The notes beneath the pieces are model-generated. The model was not told the origin of the DNA and made no database searches. It was given only the letters and a program-made list of their open reading frames with translations. DNA of 64,000 nucleotides from an uncultured Oscillospiraceae bacterium. GTDB taxonomy: Bacteria > Bacillota > Clostridia > Oscillospirales > Oscillospiraceae. The stretch is taken from NCBI GenBank assembly GCA_947587485.1, contig CANPXZ010000001.1, forward strand, positions 25,683 through 89,682, given 5' to 3'. Each line of letters starts with the position of its first letter. Positions within the stretch are counted from its first letter, which is position 1. The position numbers and the translations under genes were made by a program. Below are positions 1-64,000 of the stretch, one piece after another.

Positions 1-679
1 TGTCCATAGAACTCACATCGGAGAGAAGCTCGGCGTCTTCCATGTCACGAGCGGCATCGCTGCCGTCACTCCCGCCGTCATCACAGAGCTTGAAATCCCC
101 GTCCATCATCACGTCGTCATCGTTCTCCTCGACGGCGTCATCACGGTACCAGGACACGCCGGCGTCACACTCGTCCTTGGCGGGCTTGTATTCGCCGCCG
201 ATCTGGTCCGCGTACTCGTCAGGGTCAAACGGGTCGGGCTCGTTGGCCCAGGCGTCACGCAGGGCGTGGCGGATCTTGCGGATCATGCCGCGCGCCACGT
301 TCTGTTTCGCGCCCTTGCACTCAACGTTATCCACGTCATCCGCAGTGTCATAGGCGAACTTGCGCAGGACGACGATGTACCGGTTGCCGACCAGGGCCTT
401 GAGCATGGCCGCCATCAGGGCCTTCTCATTGTCGTAGGGATAGCCGTACTCAGGATGGTAAGTCACACGGGTCTTCTCGCCGTCCGCCGTCTCGATCACG
501 GTATGGGGGCCATTACGGTACAGGTTAACGACCTCGCTGCGAGCCATCAAGTGCGCGGCGGCAGCCTCCGAAACGGCAGTTGCGCCGACATTGAAGCCGG
601 CCTGAAAACCATCCTTGAACGCGGACTCGCGGATCTCGTCGGGATCCATGAACGGGCACCCATGCTTACGGTCACACAT
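1..679 (-). CDS. hypothetical acidic protein (3' end beyond window edge)
   Basis: Open frame read by hand from ATG at 679 (MCDRKHGCPFMDPDEIRESAFKDGFQAGF...) to the window edge; AGGAGG-like RBS and promoter upstream. Confidence 0.75.
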   Translation of the reverse strand, partial: MCDRKHGCPFMDPDEIRESAFKDGFQAGFNVGATAVSEAAAAHLMARSEVVNLYRNGPHTVIETADGEKTRVTYHPEYGYPYDNEKALMAAMLKALVGNRYIVVLRKFAYDTADDVDNVECKGAKQNVARGMIRKIRHALRDAWANEPDPFDPDEYADQIGGEYKPAKDECDAGVSWYRDDAVEENDDDVMMDGDFKLCDDGGSDGSDAARDMEDAELLSDVSSMD

Positions 680-744
680 AGTTTGTATACCTCCTTGCCT
701 TATTGCTGTGGGCTCATATGTCCCACAAATGATCTGATAGTAAC

Positions 745-773
745 AACATAACACAAAACTCTATAAAAGTCAA
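745..773 (-). promoter_or_regulatory. putative promoter TTGACT-N17-TATGTT
   Basis: -35 at 768..773, -10 at 745..750, upstream of the CDS starting at 679. Confidence 0.55.
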
Positions 774-779
774 CAAATA

Positions 780-2531
780 TTAACAAAAAATTTCATGGTC
801 GACCTGGAACTGCAGGTACTCACTGTCATTGAACCGATTGATCCGGAATTTCCCGGCCAGCCGGAACACCTCGTCACTGCCGGCGCCATCCAGTCTGGAA
901 AGAAACTCCGCCCCACCAAACCAGACCACCGTGATCATATGGTCCAGGCTGAGCCGCAAATGCGTCTGGTTCGCGCCCATCAGCTTACGCCCCATCACGT
1001 CCCGAGGCGTAAACAGCAGCGCGAATTCCGGCTCCTCCAACCCCTCACCAAACGGCCGCATCCGGTCGATCTCATGGGCATACTCAAAACAGAGGTCAAA
1101 ATCGTCAGGCCGGCAGACGGAAAAATCATAATTCCCCAGGCACGCACGGCCGTTCATCCCGACCGTATAATATCCGCCTGAACTACCCGAAACGGCCGGC
1201 ATGTTCAGGAATCCCTGCTCCATGGCGTCACGCACGGCGCCCAACTGTTTCTTCGGCACATGCACGCCAAAGGCGTTTTCATGCCCGTCCGCCGTCACGC
1301 CGGGAATCGCGAAACACCCGTTCTTTGTACGCTCAAAGGTCCCGGGCGTACGTCCGGAACCGGAATACCCGTTCCCGTCCGGCCGCATCACCAAACACGG
1401 CTTCCCGTTCAGATCCAGCAGCTTGGACGCCAGCGGACCCAACAAACCTGGTTTTGCGTCGACCAGATAAATATATGGGGCATAGGCCTGTCTGGTATCT
1501 GAAACGAGGTTCTCATACAGGACCTTGATCGCCTCTTTACGCGTCTCGTTATTCTCGATCAGCCACTGGAACAGGTCTTCCCGCTCCCCGTTGCGTTCCC
1601 AGGGGAACCGGGTGTATAATAAGTCGTACAGGAGCCGGATGTCAGACCCCATCCGCTTGATGGAATTGAACAGAGGGCAGTACTTGAAGTCGTAGACCTC
1701 CTCCGTCACGTCCCCGGCCTGGACCTTCCCGCTCCGAAGCATGTGGAAGTGCAGGGCCCGCAAATTCTCAAACGGGGCCGCATAAACGTCCGGGAGCAGC
1801 GCAAGGTCACAGCCGAAAAACTCCGAAACGTCCTGGCAGTCCAGCAACTGGTTGAACAGCTCCACGCTCCGGCGGACCGTGCTGCGCGTGTCATGGATCA
1901 CCGGCATCGCGTCGCCCCGGGAACCCAGCCCCGCAAACAGCACCAATTTCTCGATAAGGGATTTCACAGCCTCATTCCCGGTCAGCTCGCTGTACAGGCG
2001 AACCGCATGGAACGCCATGTACGCGCCGCACACGCCTTTGAACGCGGCATTGGAACCGATCCGGGACGGGTCTACGATCACGGACGCCGACGTACGCATC
2101 GTCTCGATATGGTGGTCCGTCACCAGCACTTCAAGGCCGTGCGACCTGGCCCTTGCGACGGCATCCATCGCTCCGATCCCCACATCGCAGGTGAGCACGG
2201 CATCCGCGTCAGGAAATTCCGTCACGAGCCGCTCGATGTCTTCCGGCGTCATCCCGTAACCACGGTCCGTCTCCGGGGCAAACAGAGAAACATGAAATCC
2301 GAACAGGGACAGCCCGGCATACAGGATGCACCCGGCGGAGATCCCATCCATGTCAAAATCCGGGAACACGACCACGTGTTTGCCGCCGTCATGCAGGCGC
2401 TTCAGGGCCAGCACCAGCGCGTCCTCATCCTGGAACACATAGCTGCCGGCATACAAGTCACGATGGATCCTGGTCAGATATTCATAATTATAACCTTTAT
2501 GCAAAAAGCTCTCACGCAAAAGCCGGTTCAT
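780..2531 (-). CDS. DHH-family phosphoesterase, RecJ-like
   Basis: DFDMDG and VTDHH motifs (VVFPDFDMDGISAG...VLTCDVGIGAMDA...EVLVTDHH). Start chosen at MNRLLRE with GGAGG upstream and downstream of the promoter. Confidence 0.8.
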   Translation of the reverse strand: MNRLLRESFLHKGYNYEYLTRIHRDLYAGSYVFQDEDALVLALKRLHDGGKHVVVFPDFDMDGISAGCILYAGLSLFGFHVSLFAPETDRGYGMTPEDIERLVTEFPDADAVLTCDVGIGAMDAVARARSHGLEVLVTDHHIETMRTSASVIVDPSRIGSNAAFKGVCGAYMAFHAVRLYSELTGNEAVKSLIEKLVLFAGLGSRGDAMPVIHDTRSTVRRSVELFNQLLDCQDVSEFFGCDLALLPDVYAAPFENLRALHFHMLRSGKVQAGDVTEEVYDFKYCPLFNSIKRMGSDIRLLYDLLYTRFPWERNGEREDLFQWLIENNETRKEAIKVLYENLVSDTRQAYAPYIYLVDAKPGLLGPLASKLLDLNGKPCLVMRPDGNGYSGSGRTPGTFERTKNGCFAIPGVTADGHENAFGVHVPKKQLGAVRDAMEQGFLNMPAVSGSSGGYYTVGMNGRACLGNYDFSVCRPDDFDLCFEYAHEIDRMRPFGEGLEEPEFALLFTPRDVMGRKLMGANQTHLRLSLDHMITVVWFGGAEFLSRLDGAGSDEVFRLAGKFRINRFNDSEYLQFQVDHEIFC

Positions 2532-2586
2532 GCCATGTCCTCCATTTCCACATTGGAGGGCGTCCAAACCCTCCTGCATGACATCA

Positions 2587-2615
2587 ATTATAACACAAAA
2601 GAAAACAAGATGCAA
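2587..2615 (-). promoter_or_regulatory. putative promoter TTGCAT-N17-TATAAT
   Basis: -35 at 2610..2615, -10 at 2587..2592. Confidence 0.65.
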
Positions 2616-2712
2616 CAAGTTTATAGGCTTTTAATAAGAAAAATTTCGAGAAAGGATCACAGAAAAGCACACCTGCAGTTTTTTGACATGGTTTTTGAGC
2701 GTGAAAAATCGG

Positions 2713-3170
2713 CGTTACAAGAAAGTGTAATAATCTTTGCACTTTTTAAGTGTGTAACGTTCTCGCGTTACACGCCGTTACAAAATTTTTCAAAAAACTG
2801 TAGAAATTATAGCAGAAATTTTTTTGTAACGCGTGTAACGCCGATTTTGAAAAATTTTAATATAGAAAAAATTTCTTCCTAAATTGACTTTATTTTTAGC
2901 GTTACAAGCGTTACAAAAAAATAAATGATAAAATTCTTACAGTTTTTGGTGACACACGCGTAACGCCCTGTAACGGAGTGTGCAACATAAATGCGAAAAC
3001 TGTAAGAGTTTCTACAGTTTCTTGTAACGTTTTACTTTTCAGGCTCGGGACCCTATGCTAAAAACTGCAGTTGCAAAAAATTTTTCCCGAAAAAAAATCT
3101 GTAACAGTTTCTGCAGTTTTTTCGATTTTGAAACAAAAATGAACAAAAACGAACATCGAAAAATGTAACG
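2713..3170 (+). repeat. iteron-like noncoding region, candidate origin of replication or partition site
   Basis: 12 copies of GTAACG/CGTTAC at 2713, 2754, 2766, 2776, 2826, 2835, 2900, 2909, 2960, 2970, 3024 and 3165. Several are direct pairs 9-10 bp apart. AT-rich, with no convincing ORF, between divergent genes. Confidence 0.65.
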
Positions 3171-3462
3171 TGTGTCACCGGCCGTTTTTGAAACCGTCCC
3201 AAAAACCGGCCCGAAAAACGCCCCCGATCCGGCGTCCTTTCCACCCTTCCGCGAAGCCACATCCGGCCCCAAAACCCGCCCCGCGGCACCTTCCGGACAC
3301 CTGTCATGGCGGGCGGGCCGGCACGTTTATGGCCGAGGCCGGCACGGGAACGGGAGCGCTGACGCGCCCCGTCCCCGTGCAAGAAAAGTGAGGGAACCTG
3401 GAAACGGGTGACCGGAAACACATCAAAATCAAACTTTATATCATAGAGAGGAATGAATAATT

Positions 3463-4809
3463 ATGAAGAAAATGATGAAAGTTTATGCAGCGGCTCTCGC
3501 AGCCACCCTCATGGTGGCCATGCTTGCCGGCTGCGCAAAAGACTATGCGGACGCCGCTCCGACGGCTTCCGGCACGGTCACAACCGAGCCTGCCGTCACC
3601 CAGCCCATCGACGAGAACGACACCCCGATGTCCGGTACGCCCGAGCCGACGGAAGACGTCGACAGCACGGACACGGTAGAAGACGAAGAATACCCTGCAA
3701 TCATCCAGTGGCATTTGGACACAAAATGTGATGACGCCGCCCGCGCAAGATGGGACAAAGGTTGGGCCGCCAAAACAGAAGAAGAGCGCGAAACGACCGT
3801 CGCCTATTTTGAAAAGGAATACGGTGACGAATATCAGGCATACCTGAATGGGGAAGACTACGTTGACCCTAAAACGAAATTTGGTTCCATCGAAGCCATC
3901 GCCGCCCTTGGCGGCAAACAGGCCACCGTGCAGAAAGACACGGAAGAATGCCTGGTTTATATTTTCGATGAGGAAAAGAACCACGGCAACCCTTATGACG
4001 TGACCTGGGACTATGGCAAGGACTATGATTCTTACATCAATGCGGCCGACTGGTCGCTGGTGTTCGACGCCGGGTATTACAAAGCCACGTTCCCGATGCT
4101 GGCACAGCTGTACCACAACGACGACGCGCTGCTCTTAAAGCACTTCCAGACCGTCGGCATCCATGAGGGCCGCCAGGCGTCTGAGAAATTCAACGTTGCC
4201 GCCTATATGGACAACTGTGGCAAGGCACTGCGTGACGCCTTCGGCGACAACTATGAGTGCTATTATATCTACTACCTGCTCCATCAGGACACCGAGTCTG
4301 GCGTAAAGACCACCGGTTCCTATAAGAAGCAGCTTGCGCAGGAGCTCACGGCTATCCAGGAGAGGGAGTTCAAAGCTGTCAACAAATACCGTGAGGAAGT
4401 CGGTGCCCAGGACGTCGAATTTGACTCCGAGCTCGCTGCATTTGCGGGTTACAGGGCCTACATGGACTGCACCAAAGGCTGGGACGCCCATGATGGTATG
4501 TTTTATCTGACGGACAACAACAAGATGCGCAGCATGTTCTTTGGCCCTATCGGAGCCGACATCTACTGTGAAAACAAGTACACTGTTGCCGGACGCGACG
4601 GTTGGGAACACACCGCAGACCAGGGTAAGGGGTATCGTAACTCCGAAGGCCATTATAAGACCATGATAGACACGGACTTCAACTACGTCGGCTGTGGGAA
4701 CTATTATGTGTCCGACCAGGATTACAACTGGGGCGGCGAATATGACACCAACGTCATCACGCTCGACAGCTATGCGGACACCGTAGATACCGCTTACAAC
4801 AATAAGTAA
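3463..4809 (+). CDS. lipoprotein with CAP/SCP-like domain
   Basis: Lipoprotein signal MKKMMKVYAAALAATLMVAMLAGC; CAP-like segment VNKYREEVGAQDVEFDSELAAFAGYRAYMDC. Confidence 0.7.
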   Translation: MKKMMKVYAAALAATLMVAMLAGCAKDYADAAPTASGTVTTEPAVTQPIDENDTPMSGTPEPTEDVDSTDTVEDEEYPAIIQWHLDTKCDDAARARWDKGWAAKTEEERETTVAYFEKEYGDEYQAYLNGEDYVDPKTKFGSIEAIAALGGKQATVQKDTEECLVYIFDEEKNHGNPYDVTWDYGKDYDSYINAADWSLVFDAGYYKATFPMLAQLYHNDDALLLKHFQTVGIHEGRQASEKFNVAAYMDNCGKALRDAFGDNYECYYIYYLLHQDTESGVKTTGSYKKQLAQELTAIQEREFKAVNKYREEVGAQDVEFDSELAAFAGYRAYMDCTKGWDAHDGMFYLTDNNKMRSMFFGPIGADIYCENKYTVAGRDGWEHTADQGKGYRNSEGHYKTMIDTDFNYVGCGNYYVSDQDYNWGGEYDTNVITLDSYADTVDTAYNNK

Positions 4810-4878
4810 CAAACAAACGGCCCGTTCCGGATTCTCGGGACGGGCCATGCTCAAATTTGAAAAGAGAGGTGAAATATA

Positions 4879-5067
4879 ATGAAAAAGTATTATCTGGTAG
4901 AAGCCGATTACAACTGCGGCAAGGTCGAAAGAGAGTACCGCAGGACCTCCGTGTTTACCGGTATCGGCCGCGTCATTGGCTTCGCCCTGATGTTCGGCGG
5001 CGGCTTCGTCATCGGCCAGGTGCTCCGCGGAGTCATCCAGGGCATCATGCTCCTGCTTGGTGTCTGA
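4879..5067 (+). CDS. small membrane protein, glycine-rich hydrophobic C-terminus
   Basis: 62-aa ORF with hydrophobic segment (GRVIGFALMFGGGFVIGQVLRGVIQGIMLLLGV); GAGAGGTG upstream. Confidence 0.6.
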   Translation: MKKYYLVEADYNCGKVEREYRRTSVFTGIGRVIGFALMFGGGFVIGQVLRGVIQGIMLLLGV

Positions 5068-5183
5068 ATCTCAAAACCCCGCCCCGGGCGCCGCGGCGGA
5101 CGGCAGAGCCCCGCGCCTGCTGTCCGCTGTAAAATGCCCGCCGGCGGGGTATTCTTTTATTATGCCATAAAGAAGGTGGCAAC

Positions 5184-5594
5184 ATGAGTGAAAAATTAAA
5201 CCTGGCACAAGCCATCGACCCCAGGTATTTGATAAATGTCAACTTCGACAGTCTGAACTACCCCTCGGCCGAAAATGCTTTCCAGGCTTCGAAACAGCCA
5301 ATCCTGAAACGTCAGCAATACCAGACGATGACCCCGGAGCGAGCCGCCTACCGCGGCTCGTTTGCATCCGGGCAGCATCGTCCCGACGAATATCAGAACA
5401 TGTACCAGATCCAGAAACGAAAATTTTCCAAGAAACCGCTTCGCGGCATGCTCAAAGCCTCGGGTGACACCCCGCTCATCTTTTACAATACGAGACACGA
5501 GACATATTGGGGCGTGTGCACCTGCAGATATTGCAACGGCACCGGAGAAAACAACCTTGGAAAGATCCTGGAACAGATACGATCCGAAATATAA
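5184..5594 (+). CDS. NADAR (YbiA/DUF1768-like) domain protein
   Basis: YPSAENAFQASK, KFSKKPLRGMLKASGDTPLIFY, WGVC...GTGENNLGKILEQIRSEI match the NADAR family pattern. Confidence 0.8.
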   Translation: MSEKLNLAQAIDPRYLINVNFDSLNYPSAENAFQASKQPILKRQQYQTMTPERAAYRGSFASGQHRPDEYQNMYQIQKRKFSKKPLRGMLKASGDTPLIFYNTRHETYWGVCTCRYCNGTGENNLGKILEQIRSEI

Positions 5595-5640
5595 ATCCCG
5601 CCACAGGTCTTCAGGCCCGTGACGGGATTTTTTTTTCAAC
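5595..5640 (+). terminator. intrinsic terminator between convergent genes
   Basis: CCCGCCAC...GTGACGGG stem followed by a T-run (atttttttttc). Confidence 0.65.
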
Positions 5641-5648
5641 ATGTATTA

Positions 5649-7733
5649 CTAACCAAGTTGATCTTCTTCCTGATCATCAGCAGGAGTCTCAGCATCTGCT
5701 CTCCCGTTATTGCTATCATTGTCTCCGAGCGCATTGCGGAGTTTCGCCAGGGCTTCAGATTTCGTTTGTACCACACCCTCACCGCCTGTAGCAGCCATTG
5801 CTTCAGTTGGCGTATGGGGTGTCTTATCTTTATCATCAGCCACATCTGCCGAAGGCTCTTCCCCAGACCCGTCAGATCCATCCGGATAATCAAACTCGCC
5901 ATCCGGGGGTGCATCATCGTAGTCCATATTATTATCGACAGGAACGACATTACCGTATTCGTCACGATAATAGCCCTCGGGTATTTGTTCTTGCTTTTTA
6001 CCAGTTTCAGGCTTCGCAAACTGTTCCTGGTCTTCAGGTTTCGCAGCCTGTTCCTGATCTTCAGGTTTCGCAGCCTGTTCCTGATCTTCAGATTTCACAG
6101 CCTGTTCCTGATCTTCAGATTTCACAGCCTGTTCCTGATCTTCAGATTTCACAGCCTGTTCCTGATCTTCAGGTTTCGCAGGCCGCTCCAAACTGTCCTT
6201 ACGGACATAACCAGCCATGTCAGCGACCTTGTCAACAGCTTTGCGTGTACAGGCGCCGACCGTCTTCCCGACAGCTTTCATAAAATCCAGGAACCCGCCC
6301 CTCATCAGCTCACGCTCGTCCTGGACATTGATCACAGACGCGGCCTCCAATGCGGCGCTTTCCGGCGTATGGTCATGGTCACCGGCCTTCCTGTGCGCGT
6401 CACGCACGGCTTTGATCTCATCATTGATCTTCCGGCCCGTGTCCTTCAGCCACATCACGGCTGGAAACTGGCAAAACGTCTGGTAAGACGGGGAACGACG
6501 GATCGTATCGCGCAGGTCTTCGGCCTTTGCCCACAGGATGCCGGTGGCGGCTGTCACAAACCCGCCGACAGCAATGGCGCCTTTCTTCACGCCGCTCACG
6601 ATCAACTTGCCGGCCTTCACGGCCTGGGACTCATCCTCAGAAACTTCCGTACGGCCATCCGTCTCAGGCTTCTTTCCAGAATTCTTGATCTTGTCAGCAA
6701 TGCCGGAAAACAGCCCGGACTTCCTCTCCGTTCTCCCACCGGCGTCACGGGTGTTCTCATCCGTTTTTTTCTGTCCAGCGGATTTATCAGGATATGGAAC
6801 GGTTTTCCCGTTCGTAATTGCAGCGGCATTGGCATTACCCATCTGAAGAATGTCGTTGTAGATAGAACCAGCCCGCGCATTGAGCTTCTCAAAACGGTCA
6901 AGCTCTTTCTTCAGCTCCTTAGCAATCCGCTTCCCACGCAGCGTCGCACGCTGTGATGTTGACAAGTAGTTTGCGGGGTCAAGCAGGGTCCGCATCACCG
7001 GCATATTCCGGGCGGACATTGCCATAATCGTAGAAATCGCCATGCCAGCCTGATACTGACTATCGCTCAAACCACCACTTTTGCGAAGAGCGGTAAGTTG
7101 ATCATCGGTCTCAGCACTGTCGTTTTCATGTTTTGCCGACTTAGGTTTTCGGCCATCATCAGCAGATTGCTCATTTTTGTTTTTTGTCTGTTGATCCAAT
7201 ACAGCCTCTTCTTCTGCTGCCGCTTGTCTTTCTGCGTCAGTCGTCTTCTTTCTAACGGCTGCAGAAAGATCACGGCCATCACCGGATGGATTCTGGACGC
7301 CAGGACCATTTTTTTCAGCATTTGTTTGCCTATCATCTGAAACACGTTTTTCAGGGACAGGGCGGGACATCATATCGCGAAGGTCTGACATTTCGATCGT
7401 ATCCTTACCGGTGCGCGCACTGTAGGAATCAAAAGCGCCATGGTAACTTGTCAAAATTTGAGAAGTTTGATCGTCGAGTGTGGACATCAGGCAATCATAC
7501 ATCAAATCGTTATTTGGGTCATCTTTTGTATAGCCACATGCAGACAAAGATTCACCACAGTTTTTCCAAAGGTTGTCACGAAATTCATCGAAATCACCAA
7601 TACGAAGAAGATCAAAATCTCCGCCACACACGCTGAGAAGTTTTATGATCTCCTGGCGCGTGCTATCAAGCACATTTTTCTTTGTAATAAAAGACGGATC
7701 TTTCGATTCCGGCCATTTATTCAGGTCACCCAT
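5649..7733 (-). CDS. hypothetical protein with tandem KPEDQEQA repeats
   Basis: Long ORF, GGAG RBS upstream of ATG 7733; 9-aa repeats in the C-terminal half. Confidence 0.75.
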   Translation of the reverse strand: MGDLNKWPESKDPSFITKKNVLDSTRQEIIKLLSVCGGDFDLLRIGDFDEFRDNLWKNCGESLSACGYTKDDPNNDLMYDCLMSTLDDQTSQILTSYHGAFDSYSARTGKDTIEMSDLRDMMSRPVPEKRVSDDRQTNAEKNGPGVQNPSGDGRDLSAAVRKKTTDAERQAAAEEEAVLDQQTKNKNEQSADDGRKPKSAKHENDSAETDDQLTALRKSGGLSDSQYQAGMAISTIMAMSARNMPVMRTLLDPANYLSTSQRATLRGKRIAKELKKELDRFEKLNARAGSIYNDILQMGNANAAAITNGKTVPYPDKSAGQKKTDENTRDAGGRTERKSGLFSGIADKIKNSGKKPETDGRTEVSEDESQAVKAGKLIVSGVKKGAIAVGGFVTAATGILWAKAEDLRDTIRRSPSYQTFCQFPAVMWLKDTGRKINDEIKAVRDAHRKAGDHDHTPESAALEAASVINVQDERELMRGGFLDFMKAVGKTVGACTRKAVDKVADMAGYVRKDSLERPAKPEDQEQAVKSEDQEQAVKSEDQEQAVKSEDQEQAAKPEDQEQAAKPEDQEQFAKPETGKKQEQIPEGYYRDEYGNVVPVDNNMDYDDAPPDGEFDYPDGSDGSGEEPSADVADDKDKTPHTPTEAMAATGGEGVVQTKSEALAKLRNALGDNDSNNGRADAETPADDQEEDQLG
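6008..6184 (-). repeat. 27-bp in-frame tandem repeat encoding (A/V)(A/V)K(P/S)EDQEQ
   Basis: Near-identical copies of caggtttcgcagcctgttcctgatctt visible on the + strand. Confidence 0.85.
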
Positions 7734-7751
7734 TTTTGTCACACTCCTTTA

Positions 7752-8045
7752 TCACAGGGACATCTCGACATCACGTTCACGCTGTTCTTTCGCGTCATTC
7801 GTAACACGAAGCTGGGACAGCGAATGTGCGCCTTCGGTCTCCGCTTTTTTATACATTTCCCTGCTGTCCTTCTTACCTTTGATATAGGCATCCGCCGTCT
7901 TCTTGACAGCATCAACAGCCGCATCGACGCGCGACATAGCACGGTCCACGCCGCCCCTGACCGCACGCTCGATCTCACCGGTCGTCCGTGCGGTACGGAG
8001 GGACACACGGATCCGCCGGCGCGCTTTACCAGAACCACCCATCAT
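7752..8045 (-). CDS. hypothetical basic protein
   Basis: ORF with AAAGGAG upstream; N-terminus MMGGSGKARRRIRVSLRTART. Confidence 0.6.
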   Translation of the reverse strand: MMGGSGKARRRIRVSLRTARTTGEIERAVRGGVDRAMSRVDAAVDAVKKTADAYIKGKKDSREMYKKAETEGAHSLSQLRVTNDAKEQRERDVEMSL

Positions 8046-8115
8046 GGTCGCCACACTCCTTTCAAGATTATAAAGAAATGACGGACCCCGTCAGAAACGG
8101 GATCCGTCAGCAGAT

Positions 8116-8445
8116 TCAGCCGATATCGGGCCCGTCGTAGCTTTCATCTTCCACGGCCGGCTCGTCCATCTCGACATCCGGGGCGGGCTCGGCCTGCATG
8201 GCCTCACGCATCACCGGCGCGTCCAGCGCCTCGATATTGTGCTCCAGGTCATGATCCTTACGCACGCTGGGCTCGGCAAGCATGGCGCCGGAGACCTCGG
8301 CAGCCTTATCAGACACTTCCTTCGCCATGGTCACCGCGGCACTGGAGCCAACGGCAATATTCACGGCACAGGTAACCTCCTCAACGCTGTGGCTGGGTTT
8401 GCCGCCAAGCTCAGCAATCAGAGAATCATCGATCATGTTAGGCAT
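8116..8445 (-). CDS. hypothetical acidic small protein
   Basis: 109-aa ORF in operon-like spacing with RBS AAAGGAAGG. Confidence 0.6.
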   Translation of the reverse strand: MPNMIDDSLIAELGGKPSHSVEEVTCAVNIAVGSSAAVTMAKEVSDKAAEVSGAMLAEPSVRKDHDLEHNIEALDAPVMREAMQAEPAPDVEMDEPAVEDESYDGPDIG

Positions 8446-8475
8446 AATATGATACCTTCCTTTCTCAGGTTTTGT

Positions 8476-8967
8476 TTACGCGATTTCCGGCGCGTCCAGG
8501 GCAGGTGCCGCCGTTTCCGGCGCAGCAAGCTGTTCCGCGGCTGCAGCAAACTGCGCCCCGGTCGGGACGGCTTCCTGCGCCGCATCAACGCCGCTCCCGA
8601 TATAATCCATGATCCCTGCGACCGGAGAATCAGGATTGTCCTTGGCGAACTCGGACGACATCGTCTTAATGTTCTGCCCGGCCGTCATCGTCTTCGCCGC
8701 TGCATCGACGGTCTTCTCTTTGAAGAAGCCGGAAACCTTTTCCCAGAGGGAGCTGAAGCCCTCACGGATCTTGCTGAAAAGACCATCTTCCTTCTGTGGA
8801 TCAGACGTCAGGCACGCAATCGCGCCGGCACCAAGGACGATCTTGCCGATGGGGGATTTAATGAACTTTCCGCCAAGGCTCAGGGCACCTGTGCCCAATT
8901 TCGTGACGCCAGACACCACTTTCCCAGCCACATTGATCAGGCCGAGGCCCGCACTCACAAGTCCCAT
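8476..8967 (-). CDS. hypothetical protein with Gly-rich amphipathic/hydrophobic N-terminus
   Basis: ORF preceded by GAGGAGG; MGLVSAGLGLINVAGKVVSGVTKLG... Confidence 0.65.
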   Translation of the reverse strand: MGLVSAGLGLINVAGKVVSGVTKLGTGALSLGGKFIKSPIGKIVLGAGAIACLTSDPQKEDGLFSKIREGFSSLWEKVSGFFKEKTVDAAAKTMTAGQNIKTMSSEFAKDNPDSPVAGIMDYIGSGVDAAQEAVPTGAQFAAAAEQLAAPETAAPALDAPEIA

Positions 8968-8994
8968 AATGGGCACCTCCTCTCACATACGAGA

Positions 8995-11106
8995 TCACAT
9001 GATCTCGATACCAACGTCTTCCTTCAGGTCCATCAGGTTGCTGTCTTTCTGGCCCTCGTCCTCAGGATCCTCCGCGCCGAGACCGTCAGCAGCGCTTTCG
9101 TCAGAACGCTCAGCGCTCGCGTCAGGATCGTCGGTAACTGCACCAGACAAAGTTGCACCATCATCTTCCTGTTCAGCCTTCTGAGGCGTAACCTCGCCGG
9201 CCTCCTCCTGATGGATCGTAGCGCCGTCAACAGCGCCCTTCGGGATCGGACTTGGGACACCGTCATGCTCAGCCAGCCTCTGGGCATAAATGTCCATGAC
9301 CTGGTTGAACTGATCCTCGGTCATGTTCTGGCAGAAATTGTACCCCTGGTTTACCAGAGACTGGGCCCGCTTGATGTCATCCACGCTGTAGCCAACCTCG
9401 GTCAGACGGTCAATGCGGTCCTGCCCGCTGCCATAACGGCCATCCCAGATATCCTGGGCCAGCTGTTTGCCGGTCTCGAAATCCAAAGTACTGTCAACCT
9501 TATCCATGTCGTCAGCCTCGGCCTGGGTGTCCTCTTCAGGTTCCAGTACGTCGTCCATGGAATACGCGTCACCGTCAATGACGTGCTGGACAGACTCGAA
9601 CAAAGCATCATGCATGTCGGGATGCTGACCATCAAAGAACGGGCTATTGCTGATCTCATCAGGCGTAAGGCCATCAGCAGCAGCCGTCTGAAGCTCATCC
9701 GCGGCATCGGCGATGCCGTTGACAAAATCATGTGCCTCTTTGAACACAGGATTGTGGTCCATATAATCGTCCTGGGCATCAGCCGGAAGATCATTGAAGA
9801 CCTCTTCCATATCCAGATACTTCTCGTAGCTCATACCGGCCCGGCCATCATCAAAATGGCGGATCGTCATATCCTCAACGACAGCATCGACCACTTCGTC
9901 AGAATCAAGCTGAAGCTGATCGATGACCGCCTGGACATCATCAGGGATTTCAAGTTCATCTTCGTCAGCAGGAGTCTCTTCATCCGGCGTGTCATCCGGA
10001 GACTCTTCCTCGTCAGGGGTCTCATCTTCGGGAGACTCTTCCTCATCCGGCTGTTCATCTTCATCTTCGACACTGGGCACATCATCGGCTTCAGCCGCGC
10101 CCAGCATCGGCCCGTTCTCTTCCTCCGCAAAGTCGGCATGCTGCTCAATCTCGCGAAGGACATTGACACCTTCATCAGTGCCAAACATGATGCCTTCCAT
10201 GTTGGTGGGATCAACGACCTTGCCAATCAAATCGGCATCGCCGCTCTCGAACGCCTCATACATGGCGTACATGGCGGCTGCGCCGCCGTCATGCATGACG
10301 GTCCAGGTGTTGTCGTCCAACTCATCGACCTTCGTCGTGGCAGCCTTCCACTGCTCATCAGAAATCAGGCCTTTCTGGCGGGCATCATCCAGCATCTGGG
10401 TCATGGCATTGAAGCCCTCGTTGGAGAAATAATCGGGACCAGTAGCATAGCCGGTCTGATACGCCGGGTCACTGTGGTACATGCTGGAAAAGTCATGTTC
10501 AGGATCATTTCCATGGCGCACCACAGCGTCCTTGTAGTAGTCGCCCACCTCGTTCACAACGTTGCGCAGGTCATGGTGCGACGCATCCATGTAATCACGG
10601 AACGTGCCGATGGCATTCTCGTCGCGGTCCATCTCGAACATGCGGACCGTCGCCTTGAACTCGCTGAAATCACCAGCCCGCACACTGTCCATGAAATCAT
10701 CGCTGAACAGGGTGTTCATGGTCTCCTGATACGTCGCCATGTCAATCTGGCCGGAGCGCAACGCCTCATTGACGCTCATGATGGCATAGCCATAGGCAGA
10801 AAATTCAGTATTGCCGAACTTGTCGGTGTTGGAGTTGAAGATCGACTTGTTGCCGAAATAATCGCTTTCGACATCGTTGCTGCCGACGTTCTCAAAGAAC
10901 TCGTTCAGGTTCTCCATCGCCTCCTCGCTCAGGTTCATGCCGGCCAGGAGATCCTTGTTGTCCAGCATCCACTGCGCCTCAGACCCGACGACGTCACGCC
11001 CCTTAGAGGACCAGCTGATAGGGGAATCGCCGATCTTGCGGTCGTCACCATACAGGGCTTCTTGCTGTTTGATGTAATCGTCAAAACTGTTATAATTCGC
11101 AGCCAT
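8995..11106 (-). CDS. large highly acidic protein with helical-hairpin-like repeats
   Basis: 703-aa ORF; repeats such as MTQMLDDARQKGLISDEQWKAA; long D/E-rich segment; strong promoter upstream. Confidence 0.8.
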   Translation of the reverse strand: MAANYNSFDDYIKQQEALYGDDRKIGDSPISWSSKGRDVVGSEAQWMLDNKDLLAGMNLSEEAMENLNEFFENVGSNDVESDYFGNKSIFNSNTDKFGNTEFSAYGYAIMSVNEALRSGQIDMATYQETMNTLFSDDFMDSVRAGDFSEFKATVRMFEMDRDENAIGTFRDYMDASHHDLRNVVNEVGDYYKDAVVRHGNDPEHDFSSMYHSDPAYQTGYATGPDYFSNEGFNAMTQMLDDARQKGLISDEQWKAATTKVDELDDNTWTVMHDGGAAAMYAMYEAFESGDADLIGKVVDPTNMEGIMFGTDEGVNVLREIEQHADFAEEENGPMLGAAEADDVPSVEDEDEQPDEEESPEDETPDEEESPDDTPDEETPADEDELEIPDDVQAVIDQLQLDSDEVVDAVVEDMTIRHFDDGRAGMSYEKYLDMEEVFNDLPADAQDDYMDHNPVFKEAHDFVNGIADAADELQTAAADGLTPDEISNSPFFDGQHPDMHDALFESVQHVIDGDAYSMDDVLEPEEDTQAEADDMDKVDSTLDFETGKQLAQDIWDGRYGSGQDRIDRLTEVGYSVDDIKRAQSLVNQGYNFCQNMTEDQFNQVMDIYAQRLAEHDGVPSPIPKGAVDGATIHQEEAGEVTPQKAEQEDDGATLSGAVTDDPDASAERSDESAADGLGAEDPEDEGQKDSNLMDLKEDVGIEIM

Positions 11107-11161
11107 GTTCGTATACTCCTTTGCTCGTAGGTTTTATTGCGCATTTCGCGCCCTTGTATAT

Positions 11162-11190
11162 AATATATACGTGGAAAAAAGATTTGTCAA
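11162..11190 (-). promoter_or_regulatory. putative promoter TTGACA-N17-TATATT with palindromic -10
   Basis: -35 at 11185..11190, -10 at 11162..11167 inside GTATATATTATATAC. Confidence 0.75.
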
Positions 11191-12038
11191 TACTCCGGCT
11201 CCGATTTTTCTTCAGTGCCGTTATCAAGATCCGCCGCCAGCCGGTTGAGCCTGGCCATGGGAGACGGTTTCCCCATGTTCTTCTCAAACCCGGCCTGGTA
11301 CTCGTCACGCCTAGCCTGGAACGGCTGACCCTCATAGACGCCGATGATCCGCACGTCCTTCAGCTCACAGCAACTCACCTGCGTCGTACCTTTCTTCGCG
11401 TCCATGTTCCAGAACTCGTGCATGTTCCCGACAGGGACGGACTCATACACGTTGGTCCGGATACCAGGCTTCGACCGGAACTCGACCTGGAGGTACCGCC
11501 CGGTATCGATCTGGCAGCGTTCGGACACCCCGTCCCGGGACGTCGCTTCGCGGAACGCCACGGCGCTCTCTGCCATATCGACACCAACGTCAGCCAATGC
11601 GACCCTCTCGTCCGTATCGGGATCCCAGGCAACCCCCGTGTCAACAGCCTCGACGGCAGCCTCGACATCCTCGACATCGTGGCCCTCCATCAGGTCCATG
11701 ATGCGTTCCCGGCCATTCCGGTCCATAGTCCAGAACGGGTTGTCATCATGCGTGATGAACTTCGGTTTCTCAGCCTCCCGTTTCGCCTGGTGATACCGGC
11801 CGGCATCAAAATCCTTTTGTGGCACCCAGGCAGCCTTCTGTTCCAGCTCCTGCTTGACAGCAGGCTCCTTCGGCGTCGGTGTGGCGCCGTATTTCCCAAG
11901 GACGTGCCGAAGGACGTCAGGGTGGTTTCCGAGCCGGTTCTCCAGGTCATATTTTTCCTGGTCCGACAGTGGGCGGTGGCCGTGTTCTTTCGTGTATTCG
12001 AAATCGTCGGCCTCAATACGGTCCTGTTTCTCTGACAT
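11187..12038 (-). CDS. hypothetical protein
   Basis: 283-aa ORF with AAAGGAGAGG upstream, tightly following the next gene. Confidence 0.7.
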   Translation of the reverse strand: MSEKQDRIEADDFEYTKEHGHRPLSDQEKYDLENRLGNHPDVLRHVLGKYGATPTPKEPAVKQELEQKAAWVPQKDFDAGRYHQAKREAEKPKFITHDDNPFWTMDRNGRERIMDLMEGHDVEDVEAAVEAVDTGVAWDPDTDERVALADVGVDMAESAVAFREATSRDGVSERCQIDTGRYLQVEFRSKPGIRTNVYESVPVGNMHEFWNMDAKKGTTQVSCCELKDVRIIGVYEGQPFQARRDEYQAGFEKNMGKPSPMARLNRLAADLDNGTEEKSEPEY

Positions 12039-12056
12039 GGTATTCCTCTCCTTTCT

Positions 12057-13076
12057 TTACGGTCCATCGGGGCCGGTGATCTCGCGCTGGGCAGACGGGC
12101 CGTCCATTGCCTCGATCTGGCGCTGCAGCTTCGCCATTGCCGGCGACGGCTGCGGTGGCTGTCCGGGCTGCGGCCGCTGGATCTCCTGCGACGGGATGTA
12201 CTCATACGTCTCGACATATCCCGCCAGGCCGGTCGCCAGAGACATCTCATCCAGAAAGTCGTGTGCCTCGAACGATTCGTGCTTGACGTACATAGGGTCT
12301 GTGAATTGCGGACCCGGGTCGTCCGGAACGTCAGACAAAGCCCTGTCGCCTGGGTTCGGCCCATCCATGCCCATCTCCGGCGTTTCCTCATCATCTTCCA
12401 GGTCGATCACAGGGACGCCAGCCTGCGGTTCCGGGCCCATGTACGGCACCCTGCTACCAACGGACGGTGCGTCAGGTTCATCCTCGTTCTCAAGCTCGTC
12501 CTGGCCTTCAGGACTGCCATACTCGTCACGTACGGCCTCGATCCCGGCAGCGGCATACAAAGCCGCCCCGACCCCGTCTGAGGCCGCCTCAGAGCCCTCA
12601 GGACGCCCGTATTCATCATCCTGGACACCGGTGCCGTCTGGTCCGGAAACGCCATCTTGGGCCGTCTCAGGGGCCGTCAGCGTGTCCTCACGCCGCAGCA
12701 TGGCGATGGGCGGGTTCCCATACTCGTCCGCTTCAGGCCCGGCATAAGCCCAGCCATCATCCACGGGCGCTCCGAGATCCGAATTTTCAGGCACGTTGTC
12801 ATACTCGTCGCCGTAATCGTCGGCCGGGGCTGGGTTCACCCATCCGGGCGTCCCGTATTCGCCGTCCAACAGGTCCGTGCCGTAATTGTCCGCCCCGTCC
12901 AGGAGCTCCGGGTCATCCCAGGTCAGCTCGTCCAACCGGGACAGGTACTCCTCGTCGGTCAAGTCATCCGCTTCATTTTGCAAAGCAAGGAAAGCCCGGT
13001 AACGCTCCATGCGCTCCAGGCTTTCCTCGGTATCCGCAAACGCCAGGCCGGCGTTCTGCTGTTCATATGCTGCCAT
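12057..13076 (-). CDS. hypothetical acidic protein
   Basis: ORF; start MAAYEQQNAG downstream of GGGAGG and promoter. Confidence 0.7.
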   Translation of the reverse strand: MAAYEQQNAGLAFADTEESLERMERYRAFLALQNEADDLTDEEYLSRLDELTWDDPELLDGADNYGTDLLDGEYGTPGWVNPAPADDYGDEYDNVPENSDLGAPVDDGWAYAGPEADEYGNPPIAMLRREDTLTAPETAQDGVSGPDGTGVQDDEYGRPEGSEAASDGVGAALYAAAGIEAVRDEYGSPEGQDELENEDEPDAPSVGSRVPYMGPEPQAGVPVIDLEDDEETPEMGMDGPNPGDRALSDVPDDPGPQFTDPMYVKHESFEAHDFLDEMSLATGLAGYVETYEYIPSQEIQRPQPGQPPQPSPAMAKLQRQIEAMDGPSAQREITGPDGP

Positions 13077-13110
13077 AGGTCCGCCTCCCTTTCCGGGTAT
13101 TCGTGTATAT

Positions 13111-13139
13111 ATTATATACGCTTTGGGCGGCGGATGCAA
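13111..13139 (-). promoter_or_regulatory. putative promoter TTGCAT-N17-TATAAT with palindromic -10
   Basis: -35 at 13134..13139, -10 at 13111..13116 inside GTATATAATATATAC. Confidence 0.75.
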
Positions 13140-13151
13140 GGCCCTTTTTAT

Positions 13152-13760
13152 TTATTCTTTGTTGTCGCCCTCGACAGCCTCTTTGATCTGGGCGGCCACG
13201 ATGCCGGCATATTCCATGATCTCGCCGGCAAACTGCTGGTCGAAGTCGTAACGGCGGATCAGGTAGGGGAACTCCATGACGACACGCTTGATGTCCCGGA
13301 TCGCCTTGGTGCTCAGGCAGTACAGGTCGAACTCGTTCCGGCCCTCGGCCGTGCCGTACCAGTTGCTCAGGGACTCAATCTTCATGTAACTGGTGTTCAT
13401 CATGCCCTTCAGGTCTTCCATGTCGGCAGTATAGTCGACGCCGGGCAGCCCAAAGCGCTTGACGGCCATGGATTCATGCCAGTATTTTCCCCGCTCCGAG
13501 CGCTTGGCCTCCTCGTCCAGGGCGTTGGTCAGGAACCGGCGGAACGGGTTGGAGGACAGCATGCCCACCAGGATCTCGGCGGCGAACTGGGCGTAGAACG
13601 TGGCGGTCATGTACGAAAAGGTCATCCCGCCACCGAACACGTTGGCGAAGCAGGCGTCGTACATCTTCATGTCCTCGTCGTCGAACACGAACATGTTCTT
13701 GAAGAGTTTGTTGATCTGGTCCCTCACGTCGTCGAGGGATTTCTTGTCAATGTTAGGCAT
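13152..13760 (-). CDS. hypothetical protein
   Basis: 202-aa ORF with RBS, operon-like spacing. Confidence 0.7.
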   Translation of the reverse strand: MPNIDKKSLDDVRDQINKLFKNMFVFDDEDMKMYDACFANVFGGGMTFSYMTATFYAQFAAEILVGMLSSNPFRRFLTNALDEEAKRSERGKYWHESMAVKRFGLPGVDYTADMEDLKGMMNTSYMKIESLSNWYGTAEGRNEFDLYCLSTKAIRDIKRVVMEFPYLIRRYDFDQQFAGEIMEYAGIVAAQIKEAVEGDNKE

Positions 13761-13778
13761 AGTCTAAGTACGCTCCTT

Positions 13779-14441
13779 TCATGATTCTTCGCCGAGCTGC
13801 TTCTTCACGCTCTCGACGACAAGGCGGACATATTTATCAAACACGCCGTTCCGGTTCATGGCGTTGGCCACGTACACGATCGCGTGTATGATGTTCAGGA
13901 ACCCCGGGCCCTTGTCCCGGTCATATGGCACATCGTCCAAAAGTGCCTGGTAGGCGTCGGACATCCCGGCATTGACGAAATTCGTCCATGCGGCCTGGGT
14001 GCCGTTGAGGACAAGGCCCTCATAGCTGCCGCGGTATGCCGAGAAATCGACCTTGAAGGATTTGATCCCGGTCAGGTCCTCGTCCGCCACGGGAAGCGTC
14101 ATGTCATCGCGGAAATCGCTGTACTGCACGTCATCCACCTGCATCAGCGCCTTCTCGATCATGATCGCGTCGTCAAAGCAGGCCCGAAAATCCGCGTTGA
14201 CCAGCAGGCAGACGTTGATCCAAAAACTGTTGTTCAAAAGGTATTTCAGCGTCCTCGTTGTGATCATGGACGTCCCGATGTTGTACACCTTCTGCTGTTC
14301 CGACAGGGTCAGCTCCATGTCCTCCAGGCGGGTCAGGTCGTACACCTGCTTCCCGCTGCTCCCCGGCGGGTACATTTTCTGATAAAACTTCTCCACGGCC
14401 TCCTGCACGAGGGGGTGGAGGCATTCGATACCGGTCGTCAC
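13779..14441 (-). CDS. hypothetical protein
   Basis: 220-aa ORF overlapping the upstream HU-like gene by 4 nt. Confidence 0.7.
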   Translation of the reverse strand: MTTGIECLHPLVQEAVEKFYQKMYPPGSSGKQVYDLTRLEDMELTLSEQQKVYNIGTSMITTRTLKYLLNNSFWINVCLLVNADFRACFDDAIMIEKALMQVDDVQYSDFRDDMTLPVADEDLTGIKSFKVDFSAYRGSYEGLVLNGTQAAWTNFVNAGMSDAYQALLDDVPYDRDKGPGFLNIIHAIVYVANAMNRNGVFDKYVRLVVESVKKQLGEES

Positions 14442-14746
14442 TGGGTATCCCCTCCTTTCTCACCGGCGTTATAGGCGGCCAGCAGCGCCCGGCTCATCTC
14501 GAACTGGAGACGGTTCCGCGCCGGGACGTTGACCTTGGCGCCGGTATAGGTGTTCATGCAGACGCGTGGGGCGGTGACCTTCATCCGGAACTTGCCGAAC
14601 CCTTTGATGTTCACGTCCTCGCCCTTCTCGACATGCTTCAGGATCGCGTCGAACACGAATTCCGTATATGCCTTGGCGGACTGGAAAGAGATCCCCATCT
14701 CGTTCGACAGCTCGTTGATGATGTCACTGGTATTGACTTTATTCAA
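14438..14746 (-). CDS. HU/IHF-like DNA-binding protein
   Basis: MNKVNTSDIINELSNEMGISFQSAKAYTEFVFDAILKHVEKGEDVNIKGFGKFRMKVTAPRVCMNTYTGAKVNVPARNRLQFEMSRAL matches the HU fold (GFGKF; R-x-G-x-N-x-x-T-x-x arm replaced by RVCMNTYTG). TTG start with GGAGGG. Confidence 0.85.
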   Translation of the reverse strand: MNKVNTSDIINELSNEMGISFQSAKAYTEFVFDAILKHVEKGEDVNIKGFGKFRMKVTAPRVCMNTYTGAKVNVPARNRLQFEMSRALLAAYNAGEKGGDTQ

Positions 14747-14781
14747 GGCCTGTTCCCTCCGTTCTTCTTTACTTGCAACCC

Positions 14782-14810
14782 ATTATACTGCACTTTTTTG
14801 AAAAAAGCAA
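14782..14810 (-). promoter_or_regulatory. putative promoter TTGCTT-N17-TATAAT
   Basis: -35 at 14805..14810, -10 at 14782..14787; TTTATATAAA box at 14815..14824. Confidence 0.7.
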
Positions 14811-14829
14811 CAACTTTATATAAAAATAT

Positions 14830-15078
14830 TCAAGAATGTTCCTGTTTGTTTAACAGGCGCCTATGGAGGGAACGCATGTTCTCCAGGTTCATGATCCCGG
14901 TCTCCTGGCTGCCATGGTTGACACCGGGTTCCGCGCCGTCAGCCAGGGTGATCAGCAGGATGGTCATGTACCGGCCACAGGGCCGGACATCGTCGTGTTC
15001 GTCGAACACCTTGTCATACTGGTCCATGAACTGGTGGCCGACGATCTCCTGCACCATCGGGGAAGTCTCTTCAGGCAT
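14830..15078 (-). CDS. hypothetical small protein
   Basis: ORF MPEETSPMVQEIVG..., overlapping the end of the next gene. Confidence 0.55.
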   Translation of the reverse strand: MPEETSPMVQEIVGHQFMDQYDKVFDEHDDVRPCGRYMTILLITLADGAEPGVNHGSQETGIMNLENMRSLHRRLLNKQEHS

Positions 15079-15694
15079 TTGTCTCACCGCCCTTCCCAAG
15101 CTCCATGGCATCCTTATAGACACGGGCCGCCACATCCGTGATGTCCCGGTGCCCGTCCAGGATCGCCGCCGTCAGCTCCCGCCCGGGGGCCGGCATATGA
15201 CGCAGGTTATACTTGATATCCTTGGCCAGGGAGTCCTTGTTCACGCCGGCTTTGATCCGGTAGAAAAACGCCTCCCCCTTCGCAAGGTTGAACCCGATGT
15301 CGAGCCGCACGCAATAGTTCTGTACGTCCTGCTCCCGCACGACGCCGTCGGCGTCCTCGGTCTTGACACGGGTCACATACATGTTTTTTGCGGCTTTGCG
15401 GATAGCTTCCATCATCTCCGGGGAAATATAGTCGTAATGGGTGTACTGCACATGCCCATTCCCCTCGGAGTCGTAGAACCACTGTTTCTTGTTCGTAATA
15501 TAAGGCATCGCGTCAGCCAGCCCAGCCAGCGCGTCATCTATGGCAACGCCGTCCTGCAGCCTCTGCACCACGACCCTGTACCGCACAGGGTTCCCGTTCT
15601 CATCCAGGGACTCGTCATATACGCTGACAAGGCACTCGACCTTCACGGTGCTCTTCTGGCATTCCAGCTTCGCCCTCTTTCCAAAATTGGCCAT
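15071..15694 (-). CDS. hypothetical protein
   Basis: 207-aa ORF in operon-like arrangement. Confidence 0.65.
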   Translation of the reverse strand: MANFGKRAKLECQKSTVKVECLVSVYDESLDENGNPVRYRVVVQRLQDGVAIDDALAGLADAMPYITNKKQWFYDSEGNGHVQYTHYDYISPEMMEAIRKAAKNMYVTRVKTEDADGVVREQDVQNYCVRLDIGFNLAKGEAFFYRIKAGVNKDSLAKDIKYNLRHMPAPGRELTAAILDGHRDITDVAARVYKDAMELGKGGETNA

Positions 15695-15700
15695 AATTCA

Positions 15701-16135
15701 TCATCCTCCCGCGTAATGGAGTATAGTTTCGCGTACCCGCATAGCGATGATGACGTCAAGCGGGCCGACGTGGATCTTGTCCGTTACGGGGCCGTTCTCA
15801 GTCATGCGCCGGGTGGACAGCACCCGGTCGTTCTTGTCATCATTCCATGTCACGTCCCACACGTCGCTCATCATCGGGGACACGGCTGTCCCGTTCCGGG
15901 TGATGACGACGCCGTCGTCATAGACAAGCAGCTGGCACTGCTTGGAGAAGGAAAACGTCCGGTACGGCAGTTCCATCTCTTCCAGCTCGCTGATGTCGTC
16001 TGCATACTTATGGTTCATCGAGATCATGATGGACAAAATGCTGAAAAACAAAAGCATGGACAGCAAAATCTGCAACGCATAACCCCGGATCGCCGAATCG
16101 GACATGATCTGCCACAGGTACGAAAGTTCCATCAT
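15701..16135 (-). CDS. membrane-anchored hypothetical protein
   Basis: N-terminal TM (YALQILLSMLLFFSILSIMISM); overlaps the upstream RHH gene by 4 nt. Confidence 0.65.
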   Translation of the reverse strand: MMELSYLWQIMSDSAIRGYALQILLSMLLFFSILSIMISMNHKYADDISELEEMELPYRTFSFSKQCQLLVYDDGVVITRNGTAVSPMMSDVWDVTWNDDKNDRVLSTRRMTENGPVTDKIHVGPLDVIIAMRVRETILHYAGG

Positions 16136-16317
16136 TCCTTCACAGCCTCCGGCGACGCATCCTGGGTATTCTTCGCTGCCGCATTGCAGTAGGCCAGGAT
16201 GGCACGGCGGATGGCCATGGTCTTGGTCTGGCCCGTACGGGCGCAGTGTTCGGTCAGCATGTCATACACGCTCTTTTCAATGCAGCAGTGTATGATCGCC
16301 TTACGGTTGTCAGCCAT
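16132..16317 (-). CDS. ribbon-helix-helix-like small protein
   Basis: MADNRKAIIHCCIEKSVYDMLTEHCARTGQTKTMAIRRAILAYC; RHH-like and similar to 43380..43586. Confidence 0.65.
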   Translation of the reverse strand: MADNRKAIIHCCIEKSVYDMLTEHCARTGQTKTMAIRRAILAYCNAAAKNTQDASPEAVKE

Positions 16318-16390
16318 TTTCCCTCAGCTCCTTTCATGGAGGCCCGGCCCCATATTTCGGAGATACAAGGCCGGGCTCATTTTCAGTTCC

Positions 16391-17455
16391 TCAGATCTCG
16401 GTCCGGTTCTGGCGCTGCATCATCTGGCCCGCCGTGTTGGACTGGACGCGGTGGCCCTGGGTTAGGACCTTCTCGGTGATACCGCTGGACCCGACAGGGT
16501 TCGGGTGTTCAACGTGGGGCGGCTGGACAGGCTTTTTCGGGGTAGACGCCGTCGCGTTGGTCGCGCCATGGATGTCCAGGCTCTCGCCGGTCAGGCCAAG
16601 CGTCGCCACGTCAGCCAGATCCGTGGGGAAGAAAATCTTGGTCGCATTGCCGTCAGCCACGTCCTTCAGGGCCTGCAGCGCCTTCAGGCGCAGGATGTCG
16701 TCGTTGAGCTGGGATGCCGCCAACATATTGATGCCCTGGGCCTCGGCCTCGTAAACGATCCGGATGGACTCCGCCTGGCCTTTTGCCAAAGCGATGGCCG
16801 CCTCGGACTCGGCTTCGGCCGCCAGGATCTTGGCCTGCTTATCGCCTTCGGCGTGGGTGATGCTGGCCTGCTTATAGCCCTCGGCCTCCAGGACCGCCTG
16901 GCGTTTCTCACGCTCAGCCGTCATCTGCTTCTGCATGATCTCCAGGATGTCGGCAGGCGGCTGGATATTCTTGACCTCGGCGCGGGTGATCTTGATGCCC
17001 CAGGGATCGGTCGCCTTGTCCAGGGACTCCAGCATCTGGGCATTGATCGTCTCACGGCTGGTCAGGGTCTGGTCAAACTCCAGGGCGCCGACAATGGCAC
17101 GGAGCGTGGTTGCGGACAGGTTCTCGACGCTCTGGATCGGGTTCTGGGCGCCGTACACGAACAGTTTCGGGTCAACGACCTTCATGAACACGACGGAATC
17201 GATGCGCACGGCCACGTTATCCTTGGTGATGACGGGCTGGGGCGGAAAATCGAGCGCAACCTCTTTCACGGTCACCTTGCCGCCAGGGGCGACATGGTCG
17301 ATAAAGGGCACGATGAAGTTGATGCCGGCGTCACAGGTCTTGTAGTACCGGCCAAGGCGCTCAATCACGTACACATAGGTCTGCGGGACGATCTTCACGC
17401 AGCAGGCCACCAGGATCAACGCCACGATGAGCAGGATCACGATAAATGCTACCAT
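16391..17455 (-). CDS. SPFH/band-7 (stomatin/QmcA-like) membrane protein
   Basis: N-terminal TM; VPQTYVYVIERLGRYYKTCDAGINFIVPFID...; EAEGYKQASITHAEGDKQAKILAAEAESEAAIALAKGQAESI. Confidence 0.93.
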   Translation of the reverse strand: MVAFIVILLIVALILVACCVKIVPQTYVYVIERLGRYYKTCDAGINFIVPFIDHVAPGGKVTVKEVALDFPPQPVITKDNVAVRIDSVVFMKVVDPKLFVYGAQNPIQSVENLSATTLRAIVGALEFDQTLTSRETINAQMLESLDKATDPWGIKITRAEVKNIQPPADILEIMQKQMTAEREKRQAVLEAEGYKQASITHAEGDKQAKILAAEAESEAAIALAKGQAESIRIVYEAEAQGINMLAASQLNDDILRLKALQALKDVADGNATKIFFPTDLADVATLGLTGESLDIHGATNATASTPKKPVQPPHVEHPNPVGSSGITEKVLTQGHRVQSNTAGQMMQRQNRTEI

Positions 17456-17476
17456 CTTTTCTTACCTCACTTTCAA

Positions 17477-18544
17477 TCAGTTTTCAGTGCCGGAATTGCC
17501 GGCCGTTTCAGTATCGGTTTCAGTATCCGCAGTCTCGTTTGTCGCCGGGGCCTCAGGTGTCTCCTCGTCCTGCAGGATCTCATTGGGATTGTTGACCGCG
17601 GACTGGACCGTCTTGGTCATCGCCTCGTCATCCGCGCAGTACAGGAAACACTGGTTCACGAAACCAACGGGGATCACGTCGTCCATCATCATATGGCAGC
17701 GGGAGATGTCATGCCGGATGCTGGAATCCATATTAGCCGCATAGTCCTCAGCGTCAGTCCAGTAACCGGGCGCAGAGATCGCCACCGTATAGAACATGTC
17801 ATGGCCAGTCAGGTCATAATAGAGCATCACGGCGAGCATACCATCAAGCAGCTGGCTATGGTCAATCCCATAGGCGTCATGCAGCTTCTGCAGGCAGGCC
17901 TTATGCGTCTCATCATCCATGCCGGACATGTCTGCATGCAGGTAGTAGACACAGACCGTATAGTTTTCCAGGTCAGCGCGTTCGGAATATGCCTCGCGCA
18001 GCGCCTCGTCCGTCTCGAAATCAGAACCAAGGCAGGCCGCCAGCTCACCGGTTTCAGGGTCATACTGGTCAACGCCGAAATCCGCCGCCAGCATCTTCAG
18101 GACGGCAAAACCGTCGTAACGGGTGCGGGCCAGGTCAGAGATCTTGTACTGGTGCTCGCCCAGCTGTACGTAATTGATCCGGTCATAGACACGCACCAGG
18201 GGCAGCCCCTCGCCGGCATCGGGATCCGTGCCGCAGGACAGCATGTTCGCCGCGAACATCGTGGCAAAACCGGAGCCGTTGTAATACACGTTCTCGTCCT
18301 GCTTGCCGAGCACGACCTGCGCGCTTTCGTCCAAATAGTATTTCTGTTCCTCGGGCATCTCGCCCAGATCAGCGGTATTGTCGACAAAGCCGTCCGGCAT
18401 CGTCGGCTCTTCCGTCTCGGTCTGTACAGGCTCGCCGGGCTCCGTCGCATCCGGGTCGTCCTTGCCGCATGCCGCCAGGAGCGACATGGACATCGTCAGC
18501 ACAAGCAGCAGGGCAGCGACCCTCTTGAGATGTTTCTGTTTCAT
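17477..18544 (-). CDS. lipoprotein, unknown function
   Basis: Signal MKQKHLKRVAALLLVLTMSMSLLAACGKDD. Confidence 0.75.
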   Translation of the reverse strand: MKQKHLKRVAALLLVLTMSMSLLAACGKDDPDATEPGEPVQTETEEPTMPDGFVDNTADLGEMPEEQKYYLDESAQVVLGKQDENVYYNGSGFATMFAANMLSCGTDPDAGEGLPLVRVYDRINYVQLGEHQYKISDLARTRYDGFAVLKMLAADFGVDQYDPETGELAACLGSDFETDEALREAYSERADLENYTVCVYYLHADMSGMDDETHKACLQKLHDAYGIDHSQLLDGMLAVMLYYDLTGHDMFYTVAISAPGYWTDAEDYAANMDSSIRHDISRCHMMMDDVIPVGFVNQCFLYCADDEAMTKTVQSAVNNPNEILQDEETPEAPATNETADTETDTETAGNSGTEN

Positions 18545-18598
18545 TGGATCAAATTTCTCCTTTCATGATAGGCATGGTTTATCGTTCCGGCAAGCGGC

Positions 18599-19384
18599 TC
18601 AGGCATTCCCGCACCGCTCGCACAAAACTTCGTATTTGTTCGGCCCGCCGGTCACACGCAGGCTCGCCCCGGTCAGCGGGGAACGTCCGCAACGCTCACA
18701 CCGGAACCCGGCCCGCTCCAATTCCTTACGGCGGAACTTCATGTCGCCATCCGGCCCGAGCAAAGGTTCAGGTTTGCGGTTCAGGAGCTTGAGCAGCACA
18801 TGCCTCGGCAGGCGCTTCGTCTGCGAAAACATCCGCCCGTTTTCACCAACAAACTTGCAGTCAAACGCCGGATCAGGCGACAGGACCTTGTACAGGTTGT
18901 TGATGAGCTCGTTGCACATCCTCTGGCAGAGCGGGTCCATCGTATCGTGCGCCAGTACGCACATCCAGTCGATCTCGGTCTTGCTTTCCTTCCAGACCCT
19001 GATGCGCTCGTCGGACGCCTCCAGCAGGTCTTCCATTTCCGAGACGTCAAACATCTCACGCACATAAGCCTCAGGATCAAATTTTGAAACGGCGTCGACG
19101 GAATCCAGCTTCACAGGCGTCGAAATCCCGGTGCAGAGCTGCCCGACGATGCGCTGCACGGCCTCGTTGACGGAATCGTAGGTCTCCCGGTCCTGGATCC
19201 GGTTCTGGGCGCCTTTGTCAGCGTCATATCCGGAAGCCATGTTCGACCACTCGTTGGCTTTTTCTTCCGAGAGCTTAAAATCTTTTGAGTGGTCCCCAGA
19301 CCTGTTGATCAAAACGACGGCCACTGCGGCTATCCCGATGATGAGCAACAGCACGGCCGCCAAAAGTACGATCATAATGATCAC
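18599..19384 (-). CDS. membrane protein with C-terminal CxxC...CxxC (HNH-like/treble-clef) tail
   Basis: Strong N-terminal TM; C-terminus FRCERCGRSPLTGASLRVTGGPNKYEVLCERCGNA; GTG start overlapping the previous stop with GGAGG upstream. Confidence 0.65.
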   Translation of the reverse strand: MIIMIVLLAAVLLLIIGIAAVAVVLINRSGDHSKDFKLSEEKANEWSNMASGYDADKGAQNRIQDRETYDSVNEAVQRIVGQLCTGISTPVKLDSVDAVSKFDPEAYVREMFDVSEMEDLLEASDERIRVWKESKTEIDWMCVLAHDTMDPLCQRMCNELINNLYKVLSPDPAFDCKFVGENGRMFSQTKRLPRHVLLKLLNRKPEPLLGPDGDMKFRRKELERAGFRCERCGRSPLTGASLRVTGGPNKYEVLCERCGNA

Positions 19385-19806
19385 GCGTCTTTTCCTCCTT
19401 TTCCATAGTCCTGCAGGAACACCAGGTATTTCCCAAGGACGTAATTGAGCACCGTCGTCACACACAGTGCTATGAATGTGATCGCGTATACGCCAAGCCC
19501 GGCCAGTCCCAGAAAGAACCGGAACACCTGGTCCATGCCAAGCGTGCCGATGCGGGATGTGACATGCCGCAGAAATTCATTGGCGACCGGCCCGGAAGTC
19601 TTAAACACAAAATACCGGTTCAAGATATAGGCTGCCAGCATGCCGGAAACCCAGTTGACAAGCCCAAGGACGGCATTCGGCCCGGGACCAGGATGCGGGT
19701 CCATTTTGAAAAACACGAAATGTACGGCCGCCATGCAGGCCCAGGAAACAGCCATGGAACACATGCCGCAAATGAGATACGCGAGCGCCTCGCGCCTCAT
19801 GCTCAT
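19381..19806 (-). CDS. GtrA-family membrane protein
   Basis: Four hydrophobic segments; LNYVLGKYLVF and AAYILNRYFVFK are typical of GtrA. Confidence 0.8.
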   Translation of the reverse strand: MSMRREALAYLICGMCSMAVSWACMAAVHFVFFKMDPHPGPGPNAVLGLVNWVSGMLAAYILNRYFVFKTSGPVANEFLRHVTSRIGTLGMDQVFRFFLGLAGLGVYAITFIALCVTTVLNYVLGKYLVFLQDYGKGGKDA

Positions 19807-19940
19807 GCGTTGACCTCGGCCGTCTGGATCACCGGCGTGTCAATGATCTCCCCTGGCGTGTCGTTCACATCCGTCCCGCATGCCACCAATAAAAACAGGC
19901 AGGCGGCCGCAGCCAAAACGAAAAATAATCTCTTCCTCAA
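19803..19940 (-). CDS. small lipoprotein (45 aa)
   Basis: Read by hand: TTG start, MRKRLFFVLAAAACLFLLVACGTDVNDTPGEIIDTPVIQTAEVNA*; overlaps both neighbours; absent from the supplied ORF track. Confidence 0.65.
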   Translation of the reverse strand: MRKRLFFVLAAAACLFLLVACGTDVNDTPGEIIDTPVIQTAEVNA

Positions 19941-20905
19941 ACCTCACCACCACCTTTTTCAGAATAAACAGTCCCAGCGTAAAGCCTCCGGGCCGTCAGC
20001 TTGTCAGCCTTCCCGGACGCCGTTCGGAGCGATTTGCGGGCAGCTTCCAGCTCGTCACGTGTCTTCGACAGCCTGTCAATAGCCTTGTCGAGTTCCAAAA
20101 TGGCACTGTCCATATGCCGGTCTGCAAAATCAGCGGATTTGGCGAACCCGGTCTTGAACTCGAAGATCCTGTCCTCCAGGACATCCAGATCTGATCTGGC
20201 ATTCTCCAGCTCACGAATCCGGAGCTTGTCCGCCGCCCTGTCCATCGCCGCCCGCCATAAGAGGCCGATGATCGTTAAAAAGCATTGCGGCCGCACGGCA
20301 TACATCTTGGGATAGGCGAAACCAAGGTCCGCTATCCCGGCGTTATAGAAACTGCTGTCTGGCTCCAGCATCGTGACCAGTACGGCGAACTCGCAATTCT
20401 TCGACCGGCGGTCTTTGTCCAGCTTCTCAAAGAAGTCTTCATTCTTGTGCCGCATCCGGACGTCCGTATCCGGGTCCTCATTCTTCATCTCGAACATGAT
20501 GGACAGGACCTCGACGCCGTCCGCATAGCCCCGGAAGATGTAATCGCCCTTCGATCCGCCGCGCGCGTCATTGTCCTTGGCGAAATACGCCCCGGGATAC
20601 GCGGTCGCACGGATCTTATTGAACTCACTCTCGCAAAAACGCTCCAGCGATTCGCCAATCATTTTCGTGGAAAGCCTGGACCGCATGTCACGCAGATAAG
20701 CGATCTGTTCGTCCCGGTCAACCAGCTTCTCACGCAGGGCCCGCACCTCCCGGTCGTATTCAGCCCGCTGCTCCGAGACGGCGACCGCCACGGATTTGCG
20801 GAACTCTTCATCGCGGATCTGCCGGACAGCCGGATGTGACGCGTCCAGTTCAAACTGCTCCCCGCAGTTCGGGCATTCGATCAGGATTCCCATGTGTGCC
20901 GTCAT
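19937..20905 (-). CDS. DUF2130-like protein (PD-(D/E)XK-like core)
   Basis: ECPNCGEQFELDAS N-terminus, coiled coil, GSKGDYIFRGY...SIMFEMKNE, ILVTMLEPDSSFY-like segments. Confidence 0.75.
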   Translation of the reverse strand: MTAHMGILIECPNCGEQFELDASHPAVRQIRDEEFRKSVAVAVSEQRAEYDREVRALREKLVDRDEQIAYLRDMRSRLSTKMIGESLERFCESEFNKIRATAYPGAYFAKDNDARGGSKGDYIFRGYADGVEVLSIMFEMKNEDPDTDVRMRHKNEDFFEKLDKDRRSKNCEFAVLVTMLEPDSSFYNAGIADLGFAYPKMYAVRPQCFLTIIGLLWRAAMDRAADKLRIRELENARSDLDVLEDRIFEFKTGFAKSADFADRHMDSAILELDKAIDRLSKTRDELEAARKSLRTASGKADKLTARRLYAGTVYSEKGGGEV

Positions 20906-20927
20906 CCCCTTTCCTCAAACTAAGGCT

Positions 20928-20956
20928 ATTATAGCACACACAGAAACAAAAAGCAA
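20928..20956 (-). promoter_or_regulatory. putative promoter TTGCTT-N17-TATAAT
   Basis: -35 at 20951..20956, -10 at 20928..20933. Confidence 0.7.
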
Positions 20957-20961
20957 CACTT

Positions 20962-20979
20962 TTGTACAAACTTGTACAA
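20962..20979 (-). promoter_or_regulatory. tandem TTGTACAA operator-like palindromes
   Basis: TTGTACAA at 20962..20969 and 20972..20979, 10 bp centre to centre, just upstream of the -35. Confidence 0.5.
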
Positions 20980-20999
20980 AAATATATATATCTTTGTTT

Positions 21000-21362
21000 T
21001 TAATAGTCCATCGCGATGATCCGCTTGGCATCCCTGGGCCCATTCAGGCCATGCCAACTCCGGCCGTCAGAACAGTATAAGGAACCGCCGATCAGGGAAT
21101 AAGTCCGGCCGTCAGGGCCATAGAACATATTCCCGACCTCCGTCACCATCCCGCCAAACGACCGGCCGCCCAGGAACATGCCGTTGCCAGGACCATTGTC
21201 AAAAGCCATCTGGCCGTCCGAGCCGAAAAACCCGTTCCCAATCTCCTGTTGGAAGGAACCGTCCGGCCCATGCAGGCCGCCGCCGATCCCGACGATCGGC
21301 CCGTCAGGCCCGAACACCGTACCAAAGTCATGTTTCTTATCCTTGTCATCAAAATATCCCAT
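21000..21362 (-). CDS. Gly-rich repeat protein with (F/Y)G(P/S)DG repeats
   Basis: VFGPDG, LHGPDG, FFGSDG, FYGPDG, LYCSDG units at ~20-aa periodicity. Confidence 0.65.
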   Translation of the reverse strand: MGYFDDKDKKHDFGTVFGPDGPIVGIGGGLHGPDGSFQQEIGNGFFGSDGQMAFDNGPGNGMFLGGRSFGGMVTEVGNMFYGPDGRTYSLIGGSLYCSDGRSWHGLNGPRDAKRIIAMDY

Positions 21363-21385
21363 GACCATATCCTCCTTTGATAAGA

Positions 21386-21850
21386 TCAGTCCCTATGGTT
21401 CCGAAGCAGCCACCGGAAAATCCAAGCCGCCGCCCCGCCGCAGAACAGCGCCGCGATCCAGGCCCCGCCAAGCAAAAACCCGGACAGGAAGCCGATATAA
21501 GGCACACTGAACAGCATCTCGCCTACGACAGAATCATACGCCACAACAGGGTCCGTGTCAAGGTTTGCATCACCTTTGAACACCAGTTCCCCGTCATCCA
21601 AATCGTTCTCCATGACACGATGAATCACCGTGACGCTCCGCCCATACTCATTTGCCTGGTACGCAGCCACGTCACCTTTTTGAAGGGCCATCGGCTCAGC
21701 CGGCACAACAACGACCAGGGACCCGGACGGAATCTCAGGCGCCATGCTTCCTGTCCTGACGTTATAAGCGTGCAGTCCGCAAATGCGGAACAGCAGGACG
21801 CCGCAAACCACCACGCAGAACAAGATCCTCAGTTTTTTCCATAATGGCAT
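21386..21850 (-). CDS. S26 signal peptidase, ER/SipW-type (Ser-His)
   Basis: VRTGSMAPEIPSGSLVVV ... VTVIHRVMEND ... FKGDANLDTD. Confidence 0.85.
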   Translation of the reverse strand: MPLWKKLRILFCVVVCGVLLFRICGLHAYNVRTGSMAPEIPSGSLVVVVPAEPMALQKGDVAAYQANEYGRSVTVIHRVMENDLDDGELVFKGDANLDTDPVVAYDSVVGEMLFSVPYIGFLSGFLLGGAWIAALFCGGAAAWIFRWLLRNHRD

Positions 21851-21863
21851 CCGTACACCTCCG

Positions 21864-22352
21864 TCAGAACTTGACCCATTCCGGGAGCACAATACGTACG
21901 ACGCCTATCACGTCATCCAGATCAATGCATCCCAGAATGCGGCTGTCCAAAGAATTGTCACGGTTATCGCCCATAACAAAGACTGCGTCTTCCGGCACAT
22001 CCCCGCTCCAGGCGTCAGCATAATCGTGCACCCCATCCGTAATATAAGGTTCGTCGACAACCTCCCCGTTCACAAGGACGCTGCCATCAGAATATGTGAT
22101 GGAATCCCCGGACACACCGATACAGCGCTTGACAAGCACCTGCCCATCGGCTTCGACCAGGATAATGTCGCCATGTTTCGGAACGCCGACGGTCGCCAAC
22201 AGGCACCTCCCGCTGGAGAGCGTCGGCTCCATGGACGACCCCTCGACCCGGGCAGGGACGACAAAATGAAAAAGCATGGCTGCCACGATCAGGAATTCAA
22301 CGGCAATGACGGTTTTCAAAAACCATCCGCCATGCTTTTTCTCCTCAACCAT
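21864..22352 (-). CDS. S26 signal peptidase I, bacterial LepB-type (Ser-Lys)
   Basis: VEGSSMEPTL...GDIILVEADGQVLVKRCIGVSGDSI...VFVMGDNRDNSLDSR. Confidence 0.92.
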   Translation of the reverse strand: MVEEKKHGGWFLKTVIAVEFLIVAAMLFHFVVPARVEGSSMEPTLSSGRCLLATVGVPKHGDIILVEADGQVLVKRCIGVSGDSITYSDGSVLVNGEVVDEPYITDGVHDYADAWSGDVPEDAVFVMGDNRDNSLDSRILGCIDLDDVIGVVRIVLPEWVKF

Positions 22353-22394
22353 ACGGCAGCCCTCCTTTCCGATCCATAAAAATCTCTATAGATC

Positions 22395-22423
22395 AGGATA
22401 CCACATCTGAACCACAAATGCAA
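22395..22423 (-). promoter_or_regulatory. putative promoter TTGCAT-N17-TATCCT
   Basis: -35 at 22418..22423, -10 at 22395..22400; TTTATATATAA at 22427..22437. Confidence 0.6.
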
Positions 22424-22464
22424 GCATTTATATATAATTTTGTTGATCTTTATATAAAAGAAAA

Positions 22465-22493
22465 CCTTCCCGCCAAAACGTAAGGCGGGAAGG
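22465..22493 (-). terminator. intrinsic terminator
   Basis: CCTTCCCGCC-N9-GGCGGGAAGG followed on minus by TTTTCTTTT. Confidence 0.85.
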
Positions 22494-22511
22494 TCATTGT
22501 CAGGACCCGCA

Positions 22512-23615
22512 TCAAGACAGCTGGTCGTCAGGCCCGTCATAGGTCTCCTCGTTCATAAACTCGGCCAGGCGCCGTACAGCATCGATCGCCGTATCGCCTT
22601 TCTGTTTCAGCTTCGCTGTGAAGACTGTCTGTTTGTCGCTTTCCAACGGCTTGCAGGCATGCTCAAACGCCGCCAGAGGAACGCCGGCACTCTGCCGTCC
22701 AAGCGCCGACCGCGGGTTCCAGAGGTTCGGCTTCGGGCGGCCTTTCGCGTCCGTCTCCGCGAGGACCACGTCTGGAACCAAGCGGTAGGATAACGACAGC
22801 TCCCGCCCAAGGACCGGGTCTTCCGGCTGCTTCATCCCATCCGGGACACGCAGAGCTTTTAACACTTCAGGGTAGCCATCACATTTGACTGCCTGCCACG
22901 CATGCCGGTCAGGGTGCTTCGCGGCATCTTTCAGAAAATCCTGATAGACGGCAAAACTATTGAAATTTGCCGCAAACGCAGCGGCCGCCTCGGATTTATC
23001 GATCGCTGTCAACAGGTCACACGCAGCGTCCTTCCGGATCACGCATGTGGGGCTGTTTTTCGGTCCGATGCCGATGTGGCGCTCAGAGCTTGCGTTCCGG
23101 TACGCGCCAATATCAGCGGCGAACAGGATCACATCGCCGCCTGCGGCATCAGAAGGGCCTTCCGACGTCACCACATGGACCGGCTCCGAAATGTCGTCCG
23201 GGACCGTGACACCAAAATAGCGCCGTCCTTTCCCGGACATCTGATAAAAATCCATGGCGGTCGTCTCCAGAGGTTTGCGAAAGCAGTCACGGTTCAGATG
23301 CCGCATAAAGTCCTGGACGGACGTTTTCTCAGGCTCAGGCTCCGGCGTTGAAAACTCGCTGGTACGGTAATCAGCCGGGACCTCAATGACCTCTTCAGCC
23401 GGTGACTCAGGCACAACGATGACATCCTCAGGCTCCTGGACGACAACAACATCCTCTTTGGGTGGCTCGGGCGCAGGTTCCGGCGCCGGCTTAGCGTCAA
23501 ACCGGACCCTTGACTTATCCACCGTTTCCACATGGTTTTCCACACCGCCGCGGCGCCGCATGTTGAAATCATCCTTTGCGTGCAGCGGGAAATATACATC
23601 GTTTTGGTTCTTCAT
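22512..23615 (-). CDS. hypothetical protein, paralogue of the adjacent 23690..24541 product
   Basis: ORF starting MKNQNDVYF; shares DFM..L.R...KPLE.T...Y, FA..V.....VHV and related segments with its neighbour. Confidence 0.75.
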   Translation of the reverse strand: MKNQNDVYFPLHAKDDFNMRRRGGVENHVETVDKSRVRFDAKPAPEPAPEPPKEDVVVVQEPEDVIVVPESPAEEVIEVPADYRTSEFSTPEPEPEKTSVQDFMRHLNRDCFRKPLETTAMDFYQMSGKGRRYFGVTVPDDISEPVHVVTSEGPSDAAGGDVILFAADIGAYRNASSERHIGIGPKNSPTCVIRKDAACDLLTAIDKSEAAAAFAANFNSFAVYQDFLKDAAKHPDRHAWQAVKCDGYPEVLKALRVPDGMKQPEDPVLGRELSLSYRLVPDVVLAETDAKGRPKPNLWNPRSALGRQSAGVPLAAFEHACKPLESDKQTVFTAKLKQKGDTAIDAVRRLAEFMNEETYDGPDDQLS

Positions 23616-23689
23616 GCTCACACCGCCTGTCTGTTCTAAATAAGGCCTCGTCCCGAACAAATATCCGGAACGGGGCGCAAAACGTAAAA

Positions 23690-24541
23690 TCAGTCGAACT
23701 GACGCTCGTCCACTTCATTGTCACTGGCATCGATATCGGCAGCCATGCGGTTCAGGGCGCTCATGGCCTTGGACGGCGCCTCGACCATCTTATAGTTCTT
23801 CGCGAAATCCTCGTTAGACACACCGGGATTGACCCAGCCGCTTACCAGATTCGGCGCGAACGTGATCGGCTGCGGATTGCCGGCGCCGTCTTTATGGGCG
23901 ACAACGACATCTGGAACCAGCAGCGTGGTCAATTTATAATTGCCAAGCGCATCGGCGTCAAGGGCAGCCTTGTCGCCCTTAAAACGCTCCGGGACCTTGA
24001 TGGACGCCAAGATCTCGGAATGGTCGTTCGCCGTGACATCGGTCCATTTCTCAGGCTGTTTTGCGGACTCCTTCAAGAAGCCCTGGAAATCCATAAAATG
24101 GTCGAAGTCATTGGCAAACTGTTCCGCGACCTCTTTGTTGTCATACAGCTTGAGAGCCTTGTCAGCGACATCCGCCGGGATCACAGCCATCGGCAGCCCG
24201 GTGGCGACAATGCCGCAGCCGTACTCAGACGTCACATCATCCCGCTCCAAAACATCGGACGGGTAAAGAATCAGGTCGCCAGGATTGGCGGTGCGGCTGT
24301 CGTCGTCCAGCGTCGGCACGGTGATATGGACAGTACCGGATACGCCTTCCGGTACACGTGCCGCGAAATAACGCTGCTTGGCGAAGAACTCCGCATCGCC
24401 GGATGGATAACCGTTGAAGTCGGCGATCTGAGAAACGTCGTTGATCTTACAGTAAGTCATGTTGGTCGACTCCAGCGGCTTGCCCACACCGTTTCTTTCG
24501 ATATCATCCATGAAATCGGCAAAAGAATTATTTTCAGGCAT
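23690..24541 (-). CDS. hypothetical protein, tandem paralogue
   Basis: ORF MPENNSFADFMDDIERNGVGKPLESTNMTYC...; GGAG RBS upstream. Confidence 0.75.
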   Translation of the reverse strand: MPENNSFADFMDDIERNGVGKPLESTNMTYCKINDVSQIADFNGYPSGDAEFFAKQRYFAARVPEGVSGTVHITVPTLDDDSRTANPGDLILYPSDVLERDDVTSEYGCGIVATGLPMAVIPADVADKALKLYDNKEVAEQFANDFDHFMDFQGFLKESAKQPEKWTDVTANDHSEILASIKVPERFKGDKAALDADALGNYKLTTLLVPDVVVAHKDGAGNPQPITFAPNLVSGWVNPGVSNEDFAKNYKMVEAPSKAMSALNRMAADIDASDNEVDERQFD

Positions 24542-24579
24542 GGTCGAATACTCCTTTTTGATTTCCGATCTTGAAAAAA

Positions 24580-24607
24580 CCCCCGAAGGCACCGGTTCCT
24601 TCGGGGG
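24580..24607 (-). terminator. intrinsic terminator
   Basis: CCCCCGAAGG-N8-CCTTCGGGGG followed on minus by TTTTTTC. Confidence 0.88.
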
Positions 24608-24647
24608 TCCGTTCATTTGGTATTAGCGGGACCAAAAGCCGTTAGGC

Positions 24648-26048
24648 TCAGCCCTCGACGCCGTCCATCTCGTAGCCAGCAGCCTCGCGGCCAACCACCA
24701 GGTCGTCAGCCTTGCTGTGCAGCTCGGCATAGACGTCCTTCGCCTGGCTGATAGCCAGTTCGCGGTCGACGGAAGCGCTCGGGCCGGCGATCTTCGCGGC
24801 ATTCTCCAGGACCTCTTTGCCATACAGGCCTTCGATGGCGTGCATGTGCGGCTCGTCCTTGTCACGCAGGGGCTCGTTGTGGGTCGCGCACTCGTAAGCA
24901 CGGGTGACGGCAGCCGCGTAGGGCTCCATGGTGATGACGGTGGAAGGCTGGATGAGGGTCAGGTCGCGCTTGTCAGAGTCGGGCTCCATCGGGGTCACAG
25001 GGTAGGAACGGATGGAGAAGCGGTTGCCCAGCTTCTTGGCCGCATCGTCGTTCTCGAAGCTCTTGTTGACCACCTGGCTCATATGGGCGTTGAACGCGTT
25101 GTTGAAGTTGTTCATACCCTCACGGTTGGCAGCGTTCTTGGCGGTGTCGGTGACAACCAGGGCGGTGGAACCGTCCTTCATGCCGATGACGCTGATACCC
25201 ATGTCGGCCAGAGACGGGAAGCTGGTGTTAGGCACCGCGCCGCCCTTCTTGTAGGAGCCGTCAGCCTGCTTCACCTGGCTGTCGATGCCGGGGCACGCCT
25301 TGGTAGCGTACTTGGCCACGAAGTCGGTGTAGCCCTTGCTGAAGGTAGAAGCGACCTTGTCGATGGTATCCTGGGACACCATGCCGCGGGCCGGATCCTT
25401 CTTCTGGGCGGTGAGCAGGTAGTTCTGGGAAGCCAGCTGGGCCACGTTCTCACGGAAGCGGTCGCCGTTCATGGCGGGCATGCCGTGGTCGGTGGTGGAC
25501 AGGCCAGCGGTCAGGGTCAGACGACCCTTGGCGCCCTCTGCCAGAGGCTTGAGGCCAGCAGCAGCACGGGCGGCGTCACGCTCGGCGTCGTTGGCATTGG
25601 CCAGCGCCTGGGGATCGATGATGGTGGTCACACGGTACTGATCGATGCCCTGCACGGACAGGTCACGCACCACGTCAAGGGCGACCGGGGTCGGATCCTT
25701 GCCATCAACAGTGTAGTCGGCGCCGGTATTGCCGGTGTACTTGCTGCCGGGAGCAGAAGTTTTCAGAAGAGCCTGGACATCGGAGCTGATGTTGGCCATC
25801 TTGCCGAAGTTCACGACCATGGTGGACTCGGTGCGGCCGCGGCCGACGTCATTGCCCTCGCCCGGGAAAGTCTGGCCGTTGAACAGCGGCACGTTGACGT
25901 TGCGGATGAGGTGGGTGTTAGCCTGACGGTTCTTCTCGATGAGAGCCTTGTCACCACTCTGCAGGACGCGGAAAGCGCCAGCGAACTTGGAGAGAGGCTC
26001 AGCCTGGAGCGCGATGGGACGCGGACCCCTGATACGAATGTTTGCCAT
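24648..26048 (-). CDS. hypothetical protein, probably highly expressed
   Basis: 466-aa ORF with very biased codons (AAG for Lys throughout the part inspected), AGGAGG RBS, strong promoter and terminator. Confidence 0.8.
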   Translation of the reverse strand: MANIRIRGPRPIALQAEPLSKFAGAFRVLQSGDKALIEKNRQANTHLIRNVNVPLFNGQTFPGEGNDVGRGRTESTMVVNFGKMANISSDVQALLKTSAPGSKYTGNTGADYTVDGKDPTPVALDVVRDLSVQGIDQYRVTTIIDPQALANANDAERDAARAAAGLKPLAEGAKGRLTLTAGLSTTDHGMPAMNGDRFRENVAQLASQNYLLTAQKKDPARGMVSQDTIDKVASTFSKGYTDFVAKYATKACPGIDSQVKQADGSYKKGGAVPNTSFPSLADMGISVIGMKDGSTALVVTDTAKNAANREGMNNFNNAFNAHMSQVVNKSFENDDAAKKLGNRFSIRSYPVTPMEPDSDKRDLTLIQPSTVITMEPYAAAVTRAYECATHNEPLRDKDEPHMHAIEGLYGKEVLENAAKIAGPSASVDRELAISQAKDVYAELHSKADDLVVGREAAGYEMDGVEG

Positions 26049-26224
26049 AATAAATGTCCTCCTGTTTCTTTCGAAAAATTTGTCGTTTACTGATTCTGCC
26101 CGTGCACTGCGCCGGGGCCGTCTTTATACGGGGGCACAGCCACGAACCGGTTCCGAACGGGTCCGCGTGCTCCTTCACGCTTACCGGTACGCGATTCAGA
26201 CACGGAGGTGCCGTTCTGGTATTG

Positions 26225-26253
26225 ATTATAGACGGTTGCATCCAAAAAGTCAA
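26225..26253 (-). promoter_or_regulatory. putative promoter TTGACT-N17-TATAAT with ~170-nt leader
   Basis: -35 at 26248..26253, -10 at 26225..26230; start codon at 26048. Confidence 0.75.
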
Positions 26254-26283
26254 CACTTTTTTTGCAATTCACCATCCACATCG

Positions 26284-27420
26284 TCAGATTTTCAGGTTCC
26301 GCCTGGTGTCATCGGTAATCGCCATCACGTAGGTCCTCATTTCCGGGACATTTTCAAACCCCTGGAGGAAATACCACCAGTTGGAATAAATATATGTCAC
26401 GTCGTTCAGGGCGCTGTCATCAAACTTCGCCACGATCCCCGTCAGTTCTTTGTTAAACCGCTTCAGCTTCGTGCAGGTGTCCTGGAACGCGGCCAGCATC
26501 TCGGCAACGAGCTCCTGGCTCAAACCCGTCACGCCGGGTGTCACGGTCATCGCGTCGTTGACCGCCATGTTCTCAAATTTCCGGCCCCAGCGCCGGATCC
26601 GCAGGTCACGGAGCTCCTGGTACGGCTTGGACCCGTTCTCGACCTCGATCGTCACATATTTCAGGATGTTCTTCCGGTTCTTCTCGGCCAGCACGGACGT
26701 CACGAACACGATCGGCAGGTTGGACGCCAGATAAAGCAGCGTGGACAGCCGGTAGGTGTTCTCCATGAAATATAGCGTATTCTCCGGGTTCTTGACATCC
26801 GCCTCGCACATCCGGCGCATATTCTCATAACAGATCGACGCACTGAGATCCATGCCAAACGATTTTTTGAACATCTCTATATAGGCCTTGCATAGTTCGT
26901 CCGGGTTCAGACCCTGGCGGATGCGTGCCGGCGCCACAGTCTTCGTTCCAACAGGTTGTGCCGGTTTTTGTGCCGATGCCGCGGGGGCGGCCGCCTGTAC
27001 CGGTTTCTGCGCGGGCTTCTGTCCAGCCGCTGTTTGCGAGGCCTGCGGCTTTTGAAACGGCCGCTGCCCGGCCTGTACCTGCTGAGTGCCGCGCTGGGCG
27101 GCCTGCTGGATCCGCTGTGCCTGGTTCTGGATCTGCTGTGCCTGCCTCTGGGCTGGTGACGCCTGCGCCGGCACAACGCCGTCCAAAAAATCTTTGTCCG
27201 GGACATCCGGGATATCCGGTATCTCCGGCACACCCGTGATCTCTTTCGTCTCGACGGCCTGGGACGCCGGCTGCTGTGCAGGCATCACCCTCCGCAGCAT
27301 CGACACGCTGTTCGCATACCCGGGAGAATCAGGGGACAGCATTCCCGGCTCCTGTTTTTCAACGTATTGCGGGACACCGTCCGACCCGCCGCGGGAGATC
27401 ATCAAATTCTTATTGTTCAT
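26284..27420 (-). CDS. hypothetical protein with Ala/Gln/Pro-rich linker
   Basis: 378-aa ORF with PQAS-rich central region and conserved-looking C-terminal globular region. Confidence 0.75.
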   Translation of the reverse strand: MNNKNLMISRGGSDGVPQYVEKQEPGMLSPDSPGYANSVSMLRRVMPAQQPASQAVETKEITGVPEIPDIPDVPDKDFLDGVVPAQASPAQRQAQQIQNQAQRIQQAAQRGTQQVQAGQRPFQKPQASQTAAGQKPAQKPVQAAAPAASAQKPAQPVGTKTVAPARIRQGLNPDELCKAYIEMFKKSFGMDLSASICYENMRRMCEADVKNPENTLYFMENTYRLSTLLYLASNLPIVFVTSVLAEKNRKNILKYVTIEVENGSKPYQELRDLRIRRWGRKFENMAVNDAMTVTPGVTGLSQELVAEMLAAFQDTCTKLKRFNKELTGIVAKFDDSALNDVTYIYSNWWYFLQGFENVPEMRTYVMAITDDTRRNLKI

Positions 27421-27434
27421 ACGGCGCCTCCTGT

Positions 27435-27695
27435 TTATTTTCCCTTGGTCATGGCCATCAACCGCTGCATCGCGCTGGACACCGCCGGTTTTCCCGCATT
27501 CGTACTGCCGCTGCCGCCAGCAGCAGGCTTCCCTCCAGGCTGCCCGCCACCATTTTTCCGCTCGTCAATGCGCATGTCCTGGATCTTATATTGCTGCGCC
27601 ATCAAGAACTTCGCCGTATCCTCACGGTTCATGTTCCCGGAAACAGTCTTCACGAATCCCGGCAGGGAATCACCGAAAACAATGAAATCTGCCAT
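27435..27695 (-). CDS. small hypothetical protein
   Basis: 86-aa ORF with AGGAGGG RBS and promoter. Confidence 0.65.
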   Translation of the reverse strand: MADFIVFGDSLPGFVKTVSGNMNREDTAKFLMAQQYKIQDMRIDERKNGGGQPGGKPAAGGSGSTNAGKPAVSSAMQRLMAMTKGK

Positions 27696-27735
27696 GCCTG
27701 TCCCTCCTAGTTATTATTCTTATAGCGTTTTATAC

Positions 27736-27764
27736 ATCATACAACAAATACGTACAGATTGCAA
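27736..27764 (-). promoter_or_regulatory. putative promoter TTGCAA-N17-TATGAT
   Basis: -35 at 27759..27764, -10 at 27736..27741. Confidence 0.6.
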
Positions 27765-27771
27765 GCATAAA

Positions 27772-27800
27772 AACAGGGGACCGCATTGCGATCCCCTGTT
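27772..27800 (-). terminator. intrinsic terminator
   Basis: AACAGGGGATCGCAATGCGGTCCCCTGTTTTTAT on minus. Confidence 0.85.
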
Positions 27801-27814
27801 TACACATCATAGCA

Positions 27815-29890
27815 TCAGAACAGCTCAACTTCGTCCGTGCTGACGCTGCCCTGGTTTTCAACCTGTTGCGCCTGCTGCTGATCCTGACTTTCAGGCGCAG
27901 CCTCCGTCTCTGCCTGCTCAGACCCTCCGTCAGCAGGCGGTTCTGCACTGGCTTCATTGTTCTCAGCGGCAGTGTTCGCCGCATCCATCAGCCCAGCGCT
28001 AGATTCCGCTTCTGCCTCATTGCCAGCAGGTGCGTCTGCCTGTTCAGTTTCAGTCTGTTCAGGTTGGGCAGCAGCCTCAGGAACCGGAGCATAAGGCATG
28101 GCGTTGCCTGTGGCTCCGTTTGCAGGATAAGTGTTCGGACCGGTGCCGGCAGCCTCATTTTGTTCAGCCCCAGCTTCCTGCCCAGCATTCTGCTCAGAAA
28201 CAGGCACGTCCTGTTCAAATCCAGCACCGCCTTGTTCTATATCCTGATGGTTGTGCTCCTGGTTAGTACCTTCCATCTCTTCGCTGACAGGTTCGCTGCT
28301 CACGGGTTCCTCGCTGACAGGTTCGCTGCTCACGGGTTCCTCGCTGACAGGTTCGCTGCTCACGGGTTCCTCGCTGACAGGCTCACTGACGTCATCATGC
28401 TTCTCTTCATCGGGCGTATCATCAACATAAGTCACAGGGTCATCGGAAACAACCTGTTGCTGAATGGTTACAGGCGAAGGCGACTCAGGAGCGGGAGATT
28501 CAGGTGTAGTGCCAAGAGGCTTATCATAAACCTTAGGCGCCGGATCAGCATCCTCATTATCCAGATCCCACACCTCCTGGAACATCGTGCCGTTGATCGG
28601 AGGCGTATGTACCAGGTTGTTACAGATCATCAAAATCTGCTGGCCCATCGGAGACTTATTCAAGACATCACGGAACGCATCAATGCCTGCTTTGAAAGCA
28701 CTGAACAAAAGCCCATTCGCCTGCTCAGCCTGTGCCTCACGATCTTCCGCACTCAGCTCAGGGCCGCCGTTCACCTGCTCCGCCAGCGTCAGGTTGTACG
28801 CATCGCGGTACAGGTCACGCTTGTCTTCCGGAATGTTGTCCGGCCACTCGCCGTTGGCCAGCGGGGAGCGGTACGCATCTTTGTTAGAGAGATCCGGGTT
28901 CTTGATGGACTCCATATAGGTCTCATAGTCCCAGGCCGCATACTCAGGGGAGTCAGGATCATAATTGGCCTGCATGCTTGCACAGAATTCTTTAAGGGCG
29001 TCTTCCGGAGTCGTACCAGGGTGGTCCTCACCGAAATTCTGGCGCATGGCATCAGTTGCCGCGATCCGCTCGATCGCGTTATTGCCGCACCAAGCCATGG
29101 TCATCATACGGGCATCATAGCTCTCGCAAGCATCGTAATACTCGTCCTCAGTGATCTCACCCTGCTGATGCAGGTTATCCAGCATCTGATCCATGGCCAG
29201 GAGCGTATCGGCGTCCAAATTGTTGTTGAAAAACGTATTGGCGTGGATATCATCGTCATACCCGAGCAGCACGTCAACACTCTGGACGTTCAGGATGTCC
29301 AGGACACCACCTTCACGATGGTCAGGACCAAGCATAGACTCAACGCCCAGATTGGCCGTCAGGGTCTCCTTGCCGGTAGTATCGGGATTGTCGATCCAAT
29401 TTGCCATGCCTTCCGCCATCTGTGCGTCACGCACTTCCGGATCCTGAGACATGTACTCGTTCAGGTCGAAATCCTCGCCCATACTACCGTTTGCCTGCAG
29501 CATGGCAAGGACCAGCATCTGATCGCTGTCCATTTCAGGCCAATCAGAGCGTGCACTGGCCGCCTCACGGATATTCTTATACGCTTCGCGGATCTCCTCG
29601 TTCTCCAAGGGTCCGTGCAGCGCATCGATCACGCCCTGTTTCGATGGCTCACCGTACGGGTAGGGATGGGTCATCGCTTCGATCAGCGTCTGCATATTGG
29701 CGGTCGTCAGATCGGACGGATCCAGGGAATGGGTGATAGTTTCCGGCATCGCATCCCGGCCATCACGGACAGCGCCATACTGGGTATCACCAAAATGTGG
29801 CGTATCGTCCACATTCGGCGTAGGCGTATTCGTGCCGCCACGATCGTCGACAATGTCAAAATCGGGATTATTACGTCTCGGATCTGCCAT
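27815..29890 (-). CDS. large acidic repeat protein, distantly resembles the 8995..11106 product
   Basis: 693-aa ORF; MDQMLDNLHQQGEITEDEYYDAC repeat; EPVSEEPVSS tandem repeats; AAGGAGG RBS. Confidence 0.8.
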   Translation of the reverse strand: MADPRRNNPDFDIVDDRGGTNTPTPNVDDTPHFGDTQYGAVRDGRDAMPETITHSLDPSDLTTANMQTLIEAMTHPYPYGEPSKQGVIDALHGPLENEEIREAYKNIREAASARSDWPEMDSDQMLVLAMLQANGSMGEDFDLNEYMSQDPEVRDAQMAEGMANWIDNPDTTGKETLTANLGVESMLGPDHREGGVLDILNVQSVDVLLGYDDDIHANTFFNNNLDADTLLAMDQMLDNLHQQGEITEDEYYDACESYDARMMTMAWCGNNAIERIAATDAMRQNFGEDHPGTTPEDALKEFCASMQANYDPDSPEYAAWDYETYMESIKNPDLSNKDAYRSPLANGEWPDNIPEDKRDLYRDAYNLTLAEQVNGGPELSAEDREAQAEQANGLLFSAFKAGIDAFRDVLNKSPMGQQILMICNNLVHTPPINGTMFQEVWDLDNEDADPAPKVYDKPLGTTPESPAPESPSPVTIQQQVVSDDPVTYVDDTPDEEKHDDVSEPVSEEPVSSEPVSEEPVSSEPVSEEPVSSEPVSEEMEGTNQEHNHQDIEQGGAGFEQDVPVSEQNAGQEAGAEQNEAAGTGPNTYPANGATGNAMPYAPVPEAAAQPEQTETEQADAPAGNEAEAESSAGLMDAANTAAENNEASAEPPADGGSEQAETEAAPESQDQQQAQQVENQGSVSTDEVELF
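28280..28385 (-). repeat. 30-bp in-frame tandem repeat encoding SEEPVSSEPV
   Basis: Repeated unit ctgacaggttcgctgctcacgggttcctcg. Confidence 0.85.
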
Positions 29891-29958
29891 ATTCAAATAC
29901 CTCCTTCAGATATTTTCATTTTTCGGTCAAAAGCCGGCACTGCCGCCTTTTGCATATA

Positions 29959-29987
29959 ATTATATGACCTTAACCCAACCTTGTCAA
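29959..29987 (-). promoter_or_regulatory. putative promoter TTGACA-N17-TATAAT with palindromic -10
   Basis: -35 at 29982..29987, -10 at 29959..29964 within CATATAATTATATG. Confidence 0.78.
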
Positions 29988-30028
29988 GACCGGGCAAGGA
30001 AATTTTTTGTGAAGGGCGCGGAGACGGC

Positions 30029-30235
30029 TCATTCGTCGTCCCCGCTGCCCATGTTGGAATACCGTTCGTAACGCCGCACCGCGCGCGGCTTCGGCACGCG
30101 TTGGTGCTCTTCCTGGTATTTCGCACGGCGGTCCGTCGCCTCGGCTTCCGCCATCAGCTCCGCCATCGCCCCGGACACCGGTTTCTCTTTTGCCGGCTCC
30201 TGTTTTCGACGGTCATAATACTTGCGCTTGGCCAT
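30029..30235 (-). CDS. small basic/charged hypothetical protein
   Basis: MAKRKYYDRRKQEPAKEKPVSGAMAELMAEAEATDRRAKYQEEHQRVP...; AAAGGGG upstream. Confidence 0.55.
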   Translation of the reverse strand: MAKRKYYDRRKQEPAKEKPVSGAMAELMAEAEATDRRAKYQEEHQRVPKPRAVRRYERYSNMGSGDDE

Positions 30236-30274
30236 TTTATTCATGCCCCTTTCCGCGGACATGCCGCTGCAACC

Positions 30275-30303
30275 ATAATATCACAAAAAACATGAGATTG
30301 CAA
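30275..30303 (-). promoter_or_regulatory. putative promoter TTGCAA-N17-TATTAT
   Basis: -35 at 30298..30303, -10 at 30275..30280; TTTATATAAA at 30308..30317. Confidence 0.65.
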
Positions 30304-30318
30304 CAGTTTTATATAAAA

Positions 30319-33300
30319 TCACATATCATCCACCGGGCATTTTGTCTGCTTATCCTCCGGATCATCATCCTGCACACTGTCATTGCTGCCAAGCATGGCA
30401 AACAGGTTGTCATGATACGACGTGTTCCTGGTCGGCACTGGCTTTGCTGCAACAGGTACGAACGGTGCCTCGCTCTCAACAACGACCGTATGCCGGCTGC
30501 TCCCTTGCTGTTCCAACGACGACCGGCTGACCTGTTTGGCCGCCTCACGAAACTGCTCCACAAACTCGGAAGTATGAGCACATTGGGAATTCCGCTCGAT
30601 CTCAGATGCTGTCCGTTCCATCAGCCGTCCCATGAGATAGCCGGTATCGACCTGCCCTGAATAGATCCCGTTGGAATAGATGCCGCGCTTTTCCGTCGCC
30701 AGCTTATCCAGCAATTCCGGATACCCGTCATCCGTCCCGTACATCGACGCATAGCTTGCATCATAATGCTCGTCAGCCGTACGAACCGGATTCTTGACGC
30801 ATGGGCCGCTCTTGGACACCGTCTCATACTCAGACAAGACGGCATTCATGATCGCCATATCGATCTTCGAGAAGCCGGGCTGGCCGATTGAAATCAGGAA
30901 GTTGTCCATCTGTTTCGTGCATTCGTCACGGGACAGCGGCCTTTGGGACTGGACCGTGAACTGGCCGCCATACAGGCTGTCCGGGTCCTTTGATTTCAGG
31001 TCCGCGTCTGCGAACTCCTGCACACATCCGAACCCGACAATGGAATTCAGGATCGTCTTGCCGATGTTCATGTTGGTTGCGCACCGCTGCACGTTCTGCT
31101 TAGCGTCCAGGAAGTTCTGCGTAATCGGACCGCTCATCCGCAGGCCTGTCTCGCCATAGCCCAGCGGCGCCATGATCTTCTGCAGCTTCTGCGCCGCGGC
31201 ACCGCCAAGACCCGTGCCGTCGGATTTGCAGCCCTGCGCGACCAGGTTGGACTCGGACTGCGTGAAGAACCGGGACGGTGCCACGTCACTCTTCGCATTG
31301 TGATGGTCCATCCGGATCTCCGGATCGAAAATGCCCTTGTCCGGCTCAAATTTGCCGGCAACGGACGGCTGTCCGTCATACAGCAACTCGAATTTTCCGT
31401 CAGCGTTTTTCGCAACTGACAGGTGTCCACCACAATCCTCGTGTACGCCTGCAAATTTCAGCAGTGCGTTGAGCTGAGGCTCCTTGCCCTTCTTGGAAAT
31501 ATTGGCGTCAGAAATGATATGGTACAGCGTCTCACAGGCCGACTTGCCGTGTGTCATCAACGACGGGTCGGTCATATACGCCGGCATGTCCCGATAGGCT
31601 GCCGACAGGTGGGAAAAGGTCTCCCGGTCCATCTTGGAAACAGCCTTCAGGTCCAGCCTTGCCGCGGACTGCAGCGGGTCGCCGGTAAACAGCACCTTGC
31701 TGGCCTCGTCAAACTCCTTTAGGATCCCATTCCAGCCGGCGTTCAGAGTCCGGTCATCCCGGGCATTCCTGTCATCCCCGGCATGGAACTTCGCCACGCC
31801 GGTATCGCCAAACATCCCATGCAGGGCCGTGATCTGTTCCATCCGGGCCAGGATGATATTCCGCCCGGCATCCGGGGAAATCTTCCCGGCGGCGACATTT
31901 TCAGCGTCATAAGCGCACTGGCGCAGGTGCTCCAGCATGTTGGCCATGGCTGTCGTGCGGTCCATCTCTTTCCCGATGTCATATCCGCACACCGGCTTGC
32001 CATCCAGTCCGGGCTGCTTCATGTTGTACAGAGCCACGGCATAATCCGCATTTTTGGCGATGAACAGCGGATGCACAAATTCAATGGACACACCGTTCGG
32101 CGTTTCCAGCGTCGTATAATCTGCCTTATGGCACATGTTGCCCTGCATCGTCAGGCGGTCCTTCATGACCTCCCGGGCGCGCGGCCAGAGACGCTCGTAC
32201 GTTTCAGGGTCATCCTTCAACGCGACAGGGTGGGCCGGATAGGACACGCCAACCGTGTCGCCGTCAAAGTCGCCGTCGAAAATCGTCGCGCAGGCCGGAT
32301 TGATCTCCAGGCCCTTGCCATCTTCAGACGTGATCTTGACGCGAAGCGCACGGATGCACCCGGTCGTCTGGCCCGGGCTACGGTTCACCAGGATGAAGTC
32401 ATTGTCCGTCAACGGCTCATACCGCTGGGACATGAACTCATACGTATCAGGGATTTGGGACAGCTCTTCCCTCGAAAGGCTGGCCTTCGGCTTCAAAATG
32501 CCAAGAGACTTTGCCTTCTCAAACGACAGCCCGGCTTCATCGATCTCAAGCGTCGGGTTCCCGTTCCAAACGCAAGTCAGGGAATTCGGTGTCACGGTCC
32601 TATACACGTTCTTTTTGAGCCAGCCGTTCATGTTCTCAAGGGACATGGATTTCTGGTTCGGGCAGTCGGCATAAGTCTCTTTCAGGGTTTTGAGCAGCGC
32701 ATTGGAAGCATTGACGCAATTCCCAGTACTTGCGTACCGCTGGGAACCGTCATGCATCTCACCGATCTTCTCGACCACGGCGCCGGCCAGGATCGATTTG
32801 AAGATCTGGAACTGCTTGCGGTCATCCACCGGGGACACGGAAAGCCCGGTGTCCTGGTCAGGGATCTCACGCGCCGACAGGAAAGCCGGTACAACGCTCT
32901 TCTCTTCACCGTCCAGCATCGCATAGCCCTTCAGGTCAACAAAGGCGGGGACGACAGCCCCGTTCTCGCCTTTGGTCTTCAGGCCGATATCGACGCTGGC
33001 GTTCACAGGCGCCATGTTTTCCGGCAGGACCATGTAAGCGCCGCCGTACCGCCCGACAGAAGCGGTGAACATCCGCTGGATCGCGTTCTCAGATTCCTGC
33101 GGTGTTACGTCGCCAGATTTCGTCCCGGCCGCCAAGGCGAACAGCTTGGAAAAATCACCTTCCCCAAGGGCGTCAACGGCCTCGTTCATAGCTTTCATGT
33201 CAGGGCGCTTGGAAAGGCCTTGTACCAGCTGCTCCGCCATTTTCCCGACATCGACAAAGCGGATGCCGGGCATGTTATCGCACAGGAACGCGCCGTCCTC

Positions 33301-36300
33301 CGGCGTCGGGACCAGGTGCGCGACGGAGTCAGCGTTGCCTTCATTCGGCAGCGGCAGCACATCCGTCACGCGGCGGATGACAAGGCCGGACGTTCCATCG
33401 CCCTCGCTTACGGACGGGTCGGCGTAGAACCCGTTCATCAGGATTTTCCGCTCATATTTCATGATGCGGTCAGGCAGCGTGCTGTCGTTCGCCGTCAGGT
33501 AGGCGAGCAGGTCCCCGGCGTGCTTCGCCTGGATCGCATACATCTCCTGCGCAGCCAGCGCACGGCCCTGCTTGAACGTCACCTCGTTATAATCCTTATT
33601 CTTGTCATCAGACGTGTGCGAATCCGTATAGACCGTGAACACGCCCTTCGCGCCCGGGACAGTGACTCCATTCCCATCCGCGTCACGGATGATCAGGTCA
33701 CCGTTGCCGGCTTCCGTCTGGTCCTGCACGGACATCAAAATGCTCGGATTGGAACGGGTGCAGACGCACACGTTGGTCATGGCAAGGTCGAGGTCCGGGT
33801 TGTCCCGGAACAGGCGCCAGATATCACGCTCCACGCGGTACGCGCCGGCAAACGGTTCAACGCCGGAACTGTCCAGGTAACTGCCAAGGCCGTCCAGCAG
33901 GCCGCCTTCAGCACAAAGGGCATCATGGATCTCGGCTTTCAACGCCTCAGGGTCTCCGGTCACGAACCCGTTCCGGTTTTTCGTGCCAAGCTCGACACAG
34001 CGCAGCTCTTCGAGTTTTTCGCCAACAGTCCGTCCGTCGCTGCACTCGACAGCCAGCAGCGCGGATTTCCAATCCGAGCCGTCGTAAGAGCCCGTGCCGG
34101 CAAACATCTGCATGTACAGGTTCAGCTGTTTGTCCAGCGGGGATTTCAGGGCATCGTCATGGGCCGAGCCATGGTTGAACATATAGGTCTTGAGGTAGTC
34201 GTACACGAATTCGGTCCGGAATTCGTCCTCGTCCTCGATATCCGTGTTGACGATCTTGGACACGATGCCCTTGTTGCCGGACTCCGTATCGCCGATCTTG
34301 TCCCACTTCTGGAGCGGCTGGAACTGGCCGTCCTCGTTGAAATGCCCGAATTTGTTTACCGCCCGCTTCGCGACGATATACCCGTCCTCCATGTTGTACC
34401 CCAGGTTAATCATGGCAAACGTCGCCGGGGAATACATCAGGGATTTTTCCGCGCCATTGGTGCTCAGCTGGGCGCGGTCAACGGCCTGCCCACCCTTGTG
34501 AGGCATAAACTTGGCGTCGATCCCGCCGTTCACGAAATCGAGCACGCCCATGGACACCAAAACTGCAGACGACTCCGGGCCGGCGCCGTTCAGCACGGTC
34601 AGCTTGCCAGTGATCGGGTCGAACTCAACGCTGTCCGTCAAAAATGCCACGGCACCGATGTTGCGGGCCGAACCGGTCAGGATGGAATCGAATTTCGGGT
34701 TCTCGGTCTGCAGGCCGACACGGGACCCCTTGCAGTCGGACCGCCGTATGTTCTTGCGGGAAAACTCCCCGGTGATATTTGCACCATTCATCTGGTCCAG
34801 GTTGAGCAGCATCCCGTACAGGCCAACATTCTCGTCGATGTCGACACGGCTCAGGACGACACGGTTCTCAAACATCTTGGACTGAGTGAACATCAGGTTG
34901 GCGACACGGCGCGCCGCTGCCTCGCCCTCGTGGCTATGGTCGATAAAGATATTGATATACTGACCGCTCCCAGGCTGCGTCTGGTTCGTGACAAAATTGG
35001 ACAGGTACTGGTTCGCAGCCTGGCATTTGGCCTTGTCCTCCAGGATATACGTGTTGGTCCGGTAGCACTTGGACAGGGAGTTCGCGCTCACATTGGCGAA
35101 AAACACCGCCTGCATCAGCTCCGGTTTCGACGCCGTGCCGTGGTGCGTGGCATGGTAGATCCCCAGGCACCGGTCCAGGTTGTCCAGCACAGACATCTGG
35201 TAGCTGAAGATCTTGACCCGGTCACTCATATTGAGGCCGGAATGGTTATACCCGTCGTAGTTCTGCACCTTGCCGGAAAGCCCGTAGTACCGGTTCATCA
35301 CGACGGCCTCTTCTTTCCGCACGCCATGGATCGAAGATTCCGTGTCAAGCGGGCCGAAGGCGACCTCGTTGCGCATCTCACCCGTTACAGGATCGATCAC
35401 GACCTCGCTGGTCACATGTACGTATTTTTGTTCCGTAATGACGGTCCCAGTCGCGTCGCGAAGAAACACGCCGGTGGCGTCCCGGGAAGGGACCTCGATC
35501 TCCTGCGCAGTCAGGTCATCCGCCGTCGTATCCTCAACGACCGGCCGGATCCACGCCTGCCGTTCCGTAAACGGACCCAGTTTCAGGACCGTGTCGCCGG
35601 ACTGATTCTGGTAATACAGCATGCCGGTTTCCGTCATGAACAGGTTCGACGGGTCATAGCCGTTCCCGTCCGTTTGCCGCAGGAAGTTGTGGACGCGGGT
35701 CATTGCCGCAAACTGCAGCGGATGGGTCGCCTTCCAGACGGCACAGCGGTACGTATCATAGTCATTCGGGTCATAAAGCCCATCGGGGCCGCGGCGATCG
35801 CGTGTCATCCACTCAAACGTCAGGTCGACGCCGGGATTCTGCACCGCAAATGTGGCGTCAAACCATGCCCGCTCGTCACGGGTCGACTGGAAGTTCGAGG
35901 CATCCTCGTCAGGTTCCAGCGTCTCGTTCACGGACACCGGGTCCTGCCCCTCTTCCGTTGCCGCCTCAGACAGGTAGGCCCCATTCTCGTCACGAAATGC
36001 CTGACGCATCTCGCTGCGCTCATTGCTATTGGAGGTCCTGGAATTGGTCGCGGGCCAGCGGACGAACGACCGAACATTGAAGGCCTCCGGTGCATAGATC
36101 TGAACGGTGATGGACCGGGCTGCGGCCAAGCCAATCTGGTTGGAGACCGTCGGATCACCGACATAGGCAACCTCGTTCGTGTATGAAAGCAGCCGTAACA
36201 AATTGTCGTAATCATCCGGCATGATCCCGCTGGACGCATGCCGGCACATGTTGGCCTTGATCAGCACGTTGCCATTCTCGGTATAACCATAGACCTGATC

Positions 36301-38682
36301 CAAAGCGCCGTTCAGCGTGGGACTGTCAGGATCAGAAATGTCGTCCAGCATCTCGCGGATCACGCGCTCAGAGTATTCACGGTCCAGCGTCGGGGCGGCT
36401 TCCAGGACTTCGCTGGAGAGTGTGTTGTCACGCTGGTTCAGCAGGCTGACGTCGTTCGCAAGGCTGCTTGTCACATCCAGGACCAGTTTCCCAAGATAGG
36501 CGTGGTAAACATGCCGGGCGGCCGTATAGCCGGTCACGTCGGCTCCATAACTGGTATTCAATTCCCGGGCCGCCAGAGCTTCCAGGCGCTTGGAAAGCTC
36601 CCGTTCCACATCGGAGGCCGTACTGCCGCGCCGCATCCGGTTCGCCAGCATATAAACGGCATCGCCGAACGTGAAATCGGAATCGTCCGGCTTGGTGCAT
36701 CCCTCGCATTCTTCGGCGATAAACGTTTGGATGATGGACACCATCCGCTCCCGGTTCTCCGGCCGCAGGAAACCCGCCCGGGCCACGGCCTTCGAGGCTT
36801 CCATGTCGTCCTGCAGGGCTTTGATGACCTTCTCGGTGTTGACGGTGCCGGACGGCGTGTTGATGAATTCAGACAGGTCCGCGGCGCCGGTATTGCCGAC
36901 GCTCCGTGCCATCTTCACGACGCTCACGTCACGCCCAGCCATTTGCACCGGGTGGTCCCAGGCGTCAAACGTCTTCCGCATCCCATCGACCATTTCACGG
37001 GTGATATTGTGCATCTGGACGTACTCGTTCGACGTCACGCTGTTCGTGCCGTTGGTCTCAGCGTCAGCGGAAGCGCGGAATGTCCGGTTCGTAATGGAAT
37101 ATGGGTCATAAGACCCGGACACGATGTCACCGGCCACAGGTTGGACCGCAAGATTCTTCGGAATGTAGTCCAGGTACGGATAAAACGAGAAGAACCGCGT
37201 CGGATTGGATTTGGCCCGGTTGATATCATGGGTATGCTCGCCCGTAACGTATAAAAGGGGCAGGAACCCGCCGGTCTCCCGCTCCACATAGGTCTGTGGC
37301 GCAAAATGGATCTCAAACTCATGGGAGGACATCTTGTCACGCACGGTCGAGAACACATGTTCGATATAATCAAAGTAATACCTGGCATTGGCGTTGACCG
37401 CCTCGGCTCCGTTGATCTGCGGATCGCCAAACACCGTCTGACCGAACTGCACGCCGCCGATCTGCCGGTCAAACATCGAAAACGCGACGGACAGATCCTC
37501 AGGCTCCAGCTCACGCTGGGAATACTTGTCCATCAATTCCGCCATCCGCCAGCCGAACTGCAGCTTCATGTCGGAACCGACCTTCTGCGGGTCATAAGCA
37601 TAGACGCGGACACGCTGCTGTTCGGTCCGCAGGACTTCACCGGTGGACTCGTACTGGCCGTTCTCGCCGGAATTGTCATACATCTCCGTTGTCACGGTCT
37701 GGACACGCTCATAACTCGCCCCGCGGACGAAATTCTCGTCGTTCCGGTCATGGACAATGAACATGTCGCCCTGGGCGCCAAACATGTCGCCAACGGACCG
37801 CGTCAGGTATTCACCATGGAACCGGGAGCTCGCCACCTGCAGCAAAGACTTCTGCGTGTCGAACTGCAGCACGGCATTCATGTTCCTGCTCCCGGAAAAC
37901 TGCTTCACCATGGAATACAGGCCAAGCCGCCCCGCCGCAGGAGTCCCGGACCGGCGCAGCGACCGGAACTCAGGCATCAGCGGGCTGATCTTCAGGCAGT
38001 CGTGCGCCCGCCCCGGCCTCATCCCGATGTCACGCACAAAACCGCCATCGGAAGTCTGAAGCTGTTCATCCGGCGCATGGTAGGCGTACAGGTCATGGTC
38101 CGTATCGGCAAAGCTCTGCCCATCGGCCGTCACGCCGGCCGTCAGGTCGAACGACCGGACAGACCGGACGACCCTGGACAGGACGCTGTCCGGGTCCTGG
38201 GGATCCAGGATCCGCTGGAACTCTGCTTCAGTCATGGCGGCTTTCGTTTCATCGTTGAGCTTGACGCTGCCATCCGAGTTGCTGACCAGGTGCTTCATGA
38301 CCATGTTCTGGAGAGCCTCGGAATTCAGGATCGCCTGCCGCACGAACCCAGGCACGACGTCGCCGGTCAGGGAATCTCCACTCACAGTCCCTGTTCCGTC
38401 GGCATTCGGGACGGTGAACCGGCTGATCAGGTTCTCGTTCTCCCCTTCCGTCACATACTCAATAAGGCCCTGGTCCGAAGCCCGCATCGCCATCTGGTCG
38501 CGGGCGGCCCCAAGACCGTCAGGATGGATGGTGTTGATGTCACGAGACCCTTCGATCCCATAATCATGCAGCATCTCCTTCAGGACGATATAGTAAACCA
38601 TGTCGGCCTGAAGTTTGTTCCGGATATGCCGGTCCTTCGTAGCGCCGCCATGGCCATATTCCCTCAAATCGTCTAAAATCAT
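30319..38682 (-). CDS. putative single-chain RNA polymerase, fused beta-like and beta'-like double-psi beta-barrel subunits
   Basis: Beta-type: AMINLGYNMEDGYIVAKRAV, LQKWDKIGDTESGNKGIVSKI. Beta'-type: ILVNRSPGQTTGCIRALRVKI...INPACATIFDGDFDGDTVGVSYPAH (cf. LLNRAPTLHRLGIQAFEP...[21 protein letters not shown]). Tentative later block MSGPITQNFLDAK (cf. GEPGTQLTMRTFH). Start moved to ATG 38682 (GAGGAGG RBS). Confidence 0.88.
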   Translation of the reverse strand: MILDDLREYGHGGATKDRHIRNKLQADMVYYIVLKEMLHDYGIEGSRDINTIHPDGLGAARDQMAMRASDQGLIEYVTEGENENLISRFTVPNADGTGTVSGDSLTGDVVPGFVRQAILNSEALQNMVMKHLVSNSDGSVKLNDETKAAMTEAEFQRILDPQDPDSVLSRVVRSVRSFDLTAGVTADGQSFADTDHDLYAYHAPDEQLQTSDGGFVRDIGMRPGRAHDCLKISPLMPEFRSLRRSGTPAAGRLGLYSMVKQFSGSRNMNAVLQFDTQKSLLQVASSRFHGEYLTRSVGDMFGAQGDMFIVHDRNDENFVRGASYERVQTVTTEMYDNSGENGQYESTGEVLRTEQQRVRVYAYDPQKVGSDMKLQFGWRMAELMDKYSQRELEPEDLSVAFSMFDRQIGGVQFGQTVFGDPQINGAEAVNANARYYFDYIEHVFSTVRDKMSSHEFEIHFAPQTYVERETGGFLPLLYVTGEHTHDINRAKSNPTRFFSFYPYLDYIPKNLAVQPVAGDIVSGSYDPYSITNRTFRASADAETNGTNSVTSNEYVQMHNITREMVDGMRKTFDAWDHPVQMAGRDVSVVKMARSVGNTGAADLSEFINTPSGTVNTEKVIKALQDDMEASKAVARAGFLRPENRERMVSIIQTFIAEECEGCTKPDDSDFTFGDAVYMLANRMRRGSTASDVERELSKRLEALAARELNTSYGADVTGYTAARHVYHAYLGKLVLDVTSSLANDVSLLNQRDNTLSSEVLEAAPTLDREYSERVIREMLDDISDPDSPTLNGALDQVYGYTENGNVLIKANMCRHASSGIMPDDYDNLLRLLSYTNEVAYVGDPTVSNQIGLAAARSITVQIYAPEAFNVRSFVRWPATNSRTSNSNERSEMRQAFRDENGAYLSEAATEEGQDPVSVNETLEPDEDASNFQSTRDERAWFDATFAVQNPGVDLTFEWMTRDRRGPDGLYDPNDYDTYRCAVWKATHPLQFAAMTRVHNFLRQTDGNGYDPSNLFMTETGMLYYQNQSGDTVLKLGPFTERQAWIRPVVEDTTADDLTAQEIEVPSRDATGVFLRDATGTVITEQKYVHVTSEVVIDPVTGEMRNEVAFGPLDTESSIHGVRKEEAVVMNRYYGLSGKVQNYDGYNHSGLNMSDRVKIFSYQMSVLDNLDRCLGIYHATHHGTASKPELMQAVFFANVSANSLSKCYRTNTYILEDKAKCQAANQYLSNFVTNQTQPGSGQYINIFIDHSHEGEAAARRVANLMFTQSKMFENRVVLSRVDIDENVGLYGMLLNLDQMNGANITGEFSRKNIRRSDCKGSRVGLQTENPKFDSILTGSARNIGAVAFLTDSVEFDPITGKLTVLNGAGPESSAVLVSMGVLDFVNGGIDAKFMPHKGGQAVDRAQLSTNGAEKSLMYSPATFAMINLGYNMEDGYIVAKRAVNKFGHFNEDGQFQPLQKWDKIGDTESGNKGIVSKIVNTDIEDEDEFRTEFVYDYLKTYMFNHGSAHDDALKSPLDKQLNLYMQMFAGTGSYDGSDWKSALLAVECSDGRTVGEKLEELRCVELGTKNRNGFVTGDPEALKAEIHDALCAEGGLLDGLGSYLDSSGVEPFAGAYRVERDIWRLFRDNPDLDLAMTNVCVCTRSNPSILMSVQDQTEAGNGDLIIRDADGNGVTVPGAKGVFTVYTDSHTSDDKNKDYNEVTFKQGRALAAQEMYAIQAKHAGDLLAYLTANDSTLPDRIMKYERKILMNGFYADPSVSEGDGTSGLVIRRVTDVLPLPNEGNADSVAHLVPTPEDGAFLCDNMPGIRFVDVGKMAEQLVQGLSKRPDMKAMNEAVDALGEGDFSKLFALAAGTKSGDVTPQESENAIQRMFTASVGRYGGAYMVLPENMAPVNASVDIGLKTKGENGAVVPAFVDLKGYAMLDGEEKSVVPAFLSAREIPDQDTGLSVSPVDDRKQFQIFKSILAGAVVEKIGEMHDGSQRYASTGNCVNASNALLKTLKETYADCPNQKSMSLENMNGWLKKNVYRTVTPNSLTCVWNGNPTLEIDEAGLSFEKAKSLGILKPKASLSREELSQIPDTYEFMSQRYEPLTDNDFILVNRSPGQTTGCIRALRVKITSEDGKGLEINPACATIFDGDFDGDTVGVSYPAHPVALKDDPETYERLWPRAREVMKDRLTMQGNMCHKADYTTLETPNGVSIEFVHPLFIAKNADYAVALYNMKQPGLDGKPVCGYDIGKEMDRTTAMANMLEHLRQCAYDAENVAAGKISPDAGRNIILARMEQITALHGMFGDTGVAKFHAGDDRNARDDRTLNAGWNGILKEFDEASKVLFTGDPLQSAARLDLKAVSKMDRETFSHLSAAYRDMPAYMTDPSLMTHGKSACETLYHIISDANISKKGKEPQLNALLKFAGVHEDCGGHLSVAKNADGKFELLYDGQPSVAGKFEPDKGIFDPEIRMDHHNAKSDVAPSRFFTQSESNLVAQGCKSDGTGLGGAAAQKLQKIMAPLGYGETGLRMSGPITQNFLDAKQNVQRCATNMNIGKTILNSIVGFGCVQEFADADLKSKDPDSLYGGQFTVQSQRPLSRDECTKQMDNFLISIGQPGFSKIDMAIMNAVLSEYETVSKSGPCVKNPVRTADEHYDASYASMYGTDDGYPELLDKLATEKRGIYSNGIYSGQVDTGYLMGRLMERTASEIERNSQCAHTSEFVEQFREAAKQVSRSSLEQQGSSRHTVVVESEAPFVPVAAKPVPTRNTSYHDNLFAMLGSNDSVQDDDPEDKQTKCPVDDM

Positions 38683-38732
38683 CTCTAGTTCCTCCTCACA
38701 ATCTTTCATGATCGGCAAAACCGTCTCCATAT

Positions 38733-38761
38733 ATTATATACGGCCCGGCGGCTCCTGTCAA
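38733..38761 (-). promoter_or_regulatory. consensus promoter TTGACA-N17-TATAAT upstream of the RNAP-like gene
   Basis: -35 at 38756..38761, -10 at 38733..38738. Confidence 0.85.
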
Positions 38762-38780
38762 TTGGAAACGCGACAAAATA

Positions 38781-38808
38781 AGCCCCGTACCGATGCCGGT
38801 ACGGGGCT
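38781..38808 (-). terminator. intrinsic terminator
   Basis: AGCCCCGTAC-N8-GTACGGGGCT followed on minus by TATTTTGT. Confidence 0.8.
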
Positions 38809-38822
38809 GTTTTCAGGCATTT

Positions 38823-41800
38823 TTACAGGTTGCCGTCCACCTGGGCTCTGGCCATCTTGCGGGCGAACTCGCCGCGGCAGAACGGCCACTCACCGTCGAA
38901 CGACGCCAAGAACTTATAAAACGCGTCAGTCACCAGCAGGTCGTTCCGAACCTTGGTCAGCGTGTCGTCATCCGCGCCGTTCACACGGGAATTCGGGTCA
39001 TCGGAGGCATTGCGCATGCGCTCCGCGTCGGCCGACTGGTCCTGGAACTGGATGTACAGCTGGCCACGGGTGCTGGAGAGCGCCCTGGTCTGTGTATCGA
39101 CACGGAAGAAGTTCGGATCCTGCGCGAACATGTTGATGTTACGGGCGTAAATGTCCGAAATGATCGCGTCCAAAGCGTGGTTGACACCATATGGGCCGAC
39201 CAGGTCACTCCGGGAAATGCTCTTGTTGGCGTAGATCTTCCGGTCCGCATCCTTCTGGCGCTGGATCGTCGGATCAGACGCCATGGCGTTGTTGACCGAG
39301 TTGTCAGCCTCCGCCGTCTTGGTATATGCCGTCTGCTCCGGCTCGACGTCAAGGACGTCCGGGGAGGCGTTCTCCTCACGCTGTGTCAGGTCCAGGTTTG
39401 GGTTCAGCATCTGGGAAATCAGCTCCATGATGCTGTCGGAATACACGTCAATGTCCAGCTTCTGGATCTCGTCATCCGTCAGGCCGTACACGTCCTGGTA
39501 GTACTCCATGGCCCGGGCGGCCTTCGCGGCCTGGTTCAGGCGCTTCTCGAACATCCGCATGAAGTTCGGCTGGTTCTGCTTCACGTCGAAGTCTTTCGCC
39601 GTGGACAGGCTCGGGATCGTCTGCAACGTATACTCTTTGCCGGGATTGATAATGGTATTCTTGAACAACCGCCAGCTCATGGGCAGCGCCGTCTCATTCC
39701 GGTTCCAGATGGGCGAATCGCCGGCACGGAACACGATGGAATTGCACGGCGGGATGGAAGCCATATCATTGTAGGAGATGACCGGCTCTTCCTTCGTGGT
39801 CATGGTGTAGCTGATCTTGCCCTCGTTGGCCGTGAACTTCGTCATGGCCTCAACGTCCTGGGTCACAGTCTTGGAATCACGGTACGTCTTGTGCCGCACG
39901 CCGGACATCTTGGACAGGGTCTCGATCATGGAGTCGTCCGTGGACTTCAGGAAAATGATGTTGGACGTATTGCCCTGCACGATCTTGTCAACGGAATCAC
40001 CGTACACGTCTTTGAGCTGCTGCAGCGTCTGCAGGATCAAAGTAAACTGCTGCTCCTGGCCAAGGCCGATGGAAAGCATCGTCTCAAAGCCGGAAATACC
40101 GTGTCCCTCAGACTGCAGGTTACCCAGCTCATCCAGCATGTACCGCGTCTTGTACAACGGCTTCTGGTTGGATTTCGTCATGTAGGACTGATCAAAGTTC
40201 AGGTCAACCAGCTGCTTGATCAGGATCAGGATCAGCTTGGCGTATTTCATCAAGTGCGGGGGCGTCACCAGGAATACCATCTTGCACTTCTCCTGGTAGC
40301 GGGCAAACACCGACGTGAAGATGTTGGTCTTCACCATGCCACGCTGCAGGAGCTCGGCCCGCTTCTCCGCCTTCTCCTCGTCAGAGAGGCCTTCCAGCTG
40401 CGGCGCAACTTCGAGCAGGTTCAAAACGGTATCCTTGTCGAACGTGCTGGGACGCTTTTTGAAAATGATCGTCCCGTCATTCTTCCGGACCTTGATCATC
40501 TCGGTCAGGAAACCGTTCTTGACGATACGTGTGCCCAAAATCGGGTCCTTCATGTAGGTCCGGCCGTCATAGCTGGTCTGGTAGTCCTTCTGGAACTCAA
40601 AATAAAACGTCTTCACCAGCATGTCGGCGCCGTTGTCCTTGATGCGCAGGCGGATATACGCCTTGTCGTTCTGGAACACGCCCTTGAAGAAATACTTGGC
40701 CCAGCCTTCACGGGAGACCGTGTCATCGTGGACAAAATCTTTGCCCAGGGACTTGGTGAAATTCTCGTCCTCGTAGGCGTCCCACAGGCACTGCATGCCG
40801 ACCAAGTGCTGCGATTTCAGGTAATCCATGTGGAACCGCACGCCAAACCGGCGCGGGAACGACAGGCCGGCCAGATCAACGTTCTGCGCAATGGTGCCGG
40901 ACGTCAGGGTCGAGATCGTCGGATCCGTGAAGAAGGACATGGCGGTGATGGCGATACCGTAGACGGACGCGATCATCTTTTCCGCGCCACCCATGGCCTT
41001 CAAGGCGTTATCCGCGTTGGTGACCAAGGTCCGCATCGAGTTCTTGGGCAGCCTTGCCGTCGCGTTGAAGAACAGCGTCAGCATGTCAGGCTCCTTGCCG
41101 CCCTCCCAGATCGGCATCTTGTCCAGGGCGTCATTGGCCATCTTGTCCTGCTCTTCAGTCGAATACGGCTTGCCGGAGTCTTCAGCCTCCTTGATCTGGT
41201 CCTGTACGACATGGGCCGGGTCCTTCTGTTTCTTGGAGGACATCTGCACGAATAACTGGTAGCAGTTATATAGCGTCACGCGACCCCACATCTCGTCGAT
41301 CTTCTGCTCCAGGACCTTCTTGTCGGTATTTTTCACCGCCGCGATCCGGCGCATTTCTTTTTCCTCTTCCAGGTAGTAGTCGATCAGGCCGTAGGCGGCA
41401 CGCTTGAAGGCGTTGTTTGCGGCGTTCGGCCACAGTGGGTCCTCGCCGCCGTCAACGGGGAAGAAGACCTCAGCAATGTTCTCAACGTACATGGCGCACT
41501 TCGTGGAGTCGCCGTTCCGGGCCGACTCAGCGGCCAGCGCCAGCGGGTTGTAGATGTCCGTCTTCATCGGGTTGATCAGGTTGAACTGCACGATCGTGAA
41601 CCCGCGCACCGTACCCCGGACATAGTTCTTGACCAAAAGCTCGCCCTTCGGGTCATTGATGACCATGTTGTTGGGCCGGATCTCACGAGTCCACATGTCG
41701 ATCGTCGGCTCAATGATGGTCTGGCCTTTACCGGCACGGGTGATGGCCAGCACCATGGTGTTGACGGGCGCCGTGTCGACGATGTAGACGCCGCCGGGGC

Positions 41801-43244
41801 GCTGGGGCTCGTACACCGGGAACGTCCAGTCCTTGTTGATCAGGTCCGCGACGGTGTCATAGTCCTTGAGCTTGTCCAGGTTGGCGTTCCCGGGGTTGTA
41901 CGGGATGTTCGGTGCGTCATAGTATTTCCGGGCGTATTTGTCCTTCGGCGTCTTGGCAGAATCAAACAGCGCCTCGGAAAAGCTGGAATCGATCAACGGA
42001 ACTTCCGTAGTGATCGGTTCGCCATGGTCGTCACGCAGGATGTCACCCTTGTAGACCTCCACATCGCCGTCCTCGTCAACGATGTCCTTGTCCGCACGCT
42101 TGGCCAGCTTGACTTTTTTAAGGCCTTTATTGGTCAGCATCTGGTGCGAGATCATGGACGACACCATGACCGACGAGTGCGCGCCGACGTCCGGAAAGAT
42201 GTCGTACAGCGACTGGACTTCTTCCGGAAGGGCGATATGCTGGTCATTGTGGTACTGGTTAATGTCGGCCGTCTCCGCCATCATGTTCTGCGCCTTTAAG
42301 TTCTTGGCCAGCACGGCATAAAGGATACCATACACGGCAAAGAAGCCGATCAGGCCCAGAAAGAGCTTGAGTGGCGTCGGCCGGTAATCGACAAACTTGT
42401 CATGGAAGAACGACCCGTCCGTATCCTTCGGCTCGCCCCGGTCCAGACGGTAGTAATAATACCCGTTGCCGCCCAGTTCGAAGCCGGACAGGGACAGGTA
42501 CGCCAGGTCGTTGATGTCGCCCTCAACAGGCACTTCATCGCCGGACCCGGCCGTCCCATCATAATCGAACAGGTATTCCCGGGCCGAAACGTCGAACACA
42601 TAGCCATATTCCGACGTACGCCCCAGGAATCCTTCCTGGCCCTCGAACTTATCGGCCCAGCCGGACGTGTCCATATGGACATAGATCCGCGGATTCGGCT
42701 CGCCTTCCGGCGCGACAGGCTTCACAGTCGCCTCGTCATAGACGAGCTTGCCATCATCGTCATAATAAGCGTTCCCGCAGCCGGTATAGACCGGAACTTT
42801 GGAATGGGAGATGTCCGTCAGGACGCCTGTCGGGATGTACACGATGTAGCGCTCGAACGTGTCGTTGTACGTCGGGTTGCCGTCCTCGTCCAGGACCGGC
42901 GTCACGCCGTCCTCCCCAAAGACCTGTTCCGACGTACGGAACGTGACATACTGGTAATCGGACTTCTCGCCGTCATGCTTGTAGAACACGTTGTACCAGC
43001 CACGGTTCAGCCCGTCCACGACACCGGTCCGCTCGACCTGGGCCACGACGAACCAAATCACGACCAGTGTAAACAGGCCGGCGGCCGCCGCCAGGATCAT
43101 ACGGGAGGTCATCGTCTGCTTCTTGTCAATATAACTTCGGTCAAGCTGCTGCTCCTCGTATACGTCACGGAACCGCGCATTATCTTCCGTGGCCTGGTTG
43201 CGGATCTTATCCCAGTTGGTCTTGTTTTTCGGTTTTCTAGCCAT
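38823..43244 (-). CDS. VirD4/TraG-like type IV coupling protein ATPase (very large)
   Basis: N-terminal TMs; VNTMVLAITRAGKGQTIIEPTIDMWTREIRPNNMVINDPKGELL (Walker A/B region of the TraG/VirD4 family); KTRYMLDELGNL. Confidence 0.88.
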   Translation of the reverse strand: MARKPKNKTNWDKIRNQATEDNARFRDVYEEQQLDRSYIDKKQTMTSRMILAAAAGLFTLVVIWFVVAQVERTGVVDGLNRGWYNVFYKHDGEKSDYQYVTFRTSEQVFGEDGVTPVLDEDGNPTYNDTFERYIVYIPTGVLTDISHSKVPVYTGCGNAYYDDDGKLVYDEATVKPVAPEGEPNPRIYVHMDTSGWADKFEGQEGFLGRTSEYGYVFDVSAREYLFDYDGTAGSGDEVPVEGDINDLAYLSLSGFELGGNGYYYYRLDRGEPKDTDGSFFHDKFVDYRPTPLKLFLGLIGFFAVYGILYAVLAKNLKAQNMMAETADINQYHNDQHIALPEEVQSLYDIFPDVGAHSSVMVSSMISHQMLTNKGLKKVKLAKRADKDIVDEDGDVEVYKGDILRDDHGEPITTEVPLIDSSFSEALFDSAKTPKDKYARKYYDAPNIPYNPGNANLDKLKDYDTVADLINKDWTFPVYEPQRPGGVYIVDTAPVNTMVLAITRAGKGQTIIEPTIDMWTREIRPNNMVINDPKGELLVKNYVRGTVRGFTIVQFNLINPMKTDIYNPLALAAESARNGDSTKCAMYVENIAEVFFPVDGGEDPLWPNAANNAFKRAAYGLIDYYLEEEKEMRRIAAVKNTDKKVLEQKIDEMWGRVTLYNCYQLFVQMSSKKQKDPAHVVQDQIKEAEDSGKPYSTEEQDKMANDALDKMPIWEGGKEPDMLTLFFNATARLPKNSMRTLVTNADNALKAMGGAEKMIASVYGIAITAMSFFTDPTISTLTSGTIAQNVDLAGLSFPRRFGVRFHMDYLKSQHLVGMQCLWDAYEDENFTKSLGKDFVHDDTVSREGWAKYFFKGVFQNDKAYIRLRIKDNGADMLVKTFYFEFQKDYQTSYDGRTYMKDPILGTRIVKNGFLTEMIKVRKNDGTIIFKKRPSTFDKDTVLNLLEVAPQLEGLSDEEKAEKRAELLQRGMVKTNIFTSVFARYQEKCKMVFLVTPPHLMKYAKLILILIKQLVDLNFDQSYMTKSNQKPLYKTRYMLDELGNLQSEGHGISGFETMLSIGLGQEQQFTLILQTLQQLKDVYGDSVDKIVQGNTSNIIFLKSTDDSMIETLSKMSGVRHKTYRDSKTVTQDVEAMTKFTANEGKISYTMTTKEEPVISYNDMASIPPCNSIVFRAGDSPIWNRNETALPMSWRLFKNTIINPGKEYTLQTIPSLSTAKDFDVKQNQPNFMRMFEKRLNQAAKAARAMEYYQDVYGLTDDEIQKLDIDVYSDSIMELISQMLNPNLDLTQREENASPDVLDVEPEQTAYTKTAEADNSVNNAMASDPTIQRQKDADRKIYANKSISRSDLVGPYGVNHALDAIISDIYARNINMFAQDPNFFRVDTQTRALSSTRGQLYIQFQDQSADAERMRNASDDPNSRVNGADDDTLTKVRNDLLVTDAFYKFLASFDGEWPFCRGEFARKMARAQVDGNL

Positions 43245-43306
43245 GGGGTAATGCCATCCTTTCCTATGAATTTCCCGGTCTGATTGGGCACCGGGCGGCC
43301 CATATC

Positions 43307-43335
43307 ATCGTATCATATTTTGAAAACAAATTCAA
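43307..43335 (-). promoter_or_regulatory. putative promoter TTGAAT-N17-TACGAT
   Basis: -35 at 43330..43335, -10 at 43307..43312. Confidence 0.55.
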
Positions 43336-43343
43336 CGGAAGAA

Positions 43344-43376
43344 AGGCCGTCCCGGTTCTTTTCCCAGAACGGCCTT
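43344..43376 (-). terminator. probable intrinsic terminator
   Basis: AAGGCCGT...ACGGCCTT stem followed on minus by TCTTCC. Confidence 0.55.
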
Positions 43377-43379
43377 GCA

Positions 43380-43586
43380 TCAAGCCTCTTCCTTGTCACC
43401 CTCGATATCGGCGTCCGGACCGCAGTACTGGAGAATGGCCCGCTCGATCGCCTTCGTCTTGGACTGCCCGGTCTGCTCACAATGAGCCAACAGCGCCTCA
43501 TACGCCCCCTGCTCGATGTAAGCGCTGACGAGGGTACCGACCTTCTTTTTACGTTCAGGACGCCCATTCTCAACGTTGTTGCCCAT
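43380..43586 (-). CDS. ribbon-helix-helix-like small protein
   Basis: KKVGTLVSAYIEQGAYEALLAHCEQTGQSKTKAIERAILQYC; paralogue of 16132..16317. Confidence 0.65.
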   Translation of the reverse strand: MGNNVENGRPERKKKVGTLVSAYIEQGAYEALLAHCEQTGQSKTKAIERAILQYCGPDADIEGDKEEA

Positions 43587-43602
43587 TTTCGGTTCCCTCC
43601 TT

Positions 43603-46299
43603 TCACTCCGTGGCGGACGCACCGTCACCCGTATTTTCATCAACCGGAACGCCATCCGGCGCAGATGCGCCTCCGGCATTCTCTTCGATCACATTCGCTT
43701 CCTGTCCATCCACGGTGCCTTTCATCTCAGGCTCCTGCACAGCGTTCTTGGTGTCTTCACCAGAACCTTCGGTCTGACTGTTGATGAAATCCTGGATCTC
43801 GCTGGGGTCGACCTCTTCACCGTCGATAAAGATGTGAGGGACGACCTCGCCCTGCTGGACAACGCCGTGGTTCTGGACGTTGTCGTTGGCCTTGGCGGTA
43901 CGGCCGGCCATGAACCAGCAGCCCAGGATCACGCCGATGGCCAAAGCGGCCACCATGCCAATCAGCATGAAGGTCATCTTCAGGCGGTCACTGTACTTGT
44001 GCAGGTTGACCACGTGGTCCGCACGCTCGCTCCAAGCCTCGCGCTCACTCTTGAGCATGTCGATCTGGGTGGTGTACTTCTTCTCAGTGTCCTTTTCAAG
44101 AGTCGAGAACTTGCGGGTGAGCTCGTCGTTCCGAGCGTTCGCCTTGGACAGCTGCTCCTCCAGCAGATGGATCTCGTTGTCCTTGTGGGCGACAGTCTCA
44201 GCCTGGGAGTTGCGCAGGTTTTGCATGGAATGCTCGTAACGGTCCTGCTGGTCCAGCATGCGGCTCTCATTGTCCAGCTTGGACTGGTCAACCTCGGAAC
44301 GGATCGCCGCCAGGCGGGACTCGAAGTCTTGCTTGGCCAAGGCCATCTGGGCGTCATACTCCTGACGGACCTTGACGGCCTCGTTGGACCGGCGCTGCTC
44401 CTCGGCCATGACGCGCACGCGGGCGTCGTCCAAAGCCATGTTCTCGTTCATGTAATCGGTGATCAGGGCCTGCAGGCGGGCATATTCCTTACGCTCCTGG
44501 GCCAACATCTTCTGGTACTCGTCAGCGCAAATGCGCAGCGCCTCGGTGATGCCGGCATCCAGCTGGCGCTTAGCCTCGGTCCGGCGCTCGTTGTTCAGGT
44601 TCTCGATGGATGCCACGCGCTCAGACTCGATGTTATTACGCAGGTCGGTCTCGATCTCCTGCAGCTCGCGCTGGTGGTCCTTGGAGTACCGGTTCAGGAA
44701 ATTGGCACGGGCCACGTTGCTGGCGTTCTCCATCTCGGCCTTCAGGCGGCTCTGGAAGGAGTCCTCACACTCTTTCTTGTAGGCCTCGGACTCCTGGGCG
44801 ACCGCTGCCAGTTTGGCCTTGTAGTGGTTGTCGATGGTGCTGCGGGCATAACCGAAACGGGTTTTCGGGTCATCCGTCGCCACGGACTTCGTAATGGCCT
44901 CGCAGTGCTTGGAAACGATCATCATGTACTGCTTGCGCATGATGAGCAGGTTCTCGAAATGCAGCTTGGAAAGCCTGGCGTTCGCGTCACGGCGCAGGTT
45001 GTTCACGTACCCAGACAGCCAGCCATCGCCCTCCTCCTCAACGAAGGGGATGTACGGGTTGCTCTGCACGAACATCGCGTCAAAGGGCTGTGTGGAAATC
45101 TCCAGGTCCAGGTCATCGGAATAATATTTCCGTGTCACATACTGGTCCATGGCCGCCATGTCAAACACGGGCCGCTTACTGACGGCCGGCGCGACCTGGG
45201 AATTCTGGCGTGCCCGCTGGATGTCCGCATCCTGGGCCGCCTGGTCAGAAGCCGCCTGCACGGCGCCGGACAGCTTGCTGATCCTGGACTGGATGACGCT
45301 GCTTGGCGCCTTCGGGGCGTTGTCCGGTTCGGCAGATGCCGGGGCGACATTGCCAACAGGCATGTCCTCGCGGGAGACGGGCTGCACCGGCCCCTGGGTC
45401 CCAACATCGTCCTTCTGAGACTCAACGCGTGACGCCACGCCGGCAGCCTTCGATACGGCCGCGGCCGTCGCGGCGGCAGCCTCCTCAGCGTTATGCTTCG
45501 GCTGCTCCGGTGCAGGCTCCTCGGCGGCAGGCTCTTCATCTTCCTCGACGCCACGCCCATAGGTTGCTGCATAATCGTCCTCGGAAACGGCATCATCGAT
45601 CCCGACACTCTCGACAGGCTCGTCGGTCTGTGCCGGCGCCGAATACTCACCGCTGATACCGCCCATCTCGCCGGTAGTCCCGGAACGGCCTTGCAGCATG
45701 GCCACCCAGTCACGGACATAAATGTTCTTCTCCAGCATGTTCCGGACATCGTTCAGAGTGGCGAAGATAAAGTCGTCCTCAACGTCGGGGCTCTTGGTCT
45801 CAAGCGACAAAGCGTGGTCCTCAGTCGCGTAAGCGATATAGAACTTCATGTCAAAGGTATCCTCGAACTCCGCCAGGGCCGCCAGGGATCTGGCCGTCGG
45901 GATCACCAGGATGATCTCATTGTCGAACAGCGCATCCTCGATCACGCAGTTCATGCTGGCCTTGATGGCCGTCAAGATGGACCCGACGTCATCATCGGAT
46001 TTATTGGCGAAATCGTCCACCACGCGGGTGTCAAAGCCCAGCAGGACGTATTTGGTCACATCCTCGCCGGTCTCGCGGTCCTTGTCGACGAACGTGAATT
46101 GGGGGATGTCCTTCTTCATCGTATCGACGGCATTGGACCAGACGGTCTCGTCAAACTTCTTCTTCATGTTGCGGATCTTCTTGAGCCGCTGCTTGTCCGC
46201 GGCCGGGTTCGCCTTAGGCGCTTCCACCTGCGGTGCGCCGCCACGGACATCGTCGTTGTTTGCGACGGGCGCCTGCTTTTTCTTACCAAAGAAACCCAT
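43603..46299 (-). CDS. long coiled-coil protein with near-C-terminal TM
   Basis: Extended heptad-rich region; TM MTFMLIGMVAALAIGVILGCWFM. Confidence 0.8.
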   Translation of the reverse strand: MGFFGKKKQAPVANNDDVRGGAPQVEAPKANPAADKQRLKKIRNMKKKFDETVWSNAVDTMKKDIPQFTFVDKDRETGEDVTKYVLLGFDTRVVDDFANKSDDDVGSILTAIKASMNCVIEDALFDNEIILVIPTARSLAALAEFEDTFDMKFYIAYATEDHALSLETKSPDVEDDFIFATLNDVRNMLEKNIYVRDWVAMLQGRSGTTGEMGGISGEYSAPAQTDEPVESVGIDDAVSEDDYAATYGRGVEEDEEPAAEEPAPEQPKHNAEEAAAATAAAVSKAAGVASRVESQKDDVGTQGPVQPVSREDMPVGNVAPASAEPDNAPKAPSSVIQSRISKLSGAVQAASDQAAQDADIQRARQNSQVAPAVSKRPVFDMAAMDQYVTRKYYSDDLDLEISTQPFDAMFVQSNPYIPFVEEEGDGWLSGYVNNLRRDANARLSKLHFENLLIMRKQYMMIVSKHCEAITKSVATDDPKTRFGYARSTIDNHYKAKLAAVAQESEAYKKECEDSFQSRLKAEMENASNVARANFLNRYSKDHQRELQEIETDLRNNIESERVASIENLNNERRTEAKRQLDAGITEALRICADEYQKMLAQERKEYARLQALITDYMNENMALDDARVRVMAEEQRRSNEAVKVRQEYDAQMALAKQDFESRLAAIRSEVDQSKLDNESRMLDQQDRYEHSMQNLRNSQAETVAHKDNEIHLLEEQLSKANARNDELTRKFSTLEKDTEKKYTTQIDMLKSEREAWSERADHVVNLHKYSDRLKMTFMLIGMVAALAIGVILGCWFMAGRTAKANDNVQNHGVVQQGEVVPHIFIDGEEVDPSEIQDFINSQTEGSGEDTKNAVQEPEMKGTVDGQEANVIEENAGGASAPDGVPVDENTGDGASATE

Positions 46300-46358
46300 G
46301 GTATAGTCTCCTTTTCTTATTATTTATGTGCTCCGGCCACAGCCGTTTCCAACGTGGA

Positions 46359-48164
46359 TCAATTGCTCTTGTTCATCTGGTCGGCGAGGTTCACGTTCTC
46401 GTTGACAAAGCTCGTGCCGACATGGATGTAGGCTTCGGACTCAAGCTGGCGCTTGTTCAGAATGGCCATGTTGCCGGCCACCGAGACGAAAATCTCCTTT
46501 TCTGTCGGATGTTCATTGATGTACCGGGAAAGAGGCACCGTCAGCTCGCGCTCCAGCTTAGACACCACGATACGGGCGCCGCCGGAATCAGAATCGCTGT
46601 CCAGCTTGTCGTAGATCAAGTACACGTAAATATTGCGGTGCACGTGCAGGTTGACATTGTGCTTGCGCCGTACCGTCTCGCTCAGTGCCCGCAGCTTCTG
46701 CTGGACAATGCCCATCATCGTACGCTTGGACAGCGGCTGAAAAGGGACAATGCAGTCGATACGGCCGAGCAGCTCAGGCGGGAATTTCGACCCGGACTGC
46801 GATTTGATGGACTCACGGATCAACTTGTCATACTTCTCAAGCATCTTGAAGTCCGCCTTATCGCGCTGCTCGTAGTTAGAGATCGTCTTGTAGATCTCGT
46901 TGCCGGCGTTGGTCGTAACGATGATGTAAGCGTTCTTAAACGTGACCTCGCGCTCGTTCTCGTCCATCAGACGGCCATCGTCCAAAACCTGAAGCAGAAG
47001 CCTCGTCACAGGGGCGCAGGCCTTCTCGATCTCGTCCAAGAGGATCAGGCAGTACGGGATGGTGGAAACACGGTTCGTCAGCTCACGCCGGAACCGGTTC
47101 AGGGAATCCGGCAACGCGTACTCGGTCATGTCGAATCGGATCAAGTTCCGGTCGTCATCGTACAGGATCGACGCCAGTTGCTTGGTCGTCTCGGTTTTAC
47201 CGGTACCAGTGGAACCGGTGAACAGGAACGAACTCATGGGACGGTTCGGGTTGTTCAGGCCAGCCACGCAGATCTGCAGCCTCTGCTCGATGGAACTGGT
47301 CGCCACCTGTTGCGCCAGGACCTTCTCGTCCAGCTTTTTCTTAATGGTGGATGCGTCGACACGGAACGCGACATTCACGCCCTCAGTCTCGTAGATGACG
47401 TCCGCCAGGAGCCTCCGGTCCAAAGGCCGTCTCGTGAGCCTGTGCCAGCCGATCATGGAGTCCAGGATCAGGATCGACTTACGGGGCTGGGACGTCGCCG
47501 GGATATACCGGTTCGTATAGGTATAAATGTCTGAAAACAGCGACGGGTGCGCCGGCTGGACATCATAGCGGTCACACATGGACTGCAAGATCGAAACGAC
47601 CACGTCCTCTCCCGGCTGGACCAGCTTGATACGCTGGAGACGTTCAACCAGAGGCAAGTTCGGGGCGATAAACTGTTGGTACTCAATGTGGGTCGTCGCC
47701 GCGATCACGCGGATGCCGCGGGTGCCGGAATCCGCAAGCAGCGGCTTCAGGACTTCGACGGCGGCCGGTGACAGCTGTACGATCTGATGGAACTCGTCAA
47801 TGAAAAGCACGATCTCGCGTTCCCGCTCCCGGCGGAACCGGGAAACCTCGTCGAAAAGGGTCTTCAGACGGTCCGCCATCTCGTTCTCGTTCTTTAGGTT
47901 CGCAATCATCTTGGACAGGTCGACTTCCAAGTAGAGCCTGGAAGTGTCCTCCAGCATGATACCCTGCACCAAGGCCGTCTTACCGGAACCAGCCTCGCCC
48001 AGCAGAAGGACGTTACAGTATTCCGGCTTCAGCATGGCGGCCATGACCTGCTGCTTCTCATGCTCACGCCCGACCAGGGGGCGGGTCATCTTCTTCATGT
48101 AGTTCGTGTAATTATTCATGTACGGATACTGTTCAGCAGCATCCGGGTCATGCTCAAAAAGCAT
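46359..48164 (-). CDS. Hsp100/ClpB-like double AAA+ ATPase
   Basis: GEAGSGKT + VLFIDEFHQ (AAA1) and GSTGTGKT + LILLDEIEKA (AAA2). Start placed downstream of the promoter at M of MLFEHDPD. Confidence 0.9.
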   Translation of the reverse strand: MLFEHDPDAAEQYPYMNNYTNYMKKMTRPLVGREHEKQQVMAAMLKPEYCNVLLLGEAGSGKTALVQGIMLEDTSRLYLEVDLSKMIANLKNENEMADRLKTLFDEVSRFRREREREIVLFIDEFHQIVQLSPAAVEVLKPLLADSGTRGIRVIAATTHIEYQQFIAPNLPLVERLQRIKLVQPGEDVVVSILQSMCDRYDVQPAHPSLFSDIYTYTNRYIPATSQPRKSILILDSMIGWHRLTRRPLDRRLLADVIYETEGVNVAFRVDASTIKKKLDEKVLAQQVATSSIEQRLQICVAGLNNPNRPMSSFLFTGSTGTGKTETTKQLASILYDDDRNLIRFDMTEYALPDSLNRFRRELTNRVSTIPYCLILLDEIEKACAPVTRLLLQVLDDGRLMDENEREVTFKNAYIIVTTNAGNEIYKTISNYEQRDKADFKMLEKYDKLIRESIKSQSGSKFPPELLGRIDCIVPFQPLSKRTMMGIVQQKLRALSETVRRKHNVNLHVHRNIYVYLIYDKLDSDSDSGGARIVVSKLERELTVPLSRYINEHPTEKEIFVSVAGNMAILNKRQLESEAYIHVGTSFVNENVNLADQMNKSN

Positions 48165-48211
48165 GCGCATTTCCTCCTTTCGATTATGTGCGCATTCTCG
48201 TCCTGATAGTG

Positions 48212-48240
48212 ATTGTACCACGCCCGGGAGGAAAAAGCAA
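48212..48240 (-). promoter_or_regulatory. putative promoter TTGCTT-N17-TACAAT
   Basis: -35 at 48235..48240, -10 at 48212..48217. Confidence 0.6.
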
Positions 48241-48348
48241 TATAAAAACCAACATTTTTATAGATTTTTATATAACGCCTCTTTAACCATACAAGGCCGC
48301 GGTCCAGTTCCGGACCGCGGCCCAGAAAAAATTCTCAGGTGTTGCCGT

Positions 48349-50391
48349 TTAACCCTGCTCGTCAAGCTGTTCCCGGAGCTCCGATAGCTTACGGCCAAGC
48401 TGGGTCGTACGCTGCCTCGGGTCATGTCCCTGGGAAAGGTCGATGGCACGGGACAGGTCGCTAATCTTGCGCTCCCGTTCTTTCGCCAGCGTCTCCGACA
48501 TCAGGTCGATCGGGGCGGCCGTCCCGTTGACGCGGGACGCGACCATCTCCTCCAGGAACCCGTCAGAATCGGCCTTCTCCAGCTCACGGTCATACGCGTC
48601 CTCGAAATACCCGGACGCATAGGTCAGGTCGCGGCCCAAGATGTCACCGGCGCTCAGGGTGCGCAGCCGGCTCTCCTTGAGCATGTCCTCGACCGTGGGC
48701 ATAGGCGGTTCCGGACTCGGCTCCGGCGCCGCAGGGGTTTCCGGCTCAGACGCCGCATCGACATCCGTCACAGGTTCCGCCGGCTCAGCCTCCGGCTCTT
48801 CGGCGGCTGTGCTTGTGTTTTCATCGGTCCCGTCATCGCCGCCAGAAACCACGGAACCTTCGGAAAAAGGGACTTCTTCCTCTGCGGGCGCCTGGTCGGA
48901 CTCAGAAACGGCACCTTCGTTATCCTGGATATTTTCAGGATCGCCAGCCTGTTCCGGCTCTTCGGTCACATCGGCGGGCTCCTCCTGGCCGGCCGGCTCG
49001 CCCTCGTCATCACCGGCCTCGTCCGGAGACACGGGCTCACCTTCGTCATCACCGGCCTCGTCCGGGGACACGGGCTCACCTTCGTCATCACCGGCCTCGT
49101 CCGGGGACACGGGCTCGCCCTCGTCATCATTGGACTCCGGGATCACATCACCGGCCTCGTCCGGGGACACGGGCTCACCTTCGTCATCACAGGCCTCGTC
49201 CGGAGACACGGGCTCGCCATCGTCAGCTTCGGCCTCCGGGATCACGTCACCGGCCTCGTCCGGGGACACGGGCTCGCCATCGTCAGCTTCGGCCTCCGGG
49301 ACCACATCACCAGCCTCGTCCGGGGACACGGGCTCGCCTTCGTCCTCTCCAGCCTCCCGGACAACCTCACCGGCATCGTCCGGGGACACGGGCTCACCTT
49401 CGTTCTCTTCAGCCTCCGGGATCACATCACCGGCATCGTCCGGGAACACGGGCTCGCTGTCATCCGACACGCCGTTCTCGGACACAACCGCCATCTCGGC
49501 GCCGGCATCAACGTCATTGTCAGAAACGTAAGACCCGTTGAACAGCTGGGCCTGCTCAGACTCGGGCAGCTCGGACACACTGCCTTCGGTCACGGCGATA
49601 TCCTCGTCACTCACCATGTCCTGCAGGGACGCCTGCTCCGAAGCGTCGACGATATAATCGTCGTCCAGGGTATGTACGCTGGGCACATCGTCTGACGGGA
49701 TGTACGGGATGTCCATATCGCCGGTATCTTCCGACAGGACGCCGGTCTCCGGCGTGACCTCGCTCTCAAAGCCCATCTCGTAATCATACTCGGCGTCATA
49801 GAACCGATCCAGGAACTGGTTCAGGTCCGCCGGGGACAAAGTCTTGAACAGGTTGGTCAGGCACCGAGTCATGGACTCAACGGAATGGTAGACACTGCCC
49901 AGATAAAGATAACGCCCGATCAGGTTCCAACGGCGATCACGCTCCAGTTCCTGGTCAAAAGGAACCTCGCGCAGCGCGGGGATATTGTCCGCGAGGACTT
50001 TATGAGCCGGCGGCAGAAGGACATTCCCGACGCCCATACCGGCCAGGAATCGCTTGAGCGGCGACCACTCAGGCACGTGCTCCAGGATCCAGTCGCTGCC
50101 GTCGTCCTGTCCGCGGGCAAACTCCTGTATCAGGAACTGGACGGCATCGACATTTGCGCCGACACACATATCCAGGACGCACTTGAATGCCAGGTCAGAA
50201 TACAGGACCAGAGCGTTGTCATCAGTCAGCAGTCCGACGGGCCCATCCTGGTCGGCCGGCAGCGCCGTCCGCTCCGCCCTGTTGTTCCAGGAATAGTCTG
50301 AATACACCGCGCACACCGGGCCGCGCTTGCTGGCGGGCCTGGCATTCAGCGCGTCAAGGTCGATAAAACCGTTTTCACATGGGATCCTCAT
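48349..50391 (-). CDS. hypothetical protein with long acidic EPVSPDEAGD repeats
   Basis: ORF start MRIPCENGFIDLDALNARP with AAGGAG-type RBS; repeat tract in the middle. Confidence 0.75.
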   Translation of the reverse strand: MRIPCENGFIDLDALNARPASKRGPVCAVYSDYSWNNRAERTALPADQDGPVGLLTDDNALVLYSDLAFKCVLDMCVGANVDAVQFLIQEFARGQDDGSDWILEHVPEWSPLKRFLAGMGVGNVLLPPAHKVLADNIPALREVPFDQELERDRRWNLIGRYLYLGSVYHSVESMTRCLTNLFKTLSPADLNQFLDRFYDAEYDYEMGFESEVTPETGVLSEDTGDMDIPYIPSDDVPSVHTLDDDYIVDASEQASLQDMVSDEDIAVTEGSVSELPESEQAQLFNGSYVSDNDVDAGAEMAVVSENGVSDDSEPVFPDDAGDVIPEAEENEGEPVSPDDAGEVVREAGEDEGEPVSPDEAGDVVPEAEADDGEPVSPDEAGDVIPEAEADDGEPVSPDEACDDEGEPVSPDEAGDVIPESNDDEGEPVSPDEAGDDEGEPVSPDEAGDDEGEPVSPDEAGDDEGEPAGQEEPADVTEEPEQAGDPENIQDNEGAVSESDQAPAEEEVPFSEGSVVSGGDDGTDENTSTAAEEPEAEPAEPVTDVDAASEPETPAAPEPSPEPPMPTVEDMLKESRLRTLSAGDILGRDLTYASGYFEDAYDRELEKADSDGFLEEMVASRVNGTAAPIDLMSETLAKERERKISDLSRAIDLSQGHDPRQRTTQLGRKLSELREQLDEQG
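48990..49455 (-). repeat. in-frame degenerate tandem repeats encoding DxGEPVSPDEAGD
   Basis: Nine EPV(S/F)PD(D/E)A units in the translation. Confidence 0.85.
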
Positions 50392-50416
50392 GATACCTTT
50401 CTCCTTTTTGAATATT

Positions 50417-52801
50417 TTATTGCGGCTGTTGCTGCCGCGGGTCAACATACGGGTTCTCGTCCACGACAACACGGTCGCGCTCCGACGCGTCTCGCACGAT
50501 CTCACGGAGGGACTCCATCATGCTGCGTTTGGAAAGCTCCTCATAGACGGGATTGTCAAGGCGGATCGTCGCGGTGTTGGTCCTGGCTCGGATCGCCTCA
50601 TCATAAAGGGTGTGGTAGGTGTTGTCGTCCCGGTAATCGTTGGCCACATCCATCATGGCCTGGATGTCGCCGGGATCGACGATACCCGCAAGGCTGTCTT
50701 CCTGTCCGGTATCCCTCAGGTACGCATAGGCTTTATCCCATGCCTCGCTGCGCCGCTGCGCCATCTCCCGGAAGTTCCGGACGTTTTCCGGTGAGATGCG
50801 GAAATCATAAGTAAAGTCGTAAGCCATGTGGTGCAGGTCATACGCTTTCACGTCGTCAAACCGGTACCTGGTACCGGATTCAACCTTTTCGGTCTCCGGG
50901 TCAAACTCAAGGCCCATGGTGGCCAACTTTTCCCGCAGGTTGCGCAGGCTCCGCTGGTACTCCTGGTCCTCCATCAGCATCATCTGCTGGAACGCCCCGG
51001 GGTTGGTGATCAAAAAACCGGCGCCGGTCAGGTCGTACTTCTTCGTCCCGTTCGCCTCGGTCTTCTCGGCACTCCCATGCTTGTCGATGATGTGCTTGTC
51101 TTCCGACATCGCATGCCGCCGGTTGGACCGGTATTTGAGCTGGAGGGTGTCATCGACATCTTCTTTGTATTCATCCGGCATATGGAAAAAGTGCAGGAAA
51201 CGCTGGTACTTGTTCATCAGTGCCTCGTTATAATCCTGCTCGATCTTCAAAAAATCGTACAAAGCCTTGGATTCCGGGTTATAGGTCTCCTGGGCGCCGT
51301 CCTCGTATTGATGGACCAGCTCACCGACCTTTTGAAATGCCTCAGTGTGATAACGAAGCCGTCCCGCGTAGGACCGTAGCCGGAACCCAAACTCGATCAT
51401 CTTGTCGTCTTTGATGTAATTCGCCATCTCTTCGTATGGCATGCACATGGCGTCCATGAACGGCGTATTGAAATTGATCGTGCTGTCGTCTACGGTCTTG
51501 AGGACGTCGTACACGGCGTTCATGCCACGCTCCAGGACCTCATCCCGGAACTTGACCTCCTGGTCACGGACGGCCTCCTCGGGAGTCAGCCGCACGCGGA
51601 CCGACTTGCGGTTCCGCCCGACGCCGCGGTATCTATAAGCGTAATATTCCTCAAAGTCGCCACGGGCCCGCTGCGCCTCCAGGTACTCATGCTTCTGCTG
51701 CAGCGCTTCGGAAAACCCGGAATCCGGCCGGTCAAGAAGGTCCGTGACATAGGCCCGCACGATCCCGTTGGCCTTCTTCATGTTGCCATGGATCTTTTTG
51801 ACACCCCTGCCCTTCCGGACAGTCATCACGTCGTCCGGCCCGCCGTCCGTGTTGATACTCGCCTTCCAGAGCGATTTGTCGTCCTTGGGCAGGCACGCCA
51901 GCAAGTATTGCGGCAAACCCCGTTCCTCAATGAGCTTATAAGTGAACCGCTTGATGAACCCAATGGTATTCTGCCGCTCCTCCTCCATCTGGCGGGAGAG
52001 CCGCTTGTACACCTGGCACTCGCCAAGCGTATCGTCAATGCCGCGCCGGATCGCCTTCCGCATTCCCGCGTCCAGGGTCCCTTTCTGTTCCCCGTCCTTG
52101 GTAAAGCGCTTTCCCGGCCCCTTATCGACCATGGCCAGATGGCAATGCAAATGCTTCGTATCAACCTGGATCAGGCCAATGTAATCAAGGTCCGAAAACT
52201 GCGGCGAGATGTTCTTGAGTCCCTTCTGGATCGCCAGCCGGAGCTTCGCCTGGTCCGATTTGCCGTAAATATCCCCCGGCTTATTGACTTTCAAGTCCTT
52301 CGGGAGCACGCCCATGTCCTGCAGGTATTCCGTCTCAAACGAAATGACGGTCTTCAGGACGGGCTTGCCCTTCTTGTATTCCCTGTCCAGCATCCGTGAC
52401 GTTTCCAGGACCTCGTTATGGGTCAAAGACAAGCTCCGCGGCCCGAAAGCCAGCCCGGAATAGCCCTGCATCTTCTCCATGTCATCCCGGAGTTTTCCCG
52501 GTGATGTGGACCCGCTGTCGATCGCCACGTCCGTGGCGCCGTCCCGGGCCATGTAACGCGTCACATAGTCAGAAATATCAACGCCGGCCATCGTCCGGTC
52601 ACGGTAGATCTCCCGCATCTGGGCGTCCAGCTTGGAAAGCTGGTCCGGCCTGGCGGGGGACGGCGTCAGGTTTTCTGAGGCGCCGTCCCTGGCCATGTAC
52701 TCGATCACGTACCGCCCGGGGGAATTTCCCCGGCTGCCATGGATCGTGAACTCATTGGCGATCACGATGGACTTGGACAGGTTGTGCTGCCCGGCCGCCA
52801 T
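50417..52801 (-). CDS. MobL/MobP-type relaxase
   Basis: HUH motif KHLHCHLAMVD; N-terminal RYVIEYMARDGA and VTRYMARDGA segments typical of Firmicute MobP2/MobL relaxases. Confidence 0.85.
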   Translation of the reverse strand: MAAGQHNLSKSIVIANEFTIHGSRGNSPGRYVIEYMARDGASENLTPSPARPDQLSKLDAQMREIYRDRTMAGVDISDYVTRYMARDGATDVAIDSGSTSPGKLRDDMEKMQGYSGLAFGPRSLSLTHNEVLETSRMLDREYKKGKPVLKTVISFETEYLQDMGVLPKDLKVNKPGDIYGKSDQAKLRLAIQKGLKNISPQFSDLDYIGLIQVDTKHLHCHLAMVDKGPGKRFTKDGEQKGTLDAGMRKAIRRGIDDTLGECQVYKRLSRQMEEERQNTIGFIKRFTYKLIEERGLPQYLLACLPKDDKSLWKASINTDGGPDDVMTVRKGRGVKKIHGNMKKANGIVRAYVTDLLDRPDSGFSEALQQKHEYLEAQRARGDFEEYYAYRYRGVGRNRKSVRVRLTPEEAVRDQEVKFRDEVLERGMNAVYDVLKTVDDSTINFNTPFMDAMCMPYEEMANYIKDDKMIEFGFRLRSYAGRLRYHTEAFQKVGELVHQYEDGAQETYNPESKALYDFLKIEQDYNEALMNKYQRFLHFFHMPDEYKEDVDDTLQLKYRSNRRHAMSEDKHIIDKHGSAEKTEANGTKKYDLTGAGFLITNPGAFQQMMLMEDQEYQRSLRNLREKLATMGLEFDPETEKVESGTRYRFDDVKAYDLHHMAYDFTYDFRISPENVRNFREMAQRRSEAWDKAYAYLRDTGQEDSLAGIVDPGDIQAMMDVANDYRDDNTYHTLYDEAIRARTNTATIRLDNPVYEELSKRSMMESLREIVRDASERDRVVVDENPYVDPRQQQPQ

Positions 52802-54285
52802 CAGACGAGGCCCATCTCACGGGCCAGGGCGTCAATATCGACGTCGGAACTGATAATGTCGCCGTCCAGGCTCTTCTTCTCCTGGACACGGGTCTCGGTC
52901 TGCCCGGTGATCTTGTTCTCCACCTGGACCTTGACGTCGGCATCACGCTTCTCCAGGCCCTTGCCGGCCTCAGCCTTTCCGGCCTCGCTCATGGCGTCCT
53001 TCTGCTGCTGCATGCGGGCCTGCTGCTCCGCGCGCCGCTGCGCCAGGCGCTCCCGGCGGCTCAGAGTCTTCTTCACGTCCTTGACAGCAGCCGCCGCGGC
53101 CATGGCGTCCTTCATGGCGTCATGGGTGGCGTAATGGATCTTGTCGCTCCGGTCCTCAATCACAGAGACGGGATCGTCCAGCTTCTCGGTGCCGGGCTTC
53201 TGGCCGACATCAGTGATCGGGGTGGTCATCACCTCGTCGTTCTGGCCAGGCGCCTTCGGCTCTGCCAGGGATTTGGCATCCAGCTTCGGACGGTCGACGG
53301 GGATGGTCTCAGCGCCGGCATAGATCATCCGGGTCGCCATGTCGTTCAAGCGGGCGTCCAGGGTGGCCTGCTCGACCTTGTGGCCGGCGTCCTCGGTCTG
53401 CTGGACCTCTTTCTTGCGGGCCTTGTCCGTCTGTTCCTTAATGCTGTTCACGGCATCCGCGACATTCTTGGCCGTGGTTTCCGGATGGGCGGTGCCGAAC
53501 ATGTTGGCCTTGGCCATCTGGTCACGCAGCCGCTGCTGGATCCGTGCCTGGGCGACTTCGACAAAGCTGGCGCCATCCGCCATGCTCCGGGTGGTTGGGG
53601 TATCGCTGAACCGACCGATCGGGGCGTCATACAGCGAGCGCCGGCGGATATCGGACGTGTCGCGGTCGAACTGGACGCCCTCGCGCAGCTTCGCGGACTG
53701 CTCCTCGTTGTGCTTCTGTGCTTTGAACGGCAAGAACGCCGCTGCCAGGGTGCGGTAGCCGGTCTTCATCGTGCTGGTGTGCAGGGAGAGCCGGTCCTGG
53801 ATCTCGACAAACGTGATCGGCGTGTTGGCCACGGCCGAATAATCGACCTTACAGGGGATCTCCAAAAGGCTCCCGATCACGCGGCCCTGGCAGGACCAGC
53901 CGTTGTTGAACAGCCCATTGTTCGCCAGCGTGGCGATTTCCAGGTCAGAAAGCGCGTAGCTCATGGACGCCGTGACAGGAAAATCGTCACGGAAGTCAAG
54001 CTGGTCACAGGCGTTGGGGAACAAAAGCCCCGTTTTCTCCTGAAGGAACACGCCCTCGGCGTGCCCATCAAATTGAATGTACGGCCTGTAATTCTGGTTC
54101 ATGTCGAACTGGATATGCGCCTGCTCAACGCGGAACAGCATATGGCAGTCGATCCCATACAGGCTGATGATCTCGGATTTGCGGCAGCGGCGGACGATGT
54201 CGTTTACGCGCCGGTCCCTTTTGTGGAACACGGTGCTGTGGATCCGATTGTCCGTCTTCTGCTGCGTAGTGGCGGTTGCAGCCAT
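52801..54285 (-). CDS. hypothetical protein, coupled to relaxase gene
   Basis: 494-aa ORF; overlaps the relaxase start by 1 nt. Confidence 0.75.
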   Translation of the reverse strand: MAATATTQQKTDNRIHSTVFHKRDRRVNDIVRRCRKSEIISLYGIDCHMLFRVEQAHIQFDMNQNYRPYIQFDGHAEGVFLQEKTGLLFPNACDQLDFRDDFPVTASMSYALSDLEIATLANNGLFNNGWSCQGRVIGSLLEIPCKVDYSAVANTPITFVEIQDRLSLHTSTMKTGYRTLAAAFLPFKAQKHNEEQSAKLREGVQFDRDTSDIRRRSLYDAPIGRFSDTPTTRSMADGASFVEVAQARIQQRLRDQMAKANMFGTAHPETTAKNVADAVNSIKEQTDKARKKEVQQTEDAGHKVEQATLDARLNDMATRMIYAGAETIPVDRPKLDAKSLAEPKAPGQNDEVMTTPITDVGQKPGTEKLDDPVSVIEDRSDKIHYATHDAMKDAMAAAAAVKDVKKTLSRRERLAQRRAEQQARMQQQKDAMSEAGKAEAGKGLEKRDADVKVQVENKITGQTETRVQEKKSLDGDIISSDVDIDALAREMGLV

Positions 54286-54288
54286 GTC

Positions 54289-54756
54289 TTAGCCCTCCTT
54301 ATCTTCATCGAACTCATGGCGTTCCCGCCACGCAGGTCCCTTGTCGATCTCGCCGGTCTTCCGGTCAACGCGCCACAGGCGCCGTTTCGCGGCCCGGGCC
54401 AGCATCTTGATCACAGAAAACGACGCAAAGAGGGTAAAGCCGCAAGACATGCCGATCACCGTGTAACCGGTCAGCACATCGGTGACCGTCTCCATCCCGG
54501 CGACGCCCGTGGCGCCGATCAGGACCGCCACCAGGATCATCGCAACCTGGATGGCGACGTAACACACGATGCACATCACCATGCCATACAGCAGGCAGAT
54601 AACGCCGTTGTGGCCCATGATCTTGGACCCGCGCCAGGACTTCGACATCACGTCGCCGAACAGCCCCGCCTGCTTTTTCGTTTCCTTCATTGCGTCGTTC
54701 ATTTTCGACTTATGCTTCTTTGCCGCGATCGCGACTGCTGTGCTGCCCATTTTCAT
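54289..54756 (-). CDS. membrane protein
   Basis: Hydrophobic segments GVICLLYGMVMCIVCYVAIQVAMILVAVLIGA and TVIGMSCGFTLFASF. Confidence 0.7.
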   Translation of the reverse strand: MKMGSTAVAIAAKKHKSKMNDAMKETKKQAGLFGDVMSKSWRGSKIMGHNGVICLLYGMVMCIVCYVAIQVAMILVAVLIGATGVAGMETVTDVLTGYTVIGMSCGFTLFASFSVIKMLARAAKRRLWRVDRKTGEIDKGPAWRERHEFDEDKEG

Positions 54757-54775
54757 GTTTCCTCCTTATATCAGA

Positions 54776-55606
54776 TCAGCCGTTATTGGTCTTTTTAAGC
54801 GTTCTGGACTGGTCAGGCGGCCAACATTTGAAATCAGAAATCGTAATGTTGTCCTCACCACCGGCACCGGCCGTATGGACCGCCGTATATTCAAACACGG
54901 CCGCGGTCTTGTTGCTGGAGTTGCGTGCCTGGAGATAGACATACGCCATATACCGATAATTCCCGTCGGAATCCTCGCCGATGGGATAGGTTACAAAGTC
55001 GCCCTTGCTGGACCGGCAGGTATAAGCGTCACTCACCTGGTCCATGACCCACTGCGGCGGGTTGCCCTCAGCATCCGGGTCAACATGGTTTTCCTTGCAG
55101 TACTGCAAGGCTGCCGACGTAACGTCATAGGGAGCCAGGAACTGTACGGTGAACAGGCAGTCACCCAGAATCTGTCGGTAGTCCTCACGCATCTTGTTGT
55201 ACTCGACGGCAGATGCAAAGTTGACGGACGGGGAGATAAAATCCCAGAACTTGCCATCATCGGCCTGCCACCGCCCGGTATCCAGCCCGTCACCTTCCCA
55301 GACAATATTCACGGTATCGGACGTATCGATCTGCCCCTGATGCGTAAAGTATTCATCGCTGGAACGAAAATTGTCAACTTCATTCTGCAGGGCGATCAGC
55401 GCCTCGTTGACACCATTCTCACCAACGTCATAGTCCTCGAAGAAATTCCCGGCGACGTTCATGGCAACGCAGACAACAAGCGCAAACAAGAAGAACACGC
55501 CGCTGATCATCAACTGCTTTTTATGGGCGCCACACCAGGCGCCAAACCCGCCAACGGCTTTCGGCATCGCGGGCCCGCCGCCGGCTCTTGGCATTTTGAG
55601 CTTCAT
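54776..55606 (-). CDS. single-TM T4SS-type membrane protein (possibly VirB8/TcpC-like)
   Basis: Basic N-terminus, one TM, ~220-aa extracytoplasmic domain; position in the conjugation operon. Confidence 0.55.
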   Translation of the reverse strand: MKLKMPRAGGGPAMPKAVGGFGAWCGAHKKQLMISGVFFLFALVVCVAMNVAGNFFEDYDVGENGVNEALIALQNEVDNFRSSDEYFTHQGQIDTSDTVNIVWEGDGLDTGRWQADDGKFWDFISPSVNFASAVEYNKMREDYRQILGDCLFTVQFLAPYDVTSAALQYCKENHVDPDAEGNPPQWVMDQVSDAYTCRSSKGDFVTYPIGEDSDGNYRYMAYVYLQARNSSNKTAAVFEYTAVHTAGAGGEDNITISDFKCWPPDQSRTLKKTNNG

Positions 55607-55624
55607 ATCGTTCTCCCCTTTCTT

Positions 55625-56572
55625 TTATCGCGCCGGTGATGCAATGTTGCTTTCCGGCTCCTCAGGCTCTGTCTCGACCGGCGGCTGCTCCGCCTCGGAA
55701 TCAGCGATCTGCTGGTCCGTCGGCATCTCAGGATCCGTCACACCTTCCGTGCTGCCAGTCGTATCCTGGATGATGTCACTATTATTTTCGCTCGGACTGC
55801 CATCATTTGCCGGCACCGACTCATCGCCTGTCAGTCCGGGGATCAAGTCGTCGATCATATCCTGCAGGTCCGGATCGATCGTGGAGGAATTCGGGTCGGC
55901 CTCGATCGCGCCGTTCTGGTCCAGCATGTAAGCAAATTGGGAATAATATGTGTTGGAATCGACCGCAAACTTCCCGGTCTCGCCGTTATAAGACCCGAGC
56001 TTCAGGGCGATCAGGTACTTCGTCCCGCTGCCCTCGGTATACCAGCAGGACCAGAGGCAGTCGTACGTCGGAACCTGCGCGTCATAGAACGTGTCAAACT
56101 GCCACACGATCGGCGTCGCATGGGGGTCCAGCTTCCCGCCATACCAGGGGTTCACATTCGGACTCCCGGTCAGGACGGACAGTCGGGACTTCGCTTCAGT
56201 CCCAAGGCCGCCATCCTTAAAATATACATTCATCAAGTCGGCCAGTTCCTGACCGCCTTCCTGGGCAGAATACATCTGCTTCGTCTCGGTACGAACGCCA
56301 GCATCGTCACGTTTGGCGTCGTTCTCTTCATGCCACGCCGCCGCCTCGCTTTTGAGGGACGCATAATCGGCATTCAACTTGTCATACTGGGCCTGCAGGT
56401 CCTGCACGTTGTCATAGTGCCGCTTGATCCCGATACCGCCGGTGATGACCATCGCCAAAGCGACCAGGACGCACAGGGCGTCAAAGATCTTGAACTTGAT
56501 GGCTGTTTCGCGCTCGATCTGCTTGTTGATATTCTCCCGCGTTTCGCTGCGGGAGTTCAGATTTACGGCCAT
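55625..56572 (-). CDS. single-TM T4SS-type membrane protein
   Basis: ORF MAVNLNSRSETRENINKQ..., TM IFDALCVLVALAMVITGGIGI, coiled region and extracytoplasmic domain; GGAGG RBS. Confidence 0.6.
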   Translation of the reverse strand: MAVNLNSRSETRENINKQIERETAIKFKIFDALCVLVALAMVITGGIGIKRHYDNVQDLQAQYDKLNADYASLKSEAAAWHEENDAKRDDAGVRTETKQMYSAQEGGQELADLMNVYFKDGGLGTEAKSRLSVLTGSPNVNPWYGGKLDPHATPIVWQFDTFYDAQVPTYDCLWSCWYTEGSGTKYLIALKLGSYNGETGKFAVDSNTYYSQFAYMLDQNGAIEADPNSSTIDPDLQDMIDDLIPGLTGDESVPANDGSPSENNSDIIQDTTGSTEGVTDPEMPTDQQIADSEAEQPPVETEPEEPESNIASPAR

Positions 56573-56621
56573 ATGCCTTTCCTCCTTCTGATTTTTCCGG
56601 CCTCCGCCGGCGCCTGAGGCT

Positions 56622-56650
56622 ATTATAGCACACCCCTCAGGAAAAAACAA
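56622..56650 (-). promoter_or_regulatory. putative promoter TTGTTT-N17-TATAAT for the T4SS/relaxase operon
   Basis: -35 at 56645..56650, -10 at 56622..56627; TTTATATAAA at 56657..56666. Confidence 0.7.
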
Positions 56651-56731
56651 TATACTTTTATATAAAATTATTAAAAATGTTCATCCAAGAAAACCCCCGG
56701 CCCCGAAGGACCGGGGGCCCAGCCTCACACC

Positions 56732-59700
56732 TTAATCGTAATGTCGTGTCTCAGACATTGCAGCGTTATAAAGATCGATCAGGTTTCGCCAGTGCGAGTT
56801 ATCGCCCTGTCCGTAAGTATCGGTGAAGTTCGTCGGTTTATAGCCGATCACGTTGCCGTCCTCGTCCTTGATCTCAACGCTGCCGTAGCCCCAAACCTGG
56901 GAATCAGCGCCGGCAAGATCACTGTCGCTGGAAACAGCACCGCCAGGCGTACCGCCCTGATAAATGAACCCTTCATTCAAGTCGCCGTCGCCATCAGCAT
57001 CCGCGCTGCCCGTGGGAACGCCCTTCGGAGAAACGGAATTGTCGTCTTTACGGGAGATATTCCGGAACAACATGTAACACGCCGTTCCTTCACTCTCATC
57101 AGCATCCGAATGGACGACCTTGAACATGCTCTTGAAGTTCAGGTACTGTGTCATCATGCCGCGCGTGCCGCGGGACGCGTGCGTCACCCAGTTGGCATTA
57201 TCGCCCTTGTAGAGCTTGATGTTCTCGTCATTGTCGTTGCCAAACTCGTCCTGGGCCTGGTCCGTCGGCTTATGCGTAACGGGATCAGAATACTGGTATT
57301 CCGTAACTTCCTTCGTAAACGGAACCACGTACGCCTCGTCTTCATCGGCATCACGGAAACACTGTCTCGGATAGACCTCCGTGTTCGCCTTGCCGCTGGC
57401 CGACGTCGCATTGGTCGTTACTTCGCCCGTGTCAGCGTCCAGATACTCTGTGCCGGACGCAAGCTGCCACGTACCATCGTGGTTGTCAGTATAGGCCGGG
57501 TTCGGATTATTCTGCGTACCGTCTGCCCGGATCCACTGGTCCGTCGGCTGGCCGTCCTCGTCCAGCCAAAGTTTCGGGGACGATGTCGTGGACGCCATCT
57601 GTTTCTTCTCAGGATCCCAGAACCCGGTGTAATACTGGAAGTCACGCCCGTTGTCCAGGTCGTCACGCGTCAGGCCGGCCTTGTCCTGGCTGCCATAGGT
57701 AACATGGAATACATGTTCGTCGCCCAGGATCTCACGGAGCAACGAGTTGCCGAAATCGATGTTTCCATTTCCATTCTTGCCGTCAGGTCCGCAGTCATCA
57801 TTATGGCCGTAATTGCCGGCCTTCGGGTCAACGCCGTGCTGCGAGCCGACGACGGCCACCTCGCCGTATCCATAATGATCACTGACGCCTGTCTCACCAT
57901 GCGTGTCAGGGTCGAACCGAATTGACTCAATGCCGCTGCCGTCACTGCCGGGGCCAAAACCCTGATATACGGTCACGGTAACGCCGTTCACGGTCTGGTC
58001 GTTCGATTTGCCATATCCGACACGGTTTCGGATCGACTCGCATCGCTGCAGGTCTTCCGGCACACAATTCTCAGATACCTCATTGATCGTCTCCGCATCC
58101 TCACCACCTGTGCCGCTCCGGATCGCGTTACCTTCGATCGTAAAGTAGCCCAGGAGACCCTGCCGACCGGAAGCACAATAACCGATAGTCTTGTCATTAC
58201 TGGAACAATCATTCCAATAGTTCGGAGTCTCGTCGGCAATATGGTTGACGCCAACACCTTCGATGTCATTGGGGTTAGTCAAACTTTGAGCAGACCCATC
58301 AACCTTTGTAGACCAAGCGTTTTGAACAAAACCATAATAATTGTACTGAACAGCCTGAAGCAAATTAGCCTTATCGGGAACAACAGTACCGCCAACCATC
58401 CAATTGCTGATCTGGAACGACTCAGTCGGATTTTCAACAACCGGAATCGCCATGTAAACAGCAATACCGCTATGATAACAGTACTCCAGATAATTACAGC
58501 CCCAATGATCGTGGCAATAATCACCCTCATCACACTCATTATGAACAGGACCGTGTTCCTTCACTGCATGTGAAAGAAGATATTCACAATTGTGATAACA
58601 GGAATCACCACAACCAAGAGTTTTGCCACATGCCGGGCACGTAGTTGTACCACACTGGCAACCAAAAATCGGATCATCACAATCACATCCGCCTTGGCAT
58701 GGACCATAGAATGTCTGGCCGTTACAAGTCTGATGTCCCGGCGGTTTCATGGAATAACTGATCTCAGTGCCATCAGCTAGGAAATACCGGGCCTTACCAT
58801 AACCAACAATGCCAGACATATTATACTTACCACGAAGGTCAATGTGGCCAAAATCGATCGTATCGCCCCAGTCAGCATCCCAACCAACAGCATTCAGCTC
58901 AAGCTGCGTATCGATCTTATTCGTATCGGGATCAGTCACATTGCAGTCATCATCATAATACGGGCATTTGAAACGAGACGGAGCATAGTCAATGTCATCC
59001 AAACGATCATCGTGGAAACACATCTGTGCATGGGTGTGATAATACGGGATCACGATCCACTCACGCCGGTTATAGTCGTCACGAACATCCAACCGGGTTT
59101 CACCGTCCTGACGATGGTCGCCGCCAAGGAGACGTCTGCCCATTTCCTCATTGCTGGCGTCATCTTCGCCATAAATATAATCAGTATAGCGAACCAGGCC
59201 CCAAGAGCTGGCAAGTGTGGCAGAATCCTTACCGTTGTTATCACGACGGCTACCACTCGCCTCAGCATCCAACGTTGCAGTAGATTCCAATGCGCTTTCC
59301 CAGCCGGCCTTGCCGCCAGACACCTGCTTACCGGTCGACGAATTCAACGCCGCCACCATATAAGCCAGCATATTGATGTTGCCGTTCTGGCCGACCACGT
59401 AATGCCGGTCGATCCAGGCAAGACGGTCGTCCTCTTCAGTCTCAGAACCGTCAACACCAATGGCATCGCCAGAGGCCGAGCCTTTGAACCCGCCGTCCAT
59501 GGCATTCCGCTGGGAATTGCCCTTGCCGCTGCCGGCGCTCCAGTCTTCCAGGCCACCCGTCAGGTCACTTGTCGGGAAATTCAGGCCCTTCGAGCCTTCA
59601 AGCGCCAGGAACGGGTTCAAGGCATAGATCTCAGCATCATAGTAATCGCTGTTGAACACATGCTGCGTATCCTCGTGGGCGCCATTGCGCTCTATCGAAT

Positions 59701-62700
59701 TGGAATCCATGTTCGGGTTGTAGAGGGCCTTCTGGTAATAGCTGACCGCGTGCATCGGAACCGTGAAGTAATTCTTGAACACTTCCGTCCCGTCGCTGCC
59801 CATGGACAGGCCGCCAACTCCGTTCATGATCTCTTCAATGTCTTTTGCCGTCAAGCCGTACCTGCGGTCGGGACGGTTTGTCATGCTGGCCTGCATGGCC
59901 GTGTCATACACATCCATTCCGGAACCGACGCGGCTGAACAAGTACATCGGACCAAAATTCCGTGCCTCATAGTTGCTGTCATCGCCGTTCCGTTCGATGG
60001 ACCAGAGCTGGGTCAGATCCTGCAACATGTCATTAGAGACGACCGTATTGTAATAGAAATACCGCCCAGAAACATCGGTCTCATCCGGGATCCTGGAGAA
60101 CCGGCGGTACACGTTGCCAATGATGTGGCCCGTGTCGTTTCCGCCGCCGTCGCCAAGCTGCCACACGTCGGCATCCTCTTCAGACGGAAGCGTGCACATG
60201 AGCGACGCCATGCCAAAACGCAGGAACTGGTTACAACGGTACTCAATATCCGTAACCAGCTCATACCGCCAGAACGGGTTATCGTCACCGTCCTGCGTCA
60301 TGGTCCAGTCGCGGTCGGACCCATCGTCGTACCAAGGCAGTTCGTTGTTATCCACGCTGTCATAGTCACCGGTCCCGCCGCCTTCCACATCACCGGCACC
60401 AACGGTGTTCCAGTCCTCAAAAAAAGACTTGTTGCCTCGGGCCAGCTGCGTCTGGTACTGTTCGATCTGGTCATCCGCGGAATCGTAATAGTTGTCCTCA
60501 CCCAGCTCAAACTCGGTGTACAGGTCATCTCCGTCCGCCGTCTTCGCGGCGGCATCGTCATCCGAGTTATGGATCAGGCGGACGAAGATCTCCTCCCAGG
60601 CCTTGAACTCCGGAAGGCCGGTCTTCAGGTTATATTCGTCCTCACGGCCGATAGACTCGTTGAGCTTCTTGTCCTCATTGTCCATCGCGCCGGTGCTCTG
60701 TGTCTCCAGGAACGTGTAGCGCTGGTCCGCACCCTTCTGCGCAAATTTGTCCTTATAGGACAAACCGGCCTTCATGATCTGCGGGACATCGATATCCAGG
60801 TCACCCTTTATGAGCTTCGATGCCGGATCAGAATTCGGACTCAGGTCAGCGTTGGAACCGAACAGCTGATACTGCTGGAACAGCCACTCCATGCCCCAGA
60901 ATGCCTGCACCGTACTATCGCCAACATACGTGATGATGTGGCGCGTCGTATTCGTGTTGGAGTTCGGCCATCTCAGATTCGCCAATGCCATGGCGGCTTC
61001 TTCCGCCGTCGGCGTCGTAGTATCGGGATCTATCTCATCCTTACCCGCGGGATCAGTATCATCAATACCGGCATCGGGAGACACGCCGCCATCATCGCCA
61101 ACGCCGCTTGCCGTAGCACCGCTCATAGACGCGTCATTCAACGTACCGTTGGCCGCATCAATGGACCAGGAGATCATCACCGTGCCCGGAGAGATCTTCG
61201 AGGTCGCGCTGGCCGGATAATAATCGTTGCCGCGCAGGAACCCGGCAAACTCCCAAAGACCGCCGTTCCCGCCGGTACTCATGCGGCGGTCAGGGTCATG
61301 CTGCGAACCGGCCTTCTTACCGTCAACAGCCCAAAGCAGCTGGTACTTCGGGTTGCCAGCAGGGAACTTGTCATCCGCCCCGGCGATCCGGACAGCCGTC
61401 GCCGTACCGCGGTCGCAGGAAGAAAAGAATCCGATGTTGCCGCCAACACCAGTCTCCTTCGGGAAGGCGATCAGATGCGCGAAATAATAATATTCCGTAC
61501 AGGCAATACAGTCAAGTTTCCCGGTGATACCGGGACCGTGATTTGCATAAGTGGGCTGGCCGTCAGTACCGTCATCATCGATTTTCGTGCCTTCGCGGAT
61601 ATCAAGGGAGTGGGAATTCGGATCACCATTCACGCCTTCCTGGAAGTCCCAGTCATTGATGATCAACGGGGAACGTGTCGCACGACGGTACTCACCATAA
61701 GCACCGGCAACGTTTTTATAGTCGCCGCCTTCGATGAACGAAATAGACACGGCCGCCTTTGCGATATCGTTCACATCGATATAGGTCTTGTTCTTGCAGA
61801 GCTGGATCGTATTGCTCTTCGCCACGGCACTGGTAAAGCTATCGTCTGCCAGGATCTCAGCCATGGAGACTGTATCCTCGGTAAACTCGCTGTTTGCCAC
61901 GGCATTGTCGACCATCTCGTTGACGCCAGGGCCGCTGGCGCCGTCATAGTGATCAAGACGGGCGAGACGCTTATCCACGTCGTTCAGGCTGCCGCCGGAA
62001 ACCATATATCTGAAGAACGACCGGACTCCCTCCTCGGGGCTGGAAAACCCAGTGACAGACGCTGCGTTGTCAGGCGAGAAATCCGTATAAGTCGTCTTCA
62101 TTTCAGCCAGCAGGAAAGCGCACTGGTACTCAAGGTCAAACACGCTCACGTCCTGTGTGACCTTGTCGATGCCTTCGATCAGGCTGATCGCGCGCCCGGC
62201 CGTCCATTGGATCAGGCCGATGCCGCAGCACATATGGCCGTCAACGATATAGAACGAGTTCCCGTTCCAACCGCCGCCAGACTGGAACGCCTGGCCGTAT
62301 GTATAATACGCCTGCAGCGTCGTATCGGCACTCGCCCCGCTGTCAGGGCCGGCAACGGATACAAACTGCTCTTTCGCGGTTTTCAGGATGAAATCGCTCT
62401 CCAAACGAGCCGGATCGATCCCGGACTCAACGCCCATGCAGGCGAGCATGCCTTTCAGGAAGTTGACAGGATACCCAAACTGGTTGCAGAAAATATCATA
62501 CATGATATTGACATTTTCCTGCACATCGTTGTCGGCACCCTCGCCAGTCCCGGGCAGCTCAAGCTCCCCCGGCTCGCACTGGAGCGGCGGGTCGTTTTTG
62601 ACGACGCCGTCGTTCTTGTAAGTCGTGAAAAGCCCAAAGATCGAGAAGCCGAATACGGAACACAGCGTGACGATAATGGCGAGCATCTTCGGCTTCGCCA

Positions 62701-63016
62701 ACGTCGTCAGGATATTCTTTCCCGGTATAACGGAGCCAAGCCCGCCCCCGAAAAACGAGAGCAGGCCTCCGCCGTTCTTTGTCTTTGCCTTCTTCGGCCC
62801 GAAAAGCAAGTTCCGGGCCCTGTGCAGCAGGCCGCCCTTGGACGACTTGGACGTCCCAGTCGTCGTTTCGGTCGAAGTCTTCTGCACATGCTTGTTCTGC
62901 TGCGCCTGCGACTCTTCTGAAGAAGCCGGAGCCTCCTCGTTTTCAGAGTATGTATTCAGGCTTTGACGGGTCTTGCCATTGTCTTTCCCGTTCTGTTCGT
63001 CCATGTAAGAAGCCAT
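56732..63016 (-). CDS. giant T4SS-associated surface protein with phage-tail-lysozyme-like domain and Cys-rich insert
   Basis: 2094-aa ORF; TM near N-terminus; NFLKGMLACMGVESGIDPARLES...CCGIGLIQWTAGRAISLI; 15 Cys in ~95 aa around 58490..58745. Confidence 0.85.
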   Translation of the reverse strand: MASYMDEQNGKDNGKTRQSLNTYSENEEAPASSEESQAQQNKHVQKTSTETTTGTSKSSKGGLLHRARNLLFGPKKAKTKNGGGLLSFFGGGLGSVIPGKNILTTLAKPKMLAIIVTLCSVFGFSIFGLFTTYKNDGVVKNDPPLQCEPGELELPGTGEGADNDVQENVNIMYDIFCNQFGYPVNFLKGMLACMGVESGIDPARLESDFILKTAKEQFVSVAGPDSGASADTTLQAYYTYGQAFQSGGGWNGNSFYIVDGHMCCGIGLIQWTAGRAISLIEGIDKVTQDVSVFDLEYQCAFLLAEMKTTYTDFSPDNAASVTGFSSPEEGVRSFFRYMVSGGSLNDVDKRLARLDHYDGASGPGVNEMVDNAVANSEFTEDTVSMAEILADDSFTSAVAKSNTIQLCKNKTYIDVNDIAKAAVSISFIEGGDYKNVAGAYGEYRRATRSPLIINDWDFQEGVNGDPNSHSLDIREGTKIDDDGTDGQPTYANHGPGITGKLDCIACTEYYYFAHLIAFPKETGVGGNIGFFSSCDRGTATAVRIAGADDKFPAGNPKYQLLWAVDGKKAGSQHDPDRRMSTGGNGGLWEFAGFLRGNDYYPASATSKISPGTVMISWSIDAANGTLNDASMSGATASGVGDDGGVSPDAGIDDTDPAGKDEIDPDTTTPTAEEAAMALANLRWPNSNTNTTRHIITYVGDSTVQAFWGMEWLFQQYQLFGSNADLSPNSDPASKLIKGDLDIDVPQIMKAGLSYKDKFAQKGADQRYTFLETQSTGAMDNEDKKLNESIGREDEYNLKTGLPEFKAWEEIFVRLIHNSDDDAAAKTADGDDLYTEFELGEDNYYDSADDQIEQYQTQLARGNKSFFEDWNTVGAGDVEGGGTGDYDSVDNNELPWYDDGSDRDWTMTQDGDDNPFWRYELVTDIEYRCNQFLRFGMASLMCTLPSEEDADVWQLGDGGGNDTGHIIGNVYRRFSRIPDETDVSGRYFYYNTVVSNDMLQDLTQLWSIERNGDDSNYEARNFGPMYLFSRVGSGMDVYDTAMQASMTNRPDRRYGLTAKDIEEIMNGVGGLSMGSDGTEVFKNYFTVPMHAVSYYQKALYNPNMDSNSIERNGAHEDTQHVFNSDYYDAEIYALNPFLALEGSKGLNFPTSDLTGGLEDWSAGSGKGNSQRNAMDGGFKGSASGDAIGVDGSETEEDDRLAWIDRHYVVGQNGNINMLAYMVAALNSSTGKQVSGGKAGWESALESTATLDAEASGSRRDNNGKDSATLASSWGLVRYTDYIYGEDDASNEEMGRRLLGGDHRQDGETRLDVRDDYNRREWIVIPYYHTHAQMCFHDDRLDDIDYAPSRFKCPYYDDDCNVTDPDTNKIDTQLELNAVGWDADWGDTIDFGHIDLRGKYNMSGIVGYGKARYFLADGTEISYSMKPPGHQTCNGQTFYGPCQGGCDCDDPIFGCQCGTTTCPACGKTLGCGDSCYHNCEYLLSHAVKEHGPVHNECDEGDYCHDHWGCNYLEYCYHSGIAVYMAIPVVENPTESFQISNWMVGGTVVPDKANLLQAVQYNYYGFVQNAWSTKVDGSAQSLTNPNDIEGVGVNHIADETPNYWNDCSSNDKTIGYCASGRQGLLGYFTIEGNAIRSGTGGEDAETINEVSENCVPEDLQRCESIRNRVGYGKSNDQTVNGVTVTVYQGFGPGSDGSGIESIRFDPDTHGETGVSDHYGYGEVAVVGSQHGVDPKAGNYGHNDDCGPDGKNGNGNIDFGNSLLREILGDEHVFHVTYGSQDKAGLTRDDLDNGRDFQYYTGFWDPEKKQMASTTSSPKLWLDEDGQPTDQWIRADGTQNNPNPAYTDNHDGTWQLASGTEYLDADTGEVTTNATSASGKANTEVYPRQCFRDADEDEAYVVPFTKEVTEYQYSDPVTHKPTDQAQDEFGNDNDENIKLYKGDNANWVTHASRGTRGMMTQYLNFKSMFKVVHSDADESEGTACYMLFRNISRKDDNSVSPKGVPTGSADADGDGDLNEGFIYQGGTPGGAVSSDSDLAGADSQVWGYGSVEIKDEDGNVIGYKPTNFTDTYGQGDNSHWRNLIDLYNAAMSETRHYD

Positions 63017-63047
63017 CTATTGGACACCGCCTTTCGGTAAAAATCGC

Positions 63048-64000
63048 TTATTTTATGATCCACAGGTTCTGCCAGTTGACACCATTGTTGGAAGAAATGG
63101 TCTCACCGAGAGCCTGGACTTTGTTTTCAAGCTGGAGCATGCCGTCAAGCTGTTTGAAATAGTCAACACGCTTGAGCAGGTAATCATTCAGCGCTTTTTC
63201 ATAGGCGAGGATCAGGCCCTGCACCGTCGACGTATCATTGGCGCTGCCGGTGCTCATATCGACAAACGACCCGTCGGACTTACGCCAGGAATCATAAGTG
63301 ATCTGCGTCGGCATCGCGTAAGAATACTGTGCCTCGGACGTAGCTTTCCACTCCGAATAATCCATGTACATGCGGTTGAGCGGTGTCCCGGTCGGGTACT
63401 CTTTATAAACCTGGGAGATCAGGCCGTTGGACATCAGCTGCCCCTGCCAGTTAAAGCTGACGCAACCGGGATTCAGGTACATGGTATGCAGATAATAATA
63501 CGGAAGCTCCGTATCGCCGTCCATATACGTCGCCCCAGCCATGTCACCAGTCGTATACCCGCCCTCAGGCGTTGCGGTGGCATCAGGGCTCTCAGGCGTC
63601 GCGCTGCCATCACCGTAATCAAGGTAATGGCTGCCGGAAGACTGTTCGGAGGACTCAGCCATCGCCTCATCGAACCGCATCGGCTCTTTGGTAAAATCGT
63701 TGGGGTGTGTATCGATCATGTCACCTGCGATATAATACGGCAGATCCGGAACAACGACGCCAAGGTCATGCAGGGTCGTCTGATACTGGTAAATGCTCCG
63801 TAGGTCCGTGGACATCAGGTCCAGGTCAGTCTGTGCCGTCTTCTTATAGGATTCAAACAGGCCCGTCACGGTGCCGTCCTGACCACCAAACTTGATCGGT
63901 AAGTCCGCCAGGATCGCCAGCGGCTGCGGGTTCGATGTGTTCATGACATCAGCGACCGTCGTACCCTTCGCAGCGAAATTCAGGAACAGCTCGATCTGGT
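63048..64000 (-). CDS. hypothetical protein (5' end beyond window edge)
   Basis: The frame continues upstream of ATG 63944 to the window edge (QIELFLNFAAKGTTVADVMNTSNPQP...). Confidence 0.75.
   Translation of the reverse strand, partial: QIELFLNFAAKGTTVADVMNTSNPQPLAILADLPIKFGGQDGTVTGLFESYKKTAQTDLDLMSTDLRSIYQYQTTLHDLGVVVPDLPYYIAGDMIDTHPNDFTKEPMRFDEAMAESSEQSSGSHYLDYGDGSATPESPDATATPEGGYTTGDMAGATYMDGDTELPYYYLHTMYLNPGCVSFNWQGQLMSNGLISQVYKEYPTGTPLNRMYMDYSEWKATSEAQYSYAMPTQITYDSWRKSDGSFVDMSTGSANDTSTVQGLILAYEKALNDYLLKRVDYFKQLDGMLQLENKVQALGETISSNNGVNWQNLWIIK

What the first reader, a model, noticed from the sequence alone, without database searches (positions are those of the whole stretch)
2640..3460. 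Iteron-array intergenic region: candidate oriV or centromere
Twelve GTAACG/CGTTAC hexamers occur in ~460 bp, often as direct pairs one helical turn apart (2766/2776, 2826/2835, 2900/2909, 2960/2970). They are interleaved with a second motif family (ACTGTAGAAA, CTGTAAGAGTTTCTACAG, CTGCAGTTTTTT), all in an AT-rich ORF-free gap between divergent transcripts. No Rep or ParAB gene is recognisable in the window, so the cognate protein is unknown.
Basis: partly seen in the sequence, partly recalled or inferred. Interest (0 to 1): 0.78.

Follow-up and report, generated by a model that had tools for sequence, protein, structure and literature searches.

The report
Twin palindromic origin-like site on plasmid
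A large gut-bacterial plasmid carries two copies of an AT-rich, mirror-symmetric control region studded with twelve identical seven-base protein-binding sites whose positions are almost perfectly conserved in related plasmids; it is most likely where the plasmid's own copying machinery is loaded or controlled, but that has not been tested.

Summary
Twelve GTAACG sites (expected about 0.4) lie in a ~510-bp element at 2670-3180, a ~400-bp imperfect palindrome. A second copy (83% identical) lies 95 kb away on the same 184-kb contig, a large MobL/TraG conjugative element. A related rabbit-gut plasmid has both copies at orthologous places; two unrelated ICE-like contigs carry one copy each. Across all six copies the twelve TGTAACG heptads are 98% invariant (48% outside), at rigid mirror-image distances from the centre. 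The 58-bp AT-rich centre is shared by the two copies of one plasmid but not by orthologues (concerted evolution).

Best explanation: a protein-assembly site for plasmid maintenance, most likely an origin or origin-control site. The plasmid encodes a P4/SaPI-family primase-helicase, PrimPol-like primase and DNA polymerase. ParA, RepA_N, Rep_3 and integrases were not found on the contig, and the two dyads are its only strongly AT-rich regions. Initiation is not shown; GC skew does not switch at either copy. Rivals: an operator for the plasmid's small ribbon-helix-helix proteins, or a ParMR centromere.

The parts
2670..3180 (.). Whole conserved element (copy 1): ~400-bp imperfect palindrome (2670-3075) plus a right-hand extension (3076-3180)
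   Evidence: 83% identical second copy at contig C1:123657-124157; self-palindromic match; six-copy alignment; one of only four low-GC stretches on the 184-kb contig, GC down to 0.31
2713..2719 (-). Heptad TGTAACG, about -154 from dyad centre
   Evidence: present in all six copies
2753..2759 (+). Heptad TGTAACG, about -114 (no mirror partner)
2766..2782 (-). Heptad pair (10-bp spacing), about -101/-91
   Evidence: one base differs in the two G466 copies
2825..2840 (+). Inner left heptad pair (9-bp spacing), -42/-33
   Evidence: invariant
2841..2899 (.). AT-rich centre between the inner heptad pairs; 93% identical between the two copies of this plasmid, 45-48% identical to the related plasmid and ICE copies
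2900..2915 (-). Inner right heptad pair (9-bp spacing), +33/+42
   Evidence: invariant
2959..2975 (+). Heptad pair (10-bp spacing), +92/+102
   Evidence: first unit reads CGTAACG in copy 1 only
3023..3029 (+). Heptad, +156
3164..3170 (+). Heptad in right extension, +297
2726..2741 (.). Motif 2 palindrome TGTA-N8-TGCA (-137)
2799..2814 (.). Motif 2 variant TGTA-N8-AGCA (-63.5), overlapping an extended -10 box
2806..2814 (-). TGCTATAAT, perfect extended -10 box, at the same place in all six copies; a heptad pair falls over its -35 region
   Evidence: use as a promoter is inference
3001..3016 (.). Motif 2 palindrome TGTA-N8-TACA (+138.5)
3100..3115 (.). Motif 2 palindrome TGTA-N8-TGCA (+238)
780..2618 (-). 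RecJ-like DHH exonuclease gene, left neighbour; a promoter-like site of its own (TTGCAT-17-TATAAT at 2615-2587) lies outside the element and is conserved in the related plasmid
   Evidence: Pfam DHH/RecJ_OB, TIGR00644, promoter read from sequence
3463..4809 (+). CAP-domain lipoprotein gene, right neighbour; goes with the element onto two ICE-like contigs
16132..16317 (-). Small ribbon-helix-helix (RHH) protein, 61 aa, one of the plasmid's RHH paralogues (candidate site-binding protein)
43380..43586 (-). Small RHH protein, 68 aa, another paralogue
14438..14746 (-). HU-like DNA-binding protein (possible architectural partner)
   Evidence: Pfam PF00216 E 1.4e-19

Best explanation
The element is a cis-acting nucleoprotein assembly site for maintenance of a large conjugative plasmid, most likely a replication origin or origin-control site, present as a twin pair. 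Proposed working: a plasmid-coded initiator, best candidate the P4/SaPI-family primase-helicase at C1:145741-147312, binds the mirror-image heptads on both sides of the AT-rich centre and opens it. The plasmid's small RHH proteins, and whatever binds the TGYA-N8-TRCA palindromes, compete or co-bind to set copy number, and the two copies may pair. Shown: the sites, their symmetry, two copies, extreme conservation, AT-richness, co-residence of the replication genes. Inferred: which protein binds, that replication starts here, and copy pairing.
For: Twelve heptads, 82 of 84 columns invariant in six copies against 48% outside, at the same distances from the centre within about 3 bp: selection for one rigid protein-DNA assembly. 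Both copies are kept at orthologous places in two plasmids. The two dyads are the only strongly AT-rich stretches (GC 0.31 and 0.28) of a ~57%-GC 184-kb contig. The contig encodes a P4-family primase-helicase (TIGR01613 E 7e-58; DUF5906/D5_N/Pox_D5; closest solved structure 7ola), a PrimPol-like primase, a DNA polymerase, an exonuclease and RecJ. ParA, RepA_N, Rep_3, tyrosine and serine recombinases were not found on it. SaPI Rep and SCCmec Cch2, of the same helicase class, recognise origins or putative origins made of short iterons (PMC7581432). The helicase is 85% identical in the two plasmids, in keeping with invariant sites. RHH proteins bind origin iterons on pMBL6842 (PMC7848731) and accompany a PrimPol/SF3 replicon on pRN1 (PMC4234260). 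Both left neighbours have promoter-like sites of their own outside the element, so it is not simply their promoter.
Against: GC skew does not change sign at either copy. No DnaA box lies in copy 1 or copy 2 with one mismatch allowed. The element is not beside the primase-helicase gene; SaPI and SCCmec origins lie directly downstream of theirs (here that DNA is coding). Two origins on one plasmid are unusual. One copy on each of two ICE-like contigs sits in bins without a close helicase homologue. Conservation of an extended -10 box inside the element also fits a regulatory region. Nothing here shows binding or initiation, and the contig is not closed, so other candidate sites may be missing.
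Confidence: 0.42

Rival explanations
1. Operator: a complex regulatory switch. Small plasmid-coded RHH proteins bind the heptads, a second regulator binds the TGYA-N8-TRCA palindromes, and together (perhaps by looping, as RcoLS20 does on pLS20) they control the conserved promoter inside the element, which would fire leftwards towards recJ (copy 1) and the 845-aa gene (copy 2).
For: Perfect extended -10 box TGCTATAAT at the same place in all six copies, with a heptad pair over its -35 region and motif 2 over the -10. RHH proteins are typical repressors; several paralogues are on the contig and the most conserved (87%) is coded about 3 kb downstream of copy 2, another about 2.7 kb downstream of copy 1; RHH fold supported by Foldseek neighbours CopG, SvtR, Arc and ORF56 (low-confidence model). 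pLS20 operators are clusters of an 8-bp motif with looping (PMC4207663).
Against: recJ and the 845-aa gene each have a separate conserved promoter-like site outside the element; the RHH genes also appear to have their own promoters (read by eye). In copy 2 the gene on the right points at the element. The left -10 box is kept on ICE-like contigs where the gene behind it differs and lies antisense.
Confidence: 0.27
2. Centromere: the heptads are partition sites (parC/parS-like) bound by ParR or another RHH protein and moved by the plasmid's ParM-like actin; two copies serve as two centromeres.
For: An actin-like ParM/AlpC homologue (PHROG 'partition protein' E 8e-19; relatives on pGKT2 and Lactobacillus plasmids) is preceded by a ParR-like gene, the AlpA-AlpC order noted for pGKT2 (PMC4446434). 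Copy 2 lies about 3.5 kb upstream of these genes. ParR sites elsewhere are 10-20-bp direct repeats (PMC9426499); here the pairs are 9-10 bp apart.
Against: The array is not directly upstream of the par genes: a gene, a terminator-like hairpin and a promoter-like site intervene. The ParR-like protein is only about 30% identical between the two plasmids, different also in its N-terminal strand, while the heptads are invariant. Copy 1 is 90 kb from par. No ParA on the contig, so an omega/delta-type system is not supported.
Confidence: 0.17
3. Single-strand or RNA hairpin element: the long palindrome acts as a folded single strand (pRN1-type stem-loop origin, single-strand origin, or structured RNA).
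For: As one strand the element folds far better than shuffles (z -10.5); pRN1, with PrimPol/SF3 helicase and an RHH protein, appears to use a stem-loop origin (PMC4234260).
Against: No covariation support across six copies (covariation term +1.4; 8 of 137 pairs with two-sided change, most in the centre). Symmetry is carried by invariant short motifs, as for double-strand protein sites. Rfam shows only matches far below gathering score, mostly plant miRNA precursors, as long hairpins give.
Confidence: 0.07
4. Recombination or integration site (attP arm sites, resolution site).
For: The two copies evolve in concert in the centre, and homology between plasmid and ICE copies stops at the outer edge of the palindrome.
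Against: No tyrosine or serine recombinase on the contig; recombination between two direct copies 95 kb apart would split the plasmid.
Confidence: 0.05

Closest known systems
Origins of SaPI Rep / SCCmec Cch2 / phage P4 alpha (P4-family SF3 helicase initiators)
   Same: Short (5-8 bp) iterons; helicase of the same TIGR01613/D5 class is coded on the element (P4 details from own knowledge)
   Different: Here the array is one 400-bp palindrome in two copies with a second palindromic motif interleaved, and it is not next to the helicase gene; binding untested
pRN1 replicon of Sulfolobus (ORF56 RHH + ORF904 PrimPol/helicase + stem-loop origin)
   Same: RHH protein, PrimPol-like primase and SF3 helicase on one element with a palindromic noncoding site
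   Different: A 184-kb bacterial conjugative element; symmetry held by protein-site-like motifs, no covariation of paired bases
parS of pSM19035 (omega heptads)
   Same: 7-bp non-palindromic units in direct and inverted orientation, several arrays per plasmid, small RHH proteins coded on the plasmid
   Different: omega heptads are contiguous (at least four needed); here at most two per run with 2-3 bp gaps; no ParA on the contig
parC of ParMRC plasmids (R1, pB171, pSK41, pCW3)
   Same: Plasmid has ParM-like and ParR-like genes; repeats about one helical turn apart
   Different: Not adjacent to the par genes; two distant copies; mirror-symmetric rather than direct-repeat array
RcoLS20 operators OI/OII of pLS20
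   Same: Clustered short motifs in opposite orientation in a divergent intergenic region of a Gram-positive conjugative plasmid
   Different: Different motif; exact mirror symmetry and a second copy 95 kb away; no evidence for overlapping divergent promoters

Membership tests
Iteron origin with P4/SaPI-type SF3 initiator | Array of short repeated sites in noncoding DNA | tested here: met
   12 heptads, shuffles mean 0.41
Iteron origin with P4/SaPI-type SF3 initiator | AT-rich (unwinding) region with the iterons | tested here: met
   GC 0.31 and 0.28 at the two copies in a ~57%-GC contig; only strongly AT-rich stretches
Iteron origin with P4/SaPI-type SF3 initiator | P4-family primase-helicase coded on the same replicon | tested here: met
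   TIGR01613 E 6.8e-58, DUF5906/D5_N/Pox_D5, 7ola E 1.9e-60
Iteron origin with P4/SaPI-type SF3 initiator | Array directly downstream of the initiator gene (SaPI, SCCmec) | tested here: not met
   DNA downstream of the gene is coding; dyads are about 22 kb and 117 kb away
Iteron origin with P4/SaPI-type SF3 initiator | Skew change or other sign of bidirectional initiation | tested here: not met
   Skew negative on both sides of both copies; unidirectional replication not excluded
Iteron origin with P4/SaPI-type SF3 initiator | Supports autonomous replication; initiator binds the iterons | not testable with these tools
   needs experiment
DnaA-dependent iteron oriV (Rep_3/RepA_N type) | Rep_3 or RepA_N gene on the replicon | tested here: not met
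   none on contig C1; the contig is not closed
DnaA-dependent iteron oriV (Rep_3/RepA_N type) | DnaA boxes | tested here: not met
   none in either copy at up to one mismatch
ParMRC centromere parC | ParM-like and ParR-like genes on the plasmid | tested here: met
   ParM-like; ParR-like assignment by position and N-/C-terminal resemblance read by eye
ParMRC centromere parC | Repeats directly upstream of the par operon | tested here: not met
   copy 2 is separated by a gene, a terminator-like hairpin and a promoter-like site
ParMRC centromere parC | ParR and sites co-conserved | tested here: not met
   ParR-like protein about 30% identical, heptads invariant
omega-type RHH parS | At least four contiguous heptads plus a ParA partner | tested here: not met
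   at most two per run; no ParA on contig
Bidirectional promoter/operator | Contains the promoters of both flanking genes | tested here: inconclusive
   Left genes have external promoter-like sites; one conserved extended -10 inside; activity unknown
RHH-protein operator | Site-specific binding by the plasmid's RHH proteins | not testable with these tools
   RHH paralogues present; fold supported

The most novel reading that the evidence does not exclude
A previously undescribed class of twin, mirror-symmetric plasmid origin: a conjugative plasmid lineage with its own phage-like replisome starts or controls replication at two co-evolving 400-bp palindromic heptad arrays that pair with each other, with the fast-evolving centre as the plasmid-specific identity tag; ICEs that carry a stray copy tap into, or interfere with, the plasmid's maintenance system.
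Probability: 0.22. Interest if true: 0.78.

Novelty: new variant of a known kind. Interest (0 to 1): 0.56.

Why it matters
This contig belongs to a family of large conjugative elements in gut Oscillospiraceae-type bacteria on which none of the common replicon types tested was found. A 510-bp site with twelve invariant protein-binding sites is a direct handle for finding its initiator or partition protein, for building replicating vectors for these hard-to-engineer bacteria, and for recognising related elements in metagenomes. The pattern (invariant heptads, centre shared within but not between plasmids, stray copies on ICEs) makes copy pairing, incompatibility and hijacking testable.

Tried and rejected
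DNA similarity to annotated plasmids and phages: none. Element in 99 relatives: own genome only. 845-aa neighbour and ParM-like protein in about 400 genomes each: own genome only. IMG/VR protein scans with ParM-like, PrimPol-like and RecJ-like queries: no relatives. Heptad arrays elsewhere (Bacteroidaceae and Alistipes MAGs, Bacillus phages, other contigs) share the unit but not the geometry and were judged separate. Integrase arm sites (suggested by one phage locus, L015): rejected, no recombinase on the contig. RNA/hairpin reading: strong single-strand folding but no covariation; Rfam matches are far below threshold. An origin beside the primase-helicase gene: none, the DNA there is coding. 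alpS-like repeats directly upstream of the par genes: no obvious array seen by eye. AlphaFold of the RHH protein is low confidence (pLDDT 67), so its fold matches are support, not proof. Two papers on the SaPI origin were not held.

Full report
OBSERVATION. All twelve GTAACG/CGTTAC hexamers exist at the stated places. Shuffles of the same 541 bp give a mean of 0.41 and at most 3. The conserved unit is the heptad TGTAACG. The second motif is TGYA-N8-TRCA; 8 of the contig's 17 matches lie in the two copies of the element.

CONTEXT. The window is C1:25683-89682 of a 184-kb contig in an incomplete MAG. Skew is uniformly negative along the contig and does not follow gene strand. The contig carries a MobL relaxase and a TraG/VirD4 coupling protein, topoisomerase and sortase, an actin-like ParM homologue and small RHH proteins, HU, a type I-C CRISPR-Cas set, and a phage-like replication set: PrimPol-like primase, P4-family primase-helicase, exonuclease, DNA polymerase, RecJ; the protein at C1:126159-126971 looks like an SSB by eye only. 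AAA_31/ParA, RepA_N, Rep_3, tyrosine and serine recombinases occur in the MAG on other contigs or not at all, but not on this contig. It is therefore a large conjugative element, most likely a plasmid, without the common replicon types tested. Circularity was not shown.

SECOND COPY AND PALINDROME. Searching the genome with the element returned C1:123657-124157 (83%) and matches of each copy to the reverse complement (68-71%). Copy 2 lies between an 845-aa gene and a LysM gene, with the ParR-like and ParM-like genes to its left and the replication genes to its right.

RELATIVES. An exact-pattern scan of 85,462 species genomes found the same geometry in three rabbit-gut Oscillospiraceae MAGs only. 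One (G466) holds a syntenic plasmid, in two contigs, with both copies at orthologous positions (recJ/CAP and 845-aa gene/LysM). The other two (G465, G467) hold one copy each next to the CAP lipoprotein gene on ICE-like contigs (VirD4-like, SNF2/methylase-like and recombinase-like proteins judged from sequence only).

CONSERVATION. In the six-copy alignment 82 of 84 heptad columns are invariant against 48% of the rest. Measured from the dyad centre, heptads stand at about +-33, +-42, +-91.5, +-101.5 and +-155 in every copy, plus single ones at -114 and about +299; motif 2 stands near -137 and +238 in every copy and near +-63.5 and +138 in most. The 58-bp centre is 93% identical between the two copies of this plasmid and 83% between those of G466, but 45-48% between the plasmids. 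This is concerted evolution, by conversion or co-adaptation; the data do not say which.

PROMOTERS. The left neighbours recJ and the 845-aa gene have conserved promoter-like sites of their own outside the element. Inside the left arm a perfect extended -10 box (TGCTATAAT) is kept in all six copies; the right arm has only degenerate versions. The element may be transcribed, but is not simply the promoter of its neighbours.

WHICH PROTEIN. Candidates are (a) the P4-family primase-helicase, 85% identical in the two plasmids; SaPI Rep recognises a short-iteron origin with its C-terminal domain and SCCmec Cch2 binds a putative one (PMC7581432), while the phage P4 comparison and the reading of 7ola as a SaPI protein rest on my own knowledge; (b) the RHH proteins, of which the one near par is 87% identical, with precedents for an RHH protein on origin iterons (PMC7848731) and beside a PrimPol/SF3 replicon (PMC4234260); (c) ParR, about 30% identical and so a poor match to invariant sites. 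The adaptor-before-actin gene order of the par genes matches pGKT2 (PMC4446434).

JUDGEMENT. Strong, rigid, mirror-symmetric conservation plus unique AT-richness on a replicon with its own initiator-class helicase favours an origin or origin-control site (0.42). An RHH operator (0.27) and a ParMR centromere (0.17) remain open, and the classes can overlap, as in pSM19035 where parS sites are also operators (PMC9499535). Against an origin: no skew switch, no DnaA box, and not beside the helicase gene. No binding or replication was tested. I do not file it as a member of any family; it works like an iteron-type maintenance site and is a new variant of that kind.

Noticed in passing
L020:6600-6850, L024:5870-6210, L029:7490-7740, L031:4990-5230, L034:2370-2610 (Bacteroidaceae MAG RGIG6166): Dispersed intergenic repeats: inverted runs of 2-9 TGTAACG heptads at 9-10 bp spacing flanking a long AT palindrome, on five contigs of one genome; looks like a MITE- or REP-like family. 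Similar runs in Alistipes MAG RGIG3003 (L022, L025, L036, L047).
   Followed up: partly
L016:6540-6700, L027:3690-3820, L052:1450-1580: Three phage-contig or Bacillus-type genome loci with seven TGTAACG sites in nearly the same arrangement; in L016 they lie just upstream of a terminase-small-subunit-like gene.
   Followed up: partly
contig C1:264-646 (outside the window, L005): Third conserved noncoding stretch (82% in both ICE-like contigs) with a TGTA-N8-TACA palindrome and a CTGCAG box but no heptads; on the ICE-like contigs it follows the CAP lipoprotein module.
   Followed up: partly
contig C1:124490-124705 (L011): Two tRNA-T-arm-like sequences downstream of copy 2, conserved at 80% in the related plasmid; ARAGORN calls no tRNA there.
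   Followed up: partly
contig C1:7764-15742 (L005): Type I-C CRISPR-Cas genes (Cas3, Cas5, Csd1, Cas7) beside a long array of ~67-bp-period repeats on the same element.
   Followed up: no
contig C1:132536-133843 (L011:12536-13843): Reverse transcriptase gene (RVT_1 E 4e-18) within the replication half of the element.
   Followed up: no
window 30319-38730: A 2803-aa ORF with a weak match to RNA polymerase Rpb1 domain 2 (E 6e-7), next to the TraG-like coupling protein.
   Followed up: no
NC_018580 (pGKT2), NZ_CP140265, NZ_CP109461: Large actinobacterial plasmids carry homologues of both the RecJ-like and the ParM-like protein of this element, hinting at a shared ancient backbone.
   Followed up: partly
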